From Candidatus Poseidoniaceae archaeon (GTDB lineage: Archaea; Thermoplasmatota; Poseidoniia; Poseidoniales; Poseidoniaceae): 48,051 bases of DNA. The notes below the pieces were generated by a model, which saw only the letters and a program-made list of their open reading frames with translations, searched no databases and was not told the origin of the DNA. Of this stretch, positions 1-48,051 are shown in pieces. The DNA lies in contig CALKDX010000049.1 in NCBI GenBank assembly GCA_938084455.1, forward strand, positions 1-48,051, written 5' to 3'. The translations under genes and the position numbers were made by a program. Position 1 is the stretch's first letter; every line of letters starts with the position of its first letter.

Positions 1-1
1 C

Positions 2-415
2 AACGCGCCTCCGTGCGCTGTGACCAAGAACGTCGTTACAGAACCCTACGCCTTGGCTGCCAACTTCAAGCACATCATCCACGCCGTTGGCCCTGATTGC
101 CGAAGACCAAACCAAGATGAAGCGCGCCGAACATTGCTTCCAGAGACCTATGCGAACTTGTTTGCAACACTCGGTGAAATGGATGTGCGGTCAGTGGTAT
201 CCCCGCCTCTATCAATGGGCATCTTCGCCTACCCACACAGAGAAGGGGCCCGCCTTACCCTCGAAATTATTCTCAACCTATTGGATGGTGAGGAAGACCC
301 AGGCATCAATGAGTACACCATTGTTGTCAAAGAACGCAATTTCATCTCCAACATGCGCACCGTCTACCGGGAAACCGAAGACCAACTGCCTGGCATTGAC
401 ACAACCACTGCGTGA
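2..415 (+). CDS. Macro domain (ADP-ribose-binding / Appr-1-p processing) protein, 5'-truncated by window edge
   Basis: Frame is open to the window start (NAPPCAVTKN...); motifs HIIHAVGPDCR and VVSPPLSMGIFAYP are typical of macro domains. Confidence 0.75.
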   Translation, partial: NAPPCAVTKNVVTEPYALAANFKHIIHAVGPDCRRPNQDEARRTLLPETYANLFATLGEMDVRSVVSPPLSMGIFAYPHREGARLTLEIILNLLDGEEDPGINEYTIVVKERNFISNMRTVYRETEDQLPGIDTTTA

Positions 416-424
416 TGTGAAACC

Positions 425-1273
425 ATGGTCGACCTTGCGGCGATGGTCAGCAGCACCCTTGCCGGAGACAGAAAACCGTTCAACGCCGTGTTGATGATGG
501 CAAGCAACGCGAGGAAAGTGCGCCTTGTGGCAGAAGTTCTTCCAAACGATATGCCGCTCACCGTTCTTACAAGTCAAAACCGAGTGGCTGAAACACTGAT
601 TGAGGCCGGCATCGAATGCAGCCTGCTCGAAGAAAGCCTGACCGCTCAAGGCCTTGGCGTTCTCAACCAAATGCATGATCTTGTTCTACAAGCCATCGGG
701 GAAGGGCGCCTGTCACGGGGTGAACGGCTGCTGGTGGTGTTAGCAGAACCAATTGACGGCGTTATGGCAATCGATACAACAATGCTCAACACCAACCGCT
801 TCGCGAACCTTGCTCAAGAATTCAACATCGACCTCGAGGTGTTGACACAATTGATGAAGTTGGCTCGCCATCTTGGTGGGAGGGGAAGAGAGGGGCACGC
901 TGTTGGCGCTTTGTTTGCGATTGGCGCCCTGCCTTCACTTCGTAAACACTCGACGGCCCTTGTGTTGAACCCGTTCAAAGGACATCCAGCGGAAAAGCGC
1001 ACGATTCTTGATGAAGCGAACCATGAAACCCTCGCTGAATTCGCCTGGCTTGACGGTGCGATTTTGTTCAATAAAGATGGCGTAGCAAGTGATGCTGGTC
1101 GTTACATTCAGGTTCCTGCAGGCGTGACTACAAAAGCAGGAGAAGGTGGACGTCACCTCGCCGCTCGCGCCATTTCACAGCTTACTGATGGAGTGGCGAT
1201 TTGCGTCTCATCAACTGGAAGCATCACGTTGTATGCTGGTGGAAGGGACCGCTACAAAGTTCGTTTGAGTTGA
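425..1273 (+). CDS. dacZ: Diadenylate cyclase (DisA_N/DAC domain, archaeal DacZ-like)
   Basis: C-terminal block LDGAILFNKDGVASDAGRYIQ...GEGGRHLAARAISQLTDGVAICVSSTGSITLY matches the DGA and RH(R)-containing DAC motifs; starts 10 nt after the macro gene. Confidence 0.75.
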   Translation: MVDLAAMVSSTLAGDRKPFNAVLMMASNARKVRLVAEVLPNDMPLTVLTSQNRVAETLIEAGIECSLLEESLTAQGLGVLNQMHDLVLQAIGEGRLSRGERLLVVLAEPIDGVMAIDTTMLNTNRFANLAQEFNIDLEVLTQLMKLARHLGGRGREGHAVGALFAIGALPSLRKHSTALVLNPFKGHPAEKRTILDEANHETLAEFAWLDGAILFNKDGVASDAGRYIQVPAGVTTKAGEGGRHLAARAISQLTDGVAICVSSTGSITLYAGGRDRYKVRLS

Positions 1274-1816
1274 TCATTCCTCTTCGATGGACCTGCGCGT
1301 TGAGTTTAGACCCCGCTCTGCAGATGTCAAACGTTCTTGTGTGAGTTCAAGTTCAGATTTTGCATGGGTGAGGCGGGCTTGATTGAGGTTTCTTTCGATG
1401 CTCAACTTACTTCGATTGATGCTGCTCAACCGTTGACTGCGGTCCTTCGGCTTCAATGCCTCACCGCGCTGGTCGATAAGCCATTGTTCGAGCAATGCTT
1501 GGCCCCATTCGGGCGCTCGAAGCCGTGCCGAAAGAACAATTTCAGAGGATCGATGGCGGAATCTTACCCTGCCCTCGCTTGTTCTATGGGCTTGAATTGA
1601 ACCTGGGTTCCATCGATCTTGGGGGATGTGGAGGTGCTCTTCACATTGCAAGGTGCCGTCAACATCCATGGCGAAATCAGCGATAAGAACTCCTCGATTG
1701 AGTTTGATGAAGACTTGAAGCACATCATCATGGGCTGCCCACTCGGATATATCGACGGGGGTTTGACCCCATGTCTCTTCGCACCAAGCCTCAAGGGCAA
1801 ACTTGTGGGACACCAT
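1274..1816 (-). CDS. Hypothetical protein with C-terminal coiled coil
   Basis: 180-aa ORF convergent with the DAC gene; charged helical C-terminus (ARLTHAKSELELTQERLTSAERGL). Confidence 0.6.
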   Translation of the reverse strand: MVSHKFALEAWCEETWGQTPVDISEWAAHDDVLQVFIKLNRGVLIADFAMDVDGTLQCEEHLHIPQDRWNPGSIQAHRTSEGRVRFRHRSSEIVLSARLRAPEWGQALLEQWLIDQRGEALKPKDRSQRLSSINRSKLSIERNLNQARLTHAKSELELTQERLTSAERGLNSTRRSIEEE

Positions 1817-1910
1817 GCTCGATGGTCGACTCTAACCATATTCAACTTTGTTCATCAACCGCCAAGCCGTTTCGCTTAAGGTTGAAGGCAGAAGACATCT
1901 TGGCTGTACC

Positions 1911-3368
1911 ATGGATGGAGCGTGGGGGTCGGTTGAAGCCGATTGGCGACTCTTGCTGCTCCTTGTGTTGTTGTGGTACATTCTTCTGCGTGCTTGGGAA
2001 CGAAATGGCACCCTTGACAAGTGGAACGCAAGCCGTGTGTTCGGATTTGTATTGATGGTGCGGGGGACCTATGGTCTGAAGGCACTGGAAACGATTTCCA
2101 AACCGAGGAAGTTCTGGAGAATCTACGGGGAAGTGGCCTTGTGGCTGTGCGTGGGATCGATGCTTCTTGTCGGGTTACTGATGGGTCTTGCCTTCGTTGG
2201 CGCCTTGTTATCGCCTCCAACAACAGCCCCGCCAACTGCGAGTGAACTTGTCGCTATACCCGGCATCAACCCAATGATTCCTCTTGGATGGGGGGCAATG
2301 GCCTTCATTGTAGCCCTCGTCATTCATGAATTCGGACATGGTTTGCTGGCCAGAGCTCATGGTATGCGCATTCGAGCCTTTGGATTGCTGCAACTCGGCC
2401 CTCTACCGCTTGGCGCCTTTGCTGAACCGCAGTACGAGGAACTGCAACGAGCCCCTCGCAGGGAACGCATGCGCATGTTCGCTGCAGGCCCCGCAACCAA
2501 CCTCTTTGCGGCATTTGTTTGCCTCCTCATGCTTGGAGGATTAGCAGGGCAAGCCATCTCGACAACACCTCACCCACACGCACGTTCAATCATCGTTGAT
2601 GGTGAAGCTGAAAAAGCTGGCATGGAGCCTTGGGATATCATCACCGCCATCAACGGAACCGAGGTCATTGGAATGGATGGTTTCAGAGATCAAATGCAAC
2701 TCTATCGGGCGAACGACACCGTCACAATGGATGTCATCCACGCGAATGGCGAAGAAGAACAGTTGACGATTGTTTTTGCTGACAAGTACCTCTATCACGA
2801 GAATATGGGTTGGACCGAAGCCAATTTAGAAGCATTTGACATTCAGCCTGGAGACCCGTTTTTGGGTGTTGAAGGCTTGAGTGAGGGGACGTGGGGCATT
2901 GATCGCTTAGCCGGCCCGTTCTCACCACGCTTTGAGGGAGGCACATTGGTCAAATCCATTTATGCTCCAATCCACATATTGACGCTGATGGTTGTCCCGT
3001 TCCAACTCCAAGGTGTTTCGATGTACCCAATGGAAGAAGCCATGCTGACAACCGCAGATGAAGGGCTTGGCGCAGTGATTGGCACCAGCGGACTGTTGTT
3101 CTTCATCAACTTCTTTTTCTGGCTCATGTGGGTCAACATCCTTCTCGGATTCACTAATTTGATACCCATGGTACCTTTCGATGGCGGTCATCTGTTCAAG
3201 GACACCCTCCATGGCACGCTTTCTGCGGTCAAAAGGCTTGGAAAGAAAACAAAATTATGGGATATACACCCCATGTGGATTGATCATATTTCGAGTAAGG
3301 CCTCAAGTTTTTCCTCTCTTGCGTTGCTCATGATGCTGATCTTCATCATTGCTGTACAGTATCTTTGA
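1911..3368 (+). CDS. M50-family (site-2 type) intramembrane metalloprotease with PDZ domain
   Basis: HEFGHG zinc motif, PDZ-like block EKAGMEPWDIITAINGTEV, second motif NLIPMVPFDGGH, several TM segments; start chosen at MDGAWGS within the 1848-3368 ORF. Confidence 0.85.
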   Translation: MDGAWGSVEADWRLLLLLVLLWYILLRAWERNGTLDKWNASRVFGFVLMVRGTYGLKALETISKPRKFWRIYGEVALWLCVGSMLLVGLLMGLAFVGALLSPPTTAPPTASELVAIPGINPMIPLGWGAMAFIVALVIHEFGHGLLARAHGMRIRAFGLLQLGPLPLGAFAEPQYEELQRAPRRERMRMFAAGPATNLFAAFVCLLMLGGLAGQAISTTPHPHARSIIVDGEAEKAGMEPWDIITAINGTEVIGMDGFRDQMQLYRANDTVTMDVIHANGEEEQLTIVFADKYLYHENMGWTEANLEAFDIQPGDPFLGVEGLSEGTWGIDRLAGPFSPRFEGGTLVKSIYAPIHILTLMVVPFQLQGVSMYPMEEAMLTTADEGLGAVIGTSGLLFFINFFFWLMWVNILLGFTNLIPMVPFDGGHLFKDTLHGTLSAVKRLGKKTKLWDIHPMWIDHISSKASSFSSLALLMMLIFIIAVQYL

Positions 3369-3373
3369 TTCAA

Positions 3374-4057
3374 TTATGATCGTCTGCGAGCCAACTCTGC
3401 CAAAACATTGGTTTGCGTGCGCCCACGGAGAACGGGTGAAAGGGCAGCAGGTTGTGGGACATCTGATGCAGTATCAGGAAGCGCGCTTTGTGATACGGTT
3501 GACGAACGAGCCGTCAATCCGGCAAGACTGGCCGCTTCTGCTCCCGCTGTCGAACAGAGCAACGCAATCAGTTGATTTAACGGCATACCATCCTCCCAAT
3601 TGAGATAATTGGAGCCGTTTCGAGTCTTCGGGAAGGCTGGGATCCATTTTTCCAACTGGCGTAACCGTCCTGATAAGTTGGAGGTTTCAACCCTGAAGAT
3701 GCGCCATGAGTCGCCGCGCACACCCTTTAGCCGGTGTGCGTAGAGGGGCATGAGATGGCACCGCTCGCCTTCATTCACCATCGCATCGTACTGATCTTTT
3801 GTGCGCCCCGAGAGGTACAACTTGTCCGCCTTCGTGCTTTTGACTTCGATTGGAAAACATAAATCACCTCGCAAGGCAAGGAGATCACCCGTACCTTCCA
3901 TGCCAGAACCTGCGGCACGTACAACCAAAAATGGTCGATGAAGAACCAGCCTCATCCGCTCTTTTTCAATTGGGCTGCATGAACGAATAACGCCTTCAAC
4001 ACCCGAAGGAACTCCGGCAAGAACTTGGCGCAACTCCCGCTCATATTGGCTTGACAC
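3374..4057 (-). CDS. hjc: Archaeal Holliday junction resolvase (Hjc-like)
   Basis: N-terminal YERELRQVL, VRAAGSGMEGTGDLLAL, FPIEVKSTKADKLYL: Hjc/PD-(D/E)XK signature; GTG start. Confidence 0.8.
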   Translation of the reverse strand: MSSQYERELRQVLAGVPSGVEGVIRSCSPIEKERMRLVLHRPFLVVRAAGSGMEGTGDLLALRGDLCFPIEVKSTKADKLYLSGRTKDQYDAMVNEGERCHLMPLYAHRLKGVRGDSWRIFRVETSNLSGRLRQLEKWIPAFPKTRNGSNYLNWEDGMPLNQLIALLCSTAGAEAASLAGLTARSSTVSQSALPDTASDVPQPAALSPVLRGRTQTNVLAELARRRS

Positions 4058-4211
4058 AGGTGTTCATCCATGTCAATCGTTCTTGATAACTTCGGCTGAG
4101 GTCCCCAAAAAAATTCTAAATCCTGCCCCGTTGAAAAGAGGCGAGCCATACAAACTTCCTTCAACCTCCCTCGATTCTTTTAACCCCGTGGCAAGGCTTG
4201 CAGTGCGAACC

Positions 4212-4925
4212 ATGGACTTCCGATTGGCGTTCAGATTGATGCAGGCGCTCAAGCGCCAAAACCTCAAGTTCGATTTGCTCGATCATGACGCACCTCTTCC
4301 CCACGCAGAAACCGTTTGGATGGCAAGCGATGTGGAAATCGTTGGCAGAGAGGATCAAGGCTGGCCTGTAGCAGCATCTCTAGAGGACATCGAGGGGGCC
4401 ATCCAAAGAGCATTGCTTCACCTTCGGGGAGTCCATCAAATTCATGAATTGACGTTTGGCATTGACCCAGGACCTCGCCCTGGCATTGCATGGTTGGGGG
4501 ATGGTATCGTTTTGGGCATGTCCCAATTGGAATCAATCGACAAGGTGACCGCACACATTGAAACCATCAAATCAGCGGTCAAGCATCAACAAAGCAAGGT
4601 ACGGATTGGCGATGGAGCACCGCTCCTACGCGACCAAATCATCAACGAATGTATTGCATCCAGTCTGCTGATTGAACAGGTCGACGAAGCAAGAACGTCG
4701 AGGGGATTGCTGCGCCACAATCACGTCATTTCCGCCATTCGAATAGCGATGATTCGCGGCCAGAGGGTTTGGGAGCAACGAAACATTACACCAAGCGAGG
4801 GGCAACTGAAGGAAATTCAACGCCAAAGCCGGAAACGAAGCAATGGCCGGAAAACCATCTCGGCAGATATGGCGTTGGCCGTGGCTCGAGGCGAATTGGA
4901 TTTGGATGAGGCACTTAGCCACTGA
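4212..4925 (+). CDS. RuvC-like RNase H-fold protein (uncharacterized)
   Basis: LTFGIDPGPRPGIAWLGDG resembles the RuvC/YqgF IDPG motif; later HNHVISAIRIAM resembles RuvC HxxDAxxIA; divergent from hjc. Confidence 0.55.
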   Translation: MDFRLAFRLMQALKRQNLKFDLLDHDAPLPHAETVWMASDVEIVGREDQGWPVAASLEDIEGAIQRALLHLRGVHQIHELTFGIDPGPRPGIAWLGDGIVLGMSQLESIDKVTAHIETIKSAVKHQQSKVRIGDGAPLLRDQIINECIASSLLIEQVDEARTSRGLLRHNHVISAIRIAMIRGQRVWEQRNITPSEGQLKEIQRQSRKRSNGRKTISADMALAVARGELDLDEALSH

Positions 4926-5951
4926 TTATTCCTCTTCTAACTCATCTTCAGCCAATTTCAATTCTGGCGCCCCAACGACAAGCCGTCTGAGAACTGGTTC
5001 CAGCACAAGCGGTGCTGCAAGAACTGCAGCCACAAGCACGAATAAAGCAAGATAGGATGAATTTGGAACGTAAACAGTGCCCGGCGAACCCGGGGCCGTG
5101 TTGAGTGCGAGTTTTACCGTACCCAACCAAGGTAATTCTCCACCAGCGACGCCGATGAGCCATGAATCACGAACTGGTTTGACCACACCTGAGGCGCTAT
5201 GAACGCCGACTGACCCGTTCACTGCGCTTGATCCTTGGTCGACGGAACAGTGGTTGTTATCGCCCAGAGTTAACATCCCTTCTTGTGAAGGCGTCCAATT
5301 CCATACGACAAGATAAGGCTCGACGTTCGCGTGTGCGAGGCGTTTACAGTCGTAATAACCGGCTTCGTCACCATCGAAAGCAAGGGAGATGGTTGTTGCA
5401 TTGACGACATTTGTACCTGGTACATTCCAGGTCATTATGCAGGTACCGATTTGGCCATCTTGATCCAAAAGAGCATCATCAAAGCTACCGCCATCAGGGC
5501 AGTGCTCATTTGATGGAGCATCTGGGGCCACATTTCTGTTGGGCGTTTGAGTGGTATGAGCAACGACTTCAAGGATTGCCCGGTGGATAATAGGTGTGCC
5601 GCCTTCACCATTTTTGTCGTAAATGATGACATCGCCCGCCATACCATGCTGCTCATAGCCGAAATTGGGGTGAGATGGATTCGATGCTTCTGCAAAGGTG
5701 ATCACGGTCTCCATCGGTTGACGATGAACAAGGACCAAATCCCCTGCATCAATGCTACCAACCTCACCGTTTTCTTCATGAATCATTGAAGAGGATTCAA
5801 CGACAACCAAAGGCGGCATTGAACCAGTGTGAGCGTAAAGACCCAGCACCAAGATACCAATCATACCGGCGGCAAGGACCATTTCTCTAAGAAGAGAATA
5901 CAATGGATCATGCGGTACGTGGTTCGACAAACGTGTTCCCCTCTGCCTCAC
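4926..5951 (-). CDS. Signal peptidase I, S26B (archaeal/ER type)
   Basis: N-terminal TM, catalytic Ser in VVESSSMIH, catalytic His in TPIIHRAI, LTLGDNNHCSVDQG block, C-terminal TM. Confidence 0.8.
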   Translation of the reverse strand: MRQRGTRLSNHVPHDPLYSLLREMVLAAGMIGILVLGLYAHTGSMPPLVVVESSSMIHEENGEVGSIDAGDLVLVHRQPMETVITFAEASNPSHPNFGYEQHGMAGDVIIYDKNGEGGTPIIHRAILEVVAHTTQTPNRNVAPDAPSNEHCPDGGSFDDALLDQDGQIGTCIMTWNVPGTNVVNATTISLAFDGDEAGYYDCKRLAHANVEPYLVVWNWTPSQEGMLTLGDNNHCSVDQGSSAVNGSVGVHSASGVVKPVRDSWLIGVAGGELPWLGTVKLALNTAPGSPGTVYVPNSSYLALFVLVAAVLAAPLVLEPVLRRLVVGAPELKLAEDELEEE

Positions 5952-6334
5952 CGTCGGAGTCCCTTGCTTTCAAGGAATGCCGTCCATGAGGCTGCGTGGC
6001 CAGCACCTAGCGCGTCAGCAGATTCGTTTCCCTCTGCCTTTCTTCGACGAATTTCTGAAGTGGAGTCGAGCTCTTTCAATTCCTCAAGCAACAATGCATG
6101 GCCGCGGAGCGTAAGAAATTCCGGTAGGATGATCAAAAAGAGGACGCTTGATATTGCTGCAAGACCAATAGCATGCCCTGTGTAGTCTTTCCAAGAGGGG
6201 TCACTCTGCAAAAACAAAAGTTGGGTGATGGCCATGAGAAACAACAGTCCGGTTGCCCCCGAGGCTGTCGCTGCATACCCGAGTTGCTTACCGTGTTGGC
6301 CGGCCCACCATTTAGAAATCATACCGGTAACCAT
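5948..6334 (-). CDS. Small membrane protein, hypothetical
   Basis: Two to three hydrophobic segments; 4-nt stop/start overlap with the downstream signal peptidase gene suggests co-transcription. Confidence 0.6.
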   Translation of the reverse strand: MVTGMISKWWAGQHGKQLGYAATASGATGLLFLMAITQLLFLQSDPSWKDYTGHAIGLAAISSVLFLIILPEFLTLRGHALLLEELKELDSTSEIRRRKAEGNESADALGAGHAASWTAFLESKGLRR

Positions 6335-6563
6335 GCTTCGCCCCGTTCGGTAAGAATCCGAACAACTTCTTGAGGCTTCCTTTCACAAGAGCAATCGTTG
6401 AAGCTCAAACCAAGACCCTAAAAATTGAATATAATCTTCGATAGACTTGCAAGAACAGTCATCAGTGACGCATCCATTTTGTCGATGTGACGGTTTGGGG
6501 AGAAGTTGAAATGCTTTGGCTTCGGTGGGCCGAAGGCCCATTGAGGGACACACGGTGATTTTC

Positions 6564-9500
6564 ATGCGAAAAGCAATCTTTCTTACCCTTATTTTCCTCA
6601 CCTCGCTGATGGCTCCTATCGCCGCTGGAGCGACCACTGAGACACAGTTTCAAAACGGTACCACTTCCTATACGCACACCTTTTCCGGCAGTGGAAATGG
6701 AAGCGCCGGGGACTTATCGATTCCATTCGGCGCCGAAGTGACGTCCGCTGAGTTCAAGCTTCGAGGGGACGCCAGTCGAACCACATACACCAACTTCACC
6801 ACAAACGCCCATTTCGGTGGATCTGGTGATGGAACATGGTCAGGTTCACCTCCTTCGCCCTTCACATCTGGCAGCCGTCAAAACATCAACGTTGATTCCC
6901 GAGAGATGGAACTGAAAGGGAACCCATCCGATAGCGGAATCGACCTCGGCCGCACCCAGCAAATCCAATCGAAGGGGTCGGCAGTGCAAAACACAACAGG
7001 CCAGTTCATAGCAAACGGCGACCAAGGTTACACAGGACTCACCAAGGTCTTCCCACAGTTGAGCGTCAGCACCACTGCTAGTTGGAATTACATCGGTGTT
7101 GTCGTTATGATTGATGATGAGTACCACGTCATGCGGTACACATCCTCAGGATTGTATCAATTGCCAACCATCCTCCGAATCAACGCTACAACTGGAGCAT
7201 ACATCGGTACAGCGAACATCAACACCAACGGATGCAGTTCGAGCCAATACTACAAGATGAGCGACGCCGTCGTTGATGGGAACAATGTCTACACGGCTCA
7301 CGGATCGTACTACTACCTCACCAAGTGGTCCGTTTCAAGTTCCATGCAGTGGAAATGTGAGCAATCATGGTCGTTCAGCCCGAACTATGTCACCGGAGTT
7401 GACATCGATGAATCAACAGGAAAGATGTGGGTTTCAACCTACAGTTATCAGGCTCAGGCACATTACCTGAACGAGGTCAACAAAAACACGCCGAATTCAG
7501 TCAATGGGACCTGGACGCTTGGATCAACATCGACCATTCCGACTCAATACGGTGCTGGACTTGTCGTCAACTATCCGACCATTATCTACAACGAATACGA
7601 CCAATCCTACAAGAGCGGCACCTACACCTACGACAGCTACCATCACTACTTCACCTTCAACGGCAACTTCATCGAACACATGGGCGTCAAACCAATCACA
7701 GAAGGTGGACACTACGGCCTTGTTGAAGCGGATGGAGGAAAGCTAAGTTTTTCCTGCTCACATTACAGCACAGCGTACTGTCCAAGTTCATATCGGCACA
7801 AGATCTTCCATCATGGTGACGGGGCTCTGTTCGATGCACGCACACCAACCTCGACTTCGAACCTTATCGTTGGAACGGCCATTTCGATCTCAAAACCAAT
7901 CTCAGAATATGAAGTCAAGAGCGTTCTGGGCTACCTGCCATCAGGAACCAGCATCGTTGTGGAGTTGTCAAATGATGGCGGTACAACCTGGCGCACTGTC
8001 AATGCAGGGCAAACGGTCATCTTCTCAAGCCCAAGCAACAGCCTGCTTTGGCGAGCGACATTGAATGGAACGGCTTCTGCGACCCCAATCTTAGATGGTA
8101 TTGGTGTTGAATACACCACTTCGTACGTGAATTCTGCCTACATGTACGTCAACCAATACGTCGGTAGCGGAACACAAACTACGGTTGCTGCAACCTTAAC
8201 ATGGAACTCCACCACACCTTCAGGAACCTCAATTCGTGTCAATTATGGCTATTCATCATCGAACACCTGCACTTCGGGCAGCACCGGTGTGCAGACTTGG
8301 ACCACAGCCCAATCTGGTCAAACCAAGTCATTGAGTCCAACAGGTTATTACATGTGCTTGAGGGTAGAATTGTCATCCTCAAATTCACAGAGCACACCTT
8401 CGATTTCCAACATCAGCGTCGCACAGCACGCAGACGCGCCAGAAGAGGCTGGAATCGAAATCGGTGGCCTGCTCGATCCCGACAAACCATACGATTGGAC
8501 AACACCAACCTGTTGGAAAATGCCAGCCAGCAATGGTGCGTTGATGGGACCGATAACCGTCACTCATCTTACTGTATCCGGAGGCGTCAATAACCTCCTC
8601 AAGTGCCTCAACGACCGTATTCCTGACACAGGTGCGGGGATTGCAAACCTCTCCATTGGATTGGTCTCATCATCATCGGGTGTTCTCGAATTGCAATCGT
8701 TCTCAGTCACCTACACCGTGAACACCATCAACCTCGACATCCAAATCCCTGTAGGCGAAATTCTTCATGAGCGACTGCAGCCTTACGAAGTTGTGACCCG
8801 ACACATCATCGGTGAAGATGCGACAAGCATGTCTGAAGCAACCTTAACTTTGCAAACCAAATCCATTGCCAAAAACCCAACGATGACTTGGCAGAACGGT
8901 GATGTATTCCCCGATCCGAATGATCCAGAAGACTACATCGAGATGGACGCAAGTTCATGGTCCGCTGAAAACAATGGTATTCTTGAGATTCACTGGATTT
9001 TCCACGTGACTTCAGAATTCCCAGATCAAAGCGGAGTTCGATTCAAGACTGGATGCTTGGACAACAGCGGCTCTGCTGGTTATTCACCGCTTGATTTGTT
9101 GAGCGATGATACAATGGAAGTCAACCGCAGCTTTGGCCTTGGTTGGCTCAAGGTCCGTGACAACGATGGCAGATTGACCATGGATGATGTCCCAGACAAC
9201 TCTTGGGTTGCTGCAGGGGAAACTCTCTACTTCCAAGGAGCCATGTGGTTCCATAACACCGAAGATGCTCCAAAGGACAGTGCCTTTGATGTGCGAATTT
9301 CTCGCAACGGTTGGGTGGAGAGCACCGCTAGGGACACAACCAACAACAATGGCACCTTCTTCATCGGTATTGACCTGCCAGCCATCGACGTACCTGACGG
9401 CCTCACCTATGAGGTTCAGACCTACAATGAGCGCGATCCAACTCACGTTATGGCCTCGAACGCTGACTGGCAACGAACCTACAAGGTCGATGCAACAGCT

Positions 9501-11663
9501 CCCGAGCGAATGGCCATCGCTCCGCTTGATGACGGCTATGAAGCAGCAAGTTCTCAGCAAGAAATCAAGATCATGGTCAACGATGATGTTGGTCACCCGA
9601 TGACGCTCGATCTCATGTATTGGGTCGAAGCAGACCATGACAGCAACAGAAATGGTGAAGCCGATCTGGAAGAATACGCAACAAAGAGCGTGCACAACAC
9701 AACTGAAGCGAAGAATAAGTGGTTTATCACAACCATCGATCACACTCGAAACCCCAATATGGGTCGTGTTTCATACTACTGGCAAGGTGGCGATGAGGCA
9801 GGAAACCCTCTGTTTTACTCAATGGTTGGCGACGATGATGAAATCTTCACTTTTGAATCCGAACATGGATTTGAGCATGACGACGCAACTTTCCGAACCC
9901 GGAAGGATTCCTCCGCGGTGTTCACCGGACTCGAATGGGTTGGGCATGACGACAATGCCCCAATTTTTGCAGGCATGGAGCAAGTCATTACGCTTGGATT
10001 CATTGATGCCAACACAGCCATCGATTTCGAGCATATATCACTCGTCTTTGACTTTGAGGGGCCAAACCCATTGAGAGACGCTCAACGCATCTCGTACTCT
10101 GGGATGAACGATACTTTCTGGTCGGAAAGCGAGTTCATTACCCTCATGTCCACCAGCACGATGCACCAAACAACAAATGATTCTGGCCTACCGTGGATTC
10201 AATTGACGTTCCACTTTGAAATCGGCTGGGATTGGCCTGATGAAGAGATGGGTGATGTGGCGTTGATCTACAAAGAGCGTGGTTCTGAGTATGAAGACCG
10301 TATCCTGCTTTTGGAACACACCTTCCGAGTTGAGAACGACCTCATGCTCGCTCCAAGTGATTACCTCGTTGAAGACATCAGTGAGCCACGCACCGGCCAA
10401 GTCGCAGATGGCAGCCGGGTACGCAAGGATGACCGTCTAGCCTTCACAGGAACCGTTGTCTACGAAGGCAGCAGCGTTCCTGCCCCAAGGGACGTCGGTA
10501 TTCTTGTCGAAGTGTTTGATGGAGAAAAGATGTGGAGCGATGGCTCATTGACCGAACAAGGTCATTACTCAGTCGAAGTACCACTCTCCTCGGCAACCAC
10601 GCTTCAATCCTCTCCAACCCGAACATGTTTGATTTCCATCACCAACATTCCTGGCCGTGGTGAAGACATGACCGGGACCTTGGTATCGACCACATTGCAA
10701 GTGATTGTGGATGATGCGGCACCACGTGTCGTCAAGCGCACCAGCCCGCTCAATGTCATCGATATTTCCGCAAATAACGACCTCACTTTTGTTCCAGTCG
10801 AATTCCATGGCACTGAAGATGCCGATTTGACTGGGTCGCGGCAAATGGTCCACTGGGTCATGCGGGATGCAACACGCACCGTCACCATAGGTGCTGGTTC
10901 AACGCTCCTCGGCATGCAACAAGACGGGCAGAATGTGATCTGGACTGGAGCCGTTGATTTGACAGACAATGGACGAATAACACCGCAAGCTGGTGATTTC
11001 GTTGGCTTCTATGTCACAGGCTATGACGCCGCAGGGAACCAGTTCCCTGTTGTATCCAATTCTGAAGCCAGCCCGGTTCCAGAACTTGCTGTTGACGATA
11101 CGGACTTTGAACGACAATGGATTCGACTCGGCGCCGTTGGACCTGAATTGCGTGTTCGGTCGATCGATTTGTCTGACGACCACGTCGCACCGGGTTCAGC
11201 AGTCAAGGTGAACGCACAAATCGTCAATACTGGAGGCGATACAAACCGTTCGTTCAAGGTCAGTTTCTATGCAGGCGATGCAGAGAAACCATTTGACGAA
11301 ATCACACTGTCTGGTATCGATTCCAATGAAATCATTGATGTGGACACGACATGGAATGCAGAAGATGTCGATCGAATTCGAGTTGTTGTCGACCGTGACA
11401 ACCTCATCGTCGAGGTGAACGATGATGACAACAGCGCAGAACATTCAGTCGATCTTGCTTATCCAAAGTACCTTGGCTGGTTCGATTCACCTCGTGAAAA
11501 CCCACTTGCTTGGATTTTCATCGTCACATCAATTCTCGTGCTCATTGGCGTTGCAACCATCGCTTCACGCACAACCATCGATCACAGTGGCGGCCTCTTT
11601 GATGAGGAAGAAGACTGGGACGAAGATGAAGATGATGACGAAGATGAATACGATGACGATTGA
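6564..11663 (+). CDS. Giant secreted, membrane-anchored surface protein with CARDB domain and acidic cytoplasmic tail
   Basis: Signal peptide MRKAIFLTLIFLTSLMAPIAAGA; Ser/Thr/Asn-rich ectodomain; CARDB-like HVAPGSAVKVNAQIVNTGGDTNRSFKVSFYAGD...; TM NPLAWIFIVTSILVLIGVATIAS; tail DEEEDWDEDEDDDEDEYDDD. Confidence 0.8.
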   Translation: MRKAIFLTLIFLTSLMAPIAAGATTETQFQNGTTSYTHTFSGSGNGSAGDLSIPFGAEVTSAEFKLRGDASRTTYTNFTTNAHFGGSGDGTWSGSPPSPFTSGSRQNINVDSREMELKGNPSDSGIDLGRTQQIQSKGSAVQNTTGQFIANGDQGYTGLTKVFPQLSVSTTASWNYIGVVVMIDDEYHVMRYTSSGLYQLPTILRINATTGAYIGTANINTNGCSSSQYYKMSDAVVDGNNVYTAHGSYYYLTKWSVSSSMQWKCEQSWSFSPNYVTGVDIDESTGKMWVSTYSYQAQAHYLNEVNKNTPNSVNGTWTLGSTSTIPTQYGAGLVVNYPTIIYNEYDQSYKSGTYTYDSYHHYFTFNGNFIEHMGVKPITEGGHYGLVEADGGKLSFSCSHYSTAYCPSSYRHKIFHHGDGALFDARTPTSTSNLIVGTAISISKPISEYEVKSVLGYLPSGTSIVVELSNDGGTTWRTVNAGQTVIFSSPSNSLLWRATLNGTASATPILDGIGVEYTTSYVNSAYMYVNQYVGSGTQTTVAATLTWNSTTPSGTSIRVNYGYSSSNTCTSGSTGVQTWTTAQSGQTKSLSPTGYYMCLRVELSSSNSQSTPSISNISVAQHADAPEEAGIEIGGLLDPDKPYDWTTPTCWKMPASNGALMGPITVTHLTVSGGVNNLLKCLNDRIPDTGAGIANLSIGLVSSSSGVLELQSFSVTYTVNTINLDIQIPVGEILHERLQPYEVVTRHIIGEDATSMSEATLTLQTKSIAKNPTMTWQNGDVFPDPNDPEDYIEMDASSWSAENNGILEIHWIFHVTSEFPDQSGVRFKTGCLDNSGSAGYSPLDLLSDDTMEVNRSFGLGWLKVRDNDGRLTMDDVPDNSWVAAGETLYFQGAMWFHNTEDAPKDSAFDVRISRNGWVESTARDTTNNNGTFFIGIDLPAIDVPDGLTYEVQTYNERDPTHVMASNADWQRTYKVDATAPERMAIAPLDDGYEAASSQQEIKIMVNDDVGHPMTLDLMYWVEADHDSNRNGEADLEEYATKSVHNTTEAKNKWFITTIDHTRNPNMGRVSYYWQGGDEAGNPLFYSMVGDDDEIFTFESEHGFEHDDATFRTRKDSSAVFTGLEWVGHDDNAPIFAGMEQVITLGFIDANTAIDFEHISLVFDFEGPNPLRDAQRISYSGMNDTFWSESEFITLMSTSTMHQTTNDSGLPWIQLTFHFEIGWDWPDEEMGDVALIYKERGSEYEDRILLLEHTFRVENDLMLAPSDYLVEDISEPRTGQVADGSRVRKDDRLAFTGTVVYEGSSVPAPRDVGILVEVFDGEKMWSDGSLTEQGHYSVEVPLSSATTLQSSPTRTCLISITNIPGRGEDMTGTLVSTTLQVIVDDAAPRVVKRTSPLNVIDISANNDLTFVPVEFHGTEDADLTGSRQMVHWVMRDATRTVTIGAGSTLLGMQQDGQNVIWTGAVDLTDNGRITPQAGDFVGFYVTGYDAAGNQFPVVSNSEASPVPELAVDDTDFERQWIRLGAVGPELRVRSIDLSDDHVAPGSAVKVNAQIVNTGGDTNRSFKVSFYAGDAEKPFDEITLSGIDSNEIIDVDTTWNAEDVDRIRVVVDRDNLIVEVNDDDNSAEHSVDLAYPKYLGWFDSPRENPLAWIFIVTSILVLIGVATIASRTTIDHSGGLFDEEEDWDEDEDDDEDEYDDD

Positions 11664-11762
11664 TTGAAAATCACCCGATTTTCCAGTCATCTGATGCTCT
11701 GAAGCACTGCAAATCCTCAAAAGAGGTCGGCATGAGGACCACTCGAAGAGGGTGGGGAGACT

Positions 11763-14700
11763 ATGTCTGGCGTATTTTCTATCCTCGATGATCGCTTAGC
11801 GGCATCACTGAACGAACGTGGCTGGAAACCAACGCCCGTGCAAACTGAGGCACTTCCCTCCCTCTGCGCCGGCGAAGACCGAATTATCATCGCCCCAACG
11901 GGATCTGGAAAGACCCTCAGCGCTGTATTGCCTGTGCTCCATCGATGCTTGACTGAAGAGTGGGACCCGCTCGCAATCCTCTACATTACGCCCTTACGTG
12001 CTCTCAATCGAGACGTGGACCGAAGGCTTGAGGAAATTTCGAGCGCTGTCGGGCTTAAGGTTGGGTTGAGGCACGGTGACACGACTCAGAGCGAACGAAC
12101 AAGACAGACCAGAAAACCCCCGCACTTGCTTGTTACCACTCCTGAAACATTTCAGTTGATGTTCACCGGAAAAAATTTGAGAAAATTGTTGAAAAGCGTG
12201 CGCGCAGTCATCGTCGACGAAGTTCACGATTTGGCTGCAAGTGAACGTGGCTGGCAATTATCACTTGGTTTAGCGCGCTTAGAGGCGTTGTCCGGACATC
12301 GTGTTCAACGCATCGGATTATCAGCCACTGTCGGGAACCCCGAAGAAGTCGCTCAGTGGCTTTCTCCAGGCCGTGGAAAAGCAATCATTGCAATGGGTGA
12401 GCGCAGTACAGATTTGACGGTTGAATGCGCACAACCACTGGCAGAGGATGAAGTCGGAGGAATCGAAATGGGTGTTACACCGAGGGTTCACGCAAGTTTT
12501 CGCCGTCTCATCGAGGTGTTGAGAACCGAGCCTCCGTGCTTGGTGTTTGTCAACAGCCGAAACGATGCCGAAACCATCGCCAATCGATTGCAAAGCATGG
12601 CACCAGACGTGCAAATAGGAGTTCACCATGGGTCACTGGCTGCGGACACCCGCCAAGATATGGAAGACCGGTTGAGGGCTGGAGAATTAGCAGGACTTGT
12701 CTGTACCTCGAGCCTCGAATTAGGTATCGACGTGGGAAAAATTCAACGCATTGTCCAAGTCAAAAGCCCACGTTCTGTCGATCGTATGCTCCAGCGGGTT
12801 GGACGGGCAGACCACCGACTTGGCGGTGTTGGGAGGGGCCATCTCTTGGCATGGGACGCCGATGAGATCGCAGAAGGTGCTGTTGTGGCCCGAAAGGCAA
12901 TGTTGGGTGAAATCGAACCTGTTCAATGGCGACAACGCCCAAAAGCAGTTGTAGCGAACCAGCTTGTGCTCATGGCTCATTCACACAACGCCGTTCCCAT
13001 CGACACTGCCACTGAAATCATTGGTAACGCAAGTCAATTCGAAGGATGGGTGCGCCATGACACTGAAGCCATTCTCAAGGTGCTAGCAGACAGTTGGATC
13101 ATCCGCCATACACCCGATCCAAAGGAAGTACCGTGGTACCGTTGGCCTGCGAAAGTCTACGCCCTTGCACAATCTGAGGCTGCTGCGAAGAAACTCAAAC
13201 TTCCTGAGGAACGCCCAAGGTACAATGTTCCCGATGAAGAAATCTCAAACGACCTCAAGAGTTTGCAAGTCCCCGTACCTGCACTGTTTGCCAAGGGCTG
13301 GTTTTCCACCGCAGGCCGTACACGACAATGGGTGAGCAATCACTTGTCCATGATTCCCGACAAGCAGTCCTATCGCGTTCGCGACGCCGTAACTCGGAGG
13401 AGTTTGGGCAACGTCGACGAAGCCTTCGTTCTTTCACTCAACGACAGCGGTGAAGACGATGACGGCCATCGAAGGCAATTTGTCATGGCCGGCCGCACAT
13501 GGATGATCATCGATGCGGACCCTGAGCAATCAGAATTGCTCGTGACCCCTGTCTCTGATCAGGCAAATGCACCGCAGTGGGTTGGTGAATTGCCTCCAGT
13601 GCCCAAGGCAATCGCTCGCGATATTGGAAGGCTACGAGGTTTGGTAGCGATGGACATAGGTGCCTACGAGACGCCTCCATTTTCTGAATCAGAGGTTGTT
13701 GATGTGAACGGCATCTTCGCAGACCGTTTCTCGACGCTCAAAGAACATCCAATCGACGACGAGGCCCTCGGCTTGCTCGCCGAAACCATCACCAATCACC
13801 TCGAGGTGACCGGCGTTCTGGCTACGGATCGAAAAATCACCATTGAGGAGCGAGAGGACGCTATCGTCATCAATTCGTGCCATGGCTCAAGAATCAACGA
13901 AGCGATTGGACACTTTCTTATGGCCATGGCTTCAACCAAAACTGGAAAATGGGGCCGATTGGTCAATGAACCAACTCGAATCAGTCTTCAAACTGGTGAA
14001 ATTCATGCTGACCATATCGTTGGTTGGCTCACTGAAACTCCACCTGACGCTTTGCAAGGATTGCTGAGCGTGACGTTACCAAATTCAAGGCAGGTGCGTT
14101 GGCGCTTTGCACAGGTCGCCAAAACATTCGGTATTCTTCGCCATGGGGTCGATCCACGGAAAATCAACCTCCAAGCATTGCTGCGTAAGTACCGTGGTAC
14201 GGTTGTAATGGAGGAGGTGCTCGACAAGTTGTTTCACGAGCGAATGGATGTGCTTGGTGCAAGAGATGTCTTGCACGCTATCCAATCGGGGTTGATCGAA
14301 ATCGAAATTTCACCGACTGGGCCGATGGGTGTCTCAAACCGCTCGAGTCGCGACTTGCTCCTCCCGAATTGGGATAACGCTGCAGTTCGTGAAAAGTTAC
14401 GAACCCGTTTGGTCAATGAACGTGCGGTATTATGCTGCCTTCGCTGTAAGAATGTTCGACGGTTCAGAGTCGCTCGTTTCAAGGAAATCGAGGGCATCAA
14501 AAAGTGCACAAAGTGCTCGGGCACAATGTTAGCTTGCGCTCGTGAGGGAATGCAAGCGATGCTCGAAGGGTGGGTTGCGTCTGAGGATGAAAAGGACCAA
14601 GGGCGAATGATGAAAAACGCTGACTTGGTTCAAAGCAGAGGCTACGAGGCTGTCTTGTGCTTGATGGGGCGAGGAGTTGGTGAAGCAACCGCACAGCGCC

Positions 14701-14798
14701 TGTTGAGACGGACTCAACGCAACAATACGGAAGGTCTGCTTGAAGCGATTCACAATGCAGAGATTGAATACGCTCGAACCCGTAGATTTTGGGCTTAA
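11763..14798 (+). CDS. lhr: Lhr-like DEAD/DEAH-box helicase with C-terminal zinc-ribbon-like Cys pairs
   Basis: Q-motif region PTPVQTEALP, APTGSGKT, DEVHDL, GLSATVGNPEEVAQWL, LVFVNSRNDAETIA, GIDVGKIQRIVQVKSPRSVDRMLQRVGRADHR; CLRCKN...CTKCSGTM. Confidence 0.85.
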   Translation: MSGVFSILDDRLAASLNERGWKPTPVQTEALPSLCAGEDRIIIAPTGSGKTLSAVLPVLHRCLTEEWDPLAILYITPLRALNRDVDRRLEEISSAVGLKVGLRHGDTTQSERTRQTRKPPHLLVTTPETFQLMFTGKNLRKLLKSVRAVIVDEVHDLAASERGWQLSLGLARLEALSGHRVQRIGLSATVGNPEEVAQWLSPGRGKAIIAMGERSTDLTVECAQPLAEDEVGGIEMGVTPRVHASFRRLIEVLRTEPPCLVFVNSRNDAETIANRLQSMAPDVQIGVHHGSLAADTRQDMEDRLRAGELAGLVCTSSLELGIDVGKIQRIVQVKSPRSVDRMLQRVGRADHRLGGVGRGHLLAWDADEIAEGAVVARKAMLGEIEPVQWRQRPKAVVANQLVLMAHSHNAVPIDTATEIIGNASQFEGWVRHDTEAILKVLADSWIIRHTPDPKEVPWYRWPAKVYALAQSEAAAKKLKLPEERPRYNVPDEEISNDLKSLQVPVPALFAKGWFSTAGRTRQWVSNHLSMIPDKQSYRVRDAVTRRSLGNVDEAFVLSLNDSGEDDDGHRRQFVMAGRTWMIIDADPEQSELLVTPVSDQANAPQWVGELPPVPKAIARDIGRLRGLVAMDIGAYETPPFSESEVVDVNGIFADRFSTLKEHPIDDEALGLLAETITNHLEVTGVLATDRKITIEEREDAIVINSCHGSRINEAIGHFLMAMASTKTGKWGRLVNEPTRISLQTGEIHADHIVGWLTETPPDALQGLLSVTLPNSRQVRWRFAQVAKTFGILRHGVDPRKINLQALLRKYRGTVVMEEVLDKLFHERMDVLGARDVLHAIQSGLIEIEISPTGPMGVSNRSSRDLLLPNWDNAAVREKLRTRLVNERAVLCCLRCKNVRRFRVARFKEIEGIKKCTKCSGTMLACAREGMQAMLEGWVASEDEKDQGRMMKNADLVQSRGYEAVLCLMGRGVGEATAQRLLRRTQRNNTEGLLEAIHNAEIEYARTRRFWA

Positions 14799-15745
14799 TT
14801 TGGCAATTCTAAGGCGTTGATGGCAACCGAAGCGGCAACAACATCACCATCTTCCCACCAATCAACAGCGATGAAGGTTGGTCGCTTGCCATGTTGAATC
14901 CAGCATTCTTTCGCTCGTTCAATCAAGAAATCGATGTTGTTTGCCTCATCCCCTCTGCTCGGATCCGAAAGACCGAGTGGACCTCGAAGCCAGTTGTTCA
15001 TGTGATAGACCTCTTGTTCCGGATCGCCTCGAAGTGGGTCGCAGTTCATGTCTTCTGTGTTCTCTTCCGCAAAATTAGTGGTCCAACTGTGGGTCAAGAA
15101 ATCGTGCACCCAAGGATGTGCAGGATCTGCTGATTGTTCCCAAAACACAACCAGTGGGGTTCGGTCCTCAAGCATGGTTGCAAGGGTTGGCCATGGTTCA
15201 TTCATGGTGTGATAAAACACCAAATCATACAGCCCTGACTGTTCCATCACTGCTTTTAGATGGTCGGCTTGAACATAATTTTCCACCAACAAGGTCACCA
15301 CATCATTTGGTGCGTCTTGCATGAGAGCGTTGAGTTGTGAAAGCCAGGTCACTGCGTTGACGGTTCCATACGTACAGGGGCTGAACCCTCGATCATCGTC
15401 ACCGTGGCAAAGGCGAACCGTTTCGACTCGTTCGTCACCAAGAACCTCGTAATGCGTGTCAATCATGAACGCACGGATTCCAGCGTTCCATTGCGCCAAT
15501 AGGCCAGTCTGGTGGTTTGCCGCTGGATAGTAAATCCCATCTTCATGTGTGGAAAACGCATTGTGCGTTTCGGGGAATGTGACATCATCATAGGTGCGGT
15601 CGCACAAAAGAACCATCCCATTGCATTCGGTTCCATCCGGGATTGGTACCTCTTCATTCACAGCGGTTCGGGGTACCGTCGGGGCTACGCACCCCGAAAG
15701 TAGCATGAGCACAATGAGGCCGCCTGCAACAACCCCTCCTCTCAT
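14795..15745 (-). CDS. Lipoprotein with PI-PLC-like phosphodiesterase (TIM barrel) domain
   Basis: Lipobox LMLLSGCVAP; catalytic-type motifs PETHNAFST, RAFMIDTHYEV, LCHGDD typical of PLC-like phosphodiesterases. Confidence 0.7.
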   Translation of the reverse strand: MRGGVVAGGLIVLMLLSGCVAPTVPRTAVNEEVPIPDGTECNGMVLLCDRTYDDVTFPETHNAFSTHEDGIYYPAANHQTGLLAQWNAGIRAFMIDTHYEVLGDERVETVRLCHGDDDRGFSPCTYGTVNAVTWLSQLNALMQDAPNDVVTLLVENYVQADHLKAVMEQSGLYDLVFYHTMNEPWPTLATMLEDRTPLVVFWEQSADPAHPWVHDFLTHSWTTNFAEENTEDMNCDPLRGDPEQEVYHMNNWLRGPLGLSDPSRGDEANNIDFLIERAKECWIQHGKRPTFIAVDWWEDGDVVAASVAINALELPN

Positions 15746-15788
15746 GAGGCTCCCTTCGTGTAAGGGTGCATGAAACCCTCGGTCGGGC

Positions 15789-16241
15789 TCACTCAGGTTG
15801 AGGGTCTACGGTGCGAACCAGAACGCCTGCTTCCTTTAGCATGCCATTTGAAGTCTCAAAATCTTCCAACCAACGCTCCGGTATTTCTTGTGGTGTGGGA
15901 TACACGACCTCTCTGATGCCGGCTTGAATCAGCGAACGAGCGCAACGTGAGCATGGAGGCCATGTGACAAAGGCGGTGTTGCCCTTGAGCGAAACACCGA
16001 TCCGTGCAGCATGCATGATTGCGTTTTCTTCAGCATGACAAATCAGTGGGTATTTTTTAGCCCGGTCTGTTAGACGTTCGTTGTCGTCGCTGATGCCACG
16101 TGGAAAGCCATTGAATCCTGTTGAACGAATCTCTCTGTCTTCGCCAACAACCACACAGCCCACCTTTGTCGAGGGGTCTTTGCTCCATCCCGAAAGATGG
16201 AAGGCGAGGTCAATAAATCGCTGATCCCACTTGTCACTCAT
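15789..16241 (-). CDS. dCMP deaminase / ComEB-like cytidine deaminase-fold protein
   Basis: Zn motifs HAEENAI and PPCSRCARSLIQAGI; DPSTKVGCVVV; start taken at MSDKWDQRF. Confidence 0.85.
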   Translation of the reverse strand: MSDKWDQRFIDLAFHLSGWSKDPSTKVGCVVVGEDREIRSTGFNGFPRGISDDNERLTDRAKKYPLICHAEENAIMHAARIGVSLKGNTAFVTWPPCSRCARSLIQAGIREVVYPTPQEIPERWLEDFETSNGMLKEAGVLVRTVDPQPE

Positions 16242-16275
16242 TCCCTCACCGCTCCGCACACCAAGCAGCGTGCTA

Positions 16276-17634
16276 TCATCCCTTCGCCAGCAGCGACAGG
16301 TCGTCATCTCCGTCTAAGCCGAGTGCTTCGAGGAGATTCCCCTGTAAATACAACGAACCAAGGCTGACCACCAAGCCCACCGACGATGGAGGATGTTGGA
16401 GGAGGGTCTGAACGGCATCATTGGGTAATTTGATTGTTTGTTGAACCGAGCACTTCCATGGATATTGGGCTAATACTTGACTGTCTACGCCGGGATACCG
16501 GCCGCCCTGAGGCTCACTCAACACCACCATGTGTGGAGGATATCGCTGGCACAAATCGAGCAAGGGGGCACAAAATACGTCCAAATCATCCTGTGGCGAT
16601 GTACCGAACAGAAGACTCCAGCCGCCTTCCTCACCCTCACATGCTGCCTGAATGGTCTGTTCTAGCTCAGGCAGAACGCGTTGCAACCCTGAGGGGTTGT
16701 GAGCGGCATCAAGGAGGTATGGGTGGTGGCCGGTTGCTTGAACCGAAAGGTGCTGCATGCGCGCTGGCCACCGCACCGTTTTGTTCGCCAACAGAAGGTT
16801 CTCCTTTGGCAAATCAACGGCTGTGAACAAGGCCTCGGCCAGGATCATCGCTTCTTGACGAACAGAAGTTTCACCCGGAATCTCAACCCATTGAGTTTTT
16901 GCGGGCACTCTTGATTCGCCCAGTGAGGGTTGGCCAGCCATATTGGCTTCTTCGAGCATTGCATCTTTCACCGCAGCATCGCTTGGTTTACGAATCAACA
17001 ACCGTCCACCTGGACGGGCTATTGCTGCTTTTTCTTTGGCGATAAGAGGAAGAGAGGATCCAAGCACATCCTTGTGTTCGGCGCTTAGGGATGTCACGAG
17101 GCAAACGGTTGCCGGACCTGAACGTGTGGCGTCTTTCCTTCCGCCAAGACCAGTTTCTAGAATCAGCACCTCTACACCTGCATCGCTGGCACACTGCATC
17201 GCAACAAGGTAGGTTACTTCGAAGAAGGTGAGAGGTATTTCGGGTTCTTGTTTCGAAGCGCTACGAACCTTGCTCACGGCTCGATTAAACGAGGGAGCGT
17301 CAATTGGAATCCCATTGAAGCGTATGCGCTCTTCTACTCGCACCAAATGAGGGGATGAAAAGAACAGATTTGAAACTCCAGAAAGCGACAAGGACCCCGC
17401 CATCAGGGCGCAAACTGTGCCTTTGCCGTTGCTTCCTGCGACGTGGATGATGTGCTCGGGCTGATGAGGCAGCCTAAGTCGCTCCAACGCAGCCTTTGTG
17501 TGGTTCAAGCCGAAGGTCATGCCTCTATTTTTCGTGCTGTTTAACCACGTTCGAACTTCGTCCAAAAAAAGCCCCCTCCGGTTGTTGGATAACCCCTTGG
17601 TGAATAGCCTCTTGCCTTTCGACATCAACACCAT
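16276..17634 (-). CDS. folC: Folylpolyglutamate synthase / dihydrofolate synthase (Mur ligase fold)
   Basis: HVAGSNGKGTVCALMAGSL, SSPHLVRVEERIRFNG, LETGLGGRKDATR, YLLDAAHNPSGL; start uncertain (in-frame M at 17634 or 17625). Confidence 0.85.
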   Translation of the reverse strand: MVLMSKGKRLFTKGLSNNRRGLFLDEVRTWLNSTKNRGMTFGLNHTKAALERLRLPHQPEHIIHVAGSNGKGTVCALMAGSLSLSGVSNLFFSSPHLVRVEERIRFNGIPIDAPSFNRAVSKVRSASKQEPEIPLTFFEVTYLVAMQCASDAGVEVLILETGLGGRKDATRSGPATVCLVTSLSAEHKDVLGSSLPLIAKEKAAIARPGGRLLIRKPSDAAVKDAMLEEANMAGQPSLGESRVPAKTQWVEIPGETSVRQEAMILAEALFTAVDLPKENLLLANKTVRWPARMQHLSVQATGHHPYLLDAAHNPSGLQRVLPELEQTIQAACEGEEGGWSLLFGTSPQDDLDVFCAPLLDLCQRYPPHMVVLSEPQGGRYPGVDSQVLAQYPWKCSVQQTIKLPNDAVQTLLQHPPSSVGLVVSLGSLYLQGNLLEALGLDGDDDLSLLAKG

Positions 17635-17701
17635 TGTATCGCCCCCGTAGGGGGCGTATGGAATCACCATGCTGATATGGGAACGCACGCTCCGATAGGG
17701 C

Positions 17702-19915
17702 ATGAGCAACGACAACACGGCCTCGCCCGTTGGAAAAAAGGCCTCGGGCAAAGAGTCCAAGGCGTTCAAGGCCGTCGAAGCTGAACTTCGTGCTGAAGAC
17801 AGTCTGCTTCACATGATGAGAGAACAAATGACCTCAATGTTGGGCATGATGGGCATGTTCATCCTCACCATCGTGATTGGACTTTACATTCGGCCGTGGT
17901 ATGATGTTGCAGGATTGCATGCTTTCGGGGAATCCGGAGCAACTCAAGTTCGGTACATTTTGCTTGAATTGGTGATGATTTTTATCTTTACAGCGTTCAT
18001 TCTTGCCCTTGCAAAGTACAAGAAAGACTGGATTATCAAATACGGAATCATGGGCGTGTTGTGCCTTGCTTTGATGTATTCCACTGTGCCATTGGCACAC
18101 ATGGTGATGATCGATTTGGATTCGGAACCCTATGAAATAGAAGCAACCAGGGAATTCGAAAGTGCCTACATAGGCCACAGCGGGTATGATGGTCATTTCA
18201 TGAGTGAAGTGACTGGGGGCGAGGGCACCTGGGGTGAAAACGTCAGTTTCTACAAGGGCCACTCAATGGTGGACGGGGAGCCAACATGGACCAACCAACA
18301 TGTTCGCTACCCGCACAGCGATGAGTTCACGCTCCATGTGAGCGTGGATGAAGATGTGTTCACTTTTGCCAATGGGGCTTGGGTGTGGTACGTGAACGCT
18401 GAAACCGGTGAAACAATTGATTCCTACACCTGCATGCAAACGACCACCGTTGATGGTGAGGAAGAGTTCACGGGTTACCTCGCAGCGCTGGGAACTGGTT
18501 GCATGGTTGGATTCCATACGAACGATGCAATGTACATTATTGATGAAGGAAACTTTCTCCACCGTTTCAACACATTCGAAGAAAACCCTGGACTCATGGT
18601 GACGCAGGCCAAGTGGCGACTTCCATTTGGACTTGATGCCCACCTAGGCACCCTTCATACCGAAGTGATTGCGGAAGACAAGGTCTTGATTGCAACCCCG
18701 ACAATGGTGGCTGTCATCTTACTGGAAGAAACTGCCCCAGCCTTTGACCCAAACCTGCCTGATATCAATAACATGGCAACGGTTCTGTTCCAGCACAACG
18801 CTTCAAGCAAGTTCACCTCAGCCGACTTCGGACCTTCTCCTTGGTCCACAACTCCGTATGATCTTGCCTCAAACCAAGAAGGATTGATCTTGTTGGGTGA
18901 AGAAAACGGTGACGTGATTGGGTTTGAATGGAATGCAACACAGGACACGGAATTCACCCCACAAACCAACATGAACCTCGAAGGTTTTGGCGAAACCATT
19001 CAATCAGTACGCCTGACGGACCGAGATTTTTCAGGGTACAGTGACATGCTGATCACAACCGAGAGCCAAGCCCACTGGCTTTGGACAACATCCCTTCTCA
19101 ACAAGATCAGTTTGGACATTGACGAAGGGTTCGAAACTGGTTGGTTTGCGAACACAACCGACAATCAAACACACTTCCACGCGCTCTACAGCACGGAATC
19201 AACCACAATCAACTCTGGAATCATCACCGAGGACATGGACGTCGTCAGCGGTCTTCAACTCTATGATGTTCCCCTTATTCTCGGTGTCATCGTAGCGTTG
19301 GTGCTCATGGTGCTGCTCTATGTGCACAGTGAATGGTATGTTGTCAACACGGTTGGCGTGCTGGTTGGTTCGGGTGTTGTGGTGATGCTCGGAGTGGCCT
19401 TTGTCCCAACCCTCATCATCGTATTCATGATTGCAGCCGCTATTTACGATGCGTGGGCCGTCTACAAATCCAAACACATGCTGGACTTGGCAGACACCAT
19501 GATCAATTTACGATTGCCAATCCTTCTGGTTGCACCGCAAGAAAAAGGCTACTCTTTCGTTGAAGAAACTTCATCGATGAAAGATCGTGATGCGCCTGCT
19601 CCTGCACCTTCCAAGGGTGCGCCCAAGAAACAGAAAGGAAAGGATGCCATGTTCATGGGACTCGGTGACGTGATTTTCCCAGGTATGCTGGTTCTTTCAG
19701 CTGCCCAATGGTTGGACTCAAGTGGAGCGTTTGCCGTAGCCATCTCAACACTGGTAGGAGGTTTAGTTGGTTACTTCGCATTGATGACATATGTGGCACG
19801 AGGACGGGCTCAAGCAGGATTGCCTTTGCTGAACGGCGGTTCCATCTTAGGCTACGTGATCGGAGGCTACATCTTCATTGGATCAGCCATCTTTGACTTT
19901 GGAATTTCAATTTGA
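17702..19915 (+). CDS. Presenilin/SPP-family (A22-like) intramembrane aspartyl protease with a large extracytoplasmic insertion between TM3 and TM4
   Basis: Nine hydrophobic segments; YD motif (AAAIYDAWAVY) and GxGD motif (MGLGDVIFPGML) in consecutive TMs with a hydrophilic loop between; last TM with LPLLNGGSILGY in the PAL position; ~380-aa hydrophilic insertion. Confidence 0.75.
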   Translation: MSNDNTASPVGKKASGKESKAFKAVEAELRAEDSLLHMMREQMTSMLGMMGMFILTIVIGLYIRPWYDVAGLHAFGESGATQVRYILLELVMIFIFTAFILALAKYKKDWIIKYGIMGVLCLALMYSTVPLAHMVMIDLDSEPYEIEATREFESAYIGHSGYDGHFMSEVTGGEGTWGENVSFYKGHSMVDGEPTWTNQHVRYPHSDEFTLHVSVDEDVFTFANGAWVWYVNAETGETIDSYTCMQTTTVDGEEEFTGYLAALGTGCMVGFHTNDAMYIIDEGNFLHRFNTFEENPGLMVTQAKWRLPFGLDAHLGTLHTEVIAEDKVLIATPTMVAVILLEETAPAFDPNLPDINNMATVLFQHNASSKFTSADFGPSPWSTTPYDLASNQEGLILLGEENGDVIGFEWNATQDTEFTPQTNMNLEGFGETIQSVRLTDRDFSGYSDMLITTESQAHWLWTTSLLNKISLDIDEGFETGWFANTTDNQTHFHALYSTESTTINSGIITEDMDVVSGLQLYDVPLILGVIVALVLMVLLYVHSEWYVVNTVGVLVGSGVVVMLGVAFVPTLIIVFMIAAAIYDAWAVYKSKHMLDLADTMINLRLPILLVAPQEKGYSFVEETSSMKDRDAPAPAPSKGAPKKQKGKDAMFMGLGDVIFPGMLVLSAAQWLDSSGAFAVAISTLVGGLVGYFALMTYVARGRAQAGLPLLNGGSILGYVIGGYIFIGSAIFDFGISI

Positions 19916-19926
19916 GGTGATCCAAC

Positions 19927-21219
19927 ATGCTCGACATCAATCTGTTTAGAACAACGCCCGAAGTCATTCGTAACGATCACGACAAGCGAGGTATTCCACA
20001 CGACAACATCGACCGTGTGATTGAATTGGACCAGACATGGATTAACCTCCAACACGAGACAAATCAACTGCGTGCGACAAAAAACGCTGCTGCACGTGGC
20101 ATTGGAGCCGCAAAGAAATCTGGCGACGAAGCCGCAGCGCAACGCATTCTAGCTGAGGTTGCAGACCTTGGGGCTCAAATTTCTGAACTCGAACGCAAGA
20201 CTGACGAAGCCGTTGAAGAACGCGACCGACTGCGGATGCGGATCCCAAACATCCTTCATCATGATGTGCCAAAAGGCGGTGATGAATCTGGTAATACAGT
20301 GCACAGCGTTCATGGCGTCAAACCAGAATTCACGTTTGATGTTCGTACGCACAACGAATTGATTGAGATGAATAAATGGGTCGACTTGAAGCGTGCAGCA
20401 AAGATCGTTGGGAGCCGCTTCTTCTTCCTCAAGGGTGATTTAGCCAGATTAGAATTCGCCCTACAGCAGTATGCAGTGGACTTCATTCGCCAAAGAGGCT
20501 ACACCTTTGTCCAACCGCCAGTTATGATGAATCGAGAAGCCTACGAAGGCGTGACCGACCTTTCCGATTTTGAAACCGTCATGTATGGGATTGAACCGGA
20601 CAAGTACTACATGATTGCAACTGCAGAACATCCGCTTACTGCCATGTTCATGGGTGAAACAATTCCAGAAGCCGATTTACCATTACGAATGGTTGGTGTA
20701 TCTCCGTGCTTTCGACGCGAAGTTGGTTCCCACGGACAATCAGACCTCGGTATTTGGCGGGTTCATCAGTTCACTAAGATTGAACAAATCATCATTGCAA
20801 GCCCTGAGCAGTCGTGGGAATTGCAGGAAGAATTGTTGCAAAATTGCATTGATTTGTGGGACGCACTTGGAATGCACTACGAAGTGGTGAACATCTGCAC
20901 AGGTGACATGGGCACCGTTGCAGCAAGAAAGTACGATCTTGAGGCTTGGATCCCCGGTGCAGACCAATACAAAGAGATTGTATCCTGCTCGAACTGCACT
21001 GATTATCAAGCAAACCGACTTCAAATCAGGTATGGTCAACCGGGTCATTCCGGCCAGCCCATCGCACATACGCTCAATTCAACCGCTGTAGCTACCTCTC
21101 GAGCCCTCGTAGCAATCATAGAACAGAACCAGTTGGAAGACGGACGGGTGCGCATCCCTGAAGTGCTTAAACCATTGATGGGTGGACAGGACGTCCTCGA
21201 GCCTTGCCAATGGGGCTGA
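19927..21219 (+). CDS. serS: Seryl-tRNA synthetase
   Basis: MLDINLFRTTPEVIRND..., class II motifs (SPCFRREVGSHGQSDLGIWRVHQF, LNSTAVATSRALVAIIE). Confidence 0.95.
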   Translation: MLDINLFRTTPEVIRNDHDKRGIPHDNIDRVIELDQTWINLQHETNQLRATKNAAARGIGAAKKSGDEAAAQRILAEVADLGAQISELERKTDEAVEERDRLRMRIPNILHHDVPKGGDESGNTVHSVHGVKPEFTFDVRTHNELIEMNKWVDLKRAAKIVGSRFFFLKGDLARLEFALQQYAVDFIRQRGYTFVQPPVMMNREAYEGVTDLSDFETVMYGIEPDKYYMIATAEHPLTAMFMGETIPEADLPLRMVGVSPCFRREVGSHGQSDLGIWRVHQFTKIEQIIIASPEQSWELQEELLQNCIDLWDALGMHYEVVNICTGDMGTVAARKYDLEAWIPGADQYKEIVSCSNCTDYQANRLQIRYGQPGHSGQPIAHTLNSTAVATSRALVAIIEQNQLEDGRVRIPEVLKPLMGGQDVLEPCQWG

Positions 21220-21333
21220 ACGATATCCTAGGTCGAAGGTTCTACTGCTGAGGTGCTAGTTGCGCGGTCACAGACTTTCCTTTCGCGAAATGCAAGGTTC
21301 GGTTTGAAATAGGGTTGAACTGATGGCTTGGTC

Positions 21334-22215
21334 ATGAGCGAGGAAGAGCCTGTCTTGTATTTTGGATACGGGTCAAACTTGGACACAAAAGATTGGATGC
21401 GGTGGTGTGAACAGCGCGGTGCTGACCCATCAGGGAGGACCGAATTGGAGCCATGTTGGTTACCCGATCATCGATTGACGTTCCATTACCATTCACGCTC
21501 AAGGGAAGGCGGAGCTGCCGATGTGACCCCCGCAGGGTGCGGCCACACCGTCCCAGGAGTGTTGTTTTCACTTAACGCAAACGCTCTTGCCAACATGGAT
21601 CGCAAGGAAGGTCATCCAACCGTCTATCGGCGGACAATGGTCAACGTTGTCAAGGCTGATGGTTCCTCTGTGGAAGCGATGACGTATCGGGTCACACAAG
21701 AGAAGATTTCCGATTATGTCCCGCCCACTTCATCGTATGTTGACCTCATAGAGCGGAATCTCTTGAGGCATAAACTTCCAATTGAAGATTTAAAAAATGC
21801 AATTGAAGATTCAGACAGTTCTTATCCGGTTCGTCATTTGTTCGTCTATGGAACTCTCATGAGAGGGCAAAGCCGGCACAGCACCATCACCCACCACATT
21901 GTCAATCAAGGCATCAAGGCATCCACCAAAGGAGCCCTGTACAATCTTGGTGATTATCCAGGTATGCGCTGTTCAGATAGCGGCACGGTTCACGGGGAAT
22001 TGTATGAAATGGATGAAGTCTTTCTCACGCTTCAATCCTTAGACAGAGTGGAAGGGTTCTATGGGTTTCAGTCACCAAATTCACTGTTTCGCCGCACGCT
22101 GATTCAAGTTGAAGTGAACGGTGAAATGGTTTGGGCGTGGTCCTATTTTTATGCGCATGAACCCGAGTTAAATGATCGGATTGAATCTGGAGATTGGCGA
22201 ATATGGAACTCATGA
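21334..22215 (+). CDS. Tandem gamma-glutamylcyclotransferase-like (GGCT/AIG2) fold protein
   Basis: First domain LYFGYGSNLD...NMDRKEGHPTVYRR; second domain HLFVYGTLMRGQSRHSTI...LDRVEGFYGF. Confidence 0.75.
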   Translation: MSEEEPVLYFGYGSNLDTKDWMRWCEQRGADPSGRTELEPCWLPDHRLTFHYHSRSREGGAADVTPAGCGHTVPGVLFSLNANALANMDRKEGHPTVYRRTMVNVVKADGSSVEAMTYRVTQEKISDYVPPTSSYVDLIERNLLRHKLPIEDLKNAIEDSDSSYPVRHLFVYGTLMRGQSRHSTITHHIVNQGIKASTKGALYNLGDYPGMRCSDSGTVHGELYEMDEVFLTLQSLDRVEGFYGFQSPNSLFRRTLIQVEVNGEMVWAWSYFYAHEPELNDRIESGDWRIWNS

Positions 22216-22677
22216 GTCTTCAAGCGACAACAACTCAACACCTTGCTCAACCTGGTCATTAGCATTGAAGTGCACAGCGGTAACGACTCCATCGGATGCG
22301 GCGACAATTCGGTGTTCCATCTTCATGGCCTCCAACACCATCAATGTCGTTCCAGCCTCAACAGATTGACCGACTTCGACCAACACTTGCAGGACCTTGC
22401 CCGGCATAGGAGCGGTTAATCCACCACCGTCATCGGTGTCAGTCGCACCCGGTTCAATGCGTTCGAGTTTGAATGTGTGACCTTGGTAGTGAACCCACCA
22501 TACGTCACCCACCTTGGCCAAATGTGCGAAGTTGATCGAACCATTAGGTCCAATCATTCGTAAACGACCATCAGCCATAGGTGTGGCTTCGATATCGCCT
22601 AGACGCCATACGCCTCCATCCCTGGCAATTGTGACTTCAATTGGGCCCTCAGGGCTCTTGAATTGGTGATGCATCAA
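22210..22677 (-). CDS. Biotin carboxyl carrier protein (biotinyl domain)
   Basis: LTAPMPGKVLQVLVEVGQSVEAGTTLMVLEAMKMEHRI biotinylation motif. Confidence 0.9.
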   Translation of the reverse strand: MMHHQFKSPEGPIEVTIARDGGVWRLGDIEATPMADGRLRMIGPNGSINFAHLAKVGDVWWVHYQGHTFKLERIEPGATDTDDGGGLTAPMPGKVLQVLVEVGQSVEAGTTLMVLEAMKMEHRIVAASDGVVTAVHFNANDQVEQGVELLSLEDS

Positions 22678-24179
22678 GGGAACCTCCTGTTAAGCGTGGA
22701 GAATGGGCTAACTGGCCCTTCTGGACCTTTTGAGGCTTGATTCTGTGTGCGGTGAAGGCCGGCACTTTCACCAACGGCCGCAGCCATGAGGGCTCCATCT
22801 TCAATGGATCGTGGTACAGACGGAGTCCAGCCATGAGGCCAAAGGCGATCGATTGTGGTTGTGTCGGTTCGACCAGAAATCACTTCTGCTTCATCACACA
22901 ATTCACGCAAGAAACGGATGTTCGTGGTGGTGCCCAAAACTATGAACTCGTCGAGCGCTCTTCGCATTCGCTGGAGAGCTTCATCTCTCGATGGAGCCCA
23001 TACGATGAGTTTGGCGAGCATTGGATCGTAATTTGGCGTCACTTCGTCGCCCTCACGAACACCTGTGTCGAGGCGTACACCGGGCCCTTCCGGCGGCCTG
23101 AAGACGGCCAGAGGACCGATGGCTGGGAGGAAATTATTGGCAGCATCCTCGGCGTAAAGACGCACCTCAATAGCGTGTCCTCGCATCATGAGGGGCCCAC
23201 AAGACATCGGCTCGCCCGCAGCAATACGCAGTTGTTCACGAACCAAATCAACGCCGGTTACCAATTCGGTTACCGGGTGCTCAACCTGGATTCTCGTGTT
23301 CATTTCAAGGAAGAAAAATTCACCAGAAGGTGCAAGCAAAAATTCGACGGTTCCCGCACCCTCGTAGTCGACAGCCTCTGCTGCGGCGACGGCTGCCTGG
23401 CCCATTGCTTCACGCAATTCAGGAGTCATGGTTGCACAGGGTGCTTCCTCGAACACCTTTTGATGACGGCGTTGAACGCTGCATTCTCGCTCTCCAAGGT
23501 GAATGGTTCGGCCATGGCGATCTGCCAACACCTGAATTTCAACGTGCTTCGAGCCCGTGAGTAAGCGTTCGACATAGACTCGACCATCACCAAAGGCAGC
23601 GATTGCTTCACGACGAGCACCCTTTGCAGCCTCAATTAATTGATCAGGGGAATGAACGGCACGCATGCCCTTTCCTCCACCACCTGAGGACGCTTTGAGG
23701 AGCATGGGGTAACCCACACGATGGGATGCGGATTCGATGGCTTCTAAGGCATCCGTTTCGTCTTCATGTTCTATTTCTTCGCCGGGAATCACCGGCACAC
23801 CAGCAGCCCGCATTGTGATTCGAGCGGTCATTTTGTCCCCCATCTTTTCAATGGCCTCTGGGCTTGGTCCGACCCATTGGATCTTGGCTTGGGTCACCGC
23901 ACGTGCGAAATCCGCTCGTTCTGAAAGAAAGCCGAAACCAGGATGAATTGCGTCAGCTCCGGTCTGGTTGGCAATGGAAAGAATTTGTTGCTGGTCAAGA
24001 TAGGTCTCACCGATGGTGTTGCCAGTAAGCAAAACCGCTTCATCAGCCAATTCAATAAACATTGAATCGGCGTCGTTTTGCGCATAGATTGCAACTGTTG
24101 CTAAGCCTGCTTCGTGGCATGCCCTGAGGATACGGCACGCGATTTCCCCACGGTTTGCAACCAAGACTTTACTGACCAT
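22674..24179 (-). CDS. Acyl-CoA carboxylase biotin carboxylase subunit
   Basis: VSKVLVANRGEIACRILRA, KASSGGGGKGMRAV, ECSVQRRHQKVFEEAP, FFLEMNTRIQVEHPVTE; start among in-frame Met codons (24209/24179) uncertain. Confidence 0.9.
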   Translation of the reverse strand: MVSKVLVANRGEIACRILRACHEAGLATVAIYAQNDADSMFIELADEAVLLTGNTIGETYLDQQQILSIANQTGADAIHPGFGFLSERADFARAVTQAKIQWVGPSPEAIEKMGDKMTARITMRAAGVPVIPGEEIEHEDETDALEAIESASHRVGYPMLLKASSGGGGKGMRAVHSPDQLIEAAKGARREAIAAFGDGRVYVERLLTGSKHVEIQVLADRHGRTIHLGERECSVQRRHQKVFEEAPCATMTPELREAMGQAAVAAAEAVDYEGAGTVEFLLAPSGEFFFLEMNTRIQVEHPVTELVTGVDLVREQLRIAAGEPMSCGPLMMRGHAIEVRLYAEDAANNFLPAIGPLAVFRPPEGPGVRLDTGVREGDEVTPNYDPMLAKLIVWAPSRDEALQRMRRALDEFIVLGTTTNIRFLRELCDEAEVISGRTDTTTIDRLWPHGWTPSVPRSIEDGALMAAAVGESAGLHRTQNQASKGPEGPVSPFSTLNRRFP

Positions 24180-24193
24180 TGGAACCATCCTCA

Positions 24194-25051
24194 TCATTCT
24201 GGTTTCCAATTGGCAGGTCGCTTTTCAAGGAACGATGAGAGGCCTTCCTGACCTTCATTCGAACCTCGCATTTGACTGGTGAAATCAAGGGTCCAATCGC
24301 GCAATGCTTCGTCTGATTCTGTCCAACGGTCAAAATTCAACGTGAGTTCCTTAGCCAATGTAACGGCGCATGGGCCCGTTGTGAGGACTTCCTCAAGCAG
24401 GGATTGTACGCTGGCTTCAAGAGCTTCTTGGCCATCAACCACCTGTTCGATGAATCCAGTTCGCAATGCTTCCTCTGCCTCAATCCGACTGGCTTGCATA
24501 GCGAGGCGGCGAAAGCATGCTGAGCCTAGGCGACGGTAGACATAGGGTCCGATCACCGCAGGCAGAATTCCGAGTTTTCCTTCCGAGAGGGCGATTTTGA
24601 TGTTTTTTGTTCCGATGACGTGGTCAAGGCATGCCACCAAACCTGCACCGCCTCCTAAAGCAACGCCCTGAATGGCACCGACCGTGAAACAAGGATGCGA
24701 CCAAAGCCCATTGAACAAGCGATCGAGACGCTTTGAGTCGGCACGATTTTCCTCTGGAGTGTTGGCCCCAGCATCCCTCATCATGTTGATGTCTGCACCT
24801 GCACAAAAGTGTCGGCCTGCTCCAGAAAGAACAAGGCTACGTAGGTAGGGCTGGCCGTTGTCGTCGTGAAGGGCATCAAGCCGCCCAGCACTGCGCTCAG
24901 CTGTCCAATCCAAAAGATCGCACAGCTCGGTAATCATTTGGACATTAAGAGCGTTAAATTTCTCTTCCCTGTTCAAATGAATGTTTGCTCTTGAGCCTTC
25001 AATGGTTAATCTGACCAAATCGGTCGAAGGGGGTTGTTCCATGCTTATCAT
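24194..25051 (-). CDS. Enoyl-CoA hydratase/isomerase family (possibly methylglutaconyl-CoA hydratase)
   Basis: Crotonase motifs: LSGAGRHFCAGADINMM, VQG(I)VALGGGAGLVACLD, LGILPAVIGPYVYRRLG. Confidence 0.85.
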   Translation of the reverse strand: MISMEQPPSTDLVRLTIEGSRANIHLNREEKFNALNVQMITELCDLLDWTAERSAGRLDALHDDNGQPYLRSLVLSGAGRHFCAGADINMMRDAGANTPEENRADSKRLDRLFNGLWSHPCFTVGAIQGVALGGGAGLVACLDHVIGTKNIKIALSEGKLGILPAVIGPYVYRRLGSACFRRLAMQASRIEAEEALRTGFIEQVVDGQEALEASVQSLLEEVLTTGPCAVTLAKELTLNFDRWTESDEALRDWTLDFTSQMRGSNEGQEGLSSFLEKRPANWKPE

Positions 25052-25095
25052 CGTAAAATCTCCAATTGCATTTTTGATTTCTCAATTGACATATA

Positions 25096-26706
25096 TCACA
25101 TTCGGAACACGCCGAATCGGTCGTCGGGGAGAGGGGCGTTTCTGGCCGCAGCGAGGCAAAGCCCGAGCACATCCCGTGTGTCACGTGGGTCGATAATGCC
25201 ATCATCCCACAAACGAGCGGTCGAGTAATACGGGCTGCCTTCGGTCTCATACTGCTCCAAAATAGGAGCACGGAATGCTTCCAGTTCTTCACCCTCCATT
25301 GGTTGAAGTCCCTCTCGAGCACGTTGATCTTGCTTGACAGTGGTCAACACATCTGCTGCTTGAGGCCCACCCATGACAGAAATTCTGCTGTTTGGCCACA
25401 TGAAGAGGAACCGAGGGTCGTAGGCTCTGCCACACATTCCGTAATTTCCAGCACCATGCGATCCACCGATAATAACGGTGAATTTGGGCACATTGACGCA
25501 AGAAACAGCGGTCACAAGTTTAGCGCCATCTTTAGCGATGCCCCCTGCCTCGTAGGCCTTGCCCACCATGAATCCGGTGATGTTCTGTAAGAACACAAGC
25601 GGAATACCACGTTGCCCACACAATTCGACAAAGTGTGCGCCTTTGAGTGAAGATTCTGAAAACAAAATTCCATTGTTTGCAACAATGCCAACTTTGTGTC
25701 CATGGATGTGTGCAAATCCGCACACGAGTGTTGTCCCGTACCGTGCTTTGAATTCATGGAATCTGGAACCGTCTACGATTCTTCCAATGATTTCCTTGAT
25801 GTCGACGGGTGTGCGGTTGTCGCTCGGTATGAGACCGAGGAGATCTTCTACATCGTAGGCTGGCGATTCTGCTGGAGCACTTGCGGCTGGGGCCAGTGTG
25901 CGAGGGCCGATGTTTTCAACGATATTTCGAACCATCCTCAATGCTTCAGGTTCATCTTCTGCATAATGGTCAGCCACGCCTGATTGAACAGTATGGACTT
26001 CGGCACCGCCGAGTTCCTCGGCTGAAACTTCTTCGCCAGTTGCGGCTTTGACCAAAGGTGGGCCAGCCAAAAAGATGGTACCGTTGCCTTTGACGATGAT
26101 TGATTCATCGGACATGGCAGGAACATAGGCGCCCCCTGCAGTGCATGAGCCGAGCACCGCTGCAATCTGAGGGATTTTATCGCCAGACATACGGGCTTGA
26201 TTTCTGAAAATACGACCAAAATGGCCAATATCTGGGAACACTTCATCCTGCATGGGAAGGAACGCACCTCCAGAATCAACGAGGTAGATACAAGGAAGGT
26301 TGTTTTCATGGGCAACCGTTTGAGCTCGGATGTGCTTTTTCACAGTCATTGGGTAATAACTACCACCTTTGACGGTTGCATCATTAGCCACAAACAGGCA
26401 TTCACGTCCATGAACCATCCCTATTCCAGTCACAATACCAGCAGAATGAGCGCGTCCATCGTACAGCTCAAACGCTGCGAGCGGCGAGAGTTCCAAAAAT
26501 GCCGTGCCAGGGTCGATGATCTGTTCGATTCGCTCGCGGGCCAGAAGTTTGCCCCTGCTGCGATGACGGTCAACGTATTTCCCGCCGCCACCCATCGACG
26601 CGACGTTCAGGCGTTCCCTCAATGTATCAATCAAATGGGCATTGAAGGCTTTGCGTTCTGCAAAGTCGGGGTCAGCACGATTCACTCTTGTTGGTAATCG
26701 GTCCAT
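25096..26706 (-). CDS. Acyl-CoA carboxylase carboxyltransferase subunit, methylcrotonyl-CoA carboxylase beta-like
   Basis: [93 protein letters not shown] at 26706 preferred over GTG at 26712. Confidence 0.85.
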
Positions 26707-26774
26707 TTCCACCCCTCAATTGAAGGGAGGTGGACGGGACATTTAACCCTATTACAACACAGTGAACGAAGGCT

Positions 26775-28160
26775 TCACACACCAAGCGTCAAACGTCCAA
26801 TGTCTCTTAGGCCCGGCGCAAGCCCAACAATAAGCACTGCAAGAACAATCAGAAGACGCAAATGCCGTTGTCGGTGCTCCACCTTCATCTCAGCAAACAA
26901 CCAAACAATTGTACCAATTAACACCGCTTTGACCAGCGTGAAAAGCCATGCACCTTCGCCGAATTCTATACCGATCGACTCATTGAGTCGGCCACCCAGC
27001 TTGATCACTTCGTTGCTTACCGGGTGCTTTTCGCCATAACCAAATGAATCAATGCCAACCATGGTCGCAAATCCATCACACAACTGCCCGTAGACCATGG
27101 CCAAGACCATCGGGGTGGCGAGCAGGCCTTTCTTTGATAGCAAACCTACGGGGTGTGAATTAACTAAATCACCAGCATCGTCCCAAGCATCGAGTTGAAC
27201 GCCTTCTGGCAGCACTCCAGCTTCAAATCCAGACAGTTTTAGTTGCCGCAGGTCTTCGATTCCCATTCTGTAAAGGAAGACACACACAACTGCAGGTATA
27301 CCAAGAACAACAAACAAAGGCCAAATCGGGGTTGTTTCCAATACCCTTGCACTTTCTTGCTCCCAAGGAGTGGCCAAAAATTGGGCCCAGTGAGCAACAC
27401 CCATGACCACTGCTGCTGAGCCAAAGGCCAGCATTCCACGGGTGATTGCAGGCCAATGTTGGGTCTTCAACATAATGCCAATCAAAACGGCAAATGAGGC
27501 AATGAGACCTGTAAGCACCCAGAACATGCCCATTTCTTCGTGTTCGAGATATGCAGGCTGATAGAGCAGCCCCCAGTGCAAGAGCAATGCAATTAGCAAG
27601 ATGGGCATCAATGCTCGTCGGATCTTAGCCTCATCGCGATCGCTCGTGGCGTGATCCCACTGGCCAGCGACCCATTGCGACGTTGCGGCAATACCAATCA
27701 ACCAGGCTGCAAGATGCAGATGAATCAATGGAGAGATGAAAAGCACATCCATGTCTTGAGTAAAGAAATCGGCATCCTCGAGGACCCGCATCGCCGGAGC
27801 GAGACAGACCCAAGCGATTAGGGCCAACGTCATTCGGTCGTCACAGGGAAAGTCTGCACGGCGAAACAACGCTTGGAGAATGACCACACAAACCAGCATT
27901 GAACCGGTGTAAATGGCTGTGTTCTGAGGTGAATAGCCAGCATCACCTGCCACACCTGCGTCTTTGGTAACCGGGTCCCAAATAATCGGTTTTAGGCCTT
28001 CATCCCAAACCACATCATTGGCCAAGACAAAACCGCTGAGTAACACTGCAATCAGAGCAAGCACAGCCCAAATCGCAGCCTTTTCCCAAATCGAATACTC
28101 AGAATTTGGCAAAGCAGGCTTGTGCTGTTCGAGATGTTGGTCGAGCGCAGTCCTTGACAT
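26775..28160 (-). CDS. DUF63-family multi-pass membrane protein
   Basis: About 10 TM segments; RVLEDADFFTQDMDVLFISPLIH and C-terminal VGLAPGLRDIGRLTLGV resemble archaeal DUF63. Confidence 0.6.
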   Translation of the reverse strand: MSRTALDQHLEQHKPALPNSEYSIWEKAAIWAVLALIAVLLSGFVLANDVVWDEGLKPIIWDPVTKDAGVAGDAGYSPQNTAIYTGSMLVCVVILQALFRRADFPCDDRMTLALIAWVCLAPAMRVLEDADFFTQDMDVLFISPLIHLHLAAWLIGIAATSQWVAGQWDHATSDRDEAKIRRALMPILLIALLLHWGLLYQPAYLEHEEMGMFWVLTGLIASFAVLIGIMLKTQHWPAITRGMLAFGSAAVVMGVAHWAQFLATPWEQESARVLETTPIWPLFVVLGIPAVVCVFLYRMGIEDLRQLKLSGFEAGVLPEGVQLDAWDDAGDLVNSHPVGLLSKKGLLATPMVLAMVYGQLCDGFATMVGIDSFGYGEKHPVSNEVIKLGGRLNESIGIEFGEGAWLFTLVKAVLIGTIVWLFAEMKVEHRQRHLRLLIVLAVLIVGLAPGLRDIGRLTLGV

Positions 28161-28238
28161 CGTTTGGCCTCAAACTTGGGTTGGAATTGCCCACAATATG
28201 CTTTGGGGCTTCATGTGGCGGCGAGTGAGGCTTTTTCC

Positions 28239-29072
28239 TCACTCTTCTTCTTGCGAGAGACGAGCGATAAGATCGGCCTTTTTGCCACCAACTGGAAGAC
28301 CTGCGGCCTTGCAGCGTTCCTTAAGTTGAGCAACGGAAAGCGAGGAAAGGTCTTCACCTTCATCGCTATCATCCTCTTCATCTTGAACACCGAATCCTCG
28401 AGGTTCGTGAACTTCGATGAAGGAGACCTTACCGCATTCAACTGCGTCTCGAATGGTGGTGACCAAGCGGAATTTGAGCATGGCTGCGTTGGTGTCAAAG
28501 AGCATGGTTTGAGGCAGGACAATCATGAGGTCGTCGCCGTCGAAACTGACTTCAAAACCACTGTGTCCTGTGTTCGCTTGGAGCAAGGCGACCACTTGAT
28601 CTTCCTTTCCTTCGACAACTGCCACGACGTTGAATGAGTACTTGAGCGACTTACCAGCCATAGGATGGTTGTAATCGATGCGTGCTCGGCCTGCTGCAAG
28701 GTAGGAAAGGTGTCCTTGTCGGTTCCCAATGGTCACGGGAGCGCCGATGTAAAGGGAGTTTGGATCTTGAACAGCACGGATTAATTTGTCGATGCTGATG
28801 GTTTCAATTTGTGAAGGGTCTTTTTCGCCGTAAGCGTCTGCTGGTGCGATGACAACTTCCGTTTCTTTGCCTTTCTTTGCCTCACCTAGAGCTTCTTCGA
28901 AACCTGGGATCAGTTGCCCGCCACCGACAACACAGACCATTGGTTCGTATGTTCGGCTTTCTTGGTGGGCATCATGCTCTTTTGCGACTGCTTCACGGGT
29001 GGTCTCAATGAGGTCACCTGTTTCGTTGTTGTAGAGTTCATAATCGACGTGGACAATTGTTCCATCTTCCAT
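28239..29072 (-). CDS. FKBP-type (SlyD-like) peptidyl-prolyl isomerase with C-terminal SAP domain
   Basis: VHVDYELYNNETGDLIETT...VVGGGQLIPGFEEALGEAKKGKETEVVIAPADAYGEKDP...DYNHPMAGKSLKYSFNVVAV; C-term LSSLSVAQLKERCKAAGLPVGGKKADLIARLSQ; GGGAGGT SD before ATG at 29072. Confidence 0.85.
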   Translation of the reverse strand: MEDGTIVHVDYELYNNETGDLIETTREAVAKEHDAHQESRTYEPMVCVVGGGQLIPGFEEALGEAKKGKETEVVIAPADAYGEKDPSQIETISIDKLIRAVQDPNSLYIGAPVTIGNRQGHLSYLAAGRARIDYNHPMAGKSLKYSFNVVAVVEGKEDQVVALLQANTGHSGFEVSFDGDDLMIVLPQTMLFDTNAAMLKFRLVTTIRDAVECGKVSFIEVHEPRGFGVQDEEDDSDEGEDLSSLSVAQLKERCKAAGLPVGGKKADLIARLSQEEE

Positions 29073-29142
29073 GGTATTACCTCCCTTTCGGGTAGTCCGG
29101 CGACCGTCGCCCCCTTCATAATTCCATTGGAGGGCCAGCGCC

Positions 29143-31722
29143 TCACTCTTCTTGCTCAGATTCCAATGAATCAAGCCGCAAGCCCTTGTTTTTGTTTGCA
29201 TCACCGGCCACAACAATCGCCATTCCGATGAGCATGGTCGCCCAGCCGAGCCACACCAAATGAGAAGCAGGAAGGTCGTAGACAGTCACACGGACAGTTT
29301 GCACTGATGCTTCGCCACCATCCATGGTTTGACCCATCAAACCGGCAGCTTGACTGCCGTCAAAAATGAAGACGATGTCTCCACTCCAACGGGTTAAGGT
29401 GTCGACCTCTGAACGGGCTGTTCCCGTCGAATCAAAGCGAAGCATACCTGGCTCAACCGTCCCAATTTCATCACCAATGGCTCCATCATTGACTCCATAA
29501 ACCGTAATTTGAACGCCGACATACCCATCACCAACTTCCAGGTCATTCGATTCAAAGACAAGGCCTGTGAATTCATAGGCATAATTGCCGTCGATTACAG
29601 GCTCATCACGGAGCATCGTGATGCGATGGCTTGCATCGCCACGATCAACCAAGACGGTGGTGTAGACGTGGCCAATCAGCAACAACACGAGGCCAAGGTG
29701 CACAAGGTGAGCACCAAATGGAATCCTGCGCCATAAGGCCTGTTTTCCTGCCGATTTACGCTGGACCACCAGCGCCTCTCGAGCGACCGGTAAGGCAACC
29801 AAGAAGAGCATTGGAAGCATCAACCACGCAAGGGTACCACGGACAAGGAATGAGGAAACAACCGTACTGGAGTCCATGCCAAACGCTGCCGGTTGCCACA
29901 GAGCGAAAAGGAAGGAAAGAGCAAGCGTGCCCAAAACAAGCCATGCGTTGCGTTGTGAATCGCCTTTCCTTCCCGTGTAAAAAGCCAATGCCGCAGCAAA
30001 AGCAAGGACGAATGGAGCGCCATAGACTTCGTGTGCATCAAAATTGACCGCGTCAATGCTTGCGATAAGAAGCACCAGCGTGAGAATAAGGTACAATCCA
30101 ACCAAGACCACTGCTGCCCACAACGCAATCTGCATCTGATTCCGCCGATCAAACAACGAGAGTGAAGATTGAGCGTCTTCTTCCTCGGGATTGAACAACC
30201 AAGGTGCAACGAACAGCAACATTGTGACACCCGCAGTCAGGATAGAAACCAATTCCGCCCATGCCCCAGCAAGGGCCAACATCACACCTGCTGCAGCCCA
30301 AGGCCACGCTTTCATTGCGTTTGGAGCGTAAAAGAGAGGCGTGAAGAACATCAATGCCAAGGCTGAGAAAAACACATTTGCGGAGAGCAAAGTGAGTGCG
30401 AAGAATACAATGAAGATCACGCCGAGGGTCGTGTAACTGCTTCCAAGGGAAAATAAACCAGTCTTTCCGATTGCAGTTTGGTAACTCCACCCGTCTTCTG
30501 AAATCACCATCTCACGCTTGTGAGAAAGCACGTCAAGCGTCAAAGGAAGCAGAAGGACCAACGGGAAAGCGAGGCTTGGCACAATTGAGTACACATCGGC
30601 TCCAAGCAGAACTGACTCACTGTCACCAAAGCCTCCCAAAACCGCAAGTGTTGCGCCGAGGAAGGGCAGCGCGAAGATCCAAGGACGGGGCATTGAGGCA
30701 TCGGTGGAAGATTGAACCCTCTGATGTTGAACCCATGCGCCTATGATCAAAAACAAAAGAAGCATGTAAGTGATGACTTCAACGCCAGCAAAGGTGTCTT
30801 CCTTGAGCAACACCATTCGTGAAAAGGCATCTGTTGGAGCCGTCCCTTCTTCGGCTGACACGAAGGTGTGAACCGATGAAGCCCAAACCCCACCTGCCCT
30901 CGTGACAAGGGTGGCAAAAAGAGCAAGACCTCCAGCAGCCAAACCGCCGCCAATCCAAGCACTGTCGCTTGTCCCGCCCGGTTTAGTGCGCATGTGGGCG
31001 AGGAGCACAAGCGCTAACCAAGGCAAGAAAGAACCCGTTTCGACAGGGTCCCAGGCCCAATATCCACCCCAATCGAGAATGAGGTAAGCCCACAATCCTC
31101 CCAACCCAATGCCAAGTGTAGCGACAAATAATCCGGGGCGTACTGTGGTAAGCATTCTTTTCTTGATGCCGCTGGAGTCTTCAAACATCGAAGCAAGGGC
31201 GATTGCTGCAGCGTGGAGGCAAAAAGAGTACGCAAGGAAGATCAACGGGGGGTGAATCACCATGAGATCAGTCTGAAGGAGCTCATTCAAGCCCTTGCCA
31301 ACAAAGAACGGTGATGCTTCCTTGAAAGGATTAAGGGTCTGTGCATTGAGAAGCAACAACAAATTGAACCCGTGGATAAACCTCAATCGGAGGGCATGGG
31401 TCGCCTCGTTTTCCCCGTTCATAGGCCGATGCCAGATCCAAGCCAAGAGCGTCATCCAGCCAACCCAGAGGAGCAAGGGGCCTTCACGGGCCGCCCAGGT
31501 GGCAGCAAATCGGTACTTCAGCGGTAAAGCAGCGCCACCATAGGCGACCACATGATGTATGGAGGTGTCATTGACCAGAAACCGGCTAGCAAGGGCTAAA
31601 AATGGGAGAACCATCAATCCATGAAGGATGAAAGAACCTAGTTTGGATTGCTTATGCAGGTGGGGTCTGAACAGCAAGACAGCAGCGGCAAGAATTGCCA
31701 GCCATAGAGTTGCACCCCACAT
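29143..31722 (-). CDS. ccmF: Cytochrome c biogenesis protein CcmF-like (heme lyase, CcmF/CcsA superfamily)
   Basis: Tryptophan-rich WWD-type motif DWGGYWAWDPVETGSFLPWLALVLLAHMRT; many TM segments. Confidence 0.85.
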   Translation of the reverse strand: MWGATLWLAILAAAVLLFRPHLHKQSKLGSFILHGLMVLPFLALASRFLVNDTSIHHVVAYGGAALPLKYRFAATWAAREGPLLLWVGWMTLLAWIWHRPMNGENEATHALRLRFIHGFNLLLLLNAQTLNPFKEASPFFVGKGLNELLQTDLMVIHPPLIFLAYSFCLHAAAIALASMFEDSSGIKKRMLTTVRPGLFVATLGIGLGGLWAYLILDWGGYWAWDPVETGSFLPWLALVLLAHMRTKPGGTSDSAWIGGGLAAGGLALFATLVTRAGGVWASSVHTFVSAEEGTAPTDAFSRMVLLKEDTFAGVEVITYMLLLFLIIGAWVQHQRVQSSTDASMPRPWIFALPFLGATLAVLGGFGDSESVLLGADVYSIVPSLAFPLVLLLPLTLDVLSHKREMVISEDGWSYQTAIGKTGLFSLGSSYTTLGVIFIVFFALTLLSANVFFSALALMFFTPLFYAPNAMKAWPWAAAGVMLALAGAWAELVSILTAGVTMLLFVAPWLFNPEEEDAQSSLSLFDRRNQMQIALWAAVVLVGLYLILTLVLLIASIDAVNFDAHEVYGAPFVLAFAAALAFYTGRKGDSQRNAWLVLGTLALSFLFALWQPAAFGMDSSTVVSSFLVRGTLAWLMLPMLFLVALPVAREALVVQRKSAGKQALWRRIPFGAHLVHLGLVLLLIGHVYTTVLVDRGDASHRITMLRDEPVIDGNYAYEFTGLVFESNDLEVGDGYVGVQITVYGVNDGAIGDEIGTVEPGMLRFDSTGTARSEVDTLTRWSGDIVFIFDGSQAAGLMGQTMDGGEASVQTVRVTVYDLPASHLVWLGWATMLIGMAIVVAGDANKNKGLRLDSLESEQEE

Positions 31723-31773
31723 GGCTCATTACAACAGGGCATCCTTCAAGGACATTGCTGAGTGAGGGCCTGA

Positions 31774-33012
31774 TTACCAACCAAAATATTTGGCCCTTGA
31801 ATAACCGAACGAAAGCAAGATGGGAATCACCCGTTTTGTCAACAAAATGGGTTTTCTCACCATGATTTTCAGCACAATGCCCGCTTTTTGCAATGGAGTC
31901 ATGTTGCCCAGTTCTTCCGGCAGACAATGGGCCATGATCGACATCTGCTCATCCGTAAGATCGTACAGCGCAGTCTTCCCCTTCAGGATTTTGTGATAGG
32001 GAGGGAATTTACCTTTCCAAGCTTTCTCGTAGGATTTGAGCCGATTTTCAGAAAGGTCGTTTTCGGATATCGCTTTGGCAATGGTTTGAGCAGCTTGGCG
32101 ACCTGACCACAGAGCAAGATGGGAGCCACCCTCAAACAAAGGCGAGGTAAAGCCCGCTGCATCCCCCACAAGGATCACTCCGTCTGCTACGGTACGTGAA
32201 CGAGGGCCGGAAATTGGGATGGTACCTCCGAAAGGACGAACCTTGATGCCTTCAGCCCGCCAAGGAGGATTCACCGTTGGTTTTCCATCGAGGTATGTGT
32301 CTTGGATGAATGAATTGAGGTACTTGATCGCACCTTTTTTGTCGGTCGTCACAAGGCCAACGTTTGCTCGGCCGCCCTTCTTTGGGATCATCCATACATA
32401 GCCGTGCGGTGAATATTCTGGCCACAGATAAAAGTCAAGGTATCCGTCGTTGGGAACGTCTAACATCTCATACTGGAAGCCTGCTATCACTTCGACTTCC
32501 GTACCCATGTCAAGCAGTTTGGTTGCCGCGCCAGCAACCCCCGATGCATCGATCACCGCCTTGCATTCGATTGGAAAGCCGTCACCTCTACCATCGATTT
32601 TCCAATTAGAGAATTCATTTTCGCTATTGAAAATTCGCTCCATCGAAGTGACTCGGTGATGGAGCAGAAGTTCCGCTCCTTGATTGCACGCCTCATCACA
32701 GAGCCATCGCTCGAAAAGATGCTTTTCAAGAACATAACCAGGCTCTGTAACCAGTTTCTTTGTTCCATCTGGGAAGATGACACGAATTCCAGTCACGTCG
32801 AGGGCCTTGACCTCGTCGGGGATTTCGAGGTCTAGGTTTTGAACAGCAACATGACTGAGGCATTCCCCGCAGTGGACCGGAGTCCCGACCTCGGGATCTG
32901 CTTCAACAATGATTGTCTTTAATCCAGCACGAGCAGCGTGTAAAGCGGCTGAACCACCGCCAGGTCCTGCTCCGATAATGAGGACATCACAGTGTTGCGA
33001 GGCTCCGCCCAT
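31774..33012 (-). CDS. Geranylgeranyl reductase family FAD-dependent oxidoreductase
   Basis: CDVLIIGAGPGGGSAALHAARAGLKTIIVEADPEVGTPVHCGE; ILVGDAAGFTSPLFEGGSHLAL; start at MGGASQHCD. Confidence 0.85.
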   Translation of the reverse strand: MGGASQHCDVLIIGAGPGGGSAALHAARAGLKTIIVEADPEVGTPVHCGECLSHVAVQNLDLEIPDEVKALDVTGIRVIFPDGTKKLVTEPGYVLEKHLFERWLCDEACNQGAELLLHHRVTSMERIFNSENEFSNWKIDGRGDGFPIECKAVIDASGVAGAATKLLDMGTEVEVIAGFQYEMLDVPNDGYLDFYLWPEYSPHGYVWMIPKKGGRANVGLVTTDKKGAIKYLNSFIQDTYLDGKPTVNPPWRAEGIKVRPFGGTIPISGPRSRTVADGVILVGDAAGFTSPLFEGGSHLALWSGRQAAQTIAKAISENDLSENRLKSYEKAWKGKFPPYHKILKGKTALYDLTDEQMSIMAHCLPEELGNMTPLQKAGIVLKIMVRKPILLTKRVIPILLSFGYSRAKYFGW

Positions 33013-33050
33013 GAAGTGTTTGTAGCGGGGGAAGCCCTTGAAGGAAACGG

Positions 33051-33533
33051 TCATACCGTTTGCTCATCGTCATCATTTCGACCAATACAGGCAGCGGCGA
33101 ATGCAGTCATGAGAAGCCCGGAGACCATCGAGAGCGCCGGAGTGTTTTCCACCGGCGCTTCTTCCTCTTCCTCGACTTCCACAACTGGGGCAGCGTTCAC
33201 AGTGATGCTTCCAACCATACCAACGCTTGCATGGGGTTCACAAACGAAGGTGTGCACCCCCGCTGTTCCGATTTCGAATACAAATCGATAATCGACGTTG
33301 CGGTCGGGTTCCCCAGAGTCAAAAAGTCCATCGTCAGCGACGGCATTGTGAGGAAGCGCCTGTCCGCTCCACATGAATCGAACAGCCTGGCCTTCTGTGA
33401 CGGTCACCTCAGAAGGACTGAACCTCAGGCTGCTGCTATCAACGGTCACAATCACATCCGATTCGTTTGAAGAGGCAGACGCTGGTGCAGCAATGAGCAT
33501 GATGCAAAGCAAACACAGGAACCACTTCGACAT
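33051..33533 (-). CDS. Secreted, membrane-anchored cupredoxin (plastocyanin/halocyanin-like)
   Basis: Signal peptide MSKWFLCLLCIMLIAAPASASS; type-1 Cu ligand pattern LPHNAV...FVCEPHASVGMVGSITV; C-terminal TM. Confidence 0.8.
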   Translation of the reverse strand: MSKWFLCLLCIMLIAAPASASSNESDVIVTVDSSSLRFSPSEVTVTEGQAVRFMWSGQALPHNAVADDGLFDSGEPDRNVDYRFVFEIGTAGVHTFVCEPHASVGMVGSITVNAAPVVEVEEEEEAPVENTPALSMVSGLLMTAFAAACIGRNDDDEQTV

Positions 33534-33623
33534 AAGTCGGACTACGGTGATGTGCCTATCAATGCATGTATGCTTCTCCAACTTTTCATGATGGACAAGC
33601 TTCGGAAAAATACGACGGTTCAA

Positions 33624-35609
33624 ATGAAGGCTGCACCACGCAGGGGTGTGGCGTGGAAGACATCAAGGCGGTGGCTTGAGCATCTTGAGCAGCGTGGCGA
33701 GGTGCTGCGCATCAGCCGGCCAGTCGATGTCCAATTTGAGGCCGGTGCAATCGCCGATCTTCTGGTAAAGAATGACGGCCCAGCCGTTGTTTTTGAACAA
33801 CCTCGCCTTCCCGACGGGACCATCAGCGACATTCCGCTGGCAATGAACCTCTTTGGCGATCAAGACCGGACCATGAGAGCCTTGGGCGCCTCGCATGAAA
33901 CCGAAATCGGCGATCGAATGGTTGCGATGATGAAACCTGATATTGGACTCTACATGAGAAAGCCGTGGAAAGCACTACCGTTGCTCCGAGATGCCCTTGC
34001 AATGCCGCCTAGGAAAAAACGCAAAGGTAAATCTCAGCGGGTTCGCCTACCGACCGATTTGACACGGCTCCCAATTCCAACGACCTGGCCGAAAGACGGG
34101 GGACCGTTCGTCACCTTGCCATTGGTGGTGACCAAGGACCCAAAGAGCGGAGAACACAATCTTGGGATGTACAGAGCCCAAGTCTTCGGGCCCAAGGAAA
34201 TCGGACTCCATTGGCAAATTCACAAGCACGGGGCTGAACACGCTGCGGCGGCCAAAGCGTCGGGCAAGGAGGTACGAATGCCTGTTGCCATTTGCATGGG
34301 GGGTCCACCAGAGCTTATTTTCTCAGCCATATCACCCCTGCCGGATAATCTAAGCGAATACCAGTTCGCTGGAATCCTTGGCCGTAAATCCCTGCCCATC
34401 ACCAAAGCCCTAACTCAAGATCTCATGGTTCCTGCAGAGGCTGATATCGTCATCGAAGGCTACTGTATCCCCGGAGAAACTCGACTCGAGGGGCCATTTG
34501 GCGATCACTTTGGTTTTTATTCCCTCACGGGCCAATACCCCGTCATGCACGTCACAGCAATCACATGCAGGAAGGACGCTGTGCTTGCAGCCACGATTGT
34601 TGGCCTACCACCCATGGAAGACGGCCACCTCGGTGAAGCAATTGGTCGGCAATTTTCACCTGTGTTAAACTTCCAACACCGCGATGTCAAAAGCGTGCAC
34701 CTGCCGATGGAAACTGGGTTCCACAACCTCGCCATTGTTGCATCAAAACAACGCTATCCACGCCAGGGACGCAAAACAGCAGTTGGGCTGCTCGGTGCCG
34801 GGCAAATGATGTTCTTGAAAACCATGATTGCAATCGATGAGCAGCAAAACCCCAAAGATCTCGAAGCGCTATTAGACGCACTTAACGATAAAGTGGACAT
34901 TGCAACAGACGTCATCATCCTCGATGGAATGGTTGCAGACTCCCTTGAGGCTGCAAGCCCGTATGAAAACGTGCACAGTAAACTTCTGATTGACGCAACA
35001 ACATTGGCAGCCGCCGACCCCAGATCTCCAAACCCTCCTCTCGAAGGTTCATTCCGCCAAGAGACTCCAGCATGGCGGCAAGGTAAAGGCGAATCACCAT
35101 CGTTTGAGTCTTTTGAAGAGGTGAAGGCACTCGACGGAGTTGCCGACGCAAGAATGCTTCGCGGAAGCATCATGGTGGTGACTCTGGATGTTGATGGCAC
35201 CCCCACCCCAGAAGACGGCTGTGATGTATCAAATGACGATGCTGAACAAGCACGAAGGGACAAGATAAACCAATTGCGAAATTCAATTTGGCAATTGGAC
35301 AAGGATTCTTCACTTCGTTGGCTATTTTTCACCAACAACGACATGGATCTCCACTGTGCGAAAGCCCGGCGACGTTTGCTTTGGCAACTCACATCACGCT
35401 TCGACGTGGGCCGAGGCCTCACCTTTGATTCACAGCGATCTCGCCTTTGTTGGGATGCAACGACACCCATTCCGTCCGAGCAATACGGCGTACGCCGTTG
35501 GCCCTCAATCACGCTTCATAGCCCAGAAACACTGGAAAAAGTGGCAAAACACCCGGAACTTGCTAAGTACCAATGGCCGCCGCATCTTTCCTTTGGAGGC
35601 AAGGCTTGA
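33624..35609 (+). CDS. UbiD-family decarboxylase
   Basis: RRWLEHLEQRGEVLRISRPVD, AMNLFGDQDRTMRALG, IPGETRLEGPFGDHFGFYS, VTAITCRKDAVLAATIVGLPPMED; start could be 33588. Confidence 0.85.
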   Translation: MKAAPRRGVAWKTSRRWLEHLEQRGEVLRISRPVDVQFEAGAIADLLVKNDGPAVVFEQPRLPDGTISDIPLAMNLFGDQDRTMRALGASHETEIGDRMVAMMKPDIGLYMRKPWKALPLLRDALAMPPRKKRKGKSQRVRLPTDLTRLPIPTTWPKDGGPFVTLPLVVTKDPKSGEHNLGMYRAQVFGPKEIGLHWQIHKHGAEHAAAAKASGKEVRMPVAICMGGPPELIFSAISPLPDNLSEYQFAGILGRKSLPITKALTQDLMVPAEADIVIEGYCIPGETRLEGPFGDHFGFYSLTGQYPVMHVTAITCRKDAVLAATIVGLPPMEDGHLGEAIGRQFSPVLNFQHRDVKSVHLPMETGFHNLAIVASKQRYPRQGRKTAVGLLGAGQMMFLKTMIAIDEQQNPKDLEALLDALNDKVDIATDVIILDGMVADSLEAASPYENVHSKLLIDATTLAAADPRSPNPPLEGSFRQETPAWRQGKGESPSFESFEEVKALDGVADARMLRGSIMVVTLDVDGTPTPEDGCDVSNDDAEQARRDKINQLRNSIWQLDKDSSLRWLFFTNNDMDLHCAKARRRLLWQLTSRFDVGRGLTFDSQRSRLCWDATTPIPSEQYGVRRWPSITLHSPETLEKVAKHPELAKYQWPPHLSFGGKA

Positions 35610-36517
35610 TGGACGTCAAACAGGTTCTATCGTTCATCAAAATCGAACATACGCTGTTCTCCCTCCCCTTCGTTTTAATCGGCTATATTCTGGCACACAA
35701 TGAGTTCGTAGCCACGGATACAAGCGGCGCATTTTCTTGGATTGCTGCGGACTTGCTTTGGATTCTTCTCGCTGCCGTGGGAGCAAGAGGCCTTGCTATG
35801 GGCCTGAATCGAATCATTGACCGAAACGTGGACGCCGAAAATCCACGCACAGCAGGACGTCACTTGGCTTCAGGAACAATGTCAATGCGCACGGCTTGGA
35901 CGCTGTGCGGTGTGTTCCTCGTCATGCTTCTTGGAAGCGCTGCAATGCTCAACCAAGTGGCATTGCTCATGTCTTGGCTCCCTGTGTCTGTGTTTGTCGT
36001 GTATCCGTTTCTCAAACGCTACACATGGCTGTGTCATTTTTGGCTCGGGTTGTGTCTTGGCCTCGCTCCCGCCGGCGCCTGGGTAGCGGTTGCGGCTGAT
36101 CATCTGGGTTGGGCAGCTGTTACAGGTGGCGATTGGTACCCCAGCGTGTTTTTCATCGCCCTCGGTGTCGCTTTGTGGATCGCTGCCTTTGACCTCAATT
36201 ACGCCCGAATGGACATTGAAAGCGATCGAGCCAACGGAATCAAATCATTCCCTGCTCAATTCGGTGATGCGGTCACCACTCGCACATCTGTGCAGCTCAC
36301 ATTGGTGTGGTTCGCCTGCTTTGCGATTTCAGATCCAATGTCAGAAATTTATTTCCTCGCTTCTGCAGGAGTGATGTCGGTTGTGAATATCATTGTGATT
36401 GTTCGTCGAGAGCAGTGGGTTGATTTCCAGACAACATTGTTCCGAGCATCGATGCTCACCGGATGGATACTCTTGGCTTCCATTGTGGCCATGGACCCAA
36501 TGCAAGCATCAGCATGA
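35609..36517 (+). CDS. UbiA-family prenyltransferase (4-hydroxybenzoate polyprenyltransferase / MqnP-like)
   Basis: KIEHTLFSLPFVLIGYIL, GLNRIIDRNVDAENPRTAGRHLASG, DLNYARMDIESDRANGIKSFP; 1-nt overlap (TGATG) with ubiD stop. Confidence 0.85.
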   Translation: MDVKQVLSFIKIEHTLFSLPFVLIGYILAHNEFVATDTSGAFSWIAADLLWILLAAVGARGLAMGLNRIIDRNVDAENPRTAGRHLASGTMSMRTAWTLCGVFLVMLLGSAAMLNQVALLMSWLPVSVFVVYPFLKRYTWLCHFWLGLCLGLAPAGAWVAVAADHLGWAAVTGGDWYPSVFFIALGVALWIAAFDLNYARMDIESDRANGIKSFPAQFGDAVTTRTSVQLTLVWFACFAISDPMSEIYFLASAGVMSVVNIIVIVRREQWVDFQTTLFRASMLTGWILLASIVAMDPMQASA

Positions 36518-36572
36518 AGGCAAAGTAGGCCCGCCTGCAATGTTCAAAGGCCGGGTGGCTTGAGGGAAAGGC

Positions 36573-36953
36573 ATGAACCCAATCGTAGCCTCCCTGCTCG
36601 AATTCAATGAAGCCTTTGAAATCCCGAAACTCGATGCACCGGGACTTGGACCCGAGGACATGATTGAGTTGCGAATCAAACTCCTCAAAGAAGAAGTCGA
36701 AGAATACGCTGAAGCCGCACGTGCTGGCGATATGGTCGAAGTGCTCGATGCGCTTGCTGACATTGGCTACATCCTTGCTGGGACTGTCATCAACCATGGC
36801 ATGCAACACATCTACGATGATGCGTTTAACGAGGTTCACCGATCAAACATGGCGAAATTGGTCGATGGAAAGGTCATCCGGAGAGAAGACGGAAAGGTGC
36901 TCAAGCCTGAAGGTTGGCAGGCACCGCAACTCGCACAATTCCTCCATGAGTGA
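36573..36953 (+). CDS. MazG-like / all-alpha NTP pyrophosphohydrolase
   Basis: ELRIKLLKEEVEEYAEAARAGDMVEVLDALADIGYILAGTVINHG: EExxE...ExxD metal-binding pattern. Confidence 0.75.
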   Translation: MNPIVASLLEFNEAFEIPKLDAPGLGPEDMIELRIKLLKEEVEEYAEAARAGDMVEVLDALADIGYILAGTVINHGMQHIYDDAFNEVHRSNMAKLVDGKVIRREDGKVLKPEGWQAPQLAQFLHE

Positions 36954-37054
36954 GCTCAGCCGATGTGTTGTCAACTTTGACTCGACGAAGTTGATATCCT
37001 TTGGCAAAAAAAACCAAGGGTTGAGGTTATCAAAGCGAGACCCGTGGAAGAGCC

Positions 37055-37786
37055 ATGTCCCGCCCAGTTGCCTTGCTCACTGGAGGAGGAAGAGGCATCG
37101 GCGCCGCAACTGCAAAACGCCTTGCAGCCGATGGCTATGATGTCCTTTTGACCTACAACACATCTTCCAAACCAGCAGAAATGGTGGTGGACGAAATTCG
37201 AGAACGGGGTGATGATGCGCTGGCAGTCAAGGTGGATTGTGCAAACACCGGCGAAGTTGGCCTGCTGGGTATTCATCCTTGGATGGCCCGGGGCATTGAC
37301 GTGCTTGTTCTCAACCATGGTGCATACGAGCGAGTCCCGGCGCAAGAATTGACCATTGAATCCCTGCGAAGAACAATGGCGGTTAATTTCGAAGGAGCAG
37401 TAGCCGTTTGGAAAGCCGTACAGCCTCACCTTACACAGGCGGCAAGAATTGTTGTGGTTGGATCGCAACTCGGCACCCGTGGATCTCCGCACGGTGCTGA
37501 TTATTCAGCTTCGAAGGCAGCACTGTCGACTTGGGCTCGTTCGTTAGCACTGGCCGTCGGACCAGAGGGGAAGCGGGTCAATGTGCTCGCCCCAGGCTAT
37601 GTCGAGACTGACATCCTTGCAGGCGACAGTAAAGAAAAGCGAGCACAAAGAGAGAATGAAGTGCCCCTGAAGAGGGTCGGAAGCCCAGAAGACATGGCCA
37701 ACACAATTTCATTCCTCATCGGCCCCGATTCAAATTACATTACAGGTGCAGTGCTTCACGTCAATGGCGGATTATACCTTCCTTGA
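37055..37786 (+). CDS. SDR-family oxidoreductase (FabG-like)
   Basis: ALLTGGGRGIGAATAKRLAADGY, YSASKAALSTWARSLA, INGG-type C-terminus. Confidence 0.85.
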   Translation: MSRPVALLTGGGRGIGAATAKRLAADGYDVLLTYNTSSKPAEMVVDEIRERGDDALAVKVDCANTGEVGLLGIHPWMARGIDVLVLNHGAYERVPAQELTIESLRRTMAVNFEGAVAVWKAVQPHLTQAARIVVVGSQLGTRGSPHGADYSASKAALSTWARSLALAVGPEGKRVNVLAPGYVETDILAGDSKEKRAQRENEVPLKRVGSPEDMANTISFLIGPDSNYITGAVLHVNGGLYLP

Positions 37787-37845
37787 TGGTGTTGGACAGC
37801 CTTGTATAGGGTCGAGTCAAGCCATTGATGAAGGAGGCGGAGAAA

Positions 37846-40290
37846 ATGGTACGAGATTGGGATGACGATGGCGCCTTCGAAGATCTTGCGAATCGACCAA
37901 TCGATGAAGCCGACCTCGTTGAACGCGACCCATTCGATATATCACGAGCCCTCGAAGGCGCTGCGCTTGAACACCTCAACCCCGAGGTAAAGCGACTGGT
38001 GCTCCACTCGAAATTCGAACCTTCAGGCGACCAACCTAAAGCAATTGAAAAATTAATTTCTCAATTGGAAAATGGACAAGAACGCTGCGTTCTGTTGGGC
38101 GTGACAGGAAGCGGCAAAACATATGCCATGGCGCAGGTCATCCAGAAACTCAACATCCCTACATTGATCATCAGCCACAACAAAACCCTAGCGAGGCAGT
38201 TGTATCACGAAATGGCTGGCTATTTCCCAGAGAATGCTGTTGACTACTATGTGTCTCATTACGACTATTACCAACCCGAAGCATACCTAGCGAAGCGAGA
38301 CATGTACATCGAAAAGGAGCTGTCCGTCAACGAACGAATCGAACAAGAACGGTTCGCCACAATTGCCTCACTTGTCACTCGACCTGATTGCGTAATTGTC
38401 TCATCTGTTTCATGCATCTATGGATTGAACCCACCGGAAACATTTCTCGAATACCACGTAAGGGTTCACGTTGGACAAGAAATCGAAACCAGTGATTTGC
38501 TCAAGGAGTTGATTACCCTTCAGTACAACCGAACAACAACCGACCTCTCCCGGGGCGATTGTCGTGTTCGGGGCGAAGTGGTCGATGTGTGGATGCCAAG
38601 CCGTGACGACCCCCTACGGATCCAGTTTGATTTCAACGGAATCACCAAAGTATCGGTTTGCGATCCCGTAAGTTGGGACGTATTGGATGAATTGGATGAA
38701 GCCTGGATTCATCCTAAAGAGTTCTACATGACCAGTCCCGAGCGGCTTGAAGCAGCCCTCGTTTCCATCGAAGATGAATTAGACGACCGTGTCGCTCACT
38801 TTGCCAGTGAAGGAAAAGAGTTAGAGCGTCACAGAATAGAGCAACGCACTCAGTATGACTTAGAAATGATAAGAGAAATCGGTCATTGCCAATCAATCGA
38901 GAATTATTCCCTTCACTTTGATGGGCGAGAAAGGGGCCAGCGGCCGCACTGCCTGTTGGATTTCTTCGCAGCGTGCGCTAAACAGTTTCACGGAGATCCG
39001 AAAAAGTTCCTTGTCATCATGGACGAATCACATGTCACCCTGCCGCAAGTCGGCGGAATGTATTATGGGGACCGCTCTCGAAAAGAAAGCCTGATCAACT
39101 TCGGATTCCGCTTACCAACCGCTGCAGACAACCGTCCACTTAAAATTCCGGAATTCCAGAGTCTTGTCCCGCAAATGGTCTATGTTTCGGCCACGCCAGG
39201 TGAACGAGAATTACGACATTTATGCGAGTTAACCAATCAACCCCTTCCCAATGGATTGCTCCATGCGCAGTCCGGTGGAGGAGCAGGTCCAAGGGATCTC
39301 GAAAAGAAACACCCAGACAGTGAATCGTTGTACCATATGGTGCAGCACATCGATGGGATCGCCAAAATGGAAATCCGCCCGACTGGGTTGCTGGATCCTG
39401 AGATTGAGGTCCGCCCCACAAGCGGACAGATGGCTGATCTGCTCAGCGAAATCAATGCTAGAGTCAACCAAGGGGAACGCACCCTTGTCACCGTCCTGAC
39501 AATAAAATTCGCTGAAGAAGTTGCAGCATACCTCAACCGAATGGGCATCAAGGCCCACCACCTGCATTCTGAAATCGATACCATCGAACGTACAGAAATC
39601 ATCAATGCCCTTAGGATTGGTCATATCGATGTCATCGTTGGAATTAACCTGCTACGAGAAGGACTAGATCTTCCAGAAGTCAGCCTTGTCGCCATCTTCG
39701 ACGCCGATCGCCAAGGATTCCTCCGAAATGAGCGCAGCCTGTTGCAGACCATCGGCCGAGCTGCACGGAACCTCAACGGTCACGTAATCCTGTATGCCGA
39801 TGGAATGTCTCAAGCCATGCGAGCCGCTATCAGCCAGACCCTTGAGCGAAGAGAGCGCCAAGAAGCGTATAACGTGGCCAACAACATCACGCCAAGAAGC
39901 ATTGTGAAAGAGCTGCCAACAATGAACTCTGATGTGGACGATTTGATTGCTGGCACCTCCAGTTCAAAAGATGGAAACAGAAGGCTTGTCGCCAAGAAAG
40001 GCGGTCGAAAGGAGGGCGATTGGGCGCAGAATCTCAACCTTGGTGCTGGCGCATGGGCCTCAGGATCTGGACAAGATGGTAGCGCCGGGGTGGCCAAAAT
40101 TAATTCAATAGGAAATTCAAATAATCAATTGGATAATTCAGCGATTATGGATGTTGAATCACTTTCCCCAGCTCAAAAAGAAGATTTTCTCAAGGAACTC
40201 AAATCTGCCATGCAAGTGGCTGCTAAGAATCTAGATTTCGAAGAGGCTGCACGCCTGCGCGATCGAATCTTTGAACTCGAGCAGGCCTGA
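37846..40290 (+). CDS. uvrB: Excinuclease ABC subunit B
   Basis: KFEPSGDQPKAIEKLISQLENGQERCVLLGVTGSGKTYAMA, SHYDYYQPEAY, VIVGINLLREGLDLPEVSLVAIFDADRQGFLRNERSLLQTIGRAARN, C-terminal UVR domain; SD GGAGG before ATG at 37846. Confidence 0.95.
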   Translation: MVRDWDDDGAFEDLANRPIDEADLVERDPFDISRALEGAALEHLNPEVKRLVLHSKFEPSGDQPKAIEKLISQLENGQERCVLLGVTGSGKTYAMAQVIQKLNIPTLIISHNKTLARQLYHEMAGYFPENAVDYYVSHYDYYQPEAYLAKRDMYIEKELSVNERIEQERFATIASLVTRPDCVIVSSVSCIYGLNPPETFLEYHVRVHVGQEIETSDLLKELITLQYNRTTTDLSRGDCRVRGEVVDVWMPSRDDPLRIQFDFNGITKVSVCDPVSWDVLDELDEAWIHPKEFYMTSPERLEAALVSIEDELDDRVAHFASEGKELERHRIEQRTQYDLEMIREIGHCQSIENYSLHFDGRERGQRPHCLLDFFAACAKQFHGDPKKFLVIMDESHVTLPQVGGMYYGDRSRKESLINFGFRLPTAADNRPLKIPEFQSLVPQMVYVSATPGERELRHLCELTNQPLPNGLLHAQSGGGAGPRDLEKKHPDSESLYHMVQHIDGIAKMEIRPTGLLDPEIEVRPTSGQMADLLSEINARVNQGERTLVTVLTIKFAEEVAAYLNRMGIKAHHLHSEIDTIERTEIINALRIGHIDVIVGINLLREGLDLPEVSLVAIFDADRQGFLRNERSLLQTIGRAARNLNGHVILYADGMSQAMRAAISQTLERRERQEAYNVANNITPRSIVKELPTMNSDVDDLIAGTSSSKDGNRRLVAKKGGRKEGDWAQNLNLGAGAWASGSGQDGSAGVAKINSIGNSNNQLDNSAIMDVESLSPAQKEDFLKELKSAMQVAAKNLDFEEAARLRDRIFELEQA

Positions 40291-40362
40291 TCCCCACACC
40301 CTACGGGTGTGACGCTGTGCTGTGTGGGCAGGTTCATGTGGAAGGCGTGTGTGGATTGCACC

Positions 40363-41379
40363 ATGGCCATTCAACCAGACGATTTTGACATCCCCGTTGT
40401 TGACTACGCTTTCAACGAAGTCTCAACCCCTCGTTCCCTCATCGATCAAATGGGCCAGGCAGGTGGTTTTACCGCTACCAAATTGTCGATGGCAAGAGAT
40501 ATTTTACTTGACATGAAAAAGCAAATTGACGCCGTGAACGGTGATTCTTCGAAAGTGTGCAACTGGCTCTCATTCCCTGCATGCCTTTGTGCAACAGGTA
40601 CCCGAGGGTTCTTTGTCGAAGCACTCAAACAACAGATGTTTAACGTGGTTTCAACAACATGTGGAATGTTGGACCATGACATTGCCCGGGCTCACAAGCA
40701 TTATTATCACGGTGCATTTGAATTGGACGATATTGAACTCGGCGAACACTCCTTGATGCGACTTGGTAATGTGATTGTACCTAATTCGTCTTATGGGGAA
40801 ATTATCGAAGAAGTGCTGACTCCGGTGCTCGAAGAAATGTATCAAGATCGATTAACGGAAACTGGAAAAAATGGGGCAGACGCTTGGCTCGGCTTTGGCT
40901 CGATACATTTGGTATGGGAACTAGGAAAGCGGATTGGAACCCCTGATTCATTGATCTATTGGGCATACAAGCATCAAATTCCAGTGGTGATTCCAGGCAT
41001 CACTGATGGCTCAATCGGAGCGCAATTGTTCATGCTGCGTCAGAAACACCGGGACTTTCACATCGACACACTTGCTGATGAGCAGGTGATGAGTGACATG
41101 ACCTGGGATGTCGAAACCTCAAACGCGTTGATGGTCGGTGGCGGTATTTCCAAACACCACGTCATTTGGTGGAACCAATACCGCGGGGGTCTTGACGCTG
41201 CTGTATACATCACAACGGCTCCTGAACACGATGGAAGCCTCTCTGGTGCTCGACTTCGCGAAGCAATCTCATGGGGTAAAATGCGTCCTGAGGCCCCGAA
41301 TGTTTGCGTGGAGGGAGACGCAAGTGTCCTTTTACCGCTGATTGGCGCGGATGTGCTTCAGCGAGGTGATGCATCGTGA
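40363..41379 (+). CDS. dys: Deoxyhypusine synthase family protein
   Basis: GGGISKHHVIWWNQYRGGLDAAVYITTAPEHDGSLSGARLREAISWGKM (catalytic Lys region), ELDDIELGEHSLMRLGNVIVPNSSY. Confidence 0.85.
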   Translation: MAIQPDDFDIPVVDYAFNEVSTPRSLIDQMGQAGGFTATKLSMARDILLDMKKQIDAVNGDSSKVCNWLSFPACLCATGTRGFFVEALKQQMFNVVSTTCGMLDHDIARAHKHYYHGAFELDDIELGEHSLMRLGNVIVPNSSYGEIIEEVLTPVLEEMYQDRLTETGKNGADAWLGFGSIHLVWELGKRIGTPDSLIYWAYKHQIPVVIPGITDGSIGAQLFMLRQKHRDFHIDTLADEQVMSDMTWDVETSNALMVGGGISKHHVIWWNQYRGGLDAAVYITTAPEHDGSLSGARLREAISWGKMRPEAPNVCVEGDASVLLPLIGADVLQRGDAS

Positions 41380-42827
41380 ATCACAGACAAAAAATGGCAC
41401 TTTTGATGACCGCACTCATGGCCTTGATGCCGCTTGCTGGGTGCTTCGGTGCAAATGAATCCAACGAGCAAGAGGAATCGGAGGGTGGCGTGTTTGACTT
41501 TGCTGAACAGCTTGGGGAAACGACATGGTACCATTACCCCGGTGGAGCAAACGCCATGAACAACACTTCCGCACTGGTTGGTAACAACATCCCCTACTTC
41601 AGCCAAGGGACCTATTATGCCACTGGCTACTCGACGTTTGAACCAACCATGGGCATCACTTCAACAGACAACATTTACTTCACAAGTTATGGAAACGGTC
41701 CGCAAGGATCCACTGCCATTGTTCAATGCACGAACATGATTGAAATGAAAAATCTCAGTGATTTTAGTTGCGAAAATGTCTACGGGCCGGTGCTTCCAGT
41801 CGCTAATTCCAATGACCCCTATGTCTATGTTGACCCTTGGACCGACCGAATCATGAAATTTGACATGCATGCATTGTTGGGGATGACAGTCGAATGGAGC
41901 GATGATGAAGGCGATTCATGGTTTGGCCCATCGGTGGCCACATCGTACTCTGTTCAAGACCACCAAACCATTGCCTCTTCCCCCTACGGCGGTATTCTTC
42001 ACGAAACCCTGTGGGTGTTTTGCATCAATGGAAACTACCCCTCCCCGCTTTGTTCTCAAAGCCAAGACGGTGGACTGACATGGGGGCCTGAACTTCCTGG
42101 AGCTCCGGTTGACTGCCAAAGCGGTGGCCTATCTGCCCACATCATCGGTGCTGAAAACGGGAACTTCTACCGTGGACAGATAGGATGCGACGGTACGGGT
42201 TATTCAATGTACAAAACCGAAGATGGAGCGCTCACGTGGACAGAACACCGACTGCCTACCGAAGAATCTGGAACAGCCGATACATGGAACGCTGAAGAAG
42301 CACAGGTGGACACCGACAGCGAAAGCAACGTGTACGCTATGTGGATGGGCAACGACAACATGCCCTACTTTTCCTACTCTGTTGACGATGCAAACACATG
42401 GTCAGACGCCGTCATGGTTGGACCAACTCACCTCGAGGGCACAGGATTCCCTGTCGTTATTGCTGGTGACCCCGGGCGTGTTGCGTTTGGCTATATTGGA
42501 ACAGAAGGCGATGGCCTTTGGCACGGATACATCTCAGTCATGACCGATGCGTTCAGCGAAAATCCACTGATCACCACGGTCCAACTCAACGCACCCGATG
42601 ATCCACTTGACGATGCAAGCCCAACCTGTGGGTACGAACGCTGCGGTGGGTTTGGCGACTTTATTGACATGCAAATCGATGCCTTTGGGCGCCCATGGCT
42701 ATCGCTTTCCCACAACCCTAACGGTGACACTGGAATTATGGGGACGTTCATGACTGGTCCAACACTGGTTGGAAACGTAACCGCGCTGAATGTCCTCCCT
42801 GAAGGTGGAACTCAAACATTGAATTGA
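41376..42827 (+). CDS. Lipoprotein with BNR/sialidase-like propeller signatures
   Basis: Lipobox MPLAGCFG; Asp-box-like WSDDEGDSWFGP, SQDGGLTWGPEL, KTEDGALTWTEH. Confidence 0.7.
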   Translation: MNHRQKMALLMTALMALMPLAGCFGANESNEQEESEGGVFDFAEQLGETTWYHYPGGANAMNNTSALVGNNIPYFSQGTYYATGYSTFEPTMGITSTDNIYFTSYGNGPQGSTAIVQCTNMIEMKNLSDFSCENVYGPVLPVANSNDPYVYVDPWTDRIMKFDMHALLGMTVEWSDDEGDSWFGPSVATSYSVQDHQTIASSPYGGILHETLWVFCINGNYPSPLCSQSQDGGLTWGPELPGAPVDCQSGGLSAHIIGAENGNFYRGQIGCDGTGYSMYKTEDGALTWTEHRLPTEESGTADTWNAEEAQVDTDSESNVYAMWMGNDNMPYFSYSVDDANTWSDAVMVGPTHLEGTGFPVVIAGDPGRVAFGYIGTEGDGLWHGYISVMTDAFSENPLITTVQLNAPDDPLDDASPTCGYERCGGFGDFIDMQIDAFGRPWLSLSHNPNGDTGIMGTFMTGPTLVGNVTALNVLPEGGTQTLN

Positions 42828-43687
42828 GAAGGGTCAAGCATTGATGCCAGACAATGCATCAATGAGGTCCGAATTGGAACCAATGGGCGCCATCCATCAC
42901 CATCTGCATGGTGTAATGCGTCGTGAACGCTCGATAAATCAGGGCGGATCGACGAATTCTCATCGATTGACATTGGCGGATGATCTGTGATGACAAGAGG
43001 TTGAAGTTCGATGTTAGGAGTTGGCGCAGCGGTTAACTCCTCGACGCCGAAAACTCCAGATTGACCTGCCATCGTGCGTTTGTAGAGGAGGTTAAATTCC
43101 TCATAAGTTTGCTGAATCGACCAGGCACGCCGACCCGACATTGAGCAAAAGGGTGGGAAGGGAGTGTCGCACATCAACAAACGTACGAGTGCATCTGCCA
43201 CATCAAGCTCAGCAATCCACCAATGATTATGGCCCATTGAAAGTAAGGGTTCCTTGCCGGACCTAAGCGCAGGCAACCATGCCGTGAAAAAAGCGGGAAT
43301 GGAAAACGGTTGGGCTCTCATCGGGATCATGTCGTGAATGAGCACTTCAGCGTCTGGCCATCCGAGCGATGCCCTCTTCTGTTCTGCAGCATGAATGTAA
43401 ATGAGTTCAATGCCACTCAGTTCTGGTTGTTTCGACAAGCCCTCTGCTCCTTCTAACGAAGCATGGCCAAACAAAAGCACACGATGACCAGACGAGGGTG
43501 CGAGGTCCGTACTTGAAAATACGGACGCATGGCCGAACTCAAGTTCCGCAGAAAAGGTGGTTTTAATCGCATTGAGAATGGGCGGCTCGACCACCACATG
43601 AGCATTCGTTCGCAGTAATCGCTCAATTGTAGCATGAACAAGCGATGAGGATTCACCCCTGATGTGAATCACTGGGTGTTCAGCCAT
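42812..43687 (-). CDS. Divergent extended-SDR / NAD-epimerase-like protein
   Basis: WWIAELDVADALVRLLMC resembles the extended-SDR substrate-side motif; lacks a clear N-terminal GxxGxxG. Confidence 0.45.
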   Translation of the reverse strand: MAEHPVIHIRGESSSLVHATIERLLRTNAHVVVEPPILNAIKTTFSAELEFGHASVFSSTDLAPSSGHRVLLFGHASLEGAEGLSKQPELSGIELIYIHAAEQKRASLGWPDAEVLIHDMIPMRAQPFSIPAFFTAWLPALRSGKEPLLSMGHNHWWIAELDVADALVRLLMCDTPFPPFCSMSGRRAWSIQQTYEEFNLLYKRTMAGQSGVFGVEELTAAPTPNIELQPLVITDHPPMSIDENSSIRPDLSSVHDALHHADGDGWRPLVPIRTSLMHCLASMLDPSQFNV

Positions 43688-44144
43688 GACCTACCCACAC
43701 ATCCTTTGCTCATCAAACAATCGCGATAGCATGAATGAAAGAGACCTTTTTCATTCGAATTATACGCCATAGAAAAAGTGGGTTTTGCCTTAATTTCCAA
43801 TTGAAAAATGTTATTTTCAATACGATTTGAATTCATAGCCAGCAACCAACTAGTGGCCGATTTATGACAGGAGAAGAAGAGCCGAGCTTGCTTGGCCCAG
43901 ACCTGAGATCGAACGAGAACCACGGATTATTTCCACCTTGGCAATTGAAATATAGATTATTTCACAGCCTGGCCCAAACGATCGAGGATGGAGTCAAATT
44001 CAATTTGGGGTTTCGTGAAATTGAATGAAAGCCATATTGAAATTAAAATTATACGACATTGGTCAAAATTGAACTATAGAGTGATTTTCAATTGAAATGA
44101 AAGACAATTATACGACAAACTCAATTGGATTTCACTTTGAAATT

Positions 44145-44160
44145 GGGAAAGAGTATAAAG
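44145..44160 (+). promoter_or_regulatory. Putative archaeal BRE/TATA box for the PRC-barrel gene
   Basis: GGGAAAGAGTATAAAG about 60 nt upstream of the ATG at 44219, leaving a ~35-nt leader if TSS is ~25 nt downstream of TATA. Confidence 0.5.
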
Positions 44161-44184
44161 CCCTTCAAGGAAAGCAAGGGATAA

Positions 44185-44201
44185 GTCGGGCACAACCCGA
44201 C
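44185..44201 (+). other. Leader hairpin GTCGGG-CACAA-CCCGAC
   Basis: Perfect 6-bp inverted repeat immediately 5' of AAGGAGAT SD and ATG 44219. Confidence 0.55.
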
Positions 44202-44218
44202 CAAGGAGATGGGAAAAA

Positions 44219-44809
44219 ATGCCGAACGACAAATACGACATCCAGGAGTTACTCCAACGGGATGTTTACGTGAACGATAAGAAAGTAGGAACGATTGTGG
44301 GTGAACGCCACCACCCAAACGAAGCGCGTGTGCGATCGATGCGAATCCAAGTGGACGCAGGCGTCGCAGACGAATTCATGCGGAAGCCCGCAGAACTAGC
44401 GCCTTTGCCAAAAGAGTTGGTCCACAGCATCAGAACAGATGGAACTGTGAAACTATCGAAATCCATGAGAGAACTGCAACGACGATGGCGAGACACCGTC
44501 CGCATCGATGAAAAGTTGTACGCACCAGATGAAATGCTCGACCGAGCGGTTCTTGACAACCAAGGCCGAGAGATCGGCGTGATCACTGACTTGTTCAAAG
44601 TCAAGCGCACCTACAAAGGCGTCATCGTCAAGACCAGAATCAGCATCCAGAAAGAATTCGGTGTCGAAGCTGAACTTCGCGTGCCAATCACTGCTTTCTC
44701 ACGAACCCGTGAACGCCTCGACGAAGTTGTGTTGTCTCGGACTTTTGACAAAGTGTTGAGTTTACCCTCATACATCAGCATCAACGAGATGAGCGACGAA
44801 AACGAGTGA
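44219..44809 (+). CDS. PRC-barrel-like protein, likely tandem domains
   Basis: VYVNDKKVGTIVGE and AVLDNQGREIGVITDLFKVKRTYKGVIVKT resemble PRC-barrel beta strands; strong SD (AAGGAGAT). Confidence 0.65.
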   Translation: MPNDKYDIQELLQRDVYVNDKKVGTIVGERHHPNEARVRSMRIQVDAGVADEFMRKPAELAPLPKELVHSIRTDGTVKLSKSMRELQRRWRDTVRIDEKLYAPDEMLDRAVLDNQGREIGVITDLFKVKRTYKGVIVKTRISIQKEFGVEAELRVPITAFSRTRERLDEVVLSRTFDKVLSLPSYISINEMSDENE

Positions 44810-44842
44810 GCGTTAAGCACCTCGCATTCAGCATTTGCCGCT

Positions 44843-44860
44843 CCGTCAATCTTATGACGG
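44843..44860 (+). terminator. Candidate hairpin after PRC-barrel gene (CCGTCA-ATCTTA-TGACGG)
   Basis: Perfect 6-bp stem between the CDS stop and tRNA-Ile; no clear U-tract, so terminator role is tentative. Confidence 0.3.
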
Positions 44861-44886
44861 GGAGGCGAGTCGGCCGGTTTACAGTT

Positions 44887-44960
44887 GCGCGGGTAGCTTA
44901 GTCGGTTGGAGCACCCGGCTGATAACCGGGAGGTCGCAGGTTCAAGTCCTGCCTCGCGCA
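44887..44960 (+). tRNA. tRNA-Ile (anticodon GAT), no encoded CCA
   Basis: GCGCGGG/CTCGCGC acceptor (one G-U), D arm GCTTAGTCGGTTGGAGC, anticodon stem CCCGG-CTGATAA-CCGGG, T arm GCAGG-TTCAAGT-CCTGC, discriminator A; 74 nt. Confidence 0.95.
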
Positions 44961-45101
44961 CTTTACCTTCTGGAGCCAAGTGCGCTCGTGCCATTCAACG
45001 TTGATCGGTGATGCACACTTTGAGAGCCACCTCATAAAAAAACGCAAAACACCAGCAAAGAACATGAAGGGCCGGCGCTGGCCTTCCCTATGAGGGAAAG
45101 C

Positions 45102-46046
45102 ATGGTCGTCTTGTCGGGGAGCAACTCACGCCTACTGGCGACTCAACTTGCAGAATCACTTGGTTGGGAGCATCATTCGCTTGAAACACGCAGATTTCCA
45201 GACTCGGAGGGATACATTCGCATCCCTACCGAAGTGATTGAAGCTGTGAGGAAAGAGCCTGTCGTCTTGGTGTCTAACACCTTTCCGGACGCTGGAATTG
45301 TCGAAACGTTGCTCATGCTTGAAGCCATCAATGATGTCCGGAAGGGCAACCTCGAAAATTTGAGGGAAATCGGGCCACAACAATTGGAAGATGTGGGCCC
45401 AGGGACCCTCCTTGCCGTACCATATTTCGGATATTCTCGCCAAGACAAGAGGTTCAAGCCTGGTGAAGCGATATCGGCCAGGGCAATTGGGCATTTACTC
45501 GCATCTCGATGTGACGGAATCATCGTCTTTGACTTGCATGCCCCGAAGGTTCTCCAAGATCTCCCGGTTCCTGTAGCGTTCACATCGGCCATGCCTGAAC
45601 TGGCGCAGCATCTTCAACAAACCGTCAACCCTGATTTCATTCTCTCACCAGACAAAGGGGCCATCGATAGGGCATCCGCTGTTGCACAAGCCATTGATTG
45701 CGAATTTTCCTACCTTGAAAAAACTCGGATTGATGCACATACCATCGTACACAAGGCGAAGAATTTGGATGTCGATGGAAAAATTGTCGCCATTGTGGAT
45801 GACATGATCGCAACAGGAGGCACAATTTGCCGTGCTGCTGAAGCCCTTAGAAGTCAAGGTGCGGTTGAAGTTCACGCAGCGTGTTCCCACGGTTTATTCA
45901 CCGGAGGAGCCATTGCCCGCCTGATTCGCTATGTCGACGGAGTTCATGCCACTGGCTCCCTTTCAAACCCCCGCGATGTCATCTCCGGAGGGCCCGCACT
46001 GGCTCGAGGAGTGAATGAATTATTCACGGCCCTTGGATGGAAGTAA
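45102..46046 (+). CDS. prs: Ribose-phosphate pyrophosphokinase
   Basis: VVLSGSNSRLLATQLAESLG...RRFPDSEGYIRI, YFGYSRQDKRFKPGEAISA, KIVAIVDDMIATGGTICRAAEAL; ORF also allows ATG at 45090. Confidence 0.9.
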   Translation: MVVLSGSNSRLLATQLAESLGWEHHSLETRRFPDSEGYIRIPTEVIEAVRKEPVVLVSNTFPDAGIVETLLMLEAINDVRKGNLENLREIGPQQLEDVGPGTLLAVPYFGYSRQDKRFKPGEAISARAIGHLLASRCDGIIVFDLHAPKVLQDLPVPVAFTSAMPELAQHLQQTVNPDFILSPDKGAIDRASAVAQAIDCEFSYLEKTRIDAHTIVHKAKNLDVDGKIVAIVDDMIATGGTICRAAEALRSQGAVEVHAACSHGLFTGGAIARLIRYVDGVHATGSLSNPRDVISGGPALARGVNELFTALGWK

Positions 46047-46135
46047 CTGGTTCGCAGTGACCCATTTGTAAGAGAAATAGGGCCGAAGAATCTCCTTGTT
46101 TTTACAATTCCTCCACGTCGGTTCTATCCGTCGTG

Positions 46136-46144
46136 TTTATATCC
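46136..46144 (+). promoter_or_regulatory. Putative TATA box of the ribosomal-protein operon
   Basis: TTTATATCC about 50 nt upstream of rpl7ae start. Confidence 0.4.
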
Positions 46145-46193
46145 GCGAGGTTCTGCGCTTGGATTGCCTTAACATGAGGAAGAAGTGAATCCA

Positions 46194-46565
46194 ATGAGTG
46201 TACACGTGCGATTTGAAACCCCCGAAGAAGTATCTGACAAGATCTATGACATGCTGCAAGCCAACAACAATGGCCGCCTGAAGAAGGGCAGCAATGAAGT
46301 GACCAAGACCGCAGAGCGCGGCACTGCTCAATTCATTGTTCTCGCAGTTGATGTCAACCCACCTGAACTCCTCGCTCACATCCCATTGATTTGTGAAGAG
46401 AAAGGCATCCCATACGGATACGTTCCATCTCAAGAATACCTCGCCAAGGAAGCTGGACTTCCTGACGGTGTCAAGACCGCATCCATTGCAGTCATGGAAA
46501 TCACCAAAGGCGCACAAGAAAAGTTCACTGAAGTCGTTGATTTGATCAACGGCCTCAAGGCTTGA
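46194..46565 (+). CDS. rpl7ae: Ribosomal protein L7Ae
   Basis: KKGSNEVTKTAERGTAQFIVLAVDVNPPELLAHIPLICEEKGIPYGYVPS. Confidence 0.95.
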   Translation: MSVHVRFETPEEVSDKIYDMLQANNNGRLKKGSNEVTKTAERGTAQFIVLAVDVNPPELLAHIPLICEEKGIPYGYVPSQEYLAKEAGLPDGVKTASIAVMEITKGAQEKFTEVVDLINGLKA

Positions 46566-46589
46566 ACCTGAAGTTTGGAGGCGAAAAAC

Positions 46590-46814
46590 ATGAGCGAAGA
46601 ACTCAATGGATGGCCAGCTGAAGTCGTCGAAATCGTCGGCCGCACCGGTATGACCGGTGAGGCTACTCAAGTCAAGGTCCGTGTGAACGATGCACCTAAT
46701 CCACGAGACGTTGGGCGAATTATCTCCCGTAACGTCCTCGGTCCAATTCGTGTCGGCGACATTTTGATGCTCAAGGACACCGGTCGTGAAGCCCGTAAGC
46801 TCAACTCGAGGTGA
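46590..46814 (+). CDS. rps28e: Ribosomal protein S28e
   Basis: [24 protein letters not shown]...[29 protein letters not shown]. Confidence 0.95.
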
Positions 46815-46819
46815 AGTGA

Positions 46820-47008
46820 ATGCCTGAACGTAGAATCTGTACTTTTTCCGGTGAAGAAATTGAACCTGGCACGGGCATGATGTTCGTTCGCCGTGACGGT
46901 AGCGTCATGTGGTTCAAGAACTCCAAGGCTCGCAAGAACATGATCAAACTCAAGCGAAACTCTCGCCGAGTCAAGTGGACCCGTCACTTCGTGAAGGGCG
47001 GCATTTGA
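46820..47008 (+). CDS. rpl24e: Ribosomal protein L24e
   Basis: RRICTFSGEEIEPGTGMMFVRRDGSVMWFKNSKARKNMIKLKRNSRRVKWTRHF. Confidence 0.95.
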   Translation: MPERRICTFSGEEIEPGTGMMFVRRDGSVMWFKNSKARKNMIKLKRNSRRVKWTRHFVKGGI

Positions 47009-47122
47009 AACGCTTGTATTTGCCACTGAGCAACCATTCCGTGAATACGGAAACAATTCAATCACCCACCTAGGCCGTATGGCTCATAAAGGGGGGTCCA
47101 GTCGGACGGTTTGGTGAACACC

Positions 47123-47569
47123 ATGGAAACAACCTATGTTATGATCAAGCCTGACGGCGTACAACGTGGACTAATTGCAGAAATTTTGGGACGCTTCGAG
47201 CGAAAAGGGCTCAAGCTTGTCGGACTCAAGTCCGTCGTGCCAAGCCAAGAAACGGCAGAAGCGCATTACGAAGTTCACAAAGAACGTCCATTTTACCCTG
47301 GACTCATCAAGTTCGTGACCTCTGGCCCTGTTGTGTGCATGGCATGGTCTGGAAAAGACGCTATCACTGTAGCTCGAACTCTCATCGGTTCAACCAACGG
47401 ACGCGAAGCAAGCCCCGGAACCATCCGTGGCGATTTCGGTATGGACATGGGCTTCAACATGATTCACGGCTCGGATGCAGCAGAAACTGCTGCCTTCGAA
47501 CTTGGACTTTGGTTCCCTGAAGGCCTAATGGAATGGGATCAAACAATCACCGCTTGGGTTTACGAGTGA
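47123..47569 (+). CDS. ndk: Nucleoside diphosphate kinase
   Basis: [54 protein letters not shown]. Confidence 0.95.
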
Positions 47570-47602
47570 GTGCAACCCCCAACAGGAGATTGAGGTGATG
47601 GC

Positions 47603-48051
47603 ATGGACGAAACCGAGCAGGATTCGCCCGATGAAGTGACCGTCGAACGTGGTCATAACCGCCAACCAATTGTCTCTGTCCTTGGCCATGTTGATCATGG
47701 AAAAACAAGCGTTCTGGATTTGGTCCGCTCGGTTGGCAGCGAACGCCAAGCCAGCGTCATGGACCGTGAGGCAGGCGGCATCACTCAGCACATCGGAGCG
47801 ACTGAAGTCCCTGCTGATGTCCTGAACAAAACATGTGAAGCAATGCTTGGAGGAAAGAAATTCAAATCACCAGGTTTGCTCTTCATCGATACGCCAGGCC
47901 ACCACTCCTTCGTCAGTCTGCGCAACCGAGGTGGCTCAGTCGCCGACATCGCTGTGCTGGTGGTCGATGTGATGGAAGGTTTGCAGCCTCAAACCATCGA
48001 GAGCCTACAAACGCTCAAGGAAACCAAAACACCGTTTGTCATCGCTGGGAA
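47603..48051 (+). CDS. infB: Translation initiation factor IF-2/aIF5B, 3'-truncated by window edge
   Basis: QPIVSVLGHVDHGKTSVLDLVR (G1), GGITQHIGATEVP, FIDTPGHHSF (G3); frame open to window end. Confidence 0.95.
   Translation, partial: MDETEQDSPDEVTVERGHNRQPIVSVLGHVDHGKTSVLDLVRSVGSERQASVMDREAGGITQHIGATEVPADVLNKTCEAMLGGKKFKSPGLLFIDTPGHHSFVSLRNRGGSVADIAVLVVDVMEGLQPQTIESLQTLKETKTPFVIAG

Follow-up and report, generated by a model that had tools for sequence, protein, structure and literature searches.

The window, by which we mean the whole stretch of 48,051 nucleotides analysed here, comes from a Marine Group II archaeon (Candidatus Poseidoniales, Thermoplasmatota), and it encodes a presenilin-family intramembrane aspartyl protease (PSH) of 737 residues with an inserted ectodomain (17702-19915, + strand). 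We are highly confident in describing it as a PSH that has all of the catalytic motifs, and in which a predicted β-propeller of about 380 residues, facing outwards, replaces the short loop between TM3 and TM4. The core family is known; the propeller inserted in the TM3-TM4 loop is new as far as our literature search shows. This search found no paper that pairs Poseidoniales with presenilin, none that connects a propeller with archaeal intramembrane aspartyl proteases (where Raut, Glass and Lieberman 2021, doi 10.1002/prot.26009, may predate us), and no report of an archaeal presenilin whose TM3-TM4 loop holds a domain of large size.

The open reading frame is intact from ATG to stop. The translated protein scores 227 bits with the NCBIfam equivalog NF041679 ('presenilin family intramembrane aspartyl protease PSH'), whose cut-off is 125, and it matches Pfam PF06550 with E 3e-54 and 184.8 bits against a cut-off of 23.9. 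It also matches the crystallised archaeal PSH, PDB 4hyc (E 1e-30, phmmer), while the match to PF04258 (SPP/SPPL) falls below the cut-off (E 0.0022). By sequence homology, the protein is thus an archaeal presenilin homologue of the presenilin/SPP (A22) family, with all the catalytic motifs present.

Both hydropathy and AlphaFold2 give nine transmembrane helices. TM1-TM3 (residues 46-136; 17837-18109, + strand) follow a cytosolic N-terminus, with AlphaFold2 helices at residues 46-69, 79-105 and 109-136, and correspond to positions 1-81 of the PF06550 profile. After the insert come TM4-TM6 (residues 522-589; 19265-19468, + strand; helices 522-541, 545-566 and 569-589) and TM7-TM9 (residues 654-725; 19661-19876, + strand; helices 654-670, 676-699 and 706-725), both groups being placed by the 4hyc alignment as well. 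Between TM6 and TM7 is a cytosolic loop (19469-19660, + strand), which has a Lys/Pro-rich segment and predicted strands at residues 608-612 and 649-653.

The YD motif (Y582-D583; 19445-19450, + strand), aligned to that of 4hyc, contributes the catalytic Asp583 in TM6, and the GLGD motif (G653-L654-G655-D656; 19658-19669, + strand) the catalytic Asp656 in TM7. The place of PAL, before TM9, is taken by PLL (P708-L709-L710; 19823-19831, + strand), as located by hydropathy and the 4hyc alignment. All three motifs are unchanged across 42 aligned relatives. The solved archaeal PSH likewise lacks a literal PAL and has PPL instead (PMC2947513), so that the motif at this position is P-x-L in these archaea. 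By homology to 4hyc, D583 and D656 would be expected to face each other once the protein is folded. A sequence-only reading had already assigned the protein to family A22, counted nine hydrophobic segments, and picked out Asp583, Asp656 and a motif in place of PAL, and these assignments all hold.

The match to the Pfam SPP profile falls into two parts, residues ~50-132 (profile positions 1-81) and 526-722 (profile positions 93-278), and therefore about 390 residues replace some 12 profile positions in the TM3-TM4 loop. The profile splits around residues ~139-520, just where the same reading had placed an insertion. The inserted segment is hydrophilic, with a mean Kyte-Doolittle value of -0.30, and it is strongly acidic, having 62 Asp and Glu to 11 Lys and Arg. 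The AlphaFold2 model shows no membrane helix within it.

The insertion had also been assigned to the outside of the cell, and two features support this. The presumed cytosolic loops hold 21 Lys and Arg, while there are none in the short loops on the outer side or at the C-terminus. Within the ectodomain, aligned as residues 139-520 over 42 Poseidoniales sequences, Cys267 (18500-18502, + strand) is invariant. Its proposed disulphide partner, Cys244 (18431-18433, + strand), is present in 37 of the 42 and is replaced by Cys223 in the other five, which are close relatives, so that the switch counts as a single event. The number of cysteines is even (2 or 6) in 39 of the 42 ectodomains. A partner that moves while the count stays even is the trace expected of a disulphide, and fits an extracytoplasmic domain. 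On the basis of this conserved cysteine pair and the charge bias of the loops, the propeller is predicted to lie outside the cell.

The ectodomain itself (residues 139-520; 18116-19261, + strand) gives a confident structure prediction. When modelled alone with AlphaFold2, the insert reaches a pLDDT of 90.5 and a pTM of 0.90, and consists of about 29 strands with almost no helix. A Foldseek search of the isolated insert against the PDB returned 837 matches at E<=1e-3, and the best 50 of these are all propeller or WD-repeat-type chains, including MEP50, RACK1-type WD40 proteins and BamB. The full-length model gives the same propeller picture, with a pTM of 0.61. The prediction is of a ring of four-stranded antiparallel blades, and on this evidence the predicted fold is a β-propeller, probably with seven blades judging from the number of strands. 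The Foldseek TM-scores reach moderate values (~0.33-0.51, relative to query length, with an rmsd of ~7-17 Å), which leaves the number of blades, and any close relationship, less certain than the class of fold. Sequence identity to the fold matches is ~7-12%. The sequence-only reading had suggested either a propeller or a β-sandwich: the model and the Foldseek matches bear out the first and rule out the second.

The window ectodomain has no match at E<=1 to any Pfam family, the named propeller families (WD40, PQQ, FG-GAP and BBS7) included. Weak matches do occur in its relatives, among them matches to the propeller families BBS7 (8e-4, 7 members), WDR36 (3e-4), PQQ_2 and FG-GAP_3. No solved structure is close to the ectodomain by sequence, the best matches (E 0.15) being to unrelated enzymes.

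The distribution of the insert was analysed next to that of the protease. PF06550 matches were found in 261 of 293 sampled Poseidoniales genomes. In the Poseidoniaceae, among the matches listed, full-length PSHs are ~690-830 residues long and the insert is found family-wide; the shorter frames of this family match the C-terminal part of PF06550 alone, as expected of a cut gene. The sister family Thalassarchaeaceae is divided. Four of its genera (g15, g17, g19 and g22) have the long form, and seven (g12, g13, g14, g16, g18, g20 and g21) have a short form, as a rule of 350-430 residues, which has the same core but only 32-42 residues where the long forms hold about 400. Two short-form Thalassarchaeaceae genomes, G023 (C43 and C45) and G285, have two PF06550 matches each. 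Both of those in G023 look full-length, and this genome possibly has two PSH copies.

A search with a profile of the ectodomain matched 85 of 146 genomes and 14 of 21 genera, and the matches listed are all in the Poseidoniaceae and the four long-form Thalassarchaeaceae genera. The same profile finds divergent inserted PSHs at 1e-40, and at E<=0.01 it finds no stand-alone ectodomain gene, which might have acted as a partner in trans, in the genomes of the seven short-form genera.

The long and short genes share a locus. In the window, PSH is preceded by a divergently oriented FolC-type folylpolyglutamate synthase (16276-17769, - strand; TIGR01499, E 5e-60), whose called reading frame overlaps the PSH start and whose true start is probably further in, and is followed after a gap of 11 bp by seryl-tRNA synthetase (SerRS; 19927-21219, + strand). 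FolC and SerRS adjoin PSHs of both forms, within a common gene order of Lhr, deaminase, FolC, PSH and SerRS. This arrangement is seen for short PSHs at loci L190-L193, L203 and L204, and for long ones at most of L032-L111 plus L194 and L195; L032 (UBA258), at 97% identity and with the same gene order, supports the placement of the genome in Candidatus Poseidoniales. The simplest explanation of long and short genes at one locus is that the domain was gained or lost in place. As housekeeping genes, these neighbours offer no clue to function. At L043, L045-L047, L075 and L109 the FolC homologue lies upstream of PSH in the opposite orientation to that in the window, and the neighbourhood is therefore partly inverted. 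Two loci, L076 and L080, are on contigs titled Flavobacteriales and Rhodobiaceae; they encode a Poseidoniales PSH in Poseidoniales gene order, and these contigs are probably mis-binned.

Some other genes of the window may be mentioned here. A second intramembrane protease, a site-2 protease of the M50 type into which a PDZ domain is inserted, is encoded at 1848-3368 (+ strand; PF02163 6e-28, PDZ_2 3e-5). In the 1715-residue product of 6516-11663 (+ strand), probably a large cell-surface protein, the one domain matched is a CARDB domain (PF07705, 9e-13), which lies close to the C-terminus. A predicted lipoprotein of 316 residues (14795-15745, - strand), with no Pfam or NCBIfam match, adjoins the deaminase, a position conserved in part of the Poseidoniaceae; by eye, its THNAFS stretch resembles a PI-PLC-X-type phosphodiesterase. 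Immediately after deoxyhypusine synthase there is a reading frame of 483 residues with no Pfam match (41376-42827, + strand).

Insertions at this site are not confined to Poseidoniales. Most PSHs among the matches listed from 390 sampled Thermoplasmatota are about 300 residues long, and the expectation that archaeal PSHs are compact is correct for these, but it fails for the Poseidoniaceae, part of the Thalassarchaeaceae and two further lineages. These two are an order (f8/f18), in which 3 of 3 genomes have an inserted PSH, and a class (f11/f26/f28/f33), in which all 10 genomes with a match do, some of them on broken contigs. The inserted PSHs outside Poseidoniales, found in G298, G301, G309, G311, G319, G330, G340 and G358 (L123-L134), have insertions at the same place between TM3 and TM4, ~230-370 residues long, in which strand-like repeats are abundant by eye.

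These observations raise the question of whether a propeller was inserted once, long ago, in Thermoplasmatota and later lost in part of the Thalassarchaeaceae and possibly elsewhere, or was gained several times. The insertion site is identical in every inserted lineage, and the f33 ectodomain (L125) has propeller signatures of FG-GAP/BBS7 type (1e-5 to 1e-3), both of which speak for one old gain. On the core tree, strict monophyly of all inserted PSHs is rejected (AU p 1e-9); a single clade made up of the long forms and the short Poseidoniales forms is not (AU p 0.40), as one gain followed by loss would allow. Against it, the inserted lineages are separate in the best tree, and the Poseidoniales ectodomain profile does not match the ectodomains of L123-L134. 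Profile comparison of the Poseidoniales ectodomains with those of the other lineages is also not significant, giving E 0.001-0.05 over short stretches with a probability of 1-21%. A single old gain is thus possible, but we would not quite back it against several gains.

We now turn to what the propeller might do. Presenilin TM3 lies beside the substrate entrance. In γ-secretase, this entrance is marked by TM2 and TM6 of presenilin, which are flexible, and nicastrin recruits substrates and filters them sterically (PMC7248309). Since TM3 and TM4 adjoin the γ-secretase substrate path, a propeller between them is expected near the entrance, and this favours a role as a gate or docking platform. 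We propose that the propeller, which would be a rigid body of ~380 residues rooted in the TM3-TM4 hairpin, overhangs the way into the active site from outside the cell and forms a built-in gate or docking platform, choosing which membrane-protein stubs enter; cleavage would then follow by the ordinary two-aspartate mechanism. The compact PSH of Methanoculleus cleaves model substrates with neither an ectodomain nor cofactors (PMC2947513). Because that enzyme is active, and because seven Thalassarchaeaceae genera have no insert, the ectodomain is dispensable for catalysis; and because the compact enzyme needs no cofactors, the propeller should modulate catalysis rather than enable it.

By this analogy we prefer the gate or docking role to that of a sensor or a scaffold, while rating it at slightly under an even chance. 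The structural description and this role, taken together, we consider evenly balanced between right and wrong. A broader scenario, in which an in-cis, nicastrin-like propeller gate appeared early in the history of Thermoplasmatota and some Thalassarchaeaceae then lost it at the same locus, leaving gated and ungated pairs of common descent, is doubtful.

The propeller might instead be a sensor, which binds an extracellular ligand such as a peptide, a glycan or an unfolded envelope protein, and so switches the protease on or off. The enzyme would then be receptor and protease in a single chain, signalling through regulated intramembrane proteolysis. Binding of peptides or ligands is common among propellers, and the best fold matches include BamB, which is a propeller found in the bacterial envelope. 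The pattern of selection is also suggestive. In relatives with usable values, dN/dS is ~0.06-0.21 for the insert and ~0.01-0.04 for the membrane core (values with dS above ~1.5 are rough because of saturation). The insert is therefore maintained, yet freer to change than the core, and amino-acid-changing sites that evolve faster than those of the core while still constrained are what a recognition surface would be expected to show. However, no ligand-binding motif was recognised in the propeller, and the conserved neighbourhood contains no linked regulator or transcription factor. We regard a sensor as rather unlikely.

A purely structural role is less likely still. Here the propeller would stabilise the protease, form oligomers or tether it to the envelope, and would leave the choice of substrate unaffected. 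Propellers are common scaffolds, and it is consistent with such a role that seven related genera keep the protease without the domain. A passive tether alone would hardly account for the low dN/dS, although this is compatible with a scaffold, and the compact PSH is active without a propeller (PMC2947513). Finally, an artefact (a fusion by assembly error, a pseudogene or a junk insert) is scarcely credible, given that the insert occurs intact and in the same place in many assemblies from different species, is under purifying selection and has a high-confidence predicted fold; and since relatives in independent assemblies retain it, with a low dN/dS, the PSH gene is not a chance reading frame.

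The gate or docking role, and its competitors, are of wider interest because substrate choice by presenilin-type proteases has been argued mostly from γ-secretase, a complex of four subunits in which the outer domain, nicastrin, is a protein in its own right. An outer domain within one polypeptide, with orthologues at the same locus that do not have it, constitutes a natural with/without pair. Whether such a domain is a steric filter, a receptor or neither would become directly testable in a simple enzyme that could be expressed, cut and swapped. The known architecture of archaeal intramembrane aspartyl proteases also extends beyond the compact PSH.

Comparison with known systems places the window protein as follows. 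The predicted fold class of its ectodomain is that of the WD40, BamB and FG-GAP β-propellers, though the ectodomain matches no named family among them. The closest enzyme is MCMJR1, the Methanoculleus marisnigri PSH (4hyc), which shares the core fold family, the YD, GxGD and P-x-L motifs and the loop between the catalytic helices, but is only 301 residues long, with a short TM3-TM4 loop where the window PSH has its ~380-residue propeller. SPP and SPPL (A22B) belong to the same catalytic superfamily. The SPP membrane orientation is opposite to the presenilin-like one, and SPPL2 has an extra outer domain, a PA domain, which is N-terminal, whereas the extra domain of the window PSH is between TM3 and TM4. 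In RseP and other S2P proteases, inserted periplasmic PDZ domains act as a substrate size filter; the likeness here is one of working only, since these are metalloproteases of unrelated fold that use PDZ domains instead of a propeller. Human γ-secretase (presenilin 1 with nicastrin), the protease linked to Alzheimer's disease, shares the catalytic core family and the presenilin-like orientation, and by analogy it too has a large folded domain on its outer side, next to the path that substrates take. Nicastrin is, however, a separate protein with another fold, while the propeller is in cis and is not by its fold a relative of nicastrin.
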